A model generated the notes under the pieces. That model was not told where the DNA came from and did no database searches. It saw only the letters and a list, made by a program, of their open reading frames with translations. The translations under genes were made by a program, and so were the position numbers. A DNA stretch of 64,000 nt from Eucommia ulmoides (taxonomy: Eukaryota > Streptophyta > Magnoliopsida > Garryales > Eucommiaceae), in contig CM028327.1 in the NCBI GenBank assembly GCA_016647705.1, forward strand, positions 41,912,517 to 41,976,516, written 5' to 3'. Of the stretch, positions 1 through 64,000 are shown one piece after another (the first letter of the stretch is position 1; each line of letters opens with the position of its first letter).

Positions 1-129
1 AAGTAACACGAAATACTACCTCTTTTCTTTTCTTTTTTTTTTTTTTTTTTTTAATGGTAAGTTTTATCTAGTTCCACTTTAGGTGCTTGATTAGTCATTT
101 CCTCATACTATCTTAAGGATGTGTTCCTT

Positions 130-245
130 GACATAAGTCTAGTACGTTTATGATTTCACTCCTGAAATCTGTTCAGAGTTGTTTTTCTGGAGAATCGAAC
201 CTAAACCCATTGACACACAAAAATGATATCTTCATTTACCAAGTG
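130..245 (-). mobile_element. possible tRNA-derived SINE fragment
   Basis: Read on the minus strand, this stretch has a sequence like the pol III B box (GGTTCGATTCTCC, near 193) preceded by an imperfect A-box-like TTAACCACTTGGTAAAT. That order and spacing fit a plant SINE head. No tail or target duplication was identified, and the A box deviates from consensus, so this is a weak call. Confidence 0.25.
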
Positions 246-260
246 GTTAAATACTTACAT

Positions 261-483
261 GAATGGGTCTAAAAAATTGCCAAATTACAAGAAGGGATCC
301 CCCTTTTTTCTTTTTTACCGTTTTGGGTCTAACCGGCCGTCCCACGGCTGGTTTCCTATTTTTTATTTTATTTTATGAAACCGGCCTTGGGACAGCCGGT
401 TTCACATTTGGGGCCTGCCATGGTGGCAGGCCCTTCCCCCCCCCACCCCCCACCCCATTCCCATATATATATATATATATATA
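261..483. repeat. palindrome-rich repeat cassette, left copy
   Basis: Three near-perfect GC-rich palindromes sit in T-rich spacers: 331-354 (AACCGGCCGT...), 377-403 (GAAACCGGCC...) and 411-433 (GGGCCTGCCATGG...). A C-rich run and a TA microsatellite follow. The same arrangement, with the same spacer wording (AAATGGGTCTAACCGG), recurs at 55.5-56.05 kb. The cassette ends in the TA tract exactly where the Helitron-like 3' end begins, and the repeat appears to resume at about 7616. Not coding. Confidence 0.6.
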
Positions 484-513
484 TTAACGTATAACCCGTA
501 CCTAAAGGCACGG

Positions 514-3500
514 TGTGAAACAACGAAAACAAAAATAAAATAAAAAATAATATATTTTTTTTGTCATATTTTTTTTTTTGATATACAATATTTTGCACTT
601 ATTTAATTTGAATATCAATAATAACTAATAATTGAACATTAATAATAATTAACAATCGAGACTAAAACTTATACCGATATAAAATAGGAGATAACACGGG
701 TTATATGCAAATAATAAATAAATTGTATTGTGAATTATATGAGAAAATAGGTATCAATTCATCCACATTGCCTATTCCCAATAGTTATATTGAAACCAGA
801 GACACACACACACACACACACAGAGAACTAAAAAAACCGAGAGAGACAACTTAAAAAACTTAATCAATTAAACATTTACCCGTACCATAATCATTACAAC
901 TCAAGCAACAATAACTATAATTAAAACTAAATAAAATATGCAAAGAAAATAGAGAATTTCAAAAATTAATAATCAATTGAACTTCATGAAATATAAACAT
1001 TATAAATCAAACAAAATATAAATTTCCTCTTGAAACTAAATAAAATTTATAGAGAGAGAATTTCAAAAAATATTGATCATGAACTTCTTCTAATACCTAA
1101 CTTTACAAATCGAGCACAATGTCAAGCATAAGACTATTACATGTTGAAAGTAAACAAAATTTATAGAGAGAGATTTTTAAAAAATATTGATCAACTAAAC
1201 CTCATTTAATACCATAAGCATCACAAATAAAGCACTATTTTAAATTGAACAAATTATAAAATACAAAATTGCCATGAACCCAAAAATGAAGTAAAAATCT
1301 TTTATCATACAATAAAATGTTCAATACAAATTTAAATATTTTTTTTTTTTTTGAGATAATCACATTTGTTCAAGTAAACACTAATTTGTAATATAACTTA
1401 TCCACAATCCAACTCAATAAATAATGATATAAAATAAATTCAATACAAACACATTAACACATTTTCCTTCTTAATTGCCCAACTTTTGGTGGCAACAATT
1501 CTTACATCAAGAAAAAAACTTCATCCTCAAACTCATTGTTCCATGTTGAGTGCCAACAACCATTGTTGAACATGTGGAATAACAAAACTTTGTAACTGAC
1601 TATAATCATAACTGATGAGACAGAATTCAAGCGCATTAATTAATGGTTGATATGAAAAAATTGTTTGAAAAAAACTCTAAAATAAACTTTCAAGTAAATC
1701 AATCACATTGAAACATTACTTCAAGAAACATTAGCACAAAATATTATGGCTTAATAGACATGATTAAGCCAAGGCGATGTAAACAAACCTAGTCCTTAAT
1801 GGCCAAGGTGATGTAATAACACTCCAATCATATATGAGAAACACAGTGAAAAAAAAAATAGAAGGCTGCTACCACCCATAATGTTTATATCAATTGACGA
1901 ACACCATCAAATTTTTGCATACAAGTTGGTGCAAATTAAAATTTACCAGAAATTTTGTAGGCTAAGTCAAGCAGCTGAATTCCTCAACATAAGTTAATGG
2001 AAGTTCGTCATCACTTGCCGGTCTCACATCTGTACAAACTGGAACCAATTCAATATGCATAATTTAATGGAACAATTATGAAACAAATATAATTATTTTC
2101 CCAATACCCCAACCTGTAGCACCTATCATCATATTTCTTTAGAATTGTATTTTACACCAAGCAACTTAGAACATAAACAAAAATACAAAAACAAAGATAA
2201 AATGTTTTTGTTTTATTCTCTGCTTTTCTAGAAACAGAACGTAAACATATTTTTTTGCTCCAGATTCTTGTTTGTGTTCCAAATTATGTAGGAACATTAG
2301 AAAACAATTGCTACCTAAAAGAATTGTAAACAATAACCATGATACAATTATCTATAATGGTCAGTGTAAATAGTCATTGTTCATTGTAAGTGATCAAACT
2401 AAAACCTATTTCTGTTCCCAAAATAGAAATTGGGGAACTAATCCATTTTCTTCCCTGCAATTTCGTTATAGAAAAACCTAGAAAAGGGAAAAAAACATTG
2501 AAACAATCAAACGGGGCCTTAACGGCAAATTATCACTAAATTGTTCCCTTATTTCAACAAAATTCATCACAATACCCTTACCAACAAAACTTATCCCAAA
2601 GTATTTCGATTTAAACATAAAATGGTAAAAAATAATTATTTTATTAAAGATCTAATTTTTAAGGGAATTTTTTTCTAAACACTAAAACAAATTTAATTAG
2701 CTTAGTCATATTACTAACTGAAATCATTTAGGAATGATTGCAAAATCTACTAAGATTTGTTTAAGAATGTTTCCAAATCTAGATTTTTGAATGATTAAGT
2801 GTAAAAAAAACTTAGAATGATGCTACTGTTAAAAAGGTAAAATGATTTTGTAGCTAAAAGAACCTATATGAGCAAATACAACTATATAAAAGTAGAAGTA
2901 TAGGGTAAAAAAAACAACTAAAATATCATACCTTGCATCAATCTAGATAACAAATCCTAAATTTCTAAACCCCTGAATGCACTATTTGAAATACAAACAA
3001 AACCATTATCAAAGAGATGATTAAAATTTCAGAATCCAATGTGCAAGAAGATATATGAAAATAAAATTTGAGTTAACAAAAGACTTAACTGAGGAAATAA
3101 AAATCATGGTCCCGGTCAATTAAATAATAATTAGTGAAAATAAAATTTGAGTTCACAAAAGACTTAGTTGAAGAAACAAAAATTGTGGTCTCGGTTAATC
3201 GACTAATAAAAACTAATCCAATATGCTCTCATCATGAAAATAGAACTAAAATATAATGAAATTAGAGGTCAAAATTCTGTCAGAAGTATACTACTAAATG
3301 AAGAAATAAACTAATAAACAAAGTACACTACCAAATGGATGTAACGATACACTAAAGCAATATATTCAATGTCTAAAGATGATTAAGCACAAAGAAAGTA
3401 TTTAGTAGATCATCGCTGGAGATCACCAAAATTATAAATACAACAATGCAAACCAAGAGTTTTGAGAGACATGTATCCATAACTACAGAGGCATCGAACA

Positions 3501-4340
3501 TGTGCTTAGATACAAAAATTATAAAGCTACCATTGAAAAACCATGTTCAAAGGAACACATGGCATGGGTGTGGCCATTTGAGGTTTATTTCTTTGATTAT
3601 CTAATAACCCATATTAAATTATAAAGAGCTAAAGTAATTTGAAAAAGTAACCCAAACAATGGTTGAGAAGGGGGAGGGGCAGGACTGTCCAAAAGATAAT
3701 GAAAAGTGAAAACTAATGAATAATCAGATCAAACTCAGTTCAAATCTCACATTCACTTGAAAACAAAAATCAACCATTTTATCTGTTAGGACTTCGGAGC
3801 AAACAATTGAGCATTTACCATTTTAAGAGACAATAACATGCTTAGAAAAAACTACAAAAAAATAAAATGAATTTATTTATTTGATTTAACCAAGCAAAAC
3901 TTATTTAGGGGGTGAAAAAAACACGTTAGAATTCAAAAAATTAATTGCTGCAATGCATAATAGAAATCAACAAAAGAAAATATTTTCAAAATATTCACTA
4001 AATTCAGACCATGAAATTCACACCTGGACAGGATGTATCGCATTCTTAGGTCACGTGGGCTTGTATTTTATCACCTACTGACCAACGATCACTTCGCTCC
4101 ATCTGTTTCTCTTCTGTTCCATGAATTTTGTTCTAAAAATGAAACAATAACCAGAAATACCAAAAACTATTGAATACTACCCGATTGATCAAAGAACCAA
4201 AAAAGAAAAGCAATCTAAAAGTGATTTACCAAATAGTTGAACTTTCAAACAAAAGCGATCTCCGTCCTCGGTCTTCCTATCAAGAGAAAAAAAGAGAAAA
4301 GCTTAAATATTTTACTAAACAAATGTCAGGAGATTCAGCT
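514..4340. other. A+T-rich interior of the Helitron-like insertion, no gene seen
   Basis: About 3.8 kb with no reading frame worth calling. It contains a short CA tract (803-822), short direct repeats such as TATAGAGAGAGA with flanking text (1050-1170), and paired sentences repeated near 3060-3190 (GAAAATAAAATTTGAGTT...). Base composition and lack of coding signal suggest intronic or transposon filler. Confidence 0.5.
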
Positions 4341-4371
4341 TTCACAAAGATAGAAATTAATTGGTATTCAC

Positions 4372-4510
4372 CTTCTTCACCCTGCATTTCTGGCGGAGAC
4401 GACATCGCTGACGTGGACGGCAACGGGTTCAGCGACGGTGGTGCTTTATGTTCGCAGCCTGATCTGAGAAACATAGGGTTACCCGAGACGATATCATCGA
4501 TAATCACCAT
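4372..4510 (-). other. first-exon-like open frame inside the Helitron, unrecognised
   Basis: On the minus strand an ATG at 4510 opens about 46 codons (starting MVIIDDIVSG) that end at a good donor (GAAG|GTGAATACC) at 4371-4370. GC content is higher than the surroundings and the upstream side (4530-5060) is GA-rich like a plant 5' leader. This is how a captured host first exon would look. I do not recognise the protein and no following exon was identified. A similar arrangement lies in the Helitron at 45.5 kb. Confidence 0.3.
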
Positions 4511-4599
4511 AGCCTGCCTACTCGATGCGTACCTGTGAAATTCGTACAGCTAAACAGAGGAAATCTGAGAAGGGAGGGAGACAGAGAGGGCTTTGTAAT

Positions 4600-4835
4600 T
4601 GCGTACACCACAAATCAGTTAGGGCTTCACAATTACAAATCGCAGATCTTGAGGAGAGGAATGGGGACGGATCGCAAATCGGGAGAGGGAGAGAAGGCTT
4701 CACATCGCAGATCTGGGAGAGAAGGGTGATGATAGACTGCAGATCGGGAGGTGGGAGAGAAGGCTTGGCAATCGCATATCGCAGATTGGGGATGGGATCA
4801 TATATATCGCAAATCGCCATGGTTGTAACAAAACA
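4600..4835. repeat. short degenerate repeats of ATCGCAGATC type
   Basis: The words ATCGCAGATC, ATCGCAAATCG, GATCGGGAG and AGAAGGCTT recur five or more times within about 200 bp, giving overlapping open frames in several phases that look like repeat artefacts rather than a gene. Confidence 0.5.
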
Positions 4836-5159
4836 ATGATGGAGGCGGATAGTGCGATAATGGCGATGGCTCAAAGGAAGGTGAATCATTTGGGAAGGCG
4901 TAGCAGAATCAGCAAGATGAAGAGTTGGTGGTCGCGACGGTGTTTGTTGCAATGGCGATGGCGATGAGCGCAAGATGGAGCAGAGAGCGAGAGGGGGGAT
5001 GGATTTTGTCACCTCCCACCCCGGGCACCCGTTACCCATGGGGCCGGCGTGACGTCGACACGACATCACCTGGGCGACAAACCAAAACTAGAAAGCAACA
5101 GAATGCATTCATAATTATACAATCACAAAATCAGGTCATAAAACAGTTTCTTTAACTAG

Positions 5160-7300
5160 GGACACACCCATCCCTGATATTTTAAATACAGCAAAAGGTA
5201 AAAACGACAATGAACCTCTGCTAGGTTCGCCTCAGGCCACACTTCCCAAAATTCTCCCTCGTAAACTGCTGACGGACTCTACCCAGTGCCAGTAGGGGAC
5301 CGACTCCTAGCTATTTCGCCTGCAAGTGTACTGCCTTCTTTTAATAAAATATTCTTTACATAATAATACATTCTAAATAATACATCATTTAAATATGGAT
5401 CAAGCACAAATATCTAGATGTCACATAGCGTGTAAAAGTCTTCACAATATATGTAGTGAAAATAAAGCAATATTTATAAGTTCTATTTCAAAACTATCCA
5501 GTATAAATATCCTACTGATCATCACAATAAAATAATAAATCACCCAGTATGAATAAACATCACATCTCAAACCACCACTCCACCACAACATACACTGGCT
5601 AGCCATAGTGATCGTTTTAATCTTACGATCGGGAGTTGCAACGGTACCGTAACATTCGTAGGAATGCCTTCCTACGAAATATCCACACTCCTTTTTGGGG
5701 AGAAACATAATCAACACCCCTTACGGGGAGAAACATAATCCACACCCCTTACGGGGAGAAATATAATCCACTCGTATCTAACGAAAATTATTTTTAAGCC
5801 TTCTTTAGAAACAAACACAATTCCAAAAACCCTACTTGATCCACATCATTTATGAAATCGTACAGTATAAGCAAACACATATGTCATTATATATATACAG
5901 AAAACAGTTTGGCAAGAAGACAGTATACTCACCTCGCTTCTTGTGCTACAATAACTGCACCGTCCAAAGCCTACTAAGATGCTAGCGTTTGCGAACCTAG
6001 TAAAGATAGAGCCTAAATTAATATTTTACGCAAAATAATCAAATCATGCCATGCAGACCCTAAGTTCCGAAATTTTCCATTTCCCCTATTTTACTTATGA
6101 AAATTACTGTTTCGGGTAATTTTTATCTCATTAAAATAATTACCTAAAATTTAGTAATATACACGGTCCCAATTTATCATTCCGATTCCGAAATTTTAAT
6201 GCTAGAATTCAATTCAATAACCTGGAATAAACTTAACGGAAAACGTTACTCATCCCGAATCGTTCATGGGCCAAGAAATAGGTTTTTAATTCTTTTCGGG
6301 GTGGTCTGCGCAAATTCCTTTTTTTTTTTTTTTTTTTTTCCTGTTTCCGTTTTCTGTTTGATGTCAGTCCGCCGACCACCCCTTTCGATCACACACCCAC
6401 CGTCCGTCGCCGTTGGCCGACCACTCGCACACGTTACAGGGCTGAACAAACGAACACACACACACACACACATACACTCACGTCAACACGGACGCTGCAA
6501 CAACGCCGACCACCGCCACCGTCTGCAACCGTCGTCGGCGAGCTGAACAAACACACGCACACGGTCCTCACACACACACACTCACTCCGCCAGCGACCCA
6601 ACAGTGCCACCGATGACCCCCCACACCTACCCATCTGATGAACAGTACACACCCATGCACACTCTACCACCGTCGGCTGGCGACCAACGACAGATCACCC
6701 ACACCCAAAACTCACACGATCACAAACTCCACCGGCACATGCACACTAAAATACACCTACAACGTACCAAAATATCTCACCACCGACACCACCGTGACAA
6801 TCGCCGGGTATACGTCACCGACCCCCCCCACCGCCGAACCTTTACCGACCAACTCAAAACCCTCATGCATGCATACACCCACCAAAAGTAGAGAAAAATA
6901 CTCATAAATACTCACCAGACGATGGAGACGGACGGCGATCGATCACACCGTTGACGATCTCACCCCCACGGCCGCCGAGCGAACCACCGAAAATTCACAC
7001 GATCGCTTCAAAGCAGCGGCCACAGGAACACACACATGCAGCCACGAGATACACGCTCTGCTCTCTCACTGGCGGAACGCCGATCACGGAGCCCCGACGT
7101 CCTCCTCCGATCCTCTCTCTCTCTCTCTAGATTTTTTTTTTCTAATTTCGAACGCAACGGAGCTGTTTGATCAGTGCCCATGCACAAAAGGAGTATATAT
7201 TGCATGGATATAGTGGTGGAGAACGCTCCTAGCCTGCCACGTTGCCCCTCTGTCCTTTTCCCATTCTGGCGGTCTCGCACGCACGGCGTCGCGTGTGTTT
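5160..7300. other. LTR-like and leader-like noncoding DNA inside the Helitron-like insertion
   Basis: 5600-5770 holds the phrase ATCTTACGATCGGGAGTTG, followed by three direct repeats of CCTTACGGGGAGAAA (about 5690-5765). The near-identical lead-in TTAGGATCGGGAGTT precedes 40-bp subrepeats at 41.88 kb, so both are probably relatives of one LTR-type repeat. 6320-6350 is a T tract. 6440-6880 is CA-rich, producing spurious His/Thr-rich frames. 7100-7130 is a CT tract next to a T run. No convincing gene was seen. Confidence 0.4.
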
Positions 7301-7615
7301 AAGTTTTTTTTTTAATTACTCTTTCCCCCCTCTAATTTCTTAAAGCCTTCTTTATGAGTTCAACTTAACATTTATAAGTTTCTAAAATGGTAATTTGATC
7401 CCTAACATTTTCAATTTTTAATTTCTAATTGGCAATTATTTATGACGTACGTTTTACGATTTAGGTTTTACAGATTTCCTGAATGAGGGAGAGGAGAGAT
7501 GCGGCGGCTGTTGGTACTTGGTAACCTTAATTCAAATTGATTTGATCTAACGGTTATCAATATCTCTTTATAAGTATGTCTCTTGATCCGACGACCCTCT
7601 TTATAAGTGAAATGA

Positions 7616-8107
7616 TTTATTATATATATATATATATATATAATAAATTGAAAGTTTATTTAATATTTCAAAATTAAAAATTAAATATAAATTATAATTA
7701 TTTGGTAAATATAATTAATTTTAAAAACTATTAACAAAAATAATAATAAAAATTGTTTTTTTAAACCCTTTTACCATAAAAACGCACTTCCTTTATAAAA
7801 CATAAGTTTTCATGGACGAAAGTGCCAACAATAAAAGAAAAATAGAAAATAAAATTAACACTTTTTAATTGAAAGTGAGTTTCAGGGATGAAAATGTTAA
7901 AAAAAAAAAATTGAAATTAAAATTAAATAAAGGGACAAAAATGTAATTAATATTTTATAATTGAAACCCAAATTTTTAGGGATGAAAGTGAAAAACAAAT
8001 AGGGGTGAAAATATAATTAACACTTTTTAGTTGAAACCCAAGATTTCAAGAACGAAAGTGAAAAAAAAAAACTAAAATTAAATAATGGGCCGAAAATGTA
8101 ACTTTTA
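7616..8107. repeat. repeat body linking the palindrome cassette to the 186-bp array, left copy
   Basis: After a TA tract (7621-7641) this A+T-rich stretch matches 56.07-56.75 kb closely in wording (for example ATTTAATATTTCAAAATTAAAAATTAAATATAA split by small changes, and ATGGACGAAAGTGCC). It then leads into the tandem array, as in the right copy. Noncoding. Confidence 0.55.
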
Positions 8108-9178
8108 AATAATCGACAAAGTTGGTAGGATGAGTTGTTTTGTAGACGATGCAGTTTTTTTTTTTTTGTTGCAATTTTGAGTTAATAAAAGATGATTTAT
8201 TCGTAACCGTAATGAATCAAATTTTTTTGTACGTAAATTGTGTTCCTCAGACTACGTAATTAAACTTTGAAAAGTAAAAACGGACAAACAAATAACTTTT
8301 AAATAATCGACAAAGTTGGTCGGTTGAGTTGTTTCGATGACGATGCAGTTTTTTTAACAAATTTGACTTAAAAAAAGATGGTCTATCCGCAACCGAAATA
8401 AAACAAAAAAATTTCTACATAAATTGGTTTCCCAAGACTACTTAATAAAATTTAAAAATGTCAGAACGGACTAGTGAATAATTTTTAAATAATCGTCAAA
8501 ATTGGTCGGATGAGTTGGTTCTGATTTTTTTTTTGGCAACTTTGAGTTAACAAAATATGGTCTATCCGTAACCAAAATTAACCCAATTTTTTTTTTGTAC
8601 GAAATGTGCATTCCTAAGAGTACGTAATAAAACTTAAAAATGTCAGAACGGACTATTGAATATTTCTTAAATAATCATCAAATTTTGTCAGATGAGTTGG
8701 TTCTGCAGTTTTTTTTTTTTGATAACTTTGAGTTAACAAAAGTTGGCCTATCCATAATCGAATGAACCCAATTTTTTTTGTACATAAAGTATGTTCCTAA
8801 GAGTACATAATAAAACTTAAAAAAGTCAAAATAGACTAGTGAATAACTTTTAAATAATCGTCAAAGTTAGTCGGATGAGTTGTTTCTGAAGTTTTTTTTG
8901 GCAACTTTGAGTTAAAAAAAATGGTCTATCCGTAATCGAAATGAACCTAATTTTTTTGTACATAATCTGGGTTCCTAATAGTACGTAATAAAACTTAAAA
9001 ATGTCAAAACGGTCTAATTAATATTTCTTAAATAATCGTCAAATTTGGTCGGATGAGTTGGTTCTGCAATTTTTTTTTTGCAACTTTGAGTTAACAAAAG
9101 ATAGTCTATCTGTAACCGAAATGAACTCAATTTTTTTGCACATAAACTATGTTACTAAAAGTACATAATAAAACTTAA
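8108..9178. repeat. tandem array, about 6 units of 170-194 bp (left copy of the 186-bp repeat)
   Basis: The anchor word AATAATCG(T/A)CAAA occurs at about 8108, 8302, 8488, 8669, 8863 and 9031. Each unit contains in order: TTTTTAAATAATCG, GGATGAGTTG, GATGCAG + T run, AACTTTGAGTTAAC, GGTCTATCCGTAACC, a T run + GTAC, and TACGTAATAAAACTT. Units are more diverged than those at 57-59 kb. The array stops abruptly at 9178 against gypsy sequence. Confidence 0.75.
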
Positions 9179-9896
9179 GTACCTTTTGGCGTGATGAATG
9201 ACGTCCCCTCTTCATCCTGTTGATTCATACGGATTTGGTTGTAACCCGAATAAGCGTCCATCATGGATAAGCGTTGGTGCCCAACCGCAGCATCAACCAT
9301 ATGATCAATCTTCGGCATAGGGTAACAATCTTTAGGACATGCTTGATTCCCGTAAAATCTACGCATATTCTCCATTTTCCATTCTTCTTTTTAACAAGAA
9401 CAGGATTAGCCAACCATCTAGGGTATGTTACTTTCCTTATGTGACCAATGGTAAGCAATTTCTTTACCTCAGCTTCAATTACCTGTTCTTTCTCTGGACT
9501 GAACGTTCTCCGTTTTTGCCGAACTGGTAGATATGGTCTACTAATGTCCAAGCGATGGACTGACACGTCAGGACTTATCCCTATCATGTCAGACGATGAC
9601 CAAGCAAAAGTATCCAAGTTCATTTGAAGCAGTTCTTTGATCTCAGCTTCCTCAGTCTGGTTTAACGATTTGCCAATCATAAGCTTCTGAGTTCCGTTAT
9701 TGAAAGTTATTTGCTTAACCTGCTCAACAGGTTGAATTACACTGGCATGTTTTCTAAAATCATCAATCTCTCCTGTTGATTTTGTCAGCTGACCTGCTTC
9801 ATGAACCTTCTTTAATTGCTATAAAGCAAGGCTTTTACCCTTTATAACTATGGCAAAACACTGTCTTGAGGAAGCCTGATCTCCTCTAATGACTGC
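9179..9896 (-). pseudogene. Ty3/gypsy polyprotein fragment (pre-RT linker and N-terminal reverse transcriptase), broken
   Basis: Minus-strand translation from ATG 9896 begins MAVIRGDQASSRQC, a segment typical of the protease-RT linker of plant gypsy elements, and meets an in-frame TAG soon after. It then runs through an open frame with the motifs LVKKKNGKWRICVDF (RT block) to about 9345. There a frameshift moves the reading to a second frame with CYPMPKIDHMVDA and DAYSGYNQI, which are canonical gypsy RT blocks. The rest of RT (YxDD), RNase H and integrase are absent. The 3' limit coincides with the end of the tandem array. It cannot be functional. Confidence 0.85.
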
Positions 9897-9899
9897 CAT

Positions 9900-10860
9900 T
9901 TAACAAGTCAAACGTTTGACTTATTTGATCGACCGTTTGACCTCACTTTTAAATTAAAATTACAATGATCAAATAAATTAAAATTAATAAACAAATAAAG
10001 TTTTCTTTATAAAAAAATAAAATTAAGAAGAAAAAAAAGAGTAAAAGCTAAAAAAAATGTTCAAAGTCAAATAATGGTAAAATTTTAGGGGGTATAAAGT
10101 GTCAAAAACCCTTTTCAAAAACCCACTTTCATTCTTTTCGGATACTCTCCTCTCTCTCTATTAGCAACTCTATGTCTCTCATCTCTCTCTCTGTTAGCAA
10201 CTAAAAAAGGGAATTAAAGCATGTTTGATAAAAAAATAAATATAAGTGGTTAAAACTGGTTATATTAAGTAACTAATTAATTAAGTTTGTTTGATAAATG
10301 TAATTAGTATCACTTAATTAATTAAGTTAATTTAAAAATTAAGTCAAAATGTAAGTAAAAAATTAAGTCAAGATCCCTTCACTTAATGTATTTTGCTTAA
10401 TGCACTCCATTATTTTTCACTTAAAAAAATTATGTTTTAACTATTTTACCCTTGATTCTTTATGAGGGTTTAATTAGAGTTAGGATTAATGAGAATTTGA
10501 TTAATTTTGGATTATTTATGGTTTTAATTTTACTTTATATTTAAATTATTGTTATAATTTAATTAAGCAATCAAACTAAATAAAAAATACATATTTTTGG
10601 GTTAATTTTTACTTTTAATTTTAATATAATTTTTTTAAAAAAATGGCACCCTGATTTTATTGTTTTGTTCTTTTTTTTTTTTTTTTTTTTTCCATATTAT
10701 CTTGATTCAAAGGTAATTATATAAATGAAATAATTTTCAGTATATAAATCTTGTACTTGTCAAACAAATAAAAAAAAAAAAAAACAATTTAATATGGGCC
10801 CAAGGCCCACTATCATATTGTACATATACCCATTCAACATCTCTTTTTTTATTAAAAACT
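9900..10860. other. intergenic A+T-rich DNA, no gene seen
   Basis: Contains CT-rich stretches with the direct repeat TCTCTCTCTGTTAGCAACT / CTCTCTATTAGCAACT (10150-10205) and alternating AATTAATTAAG words (10260-10340). A T run lies at 10671-10692. The words GCATGTTTGATAAA (about 10219) and CTTGTCAAACAAAT (about 10755) are opposed and could be the ends of a MITE, but I could not define a target duplication. Confidence 0.3.
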
Positions 10861-12691
10861 CCAACCAAAGCCATGAGTTTCACCTATGAAGAAGAGGCCC
10901 GTGAAAAGTTCTTAAATTGGAAGGTAATTTTATGGGGGGAAAGCTCCAATCAAAATGGAAATCAACAGAGCAATATCTCATTTTTCTTCCGCAGTAATAA
11001 TTCCATAGAAATAAGGGGCTCTTCATCCTCCCCAGAAGCATCCTATTGCGGTTGTCCGTTGGTGAAAACACCGTCATCACCGTCGCTCTGTTCAGAAATG
11101 CTCTGTTCAGGTCGAATACTGGCGGTATCGTATCATACGACACCATTATTTTTGTATAATTCACAATTTTTGAACTCCAGATATCTTCAAGGCAACCTCA
11201 AATCCAACATCAAATGGTGATCGTGTGCCTCCAATCCCGATGCTTCTTCCTTCGCTCCGCCAATCGATTCCGAGGCAACCGAAAGAAACGCCATCGAGTA
11301 TGTTTTTCCTTCTATAATCTCAATCTTGTTTAGGCTTCTGTTCTATATTTAATTTAGGTTAATTTGATTTCCCCCTCCCCAAAATCAAAGTAATCGGACT
11401 CAATCGTGAATAATTTGGAGCTTTTGGCAATCAGTTGTGCGTATGTGGTGCTGTTGTCGCCGCCGTTGATTCCAAGCGCCATTGTCATCCATTCCCAGCG
11501 TCGTCGCCATCCATTTCAAGCTGTCGTCGTCATCCATTCAAAATCGGTTGTAGTCTATTTCCAGTTCAAACAAATAGGTAATCAAACCCTAGCTTCAATC
11601 TCAGTAAATAATTTTGAATTTCCCTTCGGTAGTTGATGTTTTGGTTGTTTAATAAAACCCTAGCTTCAACGGTTGTTTGATATTTTGGTTGTGGAGATTG
11701 TTAATGTGTATCAACATTCACATATTGAAATATTGTTCTTGAATTTTCCTTATGCTTAATTATTTCTTGGTTGTGCTTAATGACCTGATATTGAATTTCA
11801 AATTAGGTTCATGTTTGGTTAATTTTTTGGGTTATTGCGTGGTAATTGTTTGGTTATTGTTTTGTCAATGTTTGGTCACAAAAAGTTGGGTTACTATTTA
11901 TGTTCTATATTTCTGTTCCCACTCTCAAAAATAGTGGAATATTTACTATGTAGCAAAAATCAATGTGTGATTTCTTGGTTTGAATTTCCATCATCTTCCT
12001 TTTTCTTGTTAATGCTTGATTTTTTGAGATTTTTGTTGTGTAGCAAAAATTCACAATTGAGTCTTGTTTTGGATTAACATTTTGTTACTTTTCATTGTGA
12101 TTTACTGTACAGTTATCATCTGGCACCTTGCATAGTGCAAGCCCAACATCTTTCAGTTTAGGGATTTGCGACCACTGTGTAGCAAAAAATGTTGATTGAG
12201 TTCTTGATATATTTATTGAAATGCAAAAATCGAAAATTGATATGGGTTTGTTCATTCTCAAAAGTCGATTTGGACGTTTGTTGAAAATTATAATTGTAAA
12301 GTAAATTTTCAACCAAATGATAATTGTACAATAAATATTCAACCAAATATATTGTACTGTAATATTCAACTTTCAATGTTTGATTTTCAATTCTTGTTAA
12401 TTTTCACTGTTGGTGTGGAAGGGTGTTGCTCAAATTGTCACTGTGATGCAAAAATTGATATTTAGTTAATGTGTAGCAAAAATTGATGTTTGATTTACAA
12501 AGATTATTACTGTTGATGTATGACTGTTGATCAAATCGTTATTCTTCAAGTCAAGTTTTGGATTGTTATTTTCTCCATTACATTTGTTGAAATTCGAGTT
12601 ATTTGAATTTGTTACTGTACATAAAAAATTCACCATTCAAGGCAAGTTTGTCTTATTAGTAATAACAATTTTTTGTGGTACTATTTTGCAG
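10861..12691 (+). other. upstream part of the dUTPase locus: no coding exon recognised
   Basis: Two frames overlap at 10873-11220 and neither is recognisable. 11220-11310 could be a short leader exon ending near a donor-like GAG|TATG. From 11700 to 12690 the DNA is T-rich and intron-like. The phrase GTAGCAAAAAT followed by TGATGTTTGATTT-like text recurs at about 11950, 12040, 12178 and 12473, an interspersed intron repeat. The exon expected to carry dUTPase motif 1 was not found here on either strand. Confidence 0.35.
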
Positions 12692-13109
12692 CGTGACAAT
12701 GACGAAAGTACCAGCACAAGGCAAAGCTCTGATTCCCACTGATCTAAGCATTGCGATACCAGAAGGAACATATGCTCATGTTGGTGAGTTCAAATTTCCC
12801 ACACATGTTTATAGTTAAATGAATTTTGTTGATTAAGATTGGTTTTGTTTGTTTGAAATTTTAGCGCCACGATCCGGGTTGGCATGGAAGCACTCAATTG
12901 ATGTTGGGGCAGGCGTGATTAATACTGATTACAAGGGACTAGTTGGGGTGATACTGTTCAATCATTCCGACTACAATTTTGAAGTGAAGATTGGTGATCG
13001 GATTGCCCAGTTGATCATTGAGAAGATCATGACACCCGAGGTTGCTGGGGTTGAAGACATGGATGCAACTGTGAGAGACGACGATGGGTTTGGATCTACC
13101 GGTGTCTGA
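12692..13109 (+). pseudogene. dUTP diphosphatase (dUTPase), C-terminal two exons; motif 1 not seen
   Basis: dUTPase hydrolyses dUTP to dUMP and pyrophosphate, keeping uracil out of DNA and feeding dTMP synthesis. Exon 12692-12783 (acceptor TTTGCAG, donor GTGAGT) encodes KVPAQGKALIPTDLSIAIPE. Exon 12865-13109 (acceptor TTTTAG) continues with motif 2 APRSGLAWK, motif 3 GVINTDYKG, motif 4 GDRIAQLI and ends with motif 5 GFGSTG at TGA 13107-13109. The join is in frame (GTT G|CG). The family is about 165 residues in plants. Here only about 110 can be read, and the upstream exon with motif 1 (AGYDL, a metal-site aspartate) is not evident. An in-frame ATG at 12699 would give a 109-residue protein. 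A 22-base A run directly follows the stop codon. It is either an N-truncated copy or a gene whose first exon I could not recognise. Confidence 0.8.
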
Positions 13110-13539
13110 AAAAAAAAAAAAAAAAAAAAAACCCATGATTGAAAGTCTTCTAGTATTAATGTTGATCTTAAGATTTTGATGAACAATTAAGTGTTAATGT
13201 TTTGGTGGAATTAATAGTTTAATTGAGTGTTTCAGTTATTTAAATTCCAGTGATGAAGATGCAAATTAAATGGATGATAAATGATGATGTCGAAGATGAT
13301 AAAGAATTAAGAGTTTGAAGAAATTAAAGAAAACAACTCAAGTAAAATTCAACTCTTAAATATCCCAATTAGGAACACACACACGGCACAATTTTTTTTT
13401 TATTGTTTATGTGTGTTTTTATAAGGTGAAATTATTTGCTCCTATGTGATTTGAAAAAAAAATTATAATTGACTAAAATGAAATATAAGAAGATTAGTGG
13501 AGCTTATTTAGAAGAGAAAATGGTTAAAGGGGCGAAAAC

Positions 13540-13585
<46 letters not shown>

Positions 13586-13600
13586 AAAAACGAGTTCAGA
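13110..13600. other. 3' flank of dUTPase and a 40-base A tract
   Basis: A+T-rich with no gene. A run of about 22 A lies at 13110-13131 and one of 40 A at 13543-13582. The long A tract could be the tail of a retroposed sequence, but no body could be assigned. Confidence 0.4.
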
Positions 13601-15375
13601 AAATAGATCCAGGAGACATAAGTCAACTGGACCAAGCAGCCGAAACAACCTGTATCTCTAAGTCGACAGGCAGGTCGACCAGTGAAGGTAAGTTGAACTC
13701 TTTGTATCTTTAAGTCGACAGGTAGGTCGACTGGTGAAGGTAAACTGAATTCTCTGTATCTCCAAGTCGACAAGTAGGTCGACGGGTGAAGGTAAACTGA
13801 ACTCTCAGAATCCCCAAATTGACAGGTAGGTCAACCGATGAACGCAGTAGCAATGGCTTGGCTACATCCTGAATTGAGCAGTCGACTGACCGGTCGACCG
13901 AACACACTGTTTCAGGAAATTGTTGATTATGAAATTATATCCAAAAGTAACCGTTTTTTGTTAGGATTTGAGAAAGATTTCGTAGATATTATTATATTTA
14001 ATATATGATTCACCTAATATTTGAATTCTATTGATTTGGTTCATTAAATTTTAATGTTTCTCAATTTGGTACATAAAATTGTTTCTATTATATCTAATTG
14101 AGATTGAGAAATATTTGGGGAATTTAATTAAGAGATTTAAAAACCATTTATTAAGTGAATTGAACCAAAATGAAGTTATAATGATATAAGGGGTCTATAA
14201 GAGCTATTAAATGTCATGATAAGTGAGAACTAACCGTTAGAAGGTTGATTTCATTATCCTATACATAGACCTGCGTTTTTCATTTATCATTGCCAATCAT
14301 AAATCAATATCAAGAGAGCTAAAAGAGTTAAGATCATTTTTGAGCTATTATAAGAGTTATCTTTCTGAGATATTGTGTGAGCAATTCTAAGAGATGATCT
14401 TGAGAAATATTTGTTGTTAATCTTTACTGCTACTGGATCTAAAGTTACATTGCTCTATTTATTTATTCTGTGGATTTCGGGTGAGATCTTTCCAATTATT
14501 TTCTATTATTGCATTACTTATTAATTATTGGAAATTGGTCTTTAGAAATTATTTTTTATTCTTTATTAAAGAAAATATTTTATAAACAATTTCTTGAATA
14601 TGATTACGTGCTCAATTATTTGCTACCCATATCTTGTTAAAAATCAGATTTTCAATCTCACATTTTTCTATAACTAGATTTGGGATATTAATCGAGTTAT
14701 AATTTATCTGGGGTGGTAGAATCTCTGAGTGAGATAATCTGTTTATCAATTTGTATTAGTGAGTAGTGTGACGGATTAAATACTGTTGGGGGTATTTAAT
14801 TAAATGGTAACCGGGTTTTAGTCTCTTCTTGTAAAAAGATTGAGGTAGTGATTCTTTTTGGATATAATTGTGTTTTGAGTGAAATTTGTAACGGTTCAAT
14901 CCTTACCGGGTAAAAAGATATTTGGAGTAATTGGTGAGGTTTTGATTATTTGGCCTTAGTGTTCAAAAGAATTAGGTTATTCTTTAACCTGTAAAAAGTA
15001 GAGGTTTTTCTTTAGCCTGGGAAAATAATATTTTAAAGGTTGATTCTGAACCTGTAAAAAAATCGGTGTGAGGGTTTGATTCCTACCTTTATAGATATCT
15101 TGAGTATTAGTGGGTGCGAATCTCCTTGGGTCTCGGAGGACTGGACTAGCCAAAAGTAACTTGGTGAACCAAGATATATCTTGGTGTACTGCAATATTTA
15201 ATTTGTTTATTTTTGCTATTTGGTGTGCACCTAGTTAATTATTTAATTCCGCTGTGATATAAAGATAATAATTAATTTAGAATTAAAATTAATTATTTGA
15301 TTTATTGAAATTTTATTCTGATAAATTTTTAATTATCTAATTCACCTCCCTCATAGGTATCCCACTGGGCCAACA
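13600..15375 (+). mobile_element. 5' LTR region of a Sirevirus-like copia element
   Basis: This lies directly upstream of a primer-binding-site-like sequence and copia gag. The 3' part has the phrasing of Sirevirus LTR ends (GGACTGGACTAGCC... AACTTGGTGAACCAAG, then CTAATTCACCTCCC and CCCACTGGGCCAACA). The exact 5' edge is not defined, and no second LTR is present downstream because the element is cut off. The GTCGAC-rich minisatellite at 13651-13858 is within or beside its 5' part. Confidence 0.5.
13651..13858. repeat. minisatellite, 4 units of 52 bp with GTCGAC / GGTCGACC
   Basis: The word TGTATCT(C/T)(T/C) starts units at 13651, 13703 and 13755, and a diverged unit at 13807. Spacing is exactly 52 bp. 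Each unit holds AAGTCGACAGG, a GGTCGAC and GTGAAGGTAA. A further GTCGACTGACCGGTCGACC lies at 13881-13899. The hexamer GTCGAC is self-complementary, so each unit contains dyad symmetry. Confidence 0.85.
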
Positions 15376-15395
15376 ATTGACATTAGAGTTGGTTT
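15376..15395 (+). other. degenerate primer-binding site of the copia element
   Basis: ATTGACATTAGAGTTGG follows CAACA at the LTR end. It resembles the usual ATTGGTATCAGAGC primer site (initiator tRNA-Met) with several changes, which is consistent with the decay of the rest of the element. Confidence 0.5.
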
Positions 15396-15425
15396 AGCTC
15401 GAAATGTTTAGCTAACAAATATCAC

Positions 15426-18400
15426 ATGGCACACATAGTAGGCAGACTAGTTGAGGGGCAGTCTATACCGACCACATTTGTTTGCAGGTGTAAGTTACTC
15501 ATTTTGAAAAGACAGGATGATAACTTTTCTTCAGACTACAAATTACGATAGCGGCTTACAATCGAGGATGGTCCGTTTATTCCAATTAAAAACGGAGTTG
15601 AGAAGAAGAAAAAACAACTCACTACTTCCGATAAGCAGAAACTCTCCATTAACTCTCAAGTTATCAATATTCTCTTTTGCTCTTTAGATGCGAATGAATA
15701 TTCTAGAGTTTCAGATTGCAAATCTGCAAAGGAGATGTAGGATAAGTTACAAGTCACCCACGAAGGGATAAGTCAAGTGAAGCAATCAAAAATCAATGCT
15801 CTTTTGAGAAAATTTGAGTTATTCAGGATGGAAGAGAATGAATCGATTCATGAGATGTACACTCGTTTCAACAACATATGCAACAATATGAGTCAACTTG
15901 GAAAACCATACTCCATAGAGGATAGAGTACAAAAGGTCCTAAGGTCCTTGACAAAAATTTGGGAGTCAAAGGTAACGGCAATCGAGGAAGCCAAGAATTT
16001 TGGAAAATACGATATTGATGATCTCATTGGCAATTTGATGACTCATGAATTGGCAATTAAAGGTTATGAGGATGATACCGAAAATGAAAAAAAGGAAATC
16101 ATTGACACTAAAAGCTCAAAAAATTGAAAAAGATGATGATAGTGATGATAAAAGTCTTAATAGTGAGCAAGAGAAAAATGTGGCACTTTTTACATACAAT
16201 TTTAGAAGAATAACTCGGCACACATTCCATGGGAGAAGAAACCTCAACATGTCTAAAGTGGAATGTTACAACTGCTGTAAGACCGGTCACTTTCAAAATG
16301 ATTGTCCTAAACTGAAGAAGGATAAAGAAAAGAAAAAGAAGAAGAAAGCAAAGAAAAGTAATAAGAAATCGATGAAGGCTACTTGGGATACCGATTCAAG
16401 TAGCTCTGAAGAATCAAATAATGAGGATACGTCCATGCTTGCATTAATGGCCACTGGTGGTGAGGTAACTGATTGTTCAAGTTCTTATTCTTTAAATTTT
16501 GATGAATTATTTGATATTTATCAAGAACTTTCACATGATTATAAAAACCAGTGTTCTAAAATAAATGCCCTTTAAAGTACAATTAATACATTAAACAAGC
16601 AAGTGGTGAACTAAGAATCTGAAAACAATAGATTGAAATCAAAATTGATGGATTTGCAATCAATTGTTCTCAAATTCACTAGCGGTAAAAATAACTTGAA
16701 AATGCTTTTGGGAAGTTCATGTGGAGTTTTTGATAAAGTCGGTATTGGATTTCAAAAAAATCTTAAACAAAAACGCTTTCATAAATTCTTTTCTGAAATC
16801 AATGATCTTGTTAAATATTTTAAATGTAATGTTGTGGGGTATACTATTTGTAGATGTTTTGTTAAAATATCTAACTGTAGACAAGTTTGGATTTCAAAAG
16901 GAACTAAAATTATCCCGATTAACAAGATTGGACCCACTTAGGAACTATTTGAGGTGCTCCTTGCAGGCTATTCTAAAAACATCAATAAGTAAAGGCAAAT
17001 GATTCCTGGATAGTGGTTATTCTCGACACATGACGGGAGATAAAAGAAAATTTACATCTTTGACACCTAAAGATAGAGGTCATGTAACTTTCGGAGACAA
17101 CGCAAAGGGTAAAATTATCGGTATAGGTAATATCAGTAATGGTACTACTATTAATAAAGATATATTACTAGTTAATAGATTTAAACATAATTTGCTTAGT
17201 ATTAGTCAATTATATGATAATGGCTATAATGTTATATTTGATCATGATAGATGCATTATTAAGAATAGTCATGATAGTAGTATCTTACTAGTTGCATCAC
17301 GTTTTGAGAATGTGTATACTTGTTCTTTTGATGATTTTAATTCTAAAAATTTATCTTGTTTGAATGCTTTATCTCAAAATAGTTAGTTATGGCATAGAAG
17401 ACTTGGGCATACTAGTATGGAGTTAATTTCTAACATATCTAAGAAGAGTCTTGTAGGTGGCCTACCTGATTTGAAATTTGTGAAAGATAAAGTATGTGAT
17501 GCATGTCAATTAGGCAAACAAGTTAGATAATCATTTAAGAAAAAAATGCACACGTCCATATCTAGATATCTTGAATTATTGCATCTTGATTTGTTTAGGT
17601 CTAACTCTGTTGCTAGTTTTGGTGGTAAGTTTTATGCATTTGTTATAATTGATGATTATTCAAGATTTACCTGGGTATTCTTTCTTACTAAGAAAAGTGA
17701 GGTTGCTTCTGTTCTTGCTAAATTTTGTAAACGTGTTCAAAATGAGAAACAATGTTCTATTATTAATATTCGTAGTGACAGAGAAAGAGAATTTAAGAAT
17801 GATGAAGTGGTAAGTTATTGTGATGAGCATGGTTATGCTCACAATTTTTCTGCACCAAGATCACCGCAATAAAATGGTGTAGTGGAAAGGAAAAACAGAA
17901 TGCTTCAAGAGATGGCCAGAACAATGCTAAATGAAAATCCCTTACCAACCTACTTCTGGGCCGAAGCAGAAAGTATAGCTTGTCACGTGGTAAACTTAGT
18001 ATCAATTCGTAGAGGGTTTAACAAAATCTCATATGGAATCTGGAATGGTAAGACTCCTAATATTTCCTATTTTAAAATCTTTGGATGCAAGTGTTTCATT
18101 TTGAATAATAAGGATAATCTTGGTAAATTTGATGCTAAATCGGATTATAGGATTTTTCTTGGATATACTACTAACAATAAGACTTATAGAGCTTATAATA
18201 AACGTACTTTAGTAGTAGAAGAAATAATGCATGTTGTTTTTGAGGAAACTGATACATTCTTATCGAGAAAGGTTTTGGATGATGATGATGTAGGTACTCT
18301 AAATAATCAAAACCAAGGTGATACTGTACTTGGGAAGTCCCAACCAAAGGAGGAACCTAAAGAAAATGATTCAACATTACCAAGAGCTATAAAGACAGTA

Positions 18401-19270
18401 CTAGGACATTCAATTAAAGAAATCATCAGTAATTTTGAAAAGGCGTAAGTACTCGTTCTTCTTTTAGGGATATAATTAATCTTACTTTCTTATCTCAAAT
18501 TGAACCTAAAAATATAAATGAGACGTCAATTGATGAATCTTGAATTTTCGCAATGTAAGATGAATTAGTTCAATTTGAGCAGAACAAAGTGTGATGTCTT
18601 GTTCCGAGACCGGATTTTCATCTAGTTATTGGTACTAAATGAGTTTTTAGAAATAAAAAGAATGAATCTGGCATGGTAATTAAAAATAAAGCAAGATTAG
18701 TGGCACAGGGCTATAATCAAGAGAAAGGAATTGATTATGATGAAACTTATGCTCCTGTTGCTAAACTAGAAGCAATTAGAATGCTACTCGCTTTTACATG
18801 TACATTCACGTAATTTTAAGTTATATCAAATGGATGTAAAGAGTGCATTTCTAAATGGATTTCTAGCTGAAGAAGTTTATGTAGAACAACTCCCAGGATT
18901 TGAAAGTAATAAATTTTCCGATCACGTATTTAAACTTTGCAAGGCTTTGTATGGGTTCAAACAAGCTCCGAGAGCTTGGTATGAGAGACTTAGTCAATAT
19001 TTGATCGAAAATAATTTTCGAGGGGGTATTTGTGATATAACACTATTTGTGAAGTCAACTAATTCTAATATCCTATTGGTACAAGTATATGTTGATGATA
19101 TTATTTTTTTATCTATTAATGAGAATCTTTGTCAAGAGTTTGCTAAGATAATATAGGTTGAATTTGAAATGAGTATGATGAGAGAGTTGAATTTCTTTCT
19201 TGGATTGCAAATTAAGCAAACCAAAGAAGGGATATTTATAAACCAAGCTAAATACATTGTAGGGAAAAGT
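15426..19270 (+). pseudogene. Ty1/copia polyprotein, Sirevirus-like, multiply interrupted and 3'-truncated
   Basis: Order GAG-PR-INT-RT identifies Ty1/copia. Gag starts at ATG 15426 (MAHIVGRLVEG) and meets stops. 15777-16575 gives LLRKFELFRMEENESI, a CCHC knuckle CYNCCKTGHFQNDC and a Lys/Ser-rich tail of Sirevirus style. Protease region: FLDSGYSRHMTG (17010). Then LLSISQL, GAG-pre-integrase LWHRRLGHTS (17390) and C...C zinc ligands. Integrase core: LHLDLF, FVIIDDYSRFTWVFF, IRSDRERE and RSPQ-stop-NGVVERKN (17870). RT: MDVKSAFLNG (18830), LYGFKQAPRAWYERL and YVDDI (19089). At least five in-frame stops or shifts are seen. RNase H and the 3' LTR are missing: similarity ends near 19270 against another repeat. 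Confidence 0.9.
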
Positions 19271-19274
19271 ATTC

Positions 19275-20440
19275 GATTCTCGCGTATTGACTATTCGCAA
19301 GTGTATGAGGTCAAAATTTTAGTATAGTGTGATTGTTAAGATCAGGTATCGTATCCACAGGAACTGATGTCGTTACTATTGAGTACCGCAATTGTCATGA
19401 CCTAATTTTATCTAGGTGACCAAAAATATAATTAATTAATTAAACTAACTAATATAACCTAAATTATCTATACTAATATACTAAAATGTTTTAGGGGAAA
19501 TAATTGCCTAGGGATTAACGTGTTTATAAATACATGTTCGATCTCGATTTACTCACGTCTACAGTATTCGACCTATTTGACAATCTCGGTTCGTAAACTC
19601 CACCGCCACCTCTCTTGAGTATAAGACGGGAGAATACATGACTTCGAGTCAACGAAGAAGTTTCCCTCAATGTCTTAACGATCCTAGGTCACGTGAGTCT
19701 CGCCCAGCGTCATTGATTGCACATAATCCAACTCCCGACCGGGTCATTGGATTGTCGCGTCGTGTTTACCCTATCGTCAATCTCAGTTCTAAAACTTCAC
19801 TGCCACCTCTCCCGAGTGTAAGACGGGAGGAATACATGACTTCGAGTCAATGAAGAAGTCCCCCTTAATGTTTTAACGACCCTAGGTCATGTGAGTTTTG
19901 CCCCAACGTCATTGATTGTCTACAATCCAACTCCCGACCGGGTTATTGGATCGTGACGTTTGTTTACCCTAATCCAAATTCGGGATTTGTTAAACCCCAT
20001 ATTCTCCATGTATCTATCTAAGTATGATAAACAAACAATACGATAAATACAATCAAACTACGAAGAACAAACATAAACACAACATAACTCAACCAAAACT
20101 ACGTTTTTATAAATATGATATTAATCTCATACATAATCAACGTTTAACCTATGGCCATAGCTGTTTATACAATTGAAACTAGGCTAAACATGCTCAAACA
20201 TATATTGAAGACAAGAAATAAAAGAAAAAACAGATGAACTTAGCCAATATCCGAAGATTAGCCGCTAAAACCGTCCACCGATCGATTTGCTTTCTCTGCG
20301 TGTTGATCTTCTCCTTCAGATATGTTTGAGCACTCCCCATACTCTCTCTATATACTAAACTAAGCCTTAAAGGCTGTAATGGCCAGAGGGAGCCAAGAAG
20401 AGGGGAGAAGAGGGGTATAAATAGGCAAAATATCAAAATC
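19275..20440. repeat. LTR-type repeat with two 197-bp direct repeats
   Basis: 19581-19777 and 19778-19974 are near-identical direct repeats (starting CAATCTC(G/A)GTTC). Each contains CCACCGCCACCTCTC-like text, GACTTCGAGTCAA(C/T)GAAGAAG and CAACTCCCGACCGGG. The preamble GATTGTTAAGATCAGGTATCGTATCCACAGG is phrased like plant retrotransposon borders. The short open frames are incidental. The left edge truncates the copia RT near 19270. Confidence 0.6.
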
Positions 20441-20870
20441 GAAACCCAGAGGTGAAGAACACTTCGAAATCGAAATAGAGAAGAAGATGAACGTGAATGA
20501 ACTAGAGTTTCAATTTCGAAATCAAAATCGTTTTGATTTCGAAATCAAAATCCAAATCGAAATCGATTTCGAAATCGAAATCGAAATAGAGAAGAAAATG
20601 AAGATGACAAACGTGATGGAGAAGACGATGACGAAGACAATGTAGGTGATGGAGAAGAAGACGAAGACAACGTAGGTGATGGCGAAGAAGATGAAGACAA
20701 CGGTGACGGAGAGCACGCGTCTTCGGCGGAGGCCGACGGGACCATGGACGGTTCTCCTCCATCATCTTCTCCTTCAGCGAAAATGGCTACAGCGGTTGCT
20801 CTAAGGCGGTGGTGGAGTAGTAGAGTTTGGGGGCAGTGGTGCAAAAAGAAGGCGATCTGGAAAAAAAAAA
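20441..20870. repeat. simple-sequence-like block: CGAAAT and GAAGA(T/C)GA runs
   Basis: 20460-20600 consists of repeated ATTTCGAAATC/CGAAATCGAAAT words, including a self-complementary stretch around 20512-20545. 20600-20730 is GAAGA(C/T)GA-rich. The Ser/Pro-rich and Asp/Phe-rich minus frames come from this composition. Confidence 0.6.
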
Positions 20871-22400
20871 AAAAATTAAAGGAAAAAAATATTTTTACCC
20901 CTTAAGTTTAACAAAATATACAAATAAGTCCCATTAAATTAATAAAAATGAAATGACGCATGTACCCTTAACCAAATAGTCACGTATTTGTCATGTGACT
21001 GTTTTCATCTAATTTTCTCAAATTTTACTAACGGAACCCGACCCAAGGGCTAATTTGAAACGATTTTGAAATGTTAAGAGTAACTGTCGAGTTTCAAATG
21101 ATAGGGACAAATTGGACACCCGAGGCATTTGTCAGGAACTAAAAATATCATTTTCCCTAAAAGTAAAAACAAAAACTTGATATATGCATTGTCTTCTCAA
21201 TTTTTTTGTGAATAATCGTATTTACATATAATTACTATCAATGTTCGATTTTAAATCCGAAAGATACAAGTGATTGTAATTTTTTCAGTATAAAAATAAT
21301 TATGTATAACTAATATAACACAGACGTGTAATTATTCACGTGCATGATAATTGTGCATGTAATTTATAATTATTAATTATCTATGACCTATATATTCTCT
21401 AATACGGAATGAGACGCCAACGTGGACTAATTCTACCTTTATTATTATTATTATTATTCATAGGTTTGGTCCATTTGGAACCTTTTTTTAAGTGAGGAAC
21501 ACTTTATTGATCTCTAAAAAAAAAATACAAAAATAAGTGGCGCTAAAAGTTAATCTCTATAGTAACGCAACTAACAAATAAATTATAATAAAAACAAACA
21601 ACAAAATTGAACCAATGCAGTCAACTCGTTGCAAACACTACGTCAACTCGTGGCTTATCCTCTCTACACATCTCTCCCTCTTTCCATTTCTCTCTCTCAG
21701 TCTCTTGGTGATACAAAAATCAAACCAAAATGGTAATAAATGAACAATTTTGTTTATTTAATTCAAAAATAGGGTAAAAAATTTAACTCCATATAATTTT
21801 AATCATATTTTGTTAATTCAACTAGAAAAATAACAATCTCTCACTTTGTTCAAAAGTAAAAATTGATAAGTATAATTTTTGAAAATGAAGGAAGGTAAAA
21901 TAGCGGGAGATAAAAGATAATTTATCTTAAATATGTATTTGTTTTGGATTAATAGCCTTTTACCACCTCATACTTTAGTTTTGTTTCATTTTAACACCTC
22001 TATTTTAAAAATCTGCACAACAACTCCTACTTGTGACCAAAGAGAGAAACTCCTATTTAATATATAAAATGACATAATTTAGCCTTATTTTTTAATTTAT
22101 ATTTAGTATTTAAAAGTAATAAAAAAAAATTTACATGTTCTCTCTCTAGTTCTCTTTCTCTCCCTTCTTATTTTTTTTTTAATAAAAACCAAATAAAATT
22201 AAGATACATGAAAATTTTGTTCATTTTAATTTAAAATTTAGAAGAAAATGTTAACTTCACTCATTGTTAATATATCATGTTAAATTAACAACAAAACAGT
22301 TATTTTTCAAATGTATTATAAGTAAAAAAGACAAAGTGTAGGTTTTTAAAGTAGAGGGAACAAAATGAAACAAGATCAAAGTATAATGGAGTAAAAAGCA
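20871..22400. other. intergenic A+T-rich DNA, no gene seen
   Basis: An ATT trinucleotide run lies at 21440-21458. The remainder shows no recognisable coding, RNA or terminal-repeat signature. Confidence 0.4.
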
Positions 22401-22772
22401 ATTAATTTTTTTTTAAATTATTTTTTTATTTTTGTAATTAAAATATATTTTTACACAAATAATGAGATGGTGAAAAGCAATGTTTTAAAAACCGGACCGG
22501 ACAGGTCGGTTCAACCAGTTGAACCGTCGACCGGCTCAAATTCCGGTCCGGTTATACTCCTAAAAACTGTTTACCCCTAAAAATCGGTTCAACCGCAAAC
22601 CGGTGAACCGTTCCGGTTTTCGTTGAACCGGCCGGGTTTTCTTCATTCACCTTTTGTGCAACTATTTTCCAAAACAAAAAAAAATGTAGCCTTCTCCTTC
22701 GCCGCCGATCAACCGCTGCCAAGTTGCACCGTCATTAGGGTTGGGAAGAGAGAGAAACAGAGAGAGAGAGAA

Positions 22773-22806
<34 letters not shown>

Positions 22807-23680
22807 GTGTACCTGTGACTGTGAGAGCGAGAGAGTATTGTAGTATTGGGAAGGAGCTCAGGAGCAGGGGAATATGATTTGTCTATTAGTGAGTAGTGAG
22901 CAACAGTGAAATTGGGCAGGAGCTTAGGAGCGGCGGCTGATACATCTATTAGGTTATTGATATTGACCTATGGATCACTTTTGATCCAATGGTTAGAAAT
23001 GTGAGACTAATTATTTTAAATGTCTATAGATATTTTGAGAGGTGTATATATATATATTGTATCTTTTTATATTTTTTATTATTAATTGAGAGGGATATTA
23101 GGTTATATATATATGTGTGTGTATTTAATGTTTATATATATATATATATATTTTATTTTAATGATGTAATTATGACGTCACGGTTTGACCGTGGTTCGCT
23201 TACCAATTGAATCAGTGACCCATGACCCGGTGACTTTTTCGATTAGATATCCGATCTGATTTTAAAAACATTAGTGAAAAGTCATGATTTTCGCATTGAA
23301 TTTTGATGCTGCAATAACGACAACCTTGGTGGACTAGCCCAGTACTTTCCCAGACATGGAAGACCCCACCATTTGAAGACTTTTGATGAAGCAAGTCTTC
23401 TCCCAATTGCAAGCTGCAACAATGCATATATTCTGTACACAATTAATTTTTTTTTAAATTATTTTTTTATTTTTGTAATTAAAATATATTTTTACACAAA
23501 TAACGAGATGGTGAAAAGTCATGATTTTCGTATAGAATTTTGATGCTGCAATAACGACAACCTTGGTGGACTAGCCCAGTACTTTCCCAGACATGGAAGA
23601 CCCTACCATTTGAAGACTTTTGATGAAGCAAGTCTTCTCCTAATTGCAAGCTGCGACAATGCATATATTCTGTAGTATTA
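22400..23680. repeat. tandem duplication of a unit of about 240 bp, first copy split by a hAT-type element
   Basis: Unit text AATTAATTTTTTTTTAAATT... GAGATGGTGAAAAG occurs at 22400-22477 and again at 23441-23519. The continuation TCATGATTTTCG... ACTTTCCCAGACATGG... TGCATATATTCTGTA occurs at 23282-23437 and 23519-23673. Removing the 796-bp element plus one target copy makes unit 1 contiguous. On the minus strand both units encode a similar frame with LQLGEDLLHQKSSNG and VWESTGLVHQGCRYCSIKI. This may be a captured exon of unknown protein. Confidence 0.7.
22478..23273. mobile_element. non-autonomous hAT-type element, 796 bp
   Basis: Ends CAATGTTTTAAAA (left) and TAATGTTTTTAAAA (right, reverse complement) fit the hAT terminal pattern YARNG. 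An identical 8-bp target duplication GTGAAAAG flanks it (22470-22477 and 23274-23281). Inside, ACCGGACCGG and GGTTCAACCAGTTGAACCG runs near the left end are opposed by ACGTCACGGTTTGACCGTGG near the right. A GA microsatellite (22757-22804) and TA tracts lie in the middle. No transposase is present. Confidence 0.8.
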
Positions 23681-23739
23681 TAATTGTGCATTATTACATA
23701 TAATTTATAATTATTTTTATGGGCACATACCAAGAGATC

Positions 23740-24350
23740 TTTTTTTGAGTTTTCATGTACCAATCAAGTCCAATTTTTTTTTTTTTGCACCACTAAGTCC
23801 CATTCTATTTTTTCTAACCAAAATACCCCTTAGCCTAATTCAATCTCCATTTCACAGCGCATCATCTCCTCCGCCGCTTCGCCGTCGCCGATCACTTCGT
23901 CAGCCGCCGTTATTGTTTTTCATTCGCCATCACCGTCGTCCTTATCGTCGCTGTCTCCATTCGTCGTTCTCCGTCGCCATCGCCATGTTCTACGTTCGTC
24001 GTTCTCCACCGTCCTTGTTCGCCATTCGCCGTCACCGTCGCCATTCGTCCCTAAAATCCTAAAAAATTTCTACAATAGACATCAAATCGAAAACCTTAAA
24101 TCGATTTGCAGAGAATGACTCTTATCATTCGTCTGTTTTTCATCTTCGCCATTCGTTGACGGATTGCACAAATGCTCTGAAGATTCGCGATAGAGCTAGG
24201 GTTCAGATTAGCATTATTACATTTTTCATCCCCTATTTTAACGTTAGTTTCATTATTTTACTCTTTTTTACACATTCCTCCCTAAAAAACTTCATAATTT
24301 TTTTTGACCCCCAATTGTTTTCACTTGTCTATTCTTGACAAAATTAAAAA
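23740..24350. other. leader-like pyrimidine/GC block, no supported gene
   Basis: 23860-24060 is a run of CGCCGTCGCC / CATTCGCCGTC-type words giving Ser/Arg/His-rich frames in several phases. It resembles repetitive 5' leader DNA and another such block at 41.16-41.46 kb. Not called as coding. Confidence 0.4.
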
Positions 24351-26120
24351 ATCTCATGGGTGTTGAATGTAACACTTCTGATCTTGTTAAACTATTCAAA
24401 AACAATATTCTTCATAAATGTAACACTTCATATATTGCCAAAAATCAAAATTCAGAGTTTCAAAAGTGGATGTTGAATGTAACATTGTCTACGTATTGAA
24501 TGTAATATTATCTAATATTCTAAAAAAATTATTTTTTTAGAAAATTCAAAAAATTGAAACCCATTGTTTCTCAAAAATCAAATTTGTTTAGAGAATTCAA
24601 TAACATTAATTACATTTCTCTCCCCTTATTTTGTTTTAGATCAAATCACATACCACATGTTTTAGGGTTTTCAACCCCTCCCCCCCCCCCCCCCCGCCAA
24701 AATTTGCTTTTCAATGTATGTGTTGAATATAATATTCTCTGATCTTGTCAATACTATTTAAAAACAATATTCTTGGTGAATGTAACACTTTTTAATATTG
24801 CCAAAAGTTAAAATTCAAAGTGTCAAAGTGAGTGTTGAATGTAACATTGTCTACGTGTTGAATGCAACACTATCTAATATTCTCAAAAAAATTATTTTTT
24901 TAGAAAATTCAAAAAATTGAAACCCATTGTTTCTCAAAAATCAATTTTTTTTAGAGAATTCAATAACATTAATTACATTTCTTGCCCCTTATTTTGTTTA
25001 AGATCAAACCACATACCACATGTTTTAGGGTTATCAAATCCCCCCCCCCTCCCTCCCAATTTGTTTTTCAATGTGTGTGTTGAATATAACACTCTTTGAT
25101 CTTGTCAAAACTATTCAAAAACAATATTCTTGGTGAATGTAACACTTCTTAATATTGCCGAAAATTAAAATTCAAAGTGTCAAAGTGAGGGTTGAATGTA
25201 ACATTGTCTACGTGTTGAATGTAACACTGTCTAATATTCTAATCAATCTAAACACATTGTTTGAACTAAACAATCCAAACACACTGTCTTAACTAAACAC
25301 ACGCAGTGCATGTTGAATATAATACTCAATCCGAACATGAGAGGGAAAGAGAAAACTGAAAACATATCTTCATGAAAAAATTCTATGGCTTCGGCAGCAA
25401 AAATTATTGAAGACAAAATAAAAATTCATGCGTGTTGAACGTAACACTTCCTGATATTGCCAAAAGTCAAAATTCAAAGTTTCAAAGTGTGTGTTGAATG
25501 TAACATTGTCTACGTGTTGAAATGTAACACTATCTAATATTCTAATCAATTCAAACACACTGTCTGAACTAAAGAAATCAAAACACACTGTCTGAACTAA
25601 ACACACGCAGTGTATGTTAAATGTAACACTGTCTAATATTCTCAAAAGATCATTTTTTAGAAAAATCAAAAAATTGAAAACCATTGTTTTAGTGTGTGTG
25701 TGTGTGTGTTAAATGAAACACTTCTAAAATTGTCAAAAATAAAAATTCAAATGTGCGTGGGATGTAACTGCCTGAACTACTGATGGAGTATAATGAACTG
25801 TCAAATCCAAACTATAGGAGATGTCTTCTCATCAATCCAAAAACTTTAACCGAGCTAGACTCAACCAAATTTAAATCCAAAAAACCATCACAAACATGAA
25901 TTGATTAAACCTAAACTTTTAATCAATCCAAACACATTGTCTGACCTAAACACACGCTGTGCGTCTTGAATGTAACACTCAATCCAAAAATTCATGCGTT
26001 TTAAATGTAACACTTTCTGATATTGCAAAAAATTCAAATTCAAAGTACGTGTTGAATGTAACACTGTGTACGTGTTGAATGTAATGCTTCTAAATTGCTA
26101 AAAAATTAAAATTCAAATGC
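24350..26120. repeat. repeat array: TGTTGAATGTAACAC words within 363-bp direct repeats
   Basis: A block with ATTGAAACCCATTGTTTCTC, AATAACATTAATTACATTTC, ACCACATGTTTTAGGG, a C run and AAACAATATTCTTGGTGAATG begins at 24553 and again at 24916 (spacing 363 bp). A partial copy starts at 25673. The words GTTGAATGTAACA(C/T) and GTCTAATATTCT recur roughly twenty times, with AATC(A/C)AAACACACTGTCTGAACTAAA added from 25240 on. No coding potential. Confidence 0.75.
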
Positions 26121-26950
26121 GTGTAGGATGTAAACTGCTTAAACTACACATGGGATATAATAAACAAACAAATCCAAACCATATAAAAATCAACAATCCA
26201 CAGCGACGAAACATGAATAAAAAATTAGAAACGATAAACGATCGAATTGAATCGAAGCTAACAATTTTCCAGTAGACGTTAATGGAGGAGACCCTAAAAA
26301 TCGATTTCTGCATATGAAAATCAAAATCGAAATCCAACAAAAACGATTCTGCAAATGGTCATCCCCTGAAAATTTGATTCTGCAAAATCGATACCAAAAT
26401 CATCGTCCCCTAAAAAATCGATTCTACAAATGGAATCAAAATCGATTCTGCAAAATGGAATACTCGAGACCTAGATGAAATAATCGATTTTGCAAATAGA
26501 ATCAAAATTGTCGATTTCAACCGACTCTGCATATGGATTCTAGATGAAATAATCGAGACCAAAATCGTCGTCCCCTAAAAATACATTCTCAAAATGGAAT
26601 CAAAATCGAAAAATCAAAAAATAGAAATCGAGGGACAAAAAGAGAGGTGGAGCTTACACAGATCTCAGTGGGACGACGACGACGATGCCAGTATGGACAA
26701 CGACGATGGCGAAGGCTGATGGAGAAGTGAATACGACGGCGACGGCGACGGCGATGACAGTGTAGACAATGACGATATCCGGTTGAGACAAAGAGAATAA
26801 TCGACAACGGTAAGTGAACGGCGAATTCGGTACTTGGGAAGAAAGAACGGCGAAAGTAGGGGAGGAAACTCAAGAATAGAGACACTAGGGTTAAAATGAA
26901 ATATGGGAAAATTGGTAATTTAACATGTACGATTTTTTAAAAATAGGACT
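26120..26950. repeat. degenerate AAAATCGATTCTGCAAATGGA repeats and GACGACGAC block
   Basis: 26280-26600 is built from recurring AAATCGATTCTGCAAA(T)GG and ATCGTC(C)CC(C)TAAAAAAT words. 26670-26780 is a GACGGCGACGG-type run. The His/Arg-rich minus frame at 26589-26885 is the readout of these repeats rather than a gene. Confidence 0.55.
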
Positions 26951-27060
26951 AATCAATTTAAAAATTGATTAGGATAGGAGTTTTTGGCTCAATTTTAACT
27001 AATTGACATTTATTGGTACATAGAAAGTTAAAATGGTACTTAGTGGTAATTTTCTCTTTA

Positions 27061-27065
<5 letters not shown>

Positions 27066-27110
<45 letters not shown>
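27066..27110. repeat. (TA)n microsatellite
   Basis: About 22 uninterrupted TA dinucleotides. Noncoding A+T-rich DNA surrounds it. Confidence 0.95.
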
Positions 27111-27113
<3 letters not shown>

Positions 27114-27510
27114 AAAAACATAAAATCAGGGTTGTGCAGCCCAGGTTCTAAATAGTTAACAATCCCTAGCAGAAAAAATACAACTTTCGTTTTGGAATAT
27201 TCTGAAAGCAACAAACCCATCTTTCATTTCTTTTATTTTTTATTTTTTTGTATTTTCTAAAAATAAAATAAAATAAGTTTGCATAAGTTTTAGCATAATG
27301 TTGTAAACAACTGTAAGTTAATTAACGATGTTATATTGATACTTTAAATAAATTCATTTTTTTATGCATAACTTTTTCTTTTTTTTTTAAATGGTTTTAT
27401 TTTATTTTATTTCTTGAAAAAATAAAAAATAAAGAAAAACAAAAAAAGGAAGTGGACTCTCTCACTTACTTGTCCCATTTTTTATTTATTTTTTTGTTCT
27501 TAATGTTAGG

Positions 27511-27538
27511 TGTACCCGGGGATCACATCCCCAGGTAC
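27511..27538. repeat. palindrome in the host repeat left of the MULE
   Basis: GTACCCGGGGAT and ATCCCCAGGTAC are inverted copies around a CAC spacer. On the far side of the MULE (32261-32315), AACCCGGTG...CACCGGGTT and ACCCGGGGAT...ACCCCGAGT are similar palindromes. The MULE therefore sits inside a palindrome-bearing repeat of the kind seen at 0.3, 40.9 and 55.5 kb. Confidence 0.6.
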
Positions 27539-27556
27539 AAGATTAAAAAAGTAAAT

Positions 27557-30500
27557 GGGTTAATTAGATTTTGCCCTCCTATGGTTTGCACCTTTTGGAC
27601 TTTGCCCCTCTGTGGTTTGGACATCGGTACTTTGCCCCCTTGTGGTTTGCACCTTTTGCACTTTGCCTCCCTGTGATTTTGGACTAAAGTGCAAAAGTAA
27701 CTTTTTCCATCCATTTTGACATTGTTTGTTGCTCACTGGCGGGTTCAGATCTATTTGGTGTGATTTTCATCCAAAAAACATAATTGTTATTCCTATTTTT
27801 CCCTTCCTACTATCATATTTAATATTCAATCCTTAATACATACAATTTCTTATTTTCTCCAAGTATTTTAATCACTCCTTAATACATACAATTTCTTATT
27901 TTGTTCAAGTATTTTTATTTTTTCCCTACATAATATTTTTTTGTGAAATACACCATCTTAATACATAATTTCACAATATTACATTATAATAGACCATTTT
28001 TTTTTTGTAGAAAAAAAAAAAAACAAAAAAAAAAACACCATAATAGACAATGTTAATATATTTTGTATTTCTTCAAAATACACAATTTCTTGAAAATACA
28101 CCATCTTAATATTTCCAAATACATCAAAATACATTAAAAAATATATTTCATCGTAATGTACCATGGTATTACATAATTTCCCATCAAAATACAACAATTC
28201 ACTGATGAACCAAAATCATTCAATTAACAAACATCAATTTCCTTTTCAATAACACATTAACATCACTGCATAAAAAAAATTGAGCAAAATGCATTTTCAA
28301 GAGGATTTTCTACCCAACAAATGACAACATTATTATAATAGTAGGCCCAAAATTAACAAAAAATCCAAAAAAGACCCCAAGAAAAAATCATTTCAATCCA
28401 TCTTTTAATGTTGTCCTTGTACCAAATGGACTCAATCCTCTACAACTTTAGCTGTAATCTGTTCAATGAGAACAATGAAGATGGAATGTAGATGACAATA
28501 AAAACAATGAATATGCAAGTGAAGTTTTTTAACCTTAAAAAAGTGTAATTAGTACACTGTTAAAAATTTACCAGATTAAGTTGTTGTCTTTGTCAACTTC
28601 CTGAGATGAAATAATTGGTTGAGACGATGAACAGGCAACTGTTTGAGAATTCTCCTTCAAATACCCAAAAAAGTCAACAATTAATATATGGAAAAATTAC
28701 AGAAATTAAATATTAAATGTTAATATATAACACGTTACCTTTTCAACTAATTTCGACTTCAGATGTTTGCTATTTTTGCAGTTTCTTTGATTGTGTCCCT
28801 TTTGCAAACACCTTTTGCATTGAATTGATTTTCCCTTTCTGGTTGTCTGTAGTGCAACTCATGGCTCATCAGGACCCCTCCTCCTCATTTTCTTAGGTCT
28901 ACCAGCTTGTCATTCCAGTTTGAACCCAATCATGCATTCTAGGAATCGGATTGATCATGTAACTGTAAGTGGCCAAATACAAGTCCTTCCTATAACATTT
29001 ATCCACATAATCAACTGGTTTTTCCCTATTGAAACTGATTACAACAATGGCATGTTTGTAAGGAATCCCTGACAATTCCCACATTTTGTAACCACAAGTC
29101 TTGGCACCTAAGTCAACCACATAAGTCTTATCAAAATTGTTAACCTCAAACTTCATATTCCCAGCCCAATTGGCAAAGCAATTTCTGGCGTTATCCTTAA
29201 TTCTTTCTAACTTGGCCAAAATTTTTGGACAAATGACTCCATTATACTTTTTCATCCCACTTCTCTTCACTCAAATTCTATTCATTAAGGAACTCCTGAT
29301 TGACTCAATCATTGATATGATTGGTTTTTCCCTTGTCTCAAGTATATAAGCATTAAAAGACTCGCAAATGTTATTGACCAAAATATCACATTTAAACCTA
29401 TGACTGAAATGAGATCTAGTCCATAAATGAGGACCAATTGCAGCTAGCCAATTATGCAAATTAATGTCAACAACTGCAATTTTTTTAATCCACAATTCAT
29501 GTTCTCTTAAATTAGCAGTAGAAGCAGTTTTCCACAATAATTCTTTAAGTTCTTGTCCTTCAAATTTTTTCTTAAAATTCTTATAAATGTGCTTCAAACA
29601 GTTTCTGTGTTCAGCCCCAGGCATAACCACCTCAAATACATGTTCTGATCTTTTTTGCCTATAAGAAATGAACACTCAACCCTTCTCTTCAACAGTCCCA
29701 ATGTCATAAGTTAATTGTCTCAAAAACCAAGTCCATGAATCGGAATTTTCATTCTCAACCACAGCCATTACAATGGGATAGAAATTATCATTCCCATCTC
29801 TGCCCACTACGGAAAGAAGTTGCCCCCCGTAAATATGCTTCATGAAATACCCATCTAACCCAATATTGGTTTGCAACCTCTAAGAAATCCCACTTTCTAG
29901 CCTCCAAACCTCACATAAATTCTCTGAAACACTAGTGGAGGCAACTCAATCCCAGGGCCAACATCAACCACAGGTCTATCTTCAGTTTTAATAACTAAAA
30001 CACTACCTGGGTTGCACTGCCGGATAGTTTTGGCATAATCTCTCAACCTCTCATATTGTACCAATTGATCACCTTCAATAGCTTCTCTTGCCAGCTGTTT
30101 AGCCTTATACAATTGATGTTTACTAACTTCCACATTAAGATCTCTATGGATTGTATTTTTCATTTTATTCACCTTCCAAGTTGGATCATCAGTAAGTGCT
30201 TCAAGATACTTCTAAGAGATGTTTCTTGAGTTCACTTGGCTATTTCTGTAGCTCATGCCACAAGTATGTGGACCAACTAGTGACTTATTTTGAAATGTCT
30301 TCTCACCCTGCATGAAAGAAGCATGTATTCTCCAACCACATTCAAATTTACATTTAGCGGTAACTTTATTTGACTCATTCTTTATAAACTTAATGTCATA
30401 CCCTTTCCGCACATTGAATTCTCTCAATGCAACCCTAAATTGTTTAGCAGTAGGGAACATCATGTCAATAACCAATTCAGGGTCTTTTTTGAATTTTTCT

Positions 30501-32208
30501 TCATTATATAAAGGAAAGTTTTCAATTATTTTCAGCATCAAACCCAACCAAACTTTGCAGCTCCTCACCATCACTCTCATTTTCCCACTAACATCATTTA
30601 GTTTCATTATGGCCATCGCGTAAAAATTGTGGTACATTATTTATGGATTCTTTATGAGCATTATCGAATATATTATTTTCTCCAAAATTCTCTAAATCCT
30701 CCCTAACCCATTCAGGGTCGTTTGATTGATCAGGTGACTCTTTTTCTTCACTAGATTCTTTTTCAAGGCTGTGTTCATTAATAACTTTACCAATAGCCTC
30801 TCCATAGAGGATTATTTTAATATGTTGACCTTCATTATGCAATCTAACTAACTCAAGTACATTATTATCAGTTTCAATTCTCCTTAACATCTCAGTTTTG
30901 GGTATTTTGAAGTACAAATGAGTTAAACTGTCATACCCTAATTCCTTGAACAGAATCTCCATTTCAAAATAAGACCAACAATCAGCATCACAACTAAAAT
31001 GGTATTTTATCTCTCTCCTCCCCCCCCCCCCAACATAATGTAAACTTGGGCTAAATTCAAAGCATCCCCATGGTGTAATCAAGGTTAAACAAAGACATTC
31101 TGCAAAATATTAAAACAAACATACATTTTTCATGAATATAAAAGTGGTGGCTATTAGGTAAATGCAAAATAGAAGCGTGGAATCATTGTGCATAAAACCT
31201 GTAAATAACTAACATATTCGGCACAGAGATATATGCAACACCAATTCTGAGCAAGGTGCTCCTATTAAAAATGTAGAAGCCTGAACCAACCTTCTGAGCA
31301 AAGTGCTCCTATTTGAGAACAATTATTTAATGTTTCAGAAAAGAAACATAACAGGTTTTCTTTTTTTTCTTTTTTCTTTTTTTTTTTATCTTAATTCCCA
31401 TAATCATGTTTTCTGTTCCCAATTTTCCAGAAATAGAAACATAAAAACTAGAAACAGATTTGCCACATTAACAAATTTTCATAACAAAGCAAATATTAAA
31501 AAACAAAAACAGAAACATAATCGTCCGAACCAGAAACAAAAACATAAGAAACCAATTTTCAAAATCAAGCAAATATTACCTTGTACAGTGTAACCCTAGC
31601 TGTAAATCATCTGATTCTTCCAATAATTGTCCAGAATCAAACAAATATTGCATGATTCTTCCAAAGCCCTTTTGTCGTTCTCAAATCTCGCGTAAGAAAT
31701 TGAAGAATCCAAAGAAAAAAAATTAACGAATTGAACGAGAAATCTGGATGACAATGATTGAGAGTGATGAACGAGTGAGAGACTGAGAGCGATTAACGAG
31801 AATGAGAACGAGAGGTGAGATCAAGAGGTTTGAACGATCAAGAGTGTGAGTTTGTTCGATCTACAAAGTGAGATCGAGAAAGCGGAGTGAGATCGAGAGG
31901 ATCAAGAGCAGTGAGATAAAGAGAGAGGAGTGAGATCATGCAAGAGAGAGAGAGAGAGAGAGAGAGAGCCTGAGGTATGACTTCTGAGATCAAGAAAGAG
32001 GAGTGATCATTGACAGTTAATGCACTTTAACCCCCAATAAATGTTAATAATCATAGAAGGGTAAAACAGACATTTCCAAATTTCCGTTAACAGAGTTATA
32101 GTTGCAATTTGGTCCAAGACCATGAGGGGGCAAAGTACCGACATCCAAACCACAAGGAGGGCAAACTCCAAAAGGTGCAAACCACATGGAACAAAGCCTA
32201 ACTAACCC
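27557..32208 (-). mobile_element. complete Mutator-like element (MULE) with TIRs and target duplication, 4.65 kb
   Basis: The left end (27557 onward) reads GGGTTAATTAGATTTTGCCC, with TGTGGTTTGGACATCGGTAC further in. The reverse complement of the right end reads GGGTTAGTTAGGCTTTGTTC, with TGTGGTTTGGATGTCGGTAC further in. The TIRs extend for roughly 90 bp or more with indels. Flanks AAAGTAAAT (27548-27556) and AAAATAAAT (32209-32217) form a 9-bp target duplication with one mismatch, the usual MULE size. It carries a decayed MuDR-type transposase on the minus strand. 27740-28700 and 31090-32000 are A+T-rich filler (GA tract at 31940-31968). Confidence 0.88.
28738..31082 (-). pseudogene. MuDR-family transposase, decayed
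   Basis: Minus-strand reading in domain order. 31082-30594: PB1-like N-terminal region. 30637-30212: MuDR DNA-binding domain with FECGWRIHASF and VGPHTCGMSYRN (Cys/His zinc ligands). 30172-29897: linker region (QLYKAKQLAREAIEGD). 29876-29271: DDE core with IGLDGYFMKH, the C..H block HRNCLKHIYKNF and NNICESFNAYILE. 29270-28899: SWIM region CGYKMWELSGIPYKHAI. 28840-28740: zinc knuckle CKRCLQKGHNQRNC. Stops separate most blocks. The second catalytic Asp, expected in FISDxQKG, reads FISYRQKR. The SWIM signature CxC...CxH reads CGY...YKH. Both losses argue against activity. The element may have moved only while another copy supplied transposase. Confidence 0.88.
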
Positions 32209-32217
32209 AAAATAAAT

Positions 32218-32360
32218 TGTATACCCAATGTTGTGAACACCTGGTATAGAAACTAACTTTTTTGGAACCCGGTGCTCAGAACACCGGGTTTCAGGACCCG
32301 GGGATCATAACCCCGAGTAATACTATTTTGATAAATAAGTTAAAAAAGCCACATTTTCAA
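32218..32360. repeat. palindrome-bearing host repeat right of the MULE
   Basis: Two palindromes (about 32261-32292 and 32297-32320) of ACCCGGTG/CACCGGGT and ACCCGGGG/CCCCGAGT type lie in A+T-rich DNA. This is probably the other half of the repeat interrupted by the MULE. Confidence 0.5.
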
Positions 32361-33177
32361 TAAATAAATTTTAAAAATATATTATTTTGGTAACAGATTT
32401 TTTTTTTTCCTTCTACCATCTTTCCAGCTTGCAGCAGCCTTCTTTCCTTCCACATGCTTCATTTTGCTTTTCGTCTTGCCGACTTCTGTGTCCTTGTGAG
32501 ATTCAATGACTCTCTCTGGGAGGGAAATACCCAACAGCAACTTGTATCCTGGAATGTGTCTTTAAACGAGGGGTGGTGCTTGCCATTTTTCCCAATAAAC
32601 ACTCTTCATCTTCCTCTTTCACTCCTCGGAAGCATGGGCTCAACTCGAGCATCACTTCTCGCCCTGTTTGTCTTCCTTCGTTCTTCTATCTTGGCCATCG
32701 CCGGCAACTTTTCACCTACTGACAATATTGCCCTAGCCTGTGGTTTCTCCGACAGTTCATCGGTGCCGAACGGCTGACTCTGGGTCGGCGATACCAGTCC
32801 CCGAACCCGGTTCCTTCATTCTCCGGCGCGATTGACTGGCAAATCGGTTAACTCTCGGCCTCCCCGCAAAGCTACCGACTCCTCCGGCCCTCCTTATGTC
32901 GCCGCCCGGATTTCCCGTCATGAATTTTCCTACTTGTTTTCCGTCAAGCCTGGCCCGAAATTCCTCTGGCTTCACTTCTACCCGGCTCCCTATTTCAAAA
33001 ACTCCATCGATTTCTTCACGGTCACTGCCGGTGCTTACACTCTCCTCGCCAACTTCAGTGCTTCCCTTGCTGCTGAGTCTTCCGGCAAGCGATATTTCAC
33101 TAAAGAATTCTTCATAAATGTCGACGAAAATCAAGCGCTCAACGTAATTTTCTCTCCTCTTCTGACCAGTCTTATTA
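32360..33177 (+). pseudogene. truncated duplicate of the receptor-kinase gene (promoter, signal peptide, part of malectin-like domain)
   Basis: Closely matches 37490-38365 of the intact gene, including upstream DNA from about 130 bp before CTTTCCAGCTTGC. ATG 32634 opens MGSTRASLLALFVFLRSSIL. Codon 48, Arg (CGA) in the intact gene, is TGA here (32775-32777). Downstream, the frame stays recognisable (a second frame covers 32832-33209) until a small deletion just before CAGTCTTATTA, after which homology stops at about 33177. The breakpoint abuts an inverted piece of the TIR element that lies upstream of the intact gene. It could make at most a 47-residue peptide. Confidence 0.9.
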
Positions 33178-33420
33178 TCAAACACGATTTTGTTCCCAGC
33201 ACAAAATAAATTTTTATCATTATCAAACGCAATTCTGTACCCAGTTAGAAAAAAAATTCTGAACTCAACTCAACTTAATCCATTTTAGTTGGGTTGAAAA
33301 AGTGAGAACTCTAACTCAATCTAACCAATTCTAATTGGATGGAGAAAAGTGAGAACACTAACTCAATCTAACCAATTTTAATTGGGTGGAGAAAAGTGAA
33401 AACACTAACCCAACGGCACC
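33178..33420 (-). mobile_element. inverted fragment of the TIR element found at 36.79-37.47 kb
   Basis: Its reverse complement matches 36790-36935: terminal GGTGCCGTTGGGTTAGTG resembles GGTGGCGTTTGGTTAGTA, and both share TTTTGTGCTG(A/G)GAACA and AATTGCGTTTG(G/A)TAA phrases. Two internal direct repeats of about 52 bp (AACTCAATCTAACCAATT...) are private to this copy. Only one end of the element is present. Confidence 0.65.
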
Positions 33421-33975
33421 AGAGTTAGTTGTTTTGGGTTTTGGCAGAGAGCCTTTTTTTTTTTTTTTTTGTGGTTTTTAATGTGTACCTTGTCACCTTG
33501 TATCTATATAATATACATATGTTTATATATAGTCAAAGATTTCACCGGCATCATCATTATATTTCCTTTTTTTTTCTTTTCTTTTTTTTTTTGCTTGCGT
33601 GACATGTGTGACCAAATATAATATATATATATGACATGGATGATTTCCTTCTTTAAGAAGGAAATGATTTTCAACTAATATATTATTATTTTTATACTAA
33701 TGATTGCCTTGACTTAGAAAAAATAAATTAATTACATCCTAAAATTTTTAAAAATTATATTTTTAAATAATTTAATAATCCCTAAATTTTTAATAGCTCC
33801 TAAAATTTTTAAGGTAAAATTTAAATATCAAAATAAACCCTATTAATTTTTAACTATTCTAAAATGTAAAAAAAATTTACACATGCAAAAATTGGATCTT
33901 ACAGCTCCCTCCCTCTCCTCCATCCCCATCCCCATCCCCATCTCTTTATCTATATGTAAATGTGCGCGCGCGCGC

Positions 33976-34031
<56 letters not shown>

Positions 34032-34130
34032 AGTAATTTTATTTACTAAAAATATTTTTTTAGATTTTAAATTTGAAAAATTTAGAATTGTTTGTACAAA
34101 ATAGAGTTAATTTAAAGTGTGTTATTTTTA
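33421..34130. other. A+T-rich spacer with (GC)n(TA)n microsatellite
   Basis: T runs lie at 33453-33470 and 33564-33592, and a compound GCGCGC...TATATA tract spans 33963-34022. No gene seen. Confidence 0.5.
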
Positions 34131-35086
34131 TAAGTAAGGGTGGTCTTAATTTCTCATACTCAGTGAACGCACCCCGATTTTTCAAAGAAAATAAAAAATA
34201 GATATTATCTCACTGGTAAAATGAGAAAGGTTTTTTTAAACGTCGATTTTCTCATTATAATACTTAAGTTTGTTTTATAAAAAGGAGTCGCCATCTAGCA
34301 TTGAATTTAAATGATGTGCTAGGTCAGCACATTTTTCTTTTTGAAAACAAATTTAAAAAAATGGCTTAAATAAAATTTTGACTCCAAAAATAACATGGTT
34401 CGATCAGAGATTCGTTTAAAGAGTTCGGAGGTCAGTTACGTTCGGGGAAGGTGTTAAGCACCCCAAGACGCCCGTCCAAAGACGGTACCTTATCCAATTA
34501 AGTCCAATTAAAATTTAAATCCGAATATTTTTATTTTATTTTGAAATCATCCTCATATACACACACATACACATATACACACATTGAGGGAAGTAATCTC
34601 CCTTCTAAACCTAAACCGTTTCAATGGAAGGTTGAGAATTTTTCACCTCATTTTGTTAGCACATTATATTTAACACGAATTAAAGAAACACACGCATACA
34701 CACACTCACACGCATCGAGGGGAGTCATTTCCTTCTAAACTTAAACCGCTCCAATGGAAGGTCAGAGGCTTTCCACCTCGTATTGTTAGTGCATTATTAT
34801 TTAATACAAGTTAAAAAAGCACACACACGCATCGAGGGGAGTAATTTCCTTCTAAACTTAAACCGTTCAAATTGAAGGTCAGAAGCTTTTCACCTCGTAT
34901 TGTTAGTACATTATATTTAACACAAGTTAAAGAAACACACGTACACACTCACACGCATCGAGGGGAGTAATTCCCTTCTAAACTTAAACTGTTCCAATGG
35001 AAGGTCGGAAGCTTTCCACCTCGTATTGTTAGCACATTATATTTAACATAAATTAAAGAAAACACACGCACACATGCACTCACACG

Positions 35087-35132
<46 letters not shown>

Positions 35133-35400
35133 CGCACTTAAATTAAGTCAATTTATATATCGAGGGGAGTGATCTCCTTTCTAAACCTAAACCGTTCCAA
35201 TGGAAGGCGGAAATATTTCCACCTCATTTTATTTACTTAAAAAAAATATAAAATAAATAAATAAATAAAATAAAAAAATCTAATTTACAAAAAAAATCAA
35301 AATTTAGTATAATAATAACTTATTTTAAAAATAAGAGTAAGATTTATAACAGATGATAGTTTACAACCTTAACTTGGAGAAAAATTACAATAAAATAAAA
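34131..35400. repeat. LTR-retrotransposon-like repeat with five tandem units of 117-131 bp
   Basis: 34260-34500 has the phrases GGAGTCGCCATCTAGC, GGAGGTCAGTTACGTTCGGGGAAGGTGTTAAGCACCCC (in pieces) and GACGCCCGTCC, wording I associate with plant LTR-retrotransposon sequence. Units begin GAGGG(G/A)AGT at about 34586, 34717, 34834, 34960 and 35162. Each contains CTTCTAAAC(C/T)TAAAC(C/T)GTT, AATGGAAGG and CACCTC(A/G)T(A/T)TTGTTAG. The last interval (202 bp) is stretched by CA and TA microsatellites (35083-35132). Confidence 0.6.
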
Positions 35401-35990
35401 ATAATATTATTTTCTACAAAATTTCTCTCAAAATTTCTCCTCTCCTCTTCCCCAAAAAAATCTCCTTTGCCTGAGCCTTCATTCTATTTATAGGAGTGAA
35501 AGTGCAAAAATCATTCGGCAATAGGAGGGCAGGTAAGCAAAAAGGGGATGGGTACACCGAATTTGGTGCACCCACTCCCTTTTGGGTGCACCGAAAGTGC
35601 ACTGGGCAAAGAGCTCTCTGCCCTTGGCTGCATATGCGGCCAGCATCTCTGGTCGCTATGCGACCAATTTTTTGGTCGCACGTGCGACCAGTATGCACCC
35701 CTCATCACCGTTTGAACGTGATCTATCCAAACTTCTCTCGTTCTCGTCTGTTTCTTGTCCATTTTGTTCCGAATTAACGCGTTTTTATTCTACTTCGAAA
35801 AATCTACAAAAACAAAGAAAAATAAATCAATTACTAATATTTAATTTACTTAAGAGATTAACAAAACTTAATTTAGCGGTATTAATTCGCACAAATGTGG
35901 TACAATAAAAAATAAAATAAACAGGAAAATAAAATAAAGATAACTATAAAATAAGGTATAATATTTTTGCGAGGCGGTCAAAATGCCGTG
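35401..35990 (-). promoter_or_regulatory. LTR/promoter-like segment with TATA box and palindromes, minus orientation
   Basis: The minus strand has CTATAAATAG at about 35489-35498, followed about 30 nt downstream by a purine-rich leader. Upstream of it lie dyads at 35561-35592 (GGTGCACC... GGGTGCACC), 35648-35662 (GGTCGC TAT GCGACC) and 35673-35691 (TGGTCGC ACGT GCGACCA). Compatible with an LTR promoter of the repeat to its left. Confidence 0.4.
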
Positions 35991-36027
35991 TTTACACTCA
36001 GTATAATAAAAAATATATATATTATAT

Positions 36028-36080
<53 letters not shown>

Positions 36081-36789
36081 CAAGGAGTCTAAGTGTAATT
36101 TAACCATCTAGCTAGTGGACAAATGGCTTAGGCCAAGACTGCACATTATATTGTATATGGTCGTTTCAAAGGCAGAAAATAGGAAGTAAAATCTAGTGCC
36201 TGTGCGTCAAGATTCATTCGCACTTAAATTATTTAGATGCAGGCAACACGTTGGCACCGGTGAAAGTGAAATAGACACTTTGACCCCTTATGTTGTAGCT
36301 AATTAGTTTTAAAAGGATGGTTTTTACTTTTTATTTATTTATTTAGATGGACGCAACACATTGGCACCGGTGAAAGTGAAAATAGACGCTTTGACCCCTT
36401 ATGTTGTTGCTAATTAGTTTTAAAACGTTTACCTTAATCAAAGGAGACGACGACCGGAAAGTAAAACAAGGTCGGCGACGGCCGTCGAGCAGGGCGACAA
36501 CGAAGGTGCAACAGGGCGATGGTGAAGGTGTTGTTGGGCGGTTGCTATTCTGCGAAAGGGAACAAATGAAGGAGAAGAGTGGGATGGTTGTTTAGGGTTT
36601 TTTAAGACGCAGATGGAATCTGCGTTTTTTGAGGCTATTTTATTTTTAAAATGTTCAACGTATAAACGCATTTCATTTATGCATTTTTTATCTTCTTCTT
36701 TTTTTCCATGCAATAAACTCAAATTGGTAATGCGTTTTTAAAATAAACACATTTTCGAAGTGCGTTATACGTTGGTTTGGTAATGAAGG
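35991..36789. other. spacer with TA microsatellite and a 120-bp imperfect direct repeat
   Basis: (TA)n at about 36030-36075. The text GCAACACGTTGGCACCGGTGAAAGTGAAA... TTTGACCCCTTATGTTG... AATTAGTTTTAAAA occurs at about 36243-36315 and again at 36353-36425, a short tandem duplication. Frames at 36401-36722 are not recognisable. Confidence 0.45.
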
Positions 36790-37466
36790 TGGCGTTTGGT
36801 TAGTATTCCCACTTTTCTGAACCCAACTGGAATGGATTGGGTTGAGTTAAATTGGGTTGGGTTGAGAATTTTGGGAACAGAATTGCGTTTGGTAACGATA
36901 ATTTTTGTTTTGTGCTGAGAACAGAATATGTTTGGTAACGATTTTATCCTAAAACTATTTATTTATTTTTTTAATTTATTTTTTTGTGTTTGGGGACGCC
37001 GGCGGCAGACGGTGGTCGGACGCCGGCGATGGCGGCGGTGGTGGCCGGACGGCTGGCTGGCGCGGCGGAGGTGGCCGAAGACTGTCGCCGGCAGGTGGCA
37101 GACGGTAGCCGGAGGTGGACGCCGGCGGCGCGGACGATCGCCGGAGGTGGCCGGCGGCAGCAGAAGGTCGCCGGAGACGGCGGCCGGCGATAATCGCCGG
37201 ACGGTGGCCGGCTGCGGCGGATGGTGGTGGTCAGCCGGCAGATGAAAGCGGAAGTTGAGAACTTTGGGTTGAGTTTTTTGGGCACAAAAAGAAACAATTT
37301 TTTTTTTGTTTCTGGTTTCTTTAGGATTTTGAGAATCAATTCCTATTTTTTGGGTTGGGTTGGGTTGAGCTTTGTGTTTCCCAAACGCGTTCCCAAAAAT
37401 CAAATCCAAAATTTTTGGATTGGGTTGAGTTGGATTTGGTTGGGAACACTGACCAAACGGGGCCTA
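36790..37466. mobile_element. TIR element of about 675 bp with GC-rich CCGGCG core, upstream of the receptor kinase
   Basis: Left end CGTTTGGTTAGTATTCCCA (36793) and right end reverse complement CGTTTGGTCAGTGTTCCCA (37459) form TIRs of 19 bp with two mismatches. TTGGGTTGAG runs lie inside both ends. The middle (36990-37250) is GCCGGAGG/GACGGTGGCCGG-rich and gives open frames in all phases. The CGTTTGG termini suggest a PIF/Harbinger- or hAT-type MITE. A target duplication could not be fixed. It ends about 340 bp before the kinase ATG. Confidence 0.6.
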
Positions 37467-37805
37467 AGTTTCAATATATAAAATATCAGCATTTTTTTAT
37501 TTAAAAAATAATTATTTTGTAAAAAACTCTTCTTTTTTTTTATTCTACCAATCTTTCCAGCTTGCGGCAGCCTTCTTTTCTTTCACATGTTTCATTTTGT
37601 TTTTCGTCTTGCCGACATTTGTGGCCTCGTGAGATTCAATGAATCTCTCCCAAATTGGGAGGGAAATACCCAACAGCAACTTGTATCCTGGAATGTCTTT
37701 AAACGAGGGGTGGTGCCTGCCATTTTTCCCAATAAACAGCTGGGTCTTCCTCTTGATGTTTTCCCAATAAACATTCTTCATCTTCCTCTTTCACTCCTCG
37801 GAAGC

Positions 37806-40698
37806 ATGGGCTCAACTCGAGCATCACTTCTCGCCCTGTTTGTCTTCCTTCGTTCTTCTATCTTGGCCATCGCCGGCAACTTTTCACCTACTGACAATAT
37901 TGCCCTAGCCTGTGGTTTCTCCGGCAGTTCATCAGTGCCGAACGGCCGACTCTGGATCGGCGATACCGGTCCCAGAACCTGGTTCCTTCATTCTCCGGCG
38001 CAATTGACTGGCAAATCGGTCAACTCTCGGCCTCCCCGCAAAGCTACCGACTCCTCCGGTCCTCCTTATGTCGCCGCCCGTATTTCCCGTCATGAATTTT
38101 CCTACTCGTTTTCCGTCGAGCCTGGCCCGAAATTCATCCGGCTTCACTTCTACCCGGCTCCCTATTTCAAAAACTCCATCGATTTCTTCACGGTCACCGC
38201 CGGTGCTTACACTCTCCTCGCCAACTTCAGTGCTTCCCTTGCTGCTGAGTCTTCCGGCGAGCGATATTTCACCAAAGAATTCTCCATAAATGTCGAAGAA
38301 AATCAAGCGCTCAACGTAATTTTCTCTCCTCTTCCGAGAGCGAGCGCTTCTGACGAGTCTTATTACGCTTTCATCAACGGGATAGAAGTCGTCTCCATGC
38401 CAACAGCCCTTTACCACACTCGCGAAGGCCATCAAGGTGCCCACGTCGTTGGTCACGGGTATACTTTCTTCATCGATCGAAAAACAGCACTCGAAACGGT
38501 TGCTCGGACAAACGTCGGTGGGAACTCCATTTCACCGGCCGAAGATTCCGGCATGTTCCGCAGTTGGTCGGAAGACACTGAATTCTTGTCGGAAAATGGC
38601 TTGATTTCCACTAGCACAACCTTTGTTGTCAGATTCTCGTCCACCTCGACACATACAGCACCTGTGAAACTTTACCAAACTGCTAGATCAACAGCCCCCA
38701 ACGACCATATGGATAAGATTAACGATCTCACATTTGAAGTAGCTGTGGATTTAGGATTCAGGTACCTAGTCAGGCTCCATTTTTGTGAAACAAACGGAAT
38801 CCAGCAATGGTTGTTTGAAATTTTCATTAACAATCAGATTGCCGAGGCTGATGCCGATGTTAAAAAGTGGGGCGGTGGACACGGGGTCGCAGTCTATAAA
38901 GACTACGTCGTGTTAATGGAAGGAGACAAGATGAAGAGCAGACGTGACCTTGTCATTGTTTTGCGGCCAAAGCTTGGCCGAAGTGCAGCATTCTTAAACG
39001 GTTTAGAGATATTCAAGTTGAGCAACCCCGACAACAACCTCGGAGGCGCAAATGCTTTGAACCGGGTACGAGGTTTGCCGCCCAAGAAGAAGACGTCCCG
39101 TAAACTATCTAAGAATTGGATTTCAACTGTAGTCACTATTGTTATTGTCGTACAAAGCATCGTTGTCTTTCATCTGAGGCGAATTTCGGAAGCCCAATCG
39201 GGTTATAAACCCATGCGTGTGTCCGACTATGAGCACGTTTGTAGGCAATTTTCGTTTGAGGAGATGCAATTAGCGACTAGCAACTTCAGCCGCGAGTTTG
39301 TCATCGGAAGGGGTGGATACGGTGACGTTTACAAGGGGCAAATCCACCACCACGGAGCAGTGGTCATTGTTGCTATCAAACGACTCCGGCCCGGGTCGAA
39401 TCAGGGGGCGAATGAGTTTTGGACGGAGATCAAAATGCTATCCAAACTCCGTCACGGCCACTTGGTCTCTCTCATCGGGTACTGTGATGAAGACGGCGAG
39501 ATGCTTTTGGTTTACGAGTACATGGAAAGAGGAACATTGGGGGATCACCTTTTCAAGACTGATCGAAACCCGCCGCTTTCATGGGATAAACGGCTTGAAA
39601 TTTGCATCGGTGCCGCCCGTGGGTTGCTCTTCATCCACACCTCGGAGAATATGATCATCCACCGGGACGTGAAGAGCTCGAACATCCTTCTAGACATGAA
39701 TTGGGAAGCCAAGATTTCCGATTTCGGGTTGTGCAAAATGGGCCCGCCCACAAGCGAGTCGTGCAGCCACGTCACCACTGACGTGAAAGGCACACCTGGG
39801 TACTTGGATCTGGATTATTACTCGACACGTCAGCTGACCAAAAAAGCCGACGTTTACGCGTTTGGAGTCGTGTTGTTTGAAGTTCTGTGCGGGAGGCCAG
39901 CGGTGGTCCCGATGGCGGCCGAGGAGGAACGTAGTCTGGCTGTATGGGCGACACAGTGCGTGGAAAAGGGCAGAGTTGATGAGATCATCGACCCGTGTCT
40001 TGTCGGGAAGATAACGCCGGCTTGTCTGAAGGTTTTTACAGGAATTGCCGTCAAATGTCTGCGCAAAATTCCGAAGAAGCGGCCTTTCATGGATAATGTA
40101 ATAGAAAGGCTCGAGTTGGCATTGGCGTTGCAACAAAGCTTGGGTTCTCTTGAGGAGGAGGAACCACAAGAGCAAGATGGTATTAATCTATCAAACATGA
40201 GTAAAGAAGAGTCCTTGAAGATCCAGGTCCTCTCTCTCTCACTCTCTCATTTCTGACCCATTTTCTTTTTTTTTTTCTTTCATTTTTTGAAATGGATCTT
40301 TTTCTGGGTAATGTTGGTATTTTCTCTTGATGTTGAAATAAGGAATAATAATAATTTATTTTTTGATTTGCTCTGTTTTTTGTGTCCTCTGCTTTTGCTT
40401 GTGCATGCAGACTTGTGTTCTGAAAGTGAACATTCACTGCAAAAGGTGTGAGCATGAAGTGAAGAAAACCTTGAAGAAGATTGATGGTATGCCCCCCATT
40501 TTCATTACCCAATTCTCCAATTTTTTTTATTATTTTTTTTTAAATTTCTTCAATTTTTTTAAAGGGGTTTACGAGGTCCGTATACATTCAGAGAAGGGCG
40601 AGGTCAAGGTGACTGTTTCTGGAAATGTAGAGCCTTCAACTCTGATCAAGAAGCTGAAAAATATCGGTAAAATTGCAGAGATTTTGGGGTGCTCCTAG
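37806..40698 (+). CDS. malectin-like receptor kinase (CrRLK1L/FERONIA type) predicted to splice into an HMA domain
   Basis: CrRLK1L kinases are plasma-membrane receptors whose malectin-like ectodomain senses cell-wall or RALF-peptide signals. ATG 37806 is preferred over an earlier in-frame ATG because it begins a good signal peptide (MGSTRASLLALFVFLRSSIL). Residues of about 25-400 are malectin-like (FSPTDNIALACG, FIRLHFYPA, YLVRLHFCE). The TM is about 437-459 (STVVTIVIVVQSIVVF). Kinase: G-loop GRGGYGDVYKG at about 500, VAIK at 525, HRDVKSSN at about 618, DFG at about 639, and GTPGYLDLDYY. All catalytic residues are present. The domain is intronless, as is usual in the family. The frame does not stop after the kinase tail. 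It runs through MSKEESLKIQ (40197-40226) to donor GT 40227. With acceptor at 40410 and a second intron 40487-40564 the frame stays open through an HMA domain (CKRC) to TAG 40698, 876 residues. Unspliced, it ends at 40256 (816 residues). The fusion is inferred; the kinase gene itself is clear. Confidence 0.85.
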
Positions 40699-40870
40699 TA
40701 AACCCAACAATGGCGGCAATCAACCCATCAATAATCAGCACAAGAATTTTCGAATTGATAACAAGAACGGCAAGACAGGGACAGGGGCAAAAGGGCGTAA
40801 ATAATCAGCCGAAGGTAGGGCAACGGGGTCCGAATCAGCAGCAATTGCAGCATCATCTTTGCAAATACTC
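40197..40870 (+). pseudogene. HIPP-type heavy-metal-associated isoprenylated protein gene: HMA exons intact, C-terminal tail frameshifted
   Basis: HIPPs are metallochaperone-like proteins that begin MSKEEFLKIQTCVLKVNIHC in many eudicots. Here exon 1 is 40197-40226 (MSKEESLKIQ), exon 2 is 40411-40486 (TCVLKVNIHCKRCEHEV..., CxxC metal site kept) and exon 3 starts at 40565 (GVYEVRIHSEKGEVKVTVSG...TLIKKL). The family then continues with WGAP and an Asn/Gly/Gln-rich tail ending in a prenylated CaaX. In this copy the reading after IAEI shifts (one extra T before GGGG) and stops at 40696-40698. WGAPSKPNNGGNQP lies in another frame, and NNQPKVGQRGPNQQQLQ in a third. Similarity ends near 40870 at an unrelated repeat, so the CaaX end is missing. 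Exon 1 is simultaneously the tail of the kinase frame. Confidence 0.85.
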
Positions 40871-41884
40871 AAACTGGTACTTTGCTAGGGGGTGGGTATT
40901 AGATTTATAGCCGGTGTACACAACACCGGCCATGACCATTGGGGAATTTTTTTTTGAAGCCAAATAAATCCGGTGTTATAAATATGGGCCTACGCCCAAA
41001 AAAATAAAAAAATAAATTACCACTAAATACTATTTTAACTTTTCATCTACCATTAAATATTAATTAGTTAAAACTGAACAAAAAAACTCTCATCTTAATA
41101 ATTTGAATTTTTTGAACAGATTAGTTCCATTTTCAAAAAATCTCAAATGTCATATTATTATTTCGCCCTTCCCCATTTAACCCTATTGTCTCTATCATTC
41201 GTGCATCGTCGTCTTCCAGTTGCTCCATCGCCATCTCAACCTTCCATCGCCGTCTTCCCAATTGCTCTTCTCCATCACCGTCTCAACATTCCATCACCGT
41301 CTTCCCAGTTGCTCTTCTCCATTCGCCGTTTCTCGACTCTCCACTGATGTAATCGTCTTCACCTCCATCGCCGTCGTATACTGCTCTCCGTCATCATCAT
41401 CAGCCATTGCCTTCGTCGTCTACACCGCCATCGTTGCCGTCGTCTCCACTACCATCACTGTAAACTCCATCTCTCTCTCTTTCTCTCTCTCTTGATCGAT
41501 TTCATTTTTCGATGTTTCAATTGGTGATTTCAACTTTTGATTTCATTTTCCCAAAAATTGATTTAGGGTTTAGGGATGAAATAATTGATGAAATTATTTC
41601 AGGTAGATGTCTTCCATCAACGATAATTTTTGGTATCTTCCATCAACCATTTGTGTAAGCTCCTGTCTCTCTCTCTCTCTCTCGATTTTTCAATTTTCGA
41701 TTTGTTGATTTTTATTGATTTTAGGGGTATGTTTGAAATTTTGTTCATCTGTCCATTTTTCTCGTTGATTTCATGATAAAACAGCTGAATTTAAATCGAC
41801 TGGTCAATGCACTATTGTATAATAAAATACCATATTTCCTTGCTAACCATATTATCGTTTTACCTTAGGATCGGGAGTTATTAT
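40871..41884. other. repeat-derived spacer with palindromes and a leader-like block
   Basis: 40908-40935 holds the palindrome GCCGGTGT...ACACCGGC, followed by ATGGGCC TAC GCCCA at about 40983. These belong to the palindrome class seen elsewhere in the window. 41160-41460 is a TTCCATCGCCGTC-type run like 23.86-24.06 kb. CT tracts lie at 41471-41492 and 41670-41690, with ATTTTTCGATTT repeats. No gene. Confidence 0.45.
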
Positions 41885-42137
41885 ATCCACCCTGCAGAAC
41901 TTGCCTGACAGGTAACAACATATATTCATCCTGTAGAATTTGTCTGACAAGTAATAATATATCCACCCTGCAGGACTTGTTTGACAGGTAACAACATATA
42001 TAATATATACATAATATATCCACTTTGTACGACTTGCGTGACCAGTAATAATATATATAATATATCCACTCTACAGAACTTACTTGACAGGTAACAATAT
42101 ATATAATATATTCACCCTGCAGAATTTGTCTGATATG
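41885..42137. repeat. array of about 40-bp subrepeats (left part), interrupted by a hAT-type element
   Basis: Units of form ATATCCACCCTGCAGAACTT + GCCTGACAGGTAACAAC recur about six times with 38-48 bp spacing. They are introduced by CCTTAGGATCGGGAGTT, also seen at 5.6 kb. The array continues on the far side of the inserted element at 49172-49270 (CATCCACCCTACATGACTT, CTGACAGGTAATAAT). Probably subrepeats of an LTR-like sequence. Confidence 0.7.
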
Positions 42138-44739
42138 TAGGGATGACAAAAAAACCCGAGCCGACGGGTAACCGAGATAAACTAAACCGAATGGTCCGGG
42201 TTGAAACCCACTAAATGATTTTGGTTTTGGTTTTAAATTTAGAAACTAAAACGGTTTTGGTTTTAGTTTTAGTTTAGGATAGTAACCGCGTCATCGAACC
42301 GTGTAATCGAATTGCGTGACCGAAACTGCAAGCCGAACCGTATAATCGTGTAACCGATATATATATATATATTATTTAGTATTTACAATTCAATCTCTTT
42401 TTTATTTATTTATATTTTTAACCTTTTTACTGCACTTCAACCCTATTATAAATATATCTTATATGTATACTAGCGTATAACCTGTGCCTAAAGGCACGGA
42501 TTAAAATTACAACCCAACCATAAAATAAAAAAATAACTAAATTTTAAAAATATAATACATTTCTTTTAGTTGCTCGAAATTTTGTAGTCTATTTTTCTTG
42601 AGAAAATTTGAAACAATTACTAAATTATATTTAATGACAACTTGAACTAATTACAATATTTGTATCTTTGATTTTTTAATATAATCTCCACCATTTATAC
42701 AACATTTTACACCTATTTTATTTAAATATCAATAATAACTAACAATTGAAATTAAAACTTGTACCGATATAAAATAAAAAGACATGGTACCATTTCGCCC
42801 GTATTATAGATTCTCAATAAGAAAAAGAAAGATTATACATTCTTTATACATACACACTACTTATATACCTATATAGAGTTTCTAATAGATTCTCTTTTAT
42901 GTTTCATATACACCCTAAAAATTAAAATACAAAATAAAAAAATTTAGACACCATAAATTACACCAAAAAGAATGGAGATCATTAAAATAAAAATAAAAAT
43001 CTTAATCATCCTAGAAGATAAAAAATATGGTCAAACAAATTTGTAGTGGAGAATTAAAATAGCACCAAGCTAAATTATAAAACACTACTCAAATAATTAT
43101 AATCCGTGCATTCAAATTACTTTGGGTGTAGGGACCAAATATTGTTTAATTACTTCTTTAAATTTTCCTTTAATGATAATTGATTTCTTAATTAACTAAA
43201 CACACAATTTCCAGAAATCAAGAAAATTAGTGCCGGCTTCTCAAAAACAAAAACTGGTTTAAAAATCTAAAGGCAGTACAAATGCACGCTCCCAACTCCC
43301 AAAACCAAAAGATGCAAGGCATGCATATATGATTGCAATTTAAGTGACTTTCAATATATACATGTAAAGAAACTCATATATTAGAAAAACGTCGTAAACA
43401 TGAACCTCCATTGAGAACAGATCATTGAAGGGAACCAATATAATCAATAAAAAAGTTAATACTAAGAAAATGTATAAACATACCAAGGAGATCCCAAGGG
43501 CTAAAACTTCATGCATTTGTATTGAGGAAGACGTCTTAAAAATCTCACACACAGTACAATCAAACAGAGAGAAAATTAAGAACATTTTCAACACGTTCCA
43601 AAAAATTAGAACCATCACTCGTTAGCTACAAACAATTATAATAATCCAAAACATCTTTTAAAATTGAACATCACAACACATTTCCAAAAAAATGGGAGTA
43701 TAACAATGGATCATACCTGAATAGAATTGACAATGAACTTGAAATACATAATGATATCTGTTAATCCACGATGGATTAATCGACGCCGATCTAAACCTGA
43801 ACCTAATTGACAAAAACACTAAACAAACACCACCTTTTTGGCAATGAAAAATCTAAAAAGATAACCAAAAAAATAGAACGAATGACAAACAACTGGGAAC
43901 ATAAGAGAAAATTAGAAAATCTGCGAACATAATAGAAATATGGGAACATAATTCTGGGAACAAACAGAAATCTAGAAATAGAACAAACAGAATAGAAACG
44001 GAAATTTGCTTGGAACCAAAACAGTAAAAAACACCACCTATACAACATTTTGAACTTCATAATAACTAAAAGTGGAACATCATAATCAATAATTCAATAA
44101 TAATAACAAAAAATCAAGATCCGCACTTAATTCATTTGAATATCAATAATGACTAAAAGTTAAACATCAATAAAAACTAACAAACAAAACTAAATACATG
44201 CTATTCCATTACACTATCAAGCAAAGAATTGATGATTAAAAAAATTGGGTTAATGAAGCACAACACCCAGTGCTGTGGGAATTTACTTGTATTGCTCCGA
44301 GTACAACTAAATTCTTAATAGTCTGACATGAAATCATCGTGGACAGTGGACACCTATTAAAAAATCATAGCAAATGATCAGAACTATTTTTAATCTATAT
44401 TCCTAACCATTGTTAGCAAATGTCATTGATACAGCAAACTCAATCAGGAATTCTAGTGATGATATAATTTTGGGGAAAGAAATTCAAACAATACCCAAAA
44501 ACTCTTTCGTCCCTATTTTACCCACTTTAGCTAGCAGCAGAGTGTGTTGCAAATGCAGGAGCAATGGATAATCTACCCAATCCCTAAGCAATTGCATACA
44601 ACATTAGATTTGAAAAACACAAATCTTCATACAATTTTAAAGAAGGAAATTAGGAGATTTAGCTGAGAGTCAAATTGGTTTAACAAAATTAGTACAATCA
44701 ATTAGAAATAAAAATCTAGAAGAATAACTCAAATTAAGT

Positions 44740-45000
44740 GGAGATCAAGAGGGATGAATGAAGTTAGCGCAGAACAAAACTCAGAGTTACAGTAAAATCA
44801 TCGATGGCGACCTTTCTTTGTCGGAAATGCATCTTCATGTTGAACTTCAAGAACAGCAGCAGAATCACACCATTGAGCACCGCATTCCAAACCCAAGCGC
44901 CTCTTCCCTTGCAACCACGTCGTACAACAGGTTGCAACCCAGAAGCACAATCTGGCAATTCAACATGAACATGAAGCACGCGCTCGGAGAGAGGGGATAG
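44740..45000. other. GC-richer block inside Helitron A, possible captured exon, unrecognised
   Basis: Open on both strands: the + frame starts MKLAQNKTQSYSK (80 codons) and the - frame MLHVHVELPDCASG. Composition differs from the A+T-rich flanks, as captured host exons do. I recognise neither protein and cannot choose a strand. Confidence 0.25.
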
Positions 45001-45513
45001 GCGGTGTTCTGATAAGTGAGTAGAAAATCGATAAAGAAAATAAAATATGAAATCTTACCAAAAAAATATTACAGTATATATATATATACAGTGGATTGTG
45101 GCTAACGTGTAAAAAGAAATACAAACACATAAATCATCCAACATGTAAAAAGAGATGAGAATCGTACCAAAAATTTTGTGAATTGATCAGAAATTTTTTC
45201 AAAATATGATTTTAGAATTTTCAAATCAAATCCCAAAGTTTCTCCCAGCCGTTACCCATGAATGAAAAATGTCGCATGAAGGGGCGTGGAGACAGAGAAG
45301 AGATAGATCGTACCAAAGATCTTTTCTTCTTCCTTGAACTGCAAATCCAATGGGGCTCCACTTGGACTCTGTTTGGACCTCCTCTGTTCATTCTGACGAT
45401 TAGGACGTGAAGATAGAAGCTTGGACATTTGCGATTAGGGCAGAAAGCGATCTGATGGCTGGACATAAGAGATGATATCGGCCTGATGGATTGATGAGAG
45501 AGAGACAGAGTAC

Positions 45514-45616
45514 CTTCGCAGTCCTCGCTAAGCATTGTCGGTGGTGCTTCGTTCGTACACGACGGTGACCTAAGACTGGGAGACAAGCGATTCGGCGATG
45601 GCGCAGCTAGCTTCAT
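45514..45616 (-). other. first-exon-like open frame inside Helitron A, unrecognised
   Basis: Minus-strand ATG 45616 opens MKLAAPSPNRLSPSLRSPSC... to a donor CGAAG|GTACTC (45514/45513), preceded by a GA-rich leader-like stretch (45620-45840). The position near the Helitron 5' end parallels the frame at 4372-4510 in the left Helitron-like element. Candidate captured gene start; no homolog recognised. Confidence 0.3.
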
Positions 45617-46311
45617 GGTGATGGAAGGAGAAAGGAATCGCTGATTTGGGGAAAGAAAAAGGGTTAGGTTTAGGGGGCGAGAATTAGGTGCGGCAAGGAG
45701 AGAGGGGCACAGATTGGGGAGAAAGTGGGAGAGAGAAAGTGAGAGAGGATTGATAGAATTAGATATAGAGACAGAGAGAGAGAGAGAGTGGCAATTGGAG
45801 ATAATTAAGGTTAGGAGGTAATTGGAGAAAGAGAGATTGAGATAATTAAATTACAAATTTTTCTATTTAGAAAATGCAAAGAAGGAAAATTTGGGTTAAT
45901 TAACTAAATTAGTATAAGTATTTCAATTAGGAAAAATTAGTGTAACTTAATCAGTATTTCAATTAGAAAAAATTAAGTAAATCAATGCCTAAAATAAAAT
46001 TAATTTGTCTCAATCTATCCTAGTCAGCAAATTTATTTGGCCTCGTCAGCATTTGTTTGTCCTAGTCATATTTTCGTTTATCCTAGTCATAAATTTGTCC
46101 TAATCAGCCAAAAAGCCATCCTATTTTATATAATAGATATATATTTTATTTAGTATTTACAATTTAATCTCTTTTTTATTTATTTACACTTTTAACCTTT
46201 TTACTGCACTTCAACCCTATTATAAATATATCTTATAGTATTTACAATTTAATCTCGTTTTTATTTATTTACACTTTTAACCTTTTTACTGCACTTCAAC
46301 CCTATTATAAA

Positions 46312-46344
<33 letters not shown>

Positions 46345-46354
<10 letters not shown>

Positions 46355-48208
46355 AACATGACGGTTTTTTGGCTGACTAGGATAAACTTATGATTAGGAT
46401 AAAAAAATATGATTAGAACAAATAAAATTGCTAACTAAGACAAACTAAATGCTGACTAGGAAATTTTAAGACATAAATTGAGGACGTGTAAGGAAACTAG
46501 ATTTGTCAAACAGGAAATTAGATTAATGTAAATGGAAATCAAATTGATATAATATTGATTAATTAATTAGACAAATGCTGACTAGGACAAACAAATTTGC
46601 CGACTATGATATTTTCGAGATATAGGTTTAGGGCCATAAAAGGAAATTGAAATTTAATTTAGGGCAAAAAATGTTGGGATACATATATGGCCTTAAATTA
46701 ACATTAATTAGTAAAGATAATACCTAAAATAATATTAATGCCTAAATTTTGTCCTAATCACATTAAATTTTTCAATTAATTAATTTTAGGGTCAAAATTA
46801 ACATATTAAGTTTAGAGCCAAAAGTTTAGCCATTAATATTATTTAACGATTTATCTATTTTTCTCTAATTAAATTACTAATTAATTAATTAATTTATATA
46901 TTGATTCATCCAATTTTTCTTAATTAAACTACTAATTAGAATTCAATTTAATTAACCCTTCTTTCAACTCTCTCTCTTCCCAATTGCAGTGCGTTTTTCT
47001 CTCTTTTCTGCAGTTACTCACCCTTCAAGTAATTAAAGAACACATCTTATTTGTGAGCACGTGATCAACTATTTACTGTTAAAAATGTTCATATTTTGTA
47101 ATTTATGCTGACTTTGAAATCTTTTGTCTCTACCTTTTTATTTTGCTAAATTTTAGTTCGTTATGTGTTCATCAGACCTGAAATATTCATTTCATGTGAT
47201 TGTCAGTTAACTTTTAAAACCATATTTTAAAATATTAATTAAATCTATCATATTTAAAAATCATAATCGCATGTTCATCGAATTATTTATCATTTTTAGC
47301 ACAAAGAATAAAGAAAATCTCTTTAAATGCGTTATTTTGTCATCATTTTTGGTTATTGCTTGAAGGTCCGTGCACTACACACACATACATGCGTGCGCGC
47401 AAGTGCGCACACATCCACACACACATATATAAGATAATATATATTGAGATTTCAGGAAAATGTGATTTTTTTTTTGTGAGCTTATTTTATTTTAATTCCA
47501 GCGTAAATAGTTTGTCGAGTTTACACGTTATTCTTTTTTTTTTTTTTTTTTAAGTTATACATTGATTCTATCCGAATAGGAGGTAAGGTCATATTATTAT
47601 TAATTTCCCTTACAATGTGTATGTTCATTTGAGATTCATTTTATGAAATTAATTATTGTCGTAAGAAATTGATTTTTGAATGCGTTTTATGGGTTTTTTT
47701 TATTTGTCTAGGATTTTTCTTAAAAATGTTTTTTAAGTGTTTGTATTTGTAATAAGATTGTTTCGTAATGAAGCATAATAGTATTTTTGGGCTTTCTTAA
47801 TGAAGCATAATAGTACTTTTAGACACGTGTTATGCACTAACTGTTTCGTACCATTATTTTGATTGGATAATTTCATGATTGTCATTATTTTTATTTCAAT
47901 TGGTTTGTAACTTACTCTGAAGATTAAATTATATATAAACCCGTAGAATATCATTGGATTTTTTATATTGTTGAATATTTTTATATCAGTACAAGTTTTA
48001 GTCTCGATTGTTAATTACAATTGATATTCTATTGTTAATTATTATCGATGTTCAAATGAATAGGTGTATTATGTTAGTCTTGATTGTTTTATTATTAATA
48101 CTCAAATGTAATAGATATAGAATATTGTATAATAGATAAAATTATATCATTTTTTTTTTTGGTTTGGTTATTCTACACCCGTGCCTTCAGGCACGGGTTA
48201 TACGTTAG
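46345..48208 (+). mobile_element. Helitron B, non-autonomous, about 1.87 kb, plus orientation
   Basis: The 3' end is textbook: hairpin CCCGTGCCTTCAGGCACGGG (48178-48197), TTATACG, then TTAG at 48205-48208 followed by T (CTRR variant). The 5' portion ACGGTTTTTTGGCTGACTAGGA matches the 5' portion of Helitron A. The very first bases (expected TC) are blurred by a TA microsatellite, so the start is approximate. Internal GACTAGGACAAA-type words match Helitron A. 47.35-47.43 kb is a CA/GC-rich tract and T runs are common. No gene. Confidence 0.75.
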
Positions 48209-48406
48209 TGTGTATATATATATATTATTTATTTTGTATTTATAATTTAATCTTTTTTTTTTTTTTTTTTTTTGCTTACACTTTTAACCTTTTTACTACA
48301 CTTCAACCCTACTATAAATATATGCTTATACTGCTAAGGTATTTATACAATTTGTTTTGTATTTGGTTTTTATTTTATTTGGTTTGGTAAACTGTATGAT
48401 TTTGAA

Positions 48407-48850
48407 TAGGAATGGTCATGGGCCCGGAGGCCCGATAGGCCAGCCCAGCCCTGCCCTATTTTTTTAGGGCTTGAATTTGGTGTTTGAGCTCATGGACCGG
48501 GATAGGGCCTAAAGACTAAGGCCCATTCATTTTTAGGGCCGGGCTAGGGCTTGATTATTTTTGTTTAGGCCCGGCCCGAACCTTTTTAAAATATATAAAA
48601 AAAATTATATATATATAGAGAGAGAGAAAGAGAGAGAGAGTTGAGGGGCCATTTTATAATTTTAGTATTTAGTTTTTAAATTTAAAAAAAAAAAATTATA
48701 GGGCCGGACCTGGACTTAATATTTTTTTGTAGGGACGGGCTTGGGCATGAAATTAGGACCCGATCATAGGGCCGGGCCGGGTTGGGGCCTAACATTTTTG
48801 TGTAATATCCTAGTCAAAACCCGGCTCGGCCCGGCCCATGACCATCCCTA
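48407..48850. mobile_element. hAT-type MITE, 444 bp, with perfect 8-bp target duplication
   Basis: Termini TAGGAATGGTCATGGGCC (left) and TAGGGATGGTCATGGGCC (right, reverse complement) differ by one base. Flanks ATTTTGAA (48399-48406 and 48851-48858) are identical. The interior is rich in GGGCC(G)GGC words near both ends with an A+T/GA core. No coding capacity. Confidence 0.9.
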
Positions 48851-49179
48851 ATTTTGAAGAATATTTTTATGTAGTTGAAATTTCTATTGGTTTTGTATGA
48901 TTTGGAGAATGTTTATAATTAATAGTGAATCGCATTTTGCGGTTTTGGTTTTGGTTTTTGATTTTTTATAAAATTTAAAAATCTTAAACGGTTTCGTGGT
49001 TTCGCGGTTTTAGTTTTGGTTTTCACTAAAAATAAATGGTCTTGTTTTAAAACTGTTTAAAAAAAATCGTAGGTTTTGGTTTTGGTTTTACTTATCTTAA
49101 ACGGTTTTAATTTTGGTTTTGGTTTTGGTTTTGCCTGAAACCGGGCCGAACCCTGACCGTTGACATCCCTACTGACATG

Positions 49180-51270
49180 TAATAATATATATAATACATC
49201 CACCCTACATGACTTACCTGACAGGTAATAATATATATCCACATATCGCAGGATATACCCTCTTGACAAGAAGACAATTATGACATAATAGGATAATAAA
49301 AATAACTTATCCACCTTTCAAATTTTACTCGATCTATTAATCATCATAAAACTACCCATTTTCAATAAAAAAAATCCACAATTTAATATAAAAATATAAT
49401 TTAATAATTAATTTATATAGAAGACAGTAAACACCTTTAAATTAGTCATTTCAATTCAACGACATATCCTATGGTTTACGACTAACACGACACTAACTCA
49501 GTCCCGCTTTACTATTATAAGTAAGTTGTATTAATCAAACGCCACCTAAGATATTAATATGTTCAAATTGAAACTGTAGAAACCAAAGAAAATAATAGTA
49601 ACAAAACATAGGTGCAAAGTGTCAAACCACCGAAAAACATAACGAAGGTGCCAATGCATGCAAATATGGACCAAACAATTAAATGAAATAATTGAATTCA
49701 AATTGGGTAGGCATAGATTTAGAGCACCTAATAAAGATTTGATTACACAATCATTTAATCCAAGTCAAATCACGCAAAGTAACCAATAGAAAAAAAAAAT
49801 AATGCGAATTTCAATCTTAAAATACCACTTTTCACATTTTTTTTTTTTTTTCGGATTAAAAGTTTGATACAGTTCAGCTTTCTTTGCAGCTTTATTGGAA
49901 GAATTATTATGCTAGCTTTTGTAGTTAGGTTTCTCCCACTTTTGACCATTCTTATACACTGTTTGCTTACGAGAAATAAATAAATCTAAACAATTTTACT
50001 TATTTTTAGCAATATGTGATAAATAGTCTATATCAGCTTCTAAAGCCACTGAAAAGCCAACCAGAATCCGAGCCCTACGCCAATTTAACCTGTGTCAAAG
50101 TCACTAAATTTATTTACGTGAAATGCATTATGCATAAAAAATCATCATGAAACTACACTAAATCCGTTTCAATCACTTACTTTAGAAAAGTTACCCGAGT
50201 TGTGTAATGCTTTTCAATAAGAAAATGAAAAACACGATCTTTGAATCATAGCATCCTTTGAATTGAGTTATGCACCTTTTATTATTAAATTAGTTGAATT
50301 TTTTGTTTCGTACTAGTTCTATGATTCACATACTCTATTATGTGAGTCTCCAGATCTTATTGGTGATATGTAAGCTTTTATTATCAAATATATGCTGAGT
50401 AAAAAACTTGTATTGACCACAAATTCTATTCTGAACGGATGCCGTTACAAATGATATTTCCAACGAGTAGGGATTAAAATTACCAACACCACTTGAATTT
50501 GAATTTGTGAAGGTAAAAGCAGACTTGATAACCCTATGTTGGGTACATGCAACCAAACTATCAGGGGAGTAATCTTTGCCCCCTCCCCTGGGAATTACAC
50601 ACAGATTTTTACTGATATCTGCAAAAATTCTTATTTATGCCCTAAAATTTTGACTTCAATTGGCCCACTGTTTCGTATAGTCCTTCCTGTAGTACTCTCT
50701 CACATTAAGAAAAAATTAGGATCACCAAAATTACCCTAATGTTGCATCCGTATTTCCCTTCCCCTTATATCATAAGTTGCATTTTTTTCCTTTTCTTAAC
50801 AAAAAAATTTCATGGATTTTCTTTCTTTTTTTTTCACCACAGCCTTGAACTAAATGTGAGATTAACAAAGTTAGTGCCACTTTCATCCTGACATTTTCCC
50901 CCAAAAAAGAAAGTTAGCAACACTTGTAAAGTAATTGCCAGCAACGAAATTTATCAATGATGTGTTTGATTTAGTCTTCATACATAACATTCTTATAGTT
51001 GGTCTGAGGACAATTTATTGGCCTTAGACTACAAGAAGGGTTCTGTCCTTTTTTTTTTTTTATAGCCAAAGTGCTTGTAGGTTCTTCTCAACCCCACTTT
51101 GTATTGCATGCTGGTTTTAATTTTCCTCCCAAGTAAGAGTTCGATATAATATTCTTCTAATTAATGCCCTGCGTGTTTCCTCTTACTATCCATATTGCTG
51201 TTCTGAAGAGAATTAATTTTAATTTATTGCTCATGCTTTATTATTTAAAGTCTTTGATGTCTTGTCGTTT
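49180..51270. other. remainder of the 40-bp subrepeat array, then spacer without a recognised gene
   Basis: 49172-49300 continues the subrepeats. 49300-51270 is A+T-rich. Short frames (for example 50338-50556 minus, 50536-50739 plus) show no recognisable motif. T runs lie at 49839-49851 and 51049-51062. Confidence 0.4.
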
Positions 51271-51285
51271 TATGCTCTGATACCA
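51271..51285 (-). other. primer-binding site next to LTR
   Basis: On the minus strand TGGTATCAGAGCATA follows the LTR after two bases. TGGTATCAGAGC is the plant LTR-retrotransposon primer site complementary to initiator tRNA-Met, so the LTR to its right is the 5' LTR of a minus-oriented element whose interior is missing or unrecognised. Confidence 0.75.
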
Positions 51286-51287
51286 CC

Positions 51288-52764
51288 TGTAACGATCTAA
51301 AATTCCCGAAAAAGGTTTCCCATAGCCGTCACGCGGTTTCTCTTCTCGGAGAAATTACGCTGGAACCGAATTATCAATATTTCATTTTATAGAATTGAAT
51401 AAATTTTACAACAACGGCGATAATTTTAATTGTCGATTTTATAACGGTAAATAATAAATATAATAATTACAATTTAAACACAATTGAATAGCCAATAATT
51501 TATTTCTCGTAAATCCGAGAAATTTTACAAACAACGGCGATAGTTATAATTATCGATGACGATAATTTTACTAAATAATCAATAATTAAATTAATAAAAT
51601 CAGATAAATTTTACATACAATGACGATAATTAGAATTTTTGAGTTGATTTTCACAACTGTAAATAATAAATGCAACTATTACAAATAGAAATTCAAATAA
51701 TACTCCGGTCGCCGTTTCGTTCTCACCGGCCTTACAATCAAAACTGTGAGGTTGTGAGTTAACGCTTAGTAGAATTTCAACTTCTCTAATACGTGCATTT
51801 AATTAATATAACGAATAAAACACCTTAACAAGATTTTCACATAATTATCATACAATCATAATTATTTCATGCGAACTAATAACTATAATACACCGACAAT
51901 AATAATGTAAATCACCCAATCTGCAGATTAAATGCAAATATTAGAAGAGTTATAAATTCTACCTGAAATCCAAAACTGAAATTCAAACCGAAATAGTTTT
52001 TCTGCTGAAAAAAAATAAATAAATCTAATGCTGAAATCTTTATTAATATATGGAACTAGTCCATAAATCCTTGTTCTTATATATATATATAACTCACTCA
52101 CCTGTAGCTTTATATGTCTCTCCATATAATAGAATCAATGTGATTCTTTCTTTTTTTTAATTATTATTATTATTATTATTATTATTTTATATGTAAACAT
52201 GCATGCACCCGCCACCGATGCAATGGAGATGTGGTCAATGTATTTTTTTTTTTCCCTATTTTTTTCTTTAAGTTTTGATGAAATTAAATTTAGCACCCAT
52301 ATTTATAAAATAATTCATATTAAATCCAATAATTATACTTATCTCCTCAAAATTATCAAATATTTATTATAAATTTTCATAATATACAAAACAACTCAAA
52401 AATATTAAAATAATATTTTCAAAAATATAAATTTAACATTTACCTCCAAAAATTATAAAGTATATATGCCACATATTTACAAAATCGTTTCCAAAACTAT
52501 TAAACTTATATAAAATAATATTTTTCAAAATATAAATTCCCGGGGTATTATATGTCATGAACTTCAGAGTATTTTCATGAGAATCAAAATTTAACATTTA
52601 CCTCCAAAAATTATAAATTTAAAATAATATTTTTAAAAATATAAATTTAATATTTACCTCCAAAAAGTATAAAGTATATATGCGACATATTTACAAAATC
52701 GTTTTCAAAAATATTAAATTTATATAAAATAATATTTTTCAAAATATAAATTCCTAGGGTATTA
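51288..52764 (-). mobile_element. LTR of a TGTAACG-type retrotransposon (5' LTR, minus orientation), outer end duplicated
   Basis: The plus-strand reading starts TGTAACGATCTAAAATTCCC beside the primer site. The interior has three imperfect repeats of AAATTTTACA(A)ACAA(C/T)GGCGATAATT. The outer end is TAAATTCCCGGGGTATTATA at about 52551, repeated as TAAATTCCTAGGGTATTATA at 52764. The inner half (51.3-51.9 kb) is rich in CGATAATT words. No polyprotein follows on the left, so the element is a remnant. Confidence 0.6.
52551..52764. repeat. 214-bp tandem duplication spanning the LTR end and a piece of RRM exon
   Basis: The LTR terminal text (ACATTTACCTCCAAAAA... AAATATAAATTCC(C/T)(G/A)GGGTATTATATG) and the adjacent exon text (TTCAGAG(T/C)ATTTTCATGAGAATCAAAATT) both occur twice, 214 bp apart. 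The inner exon copy translates on the minus strand as NFDSHENTLK, the outer as NFDSHENALKAMA. Confidence 0.75.
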
Positions 52765-52900
52765 TATGCCATGGCCTTCAGAGCATTTTCATGAGAATCA
52801 AAATTGACAAATCCAAAACCTCTCGATTTTCCATTATCGTTCTTCATGATCACCTCACTTTTGCAGAGTAATTCATCAGTGTGGTTTAGGATTTTTATGG
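52765..52900 (-). pseudogene. RRM exon fragment, poly(A)-binding-protein-like
   Basis: Minus-strand translation gives LLCKSEVIMKNDNGKSRGFG followed by FVNFDSHENALKAMA. KSRGFGFVNF is the RNP1 octamer region of an RNA recognition motif, and its context (xVIMKNDNGKS before, ENALKAM after) resembles PABP RRMs. It ends where the LTR joins. Neither the RNP2 half of this RRM nor other RRMs were found nearby, so it is a fragment. Confidence 0.7.
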
Positions 52901-52990
52901 CTTCGATGTTGAATTTTGAAATAGCGAGTTAATCCGACAAATAAACTTACCAATTTTTTTTAGAGAGAGAATCAATTTTTTCGAGATTTT

Positions 52991-54432
52991 ATGCTCGCTG
53001 TCAATCCAAATGCTCAATTTGGGAACTTTGAAACAGTCGAGGATAATGCCTTGAAGCTCTACAAGGTAAAAGAACAAAAAGTCAAACACATTTTCAAAAA
53101 TCTGGAGGCAAGAATCAGCATCTTGGTTGAAACCCTAAGGAGCCCTTCTTTCAACGAGTATATGTGTCTCACCGCAAACTTCATTGATGATTCTTGGAAA
53201 CATAAGAAATGGGTTCTCAAATTCGATATTCTCTCTAAAGATATCCTTCCGGTTGCCATTCAGAAGGCGCTCAAGCACTGGGATCTAGAGGACAAGATTT
53301 CCACCATCACCTTGAAGAGTGATACATTCATCAATGACGTCGTTGATTCGATCAAAGAGGAGATTGAGAAAAAAAGGCAGCTTCAACTTAATGGTAAGCT
53401 ATTTCATGTGCATTGTTGTGCTGATTTATTCAACCTAATAGTTCAGGTTGCTTTTGATGCGATCCCAGACATCATTAGCAAAATCAGCTGGCTTACTTCG
53501 ATGCCTAAATCTCTGCCTTTGTGGTATCTCAAAAATTCATGGCTGGAGGATGCTTTGGAGTTGAATTCAATTGGAGAATTTGCTTCATTACCACAGGGCG
53601 ATGTTCCCATCCGATGACGAGTGGAAGAAACTCGAATTCGTATGTAAACTAGTTGACAAATTGCATAATGTAGCGAAGGGTTTGTTCAAAGCGAAAGATC
53701 AAGCCGCTTCCGTGTTTCTTCCAACTCTGTTGGAGCTTAAAGCGAGTTTGAACATGGAGATGGCAAGTTCATCATTGGATTCTTTCATGGTTTCGGTTAT
53801 GGAGAAATTGATTTTGAAGCTTGATAACTACTGCAAAGACATGTTCTTGGTGCTTGCAATTGCCACGATCATGGATCCCCGATATAAAGTGAAGTACGTG
53901 GAGTTTCTATTGAAGAAATTTGAGGATACCGATGATCTTAACTCGAGAATTTCATCTCTTATGGAGGCGATTCACTCCATTTATAAAGATTACCCAACGG
54001 GTTTTCTTGCGAAAGATGAATCCATGGTGGATTCAAGTTCTTCTGAATCAGAAGAGGAAGACCCTCAATTTTCAAACAAGAACCAGAGCAACCGAAATGA
54101 AAAAAATCTCTGACATAGTGCAAATTTACAATGAGTTCATTCAATCTACGAATCATTCTTCAAAATCAGAGCTAGATTTGTATTTGGAAGAACCGGTGGG
54201 GGAATTTGGACAAGATTTCAACACATCGGATTGGTGGAAAAGGTCGAGTCCTAAGTTTCCTAATCTCTCACGAATGGCTCGTGATTTCTTGGCGATTAGA
54301 TTCTCCGTTCTTACTTCTTATGATGCTTATTATTATGAAGAACAAATCATCGAGCGCGAGCTTGTCTCGCTAGGTCCGGGGATGATGAATGCGGTGATGT
54401 GTACCCGAAGTTGGAACCCAAAGAAGCATTGA
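52991..54432 (+). pseudogene. hAT transposase-derived gene (RICESLEEPER/DAYSLEEPER type), N-truncated, two frameshifts
   Basis: Such proteins derive from hAT transposases: BED zinc finger, RNase-H-like core, C-terminal dimerisation domain. Here the frame from ATG 52991 reads TANFIDDSWKHKKWVLKF, LNGKLFHVHCCADLFNLIVQ (core) and LEDALELNSIGEFASL. A shift near 53590 moves it to SDDEWKKLEFVCKLVDKLHNV, ATIMDPRYKVKYVEFL. A second shift in an A run near 54105 moves it to ISDIVQIYNEFI, SELDLYLEEPVG, FNTSDWWKRSSPKFPNLSRM, the hAT dimerisation motif. The BED finger and the first part of the core are absent. Downstream of 54432 no more homology is seen. Probably a dead copy; undetected small introns could explain one shift. 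Confidence 0.85.
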
Positions 54433-54439
54433 TGGACTG

Positions 54440-55020
54440 AGATCTCTACTGCTTGGCTTAAGGTAATGCAAATCCTTCTTTACAAGTTTTAAAAGCCATT
54501 ACTCTTTTGCCTCTTTTTTTTTCCCAAATATTCAGATGTTGATGGTAGGAGTTATGCTATGGGGGGAGGACCGAAAGCATTGAATAGTTGTACTGTACTG
54601 CATCTGGTTCCCTTTTTGTTTTTTCCCCCCCAAATCAATTGGTCGTTTTGAGACGTCGTGTATATCATGGTCTTCTTATATAGTACTCTTTTATCATGTT
54701 TTTTTGGGTGTGTGTTAGGGGTTGGTTTAGTAAACAGTCGCGAACCTAAAATTTTAGCCATGTAGTATGTGCATTATTGTATTTTTAAAAGTGTAAAATT
54801 ATTGTACGGCATAAAAATCACTGTAAGTGGATTCAATCTAATTAATATTTTAACGGAGAATTCATAAACTTGTAAAATTATTAAAAATAAATAGAAAAAA
54901 ACAGAGATACACAATTGTATTATAAATGAGTTATTTCAGAGGTTGTGTATCAAGGTGGCACTTGCTAATTTGTGCAATTTGGTCCAATTCTTGGGTTATT
55001 AGATAAGATACTCTGTATTC
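54440..55020. other. 3' flank, no gene seen
   Basis: A+T-rich DNA after the hAT-derived gene. The minus frame 54552-54761 has no recognisable motif. Confidence 0.35.
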
Positions 55021-55022
55021 AA

Positions 55023-55200
55023 GAGGTGTTAGTCCAGTTGGCAAGAAGGGGTGTTCTCATTTCTTTTCAATCAGAGTTCGACTCTCTTGTGAAATAATCT
55101 AGCAATTAAATAAGGAATTCAATTTCGAATGTACTAGGTAGACACCGGAGAATGCGGAAGAGTACGCCCTTAAGATCGTCGGAAAAAAGTGATTAGTCGA
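55023..55200 (+). mobile_element. tRNA-derived SINE candidate
   Basis: GTTAGTCCAGTTGGCAAGAAG resembles a tRNA A box and AGAGTTCGACTCTC a B box, about 36 nt apart, as in plant SINE heads. A non-tRNA body follows (ATGTACTAGGTAGACACCGG). The 3' end and target duplication were not resolved. The secondary structure does not fit a functional tRNA. Confidence 0.5.
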
Positions 55201-55499
55201 GATGTAAATAAATTGATCTGAACAAATCTTATCAAAAGATTTAAAAATATATATACACACACACTTGGTCACACCTTTTTTTCCCCCTTCTTGTTTAGAA
55301 AAAAAAAAAAGTTTGATAGTGTAGATAGTAGCATCATCCACCACCAAAAAAAAATGCCAAGTACTTGAAAATTGAAAGGCATTACCCTTGGTTTTGCTCT
55401 CCATCATGGTATCTGATTTTGCTTCTTTCTATATAAAATTATTACTTTACAATGCTATAATGCTTATTTTAGTTAACTTCCACTAATTACTCTCTCTTT

Positions 55500-56060
55500 C
55501 GAGTTATTTACATAAATGGGTCTCAAAAGTTTTTAAAATACAAATATGGTCTCTTTTAAATTTATTTTCCAAATTGAGTCTCTCCGGCCATGTCACGGCC
55601 GGTTTCTTGGTAATAATTTTTTTTTTTCCTTTTATAAAATTGGCCGTGTCACGGTCAATTTTACATTTTGGGCCCCCATCCCCATAAAAAAAAATTATAT
55701 ACATACATATAATATATATATATATATAAATAAATAAAAAAAAAAAAAATTGAGAATTTCCCGGCCATGCATTATATGCATGGACATAGAGCTGTTTAAA
55801 TTTTTGGTGCTAAAAAATGGTCAAATTACGTAAATGGGTCTATTTTTATTTTTTTTACTAAAATGGGTCTAACCGGTCGTAAGACGGCCGGTTTCTATTT
55901 TTTTTTTCTTGGTAAAACAGGCCTTGTCAAGGCCGGTTTTACCATATGGGGGCTGCCACGATGGCAGCCCCCCCCAAATCCCATGCCCCAAGCCCCCCCC
56001 CCCCCCCTATCCCCTGCCCCCATCACCCCATCCTCCATGTCCCACCATCCCCTTTTTAAT
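55500..56060. repeat. palindrome-rich repeat cassettes, right copy (two cassettes in tandem)
   Basis: Cassette 1: palindromes 55582-55604 (CCGGCCATGTCACGGCCGG) and 55637-55662 (TTGGCCGTGTCACGGTCAA). Cassette 2: 55871-55894 (ACCGG(T)CGT...ACGGCCGGT), 55914-55940 (AACAGGCCTTGTCAAGGCC) and 55948-55972 (GGGGCTGCCA...TGGCAGCCCC). C-rich runs and a TA tract follow. The AAATGGGTCT phrase introduces each. Same organisation as at 0.26-0.48 kb. Confidence 0.65.
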
Positions 56061-56800
56061 TTATTCATTTATATATATATAAATTATGATAATTTAAAAT
56101 TTTATTTAATATTTCAAAATTAAAAATTAAATATAAATTATAATTATTTGGTAAATCTAATTAATTTTAAAAAATATTAACAAAACATTAAAAATGACCA
56201 TTATACTGAAATTAAATGCGTTTCCCATAAAAACACAATTCATTTATGAAACATAAGTTTTTATGGACGAAAGTGCCCACAATAACTGAAAAAATAGAAA
56301 CTAAAATTAAACAAAAGAATAAAAATATAATTAATATTTTTTAATTGAACCCAAGGTTTGAAGGATGAAAATGTTAAAAAAAAAAAAAAAACTAAAATTA
56401 ATTAAAGGGGAGAAAATATAATTACCACTTTTTAGTTGAAACCCAAAATTTTAAGTAGGAAAGTGCAAAAAAAAAAAAAACTAAAATAAAAAAAAGGGGG
56501 CAAAAATGTAATTAACACTTTTTAATCGCAAGGTTTGTATTAAATATAATTTTTTTTTTTAAATTATATAACAAACGGTGACAGAGATGAATCCTAAACC
56601 TTCAATCTCGAATGGGGAAAGTGGTAACAATAAAAGAAAAATAGAAAGTAAAATTAAATAAAAGGATAAAAATGTAGTTAATACTTTTTGACTGAAACCC
56701 ACAGTTGCAGGGATGAAAGTGGAAAAAATAAAAACTAAGATTAAATAAAGGGATAGGTTGAATTGGAGGAAGAAATTGACGATGACGATGAAGATGACGA
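56061..56800. repeat. repeat body linking cassette to array, right copy
   Basis: Matches 7.64-8.1 kb (TTTAATATTTCAAAATT, TTATGGACGAAAGTGCC, repeated ATTAACACTTTTTAATTGAAACCC with A runs). Noncoding. Confidence 0.6.
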
Positions 56801-56829
56801 CATAACCAAAATGAATTCAATTCTTTTGG

Positions 56830-59230
56830 CAACGTTGAGTAAATAAAAGACGGTTTATCCGTAACTAAAATTAACCCAATTTTTTTTGTACGTAAACTGG
56901 GTTCCTCAGACTACGTAATGAAACTTCAAGAAGTAAAAACGGACAAATGAATAACTTTTAAATAATCGTCAAAGTTGGTCGGATGAGTTGTTTCGATGAC
57001 GATGCAGGTTTTTTGGCAATTTTGAGTAAACAAAAGACGGTCTATCCGTAACTGAAATGAACCCAATTTTTTTTTTTACGCAAACTAGATTCCTAAAGCT
57101 ACGTAATAAAACTTCAAGAAGTAAAAACAAACAAGTGAATAACTTTTAAATAATCGTCAAAGTTGGTCGGATGAGTTGTTTCGATGACAATGCAGTTTTT
57201 TTGGCAATTTTGAGTAAACAAAAGACGGTCTATCAGTAACCGAAATGAACCCAATTTTTTTTTGTACGTAAACTAGGTTCCTAAGGCTACGTAATAAAAC
57301 TTCAAGAAGTAAAAATAGACAAGTGAATAACTTTTAAATAATCGTCAAAGTTGGTCAGATGAGTTATTTCGATGACGATGCCCTTTTTTTGGCAACTTTG
57401 AGTAAACAAAAGACGGTTTATCCGTAACCGAAATGAACTCAATTTTTTTGTACTTAAACTAGGTTCCTATAATAAAACTTCAAGAAGTAAAAACGGACAA
57501 GAAAATAACTTTTAAATAATCATCAAAGTTGGTCGGATGAGTTATTTCGATGACGATACAGTTTTTTTGACAAATTTGAGTAAACAAAAGACGGCCTATC
57601 CTTAACCGAAATGAACCCAATTTTTTTTGTACGTAAATTGGGTTCCTAAGGCTACGTAATAAAACTTCAAGAAGTAAAAATGGACAAGTGAATAACTTTT
57701 AAATAATCGTCAAAGTTGGTTGGATGAGTTGTTTCGATGACGATGCAGTTTTTTTGGCAATTTTGAGTAAACAAAAAACGGTCTATCCGTAACCGAAATG
57801 AACTCAATTTTTTTATACCTAAATTGGGTTCCTAAGGCTACGTCATAAAACGTGAAGAAGTAGAAACGGACAAATGGATAACTTTTAAATAATCGTCAAA
57901 GTTGATCGGATGAATTGTTTCGATGACGATGCAGTTTTTTTGACTACTTTGAGTAAACAAAAAACGGTCTATCCGTAACCGAAATGCACCCAATTTTTTT
58001 GTACGTAACCTGGGTTCCTAAGGCTACGTAATAAAACTTGAAGAAGTAAAAATGGACAAGTGAATAACATTTAAATAATCGTCAAAATTGGTCGGATGAG
58101 TTGTTCGACGACAATGCAATTGTTTTGGCAACTTTAAATAAACAAAAGACGGTCTATCGTAACCGAGATGAACGTAATTCTTTTGTACATAAATTGCATT
58201 CCTAAGACTACGTAATAAAACTTGAAGAAGTAAAAACGGACAAGTGGATAACTTTTAAATAATCGTCAAAGTCGGTCGGATGAGTTGTTTCGATGACGAT
58301 GCAGTTTTTTTGACAAATTTGAATAAACAAAAGACGGTCTATCCGTAACCGAAATGAACTCAATTTTTTTTATACGTAAACTGGGTTCCTAAGGTTACGT
58401 AATAAAACTTGAAGAAGTAAAAACAGAGAAGTGGATAACATTTAAATAATCGTCAAAATTGGTCGAATGAGTTGTTTCGATGAAGATGCAGTTTTTTTGA
58501 CAATTTTGAGTAAACAAAAGACGGTCTATCCGTAACTGAAATGAACTCAAATTTTTGTGTACATAAACTGGGTTCCTAAGGCTACGTAATAAAACTTCAA
58601 GAAGTAAAAACGGACAAGTGAATAACTTTTAAATAATCGTTAAAGTTTGTCGGATGAGTTGTTTCGATAACGATACAGTGTTTTTGGCAACTTTGAGTAA
58701 ACAAAAGACGGTCTATCTGTAACCGAAGTGAAACCAATTTTTATGTACTTAAACTTGGTTCCTTAGGCTACGTAATAAAACTTGAAGAAGTAAAAACGGA
58801 CAAGTGGATAACTTTTAAATAATCGTCAAAGTTGGTCGAATGAGTTGTTTCAATGACGGTGCAATTTTTTTGGTAACTTTGAGTAAACAAAAGACGGTCC
58901 ATCCGTAACCGAAATGAACCCAATTTTTTTGTACTTAAACTGAGTTCCTAAGGCTACGTAATAAAACTTGAAGAAGTAAAAACGGACAAGTGGATAACTT
59001 TTAAATAATCGTCAAAATTAGTCGAATGAGTTGTTTCGATGACGATGCAGGTTTTTTGAATACTTTGAGTAAACAAAAGACGATTTATCCGTAACCGAAA
59101 TGAACCCATTTTTTTTGTACGTAAACTGGGTTCCTAAGGCTATATAATAAAACTTGAAGAAGTAAAAATGGACTAGTGAATAATTTTTAAATAATCGTCA
59201 AAATTGGTCAGATGAACTATTTTTGGATGA
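56830..59230. repeat. tandem array, 13 units of about 186 bp
   Basis: Anchor AATAATCGTCAAA at about 56961, 57149, 57337, 57515, 57702, 57888, 58074, 58258, 58445, 58632, 58818, 59004 and 59189. Most spacings are 184-188 bp (one 178). Each unit: ATAACTTTTAAATAATCGTC, GGTCGGATGAGTTGTTTCGA, GACGATGCAG + T run, TTTGAGTAAACAAAAGACGG, TCTATCCGTAACCGAAATGA, a T run + GTACGTAAACTGGGTTCCTA, TACGTAATAAAACTT(C/G)AAG. Units are more homogeneous than at 8-9 kb, so this array was amplified or homogenised more recently. Confidence 0.9.
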
Positions 59231-60069
59231 ATGTTTTTACGATTTGTATAAAATTGGAAAAGGATGTAGACGCCACTGCCTAAATTAAATATTTTGATTT
59301 TTAATTATTTTCTCGAATTTTATTTATTATTAATTTTTTTAATTATTAGGGATATAATTTTTTTAAGGTTATTAAAGAAATGGTAAGAAAAATTAAAAGG
59401 GTTGAAAATTAATTCCGGCCATCGGAATCATTTATGATTTTGAACGTGCGACAACCAGAATTAATTTTGATTCTGGCAGTGGCAAGGCCGAAAACATAAA
59501 TTGATTTCGGCCTTCCCACGACCAGAATACTATATATATATATATATATATATAATTGTTATAATTGTATATAATTCGTATGAATGTAGAAAAGAAAAAG
59601 ACCAATTTTGGTAATTTAAATAGGTCATTTTATCAATTGGGAAATTTTTAAATTACATTAATACAAACAAAATTTAATTTAGTCAGTTCCGCAGCGTGGC
59701 CTTCGCGTATTCCTTCTCAGCCTTCGAACCTGCAGGGGCTTGTCATAGCAACTGAAAAATGTTGTAACAGATATATAATAATAACATCTACAAAATAAAA
59801 AAATATAACATTAATATTAAAATAAAGATTACATAAGGTAATGACATTAAACTAAACTATAATAATAACTTATATACAAGTAGTATATACATTGTACGAC
59901 TGAAGAAATGTTACATAGTAACTGAAAATTTCATGATAGGCACGTTCTAATAATATTTAGCGATTAACAAAAATATAATAGTAACATTAAAATAAATATT
60001 ACTTAAGGTGATGACATTAAACTAAAGTATAGTAATAAATAATAGCAAAGTAATATTTTTACTCTACGA
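59231..60069. repeat. palindrome-bearing spacer 3' of the second MuDR transposase
   Basis: 59417-59430 (ATTCCGGCCATCGGAAT), 59450-59485 (CCAGAATTAATTTTGATTCTGG) and 59488-59512 (GGCCGAAA...TTTCGGCC) are palindromes. A TA tract (59531-59553) follows, then AGACCAATTTTGGTAATTT. 59.7-60.06 kb has TAATAGTAACATTAAAATAA direct repeats (about 59815 and 59972). Possibly the 3' end region of the MULE whose transposase lies to the right. Confidence 0.4.
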
Positions 60070-62955
60070 CTATTGCGGTAGTACAACTCTATACACAGGT
60101 CGTTGCCTTTGGGGACATCTTCGTTTGTCATGGCCAGTTTGCGTACACAAACTGCATCTGTTAGTCAACATCCTCCTCGAAACGTCCATCTCATTTTGAA
60201 TTCTTGATGTAGATGGTCGTCCACGTGTAACAGTCCTAAGACGGTGTGGATGAGGAACCATGATTGGCATGTTCGTCGGTGGCCAATAAGCTTCGTGTGG
60301 CATCGGATTGAAGTAGTTCTGCCAAATCTGTGAATATACTTCCATTGTGTACGTAGGATCCACAAGTGAAAATGGATCCTCTCCAACAACAGTAGTCACA
60401 GCCATTATGTGGGAGCACGGAAAGCGATATGTGGCATATTTTCCATAGGAACAACTAGGTTCCGGTCTAAGGAAGACAACTTGTTGATTGTGTCCCCCAG
60501 AATCTCGTTGCCTAGTCTTTACTTCAAAGCTCCCATCAATCTTGTGGTAATTTAAATTTACAAATTGAACGACTTCAATGAATAAAAATAGGAAAAACTT
60601 GAACTCAAAACAAGTAATGCCAAATTACTTGTTGAAGCTAACACCCTCGTGTGTATTTCCCCTTGCTTTATTCTTTCTTAGTTCCTCGACGACATGGCAA
60701 GCATACTTAACTTCATTGGCATTTTCTCTAGCTGCCTCTCAACGTCGCTCATCAAAATATTTAACAGTGCGATAAAACGTAATTTGAACTATTGCAGTGA
60801 TTGGAACATTTCTCGCCCCTTTAAGCACGCTATTAAATATTTCGGCAAAATTTGTAGTTTGTATACCCCAACATCTACCCTCATTGTGGGACAGTGCCCA
60901 TTTTTTGGCAGGAATTTTTTGTAACCAAGCCTTGGCCTCGGGTTTAAACTCTCCAATCTTCTCCATGATCTGATCAAATTTTCGAATCTGGTGGGCACTG
61001 CCGACTTTCCATACAATGTTCTTCAATTGTTGATTCTGGTATATTTTGATGAAGTTGCTCTGGATGTGACGTAGACAATATCGGTGATGTCCACGCGGTC
61101 CACAGGATGGATTCTCCCAAATATCCCGAACAACAGACTTGATGGACTGGTGCCGATCCGATATGAGGGTCACATTAGACAACTGCCCAACGACATGAAT
61201 GCGGAGTTTCGTTAAAAACCAATGCCAACATTCATATGTCTCTTCCTCCACAAGTGCAAAAGCAATGGGGAAAACTCTGTTGGATGACAAAACGCCAACA
61301 GTGGTAAGCAATTTGCCTTTATACTTTCCGCTAAGAAATGTGCCATCAATGCAGATCACTGGTCGACAATACTTGAATCCTTCTATTGCGGGCTTGAATG
61401 CCCAGAAGAACTTATCCAAGATGAAACTGCCGAGGGTATTACTAGGAAATTAGTCAAATTGCGCCATAGTATCGAGGTTGAAATATTGTAACGCAGCAAC
61501 ATACCGAGGCAACTTTTCATATGACTCGTTCCAATCCCCAAATAGCATCCCTACTGCTTTCGTCCTCGTCAGCCAAGCCTTAGGATAGGATCATGAACTT
61601 ATAGTTGTCGCATATATTCTGTCTAATGAGAGCTATCTTGACTTCGGGATCATGCTGCAACATTAATTAATGCAATGATCCTTGTTATTTTCATGCAGTG
61701 ATCCTTGTTATTTAAAATGAAAGTATACTTATAAAACTATTTAAATTGATGACAATCATAAACTTACAACAATTTGGTTAAGCAATCTATGAGCAATCAT
61801 TCCCGAATCTAAGTTGGAATAATCTCGATTCGACTTCGAAGACAAACAAGTATGGTTTCCACCGTATCTTGTTACCTCAAAGTAATCGTGTTTCTTTTTC
61901 CAAACGGCACGCAACCACCACCGACAACCATTTTGGCACTCAACAATCCACTTCGTCTGCTTGCTTTCCCTGACGATGTACTCACCATTAACTTTCATGT
62001 TATACATCTTTACTGCTTTTTTAAGTGACTCTTTATCTTTAAAAACCATCCCGACGCTGAACTCTGGGCTTTCAGGATCCCATATCTTCATGTTATTTTT
62101 GCATTTGTAGTCTCTAATAATTGTTGTATCTCCATATTCGTATTCTGACATGTATGGGATCGAGGTCTCGTACGTCATCTGCACATTATCATCATCGGCA
62201 TCAGCGATGACATCATCAATCTCATGGCGATCCACAGGTCCGGTGTCCCCTATAGCCGTGTCGATGTCATCCTCGTTCAAATCATCTATGGGGTCGTTTG
62301 CCATCAACTCCTCGTCAACATGGTTGTCCACCGTAGATGGATCGTCCATCGTCGTCTCAGGCTCAGCCACTAGCTGCTGAACTGCATTCGTCGAATCTCC
62401 ACAGATACGAGACAGGGCTCGCTCGAAACTACCACTAGGGCCTACGTTGGCCTCGTAGATCGACTGCGATTGGAAGTTCTCAACAGGGTCTTGCGAGTAA
62501 CCACAACCACTAGGCCCTACGTCGACTTGGTAGACCGACTGCGATTGGAAGTTTCTAATATGGTCTTGCGAGTAAGCTGAGGGATTGTACTGGGAAACGC
62601 TCGAAAAATCGTTCAAATTTCATTCTTCTGTTAGCATCCTACTATATGACCCTACTTCGTTGGTCAACGCAAGACCAAAATATTTTGTTCGAATGACTTC
62701 CTTCTCCACGTAAATTTCAACTGTATATATCTCGAGAAATTGCAAAGGTATGCGCAAGCACACTGTAAGCACGTCGTCATCCTCAATTGGATACAATGTA
62801 CTGATCCAATGTGACTGCCATTGATACAATGGGTATCGGCATTGAAACTTCAAACGTACATTTTCCCCGTCTAAAACTACATTCGGCCTTATCGCATTTA
62901 TAAACTCGTCCAACGTCATACCGATACTGAATGATCTTATCTCTTTAGGAGGCAT
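60070..62955 (-). pseudogene. MuDR-family transposase, nearly complete, DDE triad intact but interrupted by stops
   Basis: From ATG 62955: PB1-like N-terminus (MPPKEIRSFSIG) to an in-frame TGA at 62620. Acidic linker, then MuDR DNA-binding domain (GMVFKDKESLKKAVKMYNMK, ECQNGCRWWLRA, GGNHTC) at 62080-61800. An intron is likely before about 61660 (TTGCAG|CATGATCCC). YPKAWLTRTKA, then an in-frame TAA near 61450. DDE core 61419-60739: CIDGTFLSGKYKG (D1), LISDRHQS (D2), CLRHIQSNF, TTNFAEIFNSVLKGAR (E). TGA after FDERR. SWIM region near 60460-60400 reads CSYGKYATYRFPCSHI, where CxC is expected. C-terminal zinc knuckle CSLCTQTGHDKRRC near 60115. All domains survive in order, with three stops, one shift and one altered zinc ligand: a recently dead copy. 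Confidence 0.88.
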
Positions 62956-64000
62956 ATTATAGGATATAAATCCTTTTTGTTCTTGTATACTATTACCACA
63001 CCCAACGTAATATAACGTTCGTCATGATTAAGCTTAAAAGATAAAACAACTTTAATTAATAAAAGAAGCTAAATAAATTTAGTAATTTTATAAATATTTA
63101 ACAAAGATGACTAAATTTAACATATTCATTTTTTAAGTCTAAACAATATAACTAATTTTATTTATTTTAAACAAAATTTTAATTTTTTAAAATCAATTTC
63201 TCCGGCCCTACCAGGCCCGGATATGTCTGTGTTAATTTCATTTTATTTTTTCCTTCTCCCAATAATTTTTTTAATTTTTTTTTTTTACAATTTGTTTATT
63301 CTAAATAATAACTCACAAACCAAATTTTGTAACCTATTTTAATATATATTTTACAAAGATTACTACTGCAATAATTGAATTTTTGTAAGTCTACCTAATA
63401 TAAATAAATTTATAAGAAGATGATTAGTTATTTAACAATTATTAACATCTTATAGTTATTATTTATAAGAAATTTTTTAATTATGTTGTCTAGAAACAAA
63501 AAAAATTATCTCAAGCACGATAATAATCGAATTCAGCCGTGGTAGGGCCGGATTCAGTTCGGATTATTATTTTATTTTATTTTGGTAAATTTTTTTTAAT
63601 ATATTTAAATTTCAAATGTAAGAAAAAATATAATTTTCTTTACAAGTTTGTATAAATTATTATTTATACAATTATAAATTTTTATAACTAAAGTAATAAA
63701 CAACGGACTAGTGAAAAAAGTAGGTGAATGTGTGCTCGCAATTAGCATTATAGAGTTAGACGTTAAAACATTAATAATTGTTTTAATTTTTTTTATTTAT
63801 TACATATAAATAATAATGAAAAAAGAGAATTTGGCCCTCACATATTATTACATATTATATGTTTCGAAAATATGCTATTTATATTAAAATTATTAATTTA
63901 ACTTTTTAAGAAAAAATAACATCTAAATTACTTTTAAATATTTATTTTAATAAAATTTATTAATTTCGGACTTATATATCCGGATTCTCTATTGTTATTA
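62956..64000. other. 5' side of the second MULE; palindromes, no gene
   Basis: CCGGCCCTACCAGGCCCGG-type dyad at about 63199-63221 and ATTCAGCC...GGGCCGGATTCAG at about 63532-63558 lie in A+T-rich DNA. TTTCGGACTTATATATCCGG at about 63965 is another dyad. A MULE terminal repeat would be expected here, but the matching partner of the 3' side was not found; it may lie beyond the window. Confidence 0.35.

Follow-up and report, generated by a model that had tools for sequence, protein, structure and literature searches.

HMA-like domains have been noted in both NLRs and tandem kinase proteins (PMC12835825, excerpt), and Table 3 of that 2025 review lists barley RPG1 as an HMA-pseudokinase-kinase protein, a precedent by which a kinase-HMA fusion as such is not new. 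In the NLRs Pik-1 and RGA5, whose effectors are listed in the same excerpt, a HIPP-like HMA is set in another protein and has a bait role. Wheat Lr9 (WTK6-vWA) and Sr43, both cloned as resistance genes, combine kinase with non-kinase domains that are proposed decoys; for Lr9, it is the second kinase and the vWA domain that were hypothesised to be integrated decoys (PMC10260399, excerpt). Among CrRLK1L receptors, two of the four CrRLK1L-1 genes at a sunflower broomrape-resistance locus encode two kinase domains and no ectodomain, with active and ATP sites in the first kinase only (PMC8866362, excerpt), and the MEDOS CrRLK1Ls of Arabidopsis are involved in the way growth responds to Ni, Cd and Zn (PMC6093868, excerpt). 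HMA goes unmentioned in the excerpt of a paper on wheat RLKs (PMC11968617), and in the literature searched (titles and abstract starts listed from open-licence papers) we found neither a description of a CrRLK1L-HMA fusion nor a paper that treats CrRLK1L and malectin together with tandem kinase proteins.

The window (the whole stretch of 64,000 nucleotides of Eucommia ulmoides DNA that was analysed, which contains no N anywhere) holds a FERONIA-like CrRLK1L receptor kinase and an unrelated domain, the HMA of a HIPP gene, in one open frame at the DNA level, after predicted splicing. The features discussed here are as follows.

37806-40196, forward strand: CrRLK1L (FERONIA-like) receptor with signal peptide, malectin-like ectodomain, transmembrane stretch, kinase and short tail, 797 codons upstream of the HIPP ATG (from Pfam and the FERONIA structures; signal peptide and transmembrane stretch by eye)
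40197-40226, forward strand: HIPP exon 1 (MSKEESLKIQ), sharing its phase with the kinase tail
40227-40410, forward strand: HIPP intron 1, GT...AG; if it is retained, the protein stops at 40254-40256
40411-40486, forward strand: HIPP exon 2, first half of the HMA including CKRC
40487-40564, forward strand: HIPP intron 2, GT...AG
40565-40698, forward strand: HIPP exon 3, second half of the HMA, with a terminal stop that comes from a frame shift
40670-40853, forward strand: what is left of the HIPP tail, passing from one shifted frame (~40670-40798) to another (40776-40853), without CaaX
32368-33165, forward strand: broken copy of the 5' part of the receptor, 89.6% identical in DNA, with a TGA at 32775

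As in RPG1, HMA and kinase share one protein, whereas the HMA of RPG1 is N-terminal and accompanied by two kinases (PMC12835825, excerpt) and that of the Eucommia gene lies C-terminal to one kinase. Pik-1 and RGA5 are NLRs, whereas the present protein is a receptor kinase known from sequence alone, and the extra domains of Lr9 and Sr43 differ from its HMA. Its single kinase places it outside the tandem kinase proteins, which have two or more. To our knowledge, RPG1 has no malectin ectodomain. What appears to be new, at the DNA level, is that one frame combines an intact receptor kinase with an HMA fragment that is open but has diverged.

An earlier note on this DNA had described a CrRLK1L frame that lacks a stop after the kinase tail and passes in phase into MSKEESLKIQ, with exons of 2421, 76 and 134 nt joining in phase to 876 codons; both observations were reproduced, with GT and AG at the ends of both introns. 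The spliced coding sequence of 2631 nt (37806-40226, 40411-40486 and 40565-40698) comprises 876 codons and a TAG stop with no internal stops, and the two introns measure 184 nt (68.5% AT) and 78 nt (76.9% AT), respectively. The open frame of the kinase exon extends from 37512 to a TGA at 40254-40256, and the part of it that enters the fusion amounts to 807 codons. Pfam located a malectin-like domain at residues 68-404 (Malectin_like, 5.6e-21), a kinase at 499-769 (PK_Tyr_Ser-Thr, 1.6e-42) and an HMA at 811-868 (2.2e-10), all of which exceed the curated cut-offs, and the kinase-HMA frame that had been predicted is correct. The two homologies, to the receptor and to HIPP, are far beyond chance. 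Two joined pieces are expected to read in phase about once in three by simple arithmetic, so a shared phase does little by itself to argue for selection.

The receptor part matched the solved FERONIA ectodomain at 8.1e-77 and the solved FERONIA kinase at 5.5e-108, and its signal peptide and transmembrane stretch were recognised by eye as hydrophobic stretches. As had been noted before, the kinase keeps its glycine loop, catalytic Lys, HRD Asp and DFG Asp, and the HMA keeps its CxxC (as CKRC). The kinase half looks constrained: one of 69 near-invariant positions (at least 97% invariant across the clade of first kinases, K1, of its relatives) is altered (L610I), and at least one of the same 69 is altered in 52 of 121 relatives. 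The PE of the APE-equivalent motif reads LD; among 119 K1 domains, P is found in 111 (L in three) and E in 93 (D in 14). Within a clade of 127 tips, the fusion kinase has the longest terminal branch, with a root-to-tip distance that ranks only 22nd of 127.

Relatives of this receptor usually carry a second kinase. The counts drew on 186 proteins listed by the HMA-region search, a first search for relatives of the receptor and a search with the kinase end alone; of these, 153 had a kinase match (119 with two kinases, 27 with one, six with three and one with four), as scored by a counter that misses some second kinases: P0065, P0122 and P0137 were scored as single, yet show two kinase stretches by Pfam. 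The first list of relatives, made up of the 120 of 3600 with the highest summed scores, was dominated by two-kinase proteins of 1100-1300 aa; because ranking by summed score favours such proteins, residues 690-815, the kinase end, were searched alone as a check on this bias. By a kinase profile made for this analysis, a further kinase lay downstream in 39 of the 55 matches to the kinase end, including all of the first 33 by rank, 24 of which have a malectin-type Pfam domain and nine of which do not. All species-named proteins among these 33 come from plants that we take to be asterids. No full kinase followed in the other 16 matches, with P0166 and P0175 stopping 13 residues or fewer past the match; these two and P0172 are single-kinase relatives. 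More generally, two-kinase CrRLK1L-type proteins were common in asterids (P0034-P0186). Two side cases among those 16, in which the protein continues into other domains, are P0184 (Catharanthus roseus), in which a CrRLK1L-type kinase is combined with LdpA iron-sulphur domains, and P0186 (Tanacetum coccineum), in which it is combined with TIR and NB-ARC; each may be a gene-model fusion.

A tree built from 288 kinase domains placed the fusion kinase as sister to a group of 48 first kinases, 46 of them belonging to proteins that were scored as having two kinases and two to proteins scored as single. Support was 0.992 for the 49 together and 0.676 for the 48; these values were taken once the tree had been re-rooted at its midpoint and may apply to an adjacent branch. 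Named members of this group include Coffea, Solanum, Capsicum and Erythranthe, presumably all lamiids, a kinship that makes an asterid source of this DNA probable. Catalytic residues were counted in the 119 two-kinase proteins: K1 had the complete set (catalytic Lys, HRD Asp, DFG Asp) in 117 (two gapped, none lacking), and the second kinase (K2) missed at least one of them in 87, kept all three in 29 and was gapped in three. Judged by these residues, K2 would usually be inactive. A two-kinase protein such as P0036 of Coffea arabica (1193 aa) resembles the fusion from the malectin-like ectodomain through the first kinase (62.5% identical) and the acidic tail to where the linker starts, but proteins of this kind run on into a second kinase, mostly without a catalytic residue, where the fusion has its HMA. 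Correspondingly, the kinase tail of the fusion aligns with the acidic stretch of the relatives and weakly with the start of their linker, after which comes the HIPP ATG; the HMA thus occupies the position where most near relatives hold a second, usually catalytically incomplete kinase. No second kinase was found in the window, which extends 23 kb past the HIPP piece (two K2 queries, to which only kinase 1 matched at E < 1). From relatives that are ~60% identical, we infer that the HIPP piece took the place of K2; since single-kinase relatives exist, loss of the second kinase may have preceded the HIPP join or been unconnected with it.

The HIPP part of the fusion is a fragment. The region of exon 1 and the HMA is 59-73% identical to 32 HIPP-like proteins (69-73% for the best ten), at least five of which, among the matches listed, are named HIPP32- or HIPP33-like. 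We take the sources of the best ten to be mostly asterids, with Nelumbo and Ancistrocladus as non-asterids. The match starts at the ATG at 40197, with most of the HIPP proteins beginning MSKEE or nearly so, and the HMA follows in a single frame. When the 32 HIPP-like proteins were compared with 40561-41020, the tail moved to a second frame at ~40670-40798 and, in at least five proteins among the 40 best matches listed (P0001, P0005, P0008, P0012 and P0017), to a third frame ending at ~40853, near which HIPP homology stops. The stop of the fusion at 40696-40698 is the product of the first of these shifts, a one-base shift in the HIPP tail, and the second lies further on. The protein terminates in AEILGCS before this stop, and a CaaX isoprenylation end is absent. 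Thus, unlike the HIPP32/33-like proteins with which it shares exon 1 and the HMA, the fusion has no intact tail, though one is still recognisable in shifted frames. The earlier note had itself raised the possibility of an accident of gene-fragment shuffling, a doubt that is strengthened by a HIPP piece that is both truncated and frame-shifted. The HIPP relatives found span 481-595 aa; because the protein search took lengths of at least ~482 aa, with short HIPPs outside its scope, the HIPP parent may have been shorter.

The HMA itself has diverged. Four of 34 near-invariant HMA positions are altered in the fusion, compared with two at most, and a median of zero, among 30 HIPPs (of the 32, P0030, in which the motif was not found, and P0032, which has an insertion, were left out); one of the four changes (W to L) is due to the frame shift. 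The CDGC loop usual in HIPPs has become CKRC, and there is a two-residue in-frame insertion, while the hydrophobic pattern looks preserved by eye. These changes fit a constraint that has been either relaxed or redirected, between which site changes cannot separate. By length alone, both shifts would fall in the tail with a chance of ~0.17 (arithmetic), so their position is no sign that the HMA was protected.

The search for other CrRLK1L-HMA proteins that had been proposed came back empty: none of the 33 matches to the HMA region (of at least ~482 aa) had a kinase; 32 were HIPP-like, an HMA domain being listed for 31 of them, and the remaining one was a RING protein. This search depends on exact five-residue words and RPG1-like proteins are absent from its matches, so diverged HMA fusions would be missed. 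P0033 of Camellia sinensis (TEA_023015), a predicted RING E3 that runs into MSKEEFLKIQ and half of a HIPP HMA, is either another HIPP join or a gene-model error.

Regarding the origin of the join, both HIPP introns are kept, which indicates that the piece arrived as DNA and not via an mRNA copy and disfavours a HIPP retrocopy. That a transposon inserted cleanly at the end of the kinase is also disfavoured, as the HIPP ATG lies ~20 codons or fewer past the recognisable kinase tail and a repeat scan of 40150-42500 returned AT-rich or simple inverted pairs only, no arm of which fell at the 5' junction. The broken receptor copy at 32368-33165, ~5 kb upstream of the fusion gene, covers the 5' region and ectodomain, with similarity ending near 33165; from its sequence it is a pseudogene fragment and a mark of local duplication. 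Ka/Ks between the two copies was 0.57 (seven synonymous and 12 nonsynonymous changes, one copy being dead), with no clear departure from neutrality. Repeats are abundant in the window, and the surroundings of the fusion gene look transposon-rich by eye: 9261-9818, 16042-18448, 52964-54432 and 60070-62619 resemble retroelement, hAT and Mutator-type transposase frames. Two tandem arrays, at 56815-59215 and 8099-9176, are related, with a spacing of ~186 bases and ~78% likeness between arrays.

Taken together, we favour, with somewhat better than even confidence, a chimeric gene in which a CrRLK1L without its C-terminal (pseudo)kinase was joined to a HIPP32/33-type fragment and would be spliced to a malectin-TM-kinase-HMA product. 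The starting receptor would have been a malectin-TM-kinase protein from a CrRLK1L group in which two kinases are usual, and the simplest history is that its C-terminal (pseudo)kinase end was lost and the HIPP fragment came to stand in its stead. The join would lie within the tail that follows kinase 1, and its other side would be a HIPP32/33-type fragment copied at the DNA level, with its first two introns retained. Inherited HIPP splice sites are normally used, which favours the fusion: these sites are most likely still active, giving an mRNA for an 876 aa protein whose HMA would be cytosolic, at the pseudokinase position. The gene is thus likely spliced as a fusion. The readings weighed below overlap with one another, and the probabilities that we attach to them do not sum to one.

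The rival that survives best is that this is a working single-kinase receptor to which the HIPP fragment contributes either just a stop, which on retention of intron 1 lies at 40254-40256, or an HMA appendage that is not under selection. Retention of intron 1 would yield a single-kinase receptor with a foreign end of 19 residues, and the intron 1 donor, CAG|GTCCTC, is weak, matching five of nine positions of the usual consensus. The strong conservation of the kinase against the four altered HMA sites, the decayed HIPP tail and the existence of single-kinase relatives such as P0166 and P0175 all point the same way. Every HMA exon is nonetheless open with intact splice dinucleotides, and the HMA still exceeds its Pfam cut-off and keeps both cysteines; we regard this reading as possible, at something under one chance in three.

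Considerably more doubtful is a function as an integrated bait: the HMA, lying in the slot of the pseudokinase, would bind pathogen effectors directed at HIPPs and in response switch either the neighbouring kinase or a helper NLR. The best argument for it, positional only, is that the relatives hold a mostly inactive second kinase where the fusion has its HMA; the CxxC loop is also among the HMA changes, and RPG1 as an HMA-pseudokinase-kinase protein (PMC12835825, excerpt) and the decoys hypothesised for the second kinase and vWA of Lr9 (PMC10260399, excerpt) offer parallels. The architecture does not recur, however, among the 33 HMA-region matches. If the favoured chimeric gene has gained a new function at all, an effector-binding HMA bait beside an active kinase, of the sort proposed for the HMAs of NLRs and tandem kinases, would be the likeliest one, even though we give it a small chance. 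It is conceivable, if improbable, that the pseudokinase slot is exchangeable and was swapped for an HMA bait from a pathogen-targeted HIPP, which would make the protein a membrane receptor with an intracellular decoy.

Slightly less probable again is that the kinase and HIPP are not adjacent in the genome, through an error of assembly, or that the locus is wholly dead and unexpressed. The repeat-rich window and the broken receptor copy upstream speak for this, but against it the window has no N, and an 807-codon open exon with a single change among 69 near-invariant kinase sites is unlike a long-dead gene. Least credible is a metal-sensing receptor, in which a metal-binding HMA would tune a CrRLK1L of a kind that affects growth under metal stress: CKRC is retained, MEDOS CrRLK1Ls act in Ni, Cd and Zn responses (PMC6093868, excerpt) and several relatives of the fusion receptor are named after At5g39000, which the sunflower paper cites for metal-ion adaptation (PMC8866362, excerpt), but the usual CDGC loop is now CKRC, and we consider this reading very unlikely.

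If the chimeric gene is unexpressed, it would be an instructive case of an intron-bearing gene fragment joined to a receptor before selection acts. If it is expressed, its product would combine a membrane receptor kinase and an integrated HMA, an architecture not met among the 33 HMA-region matches or in the literature searched, which would suggest that in two-kinase CrRLK1Ls the C-terminal pseudokinase is itself a refillable bait slot.
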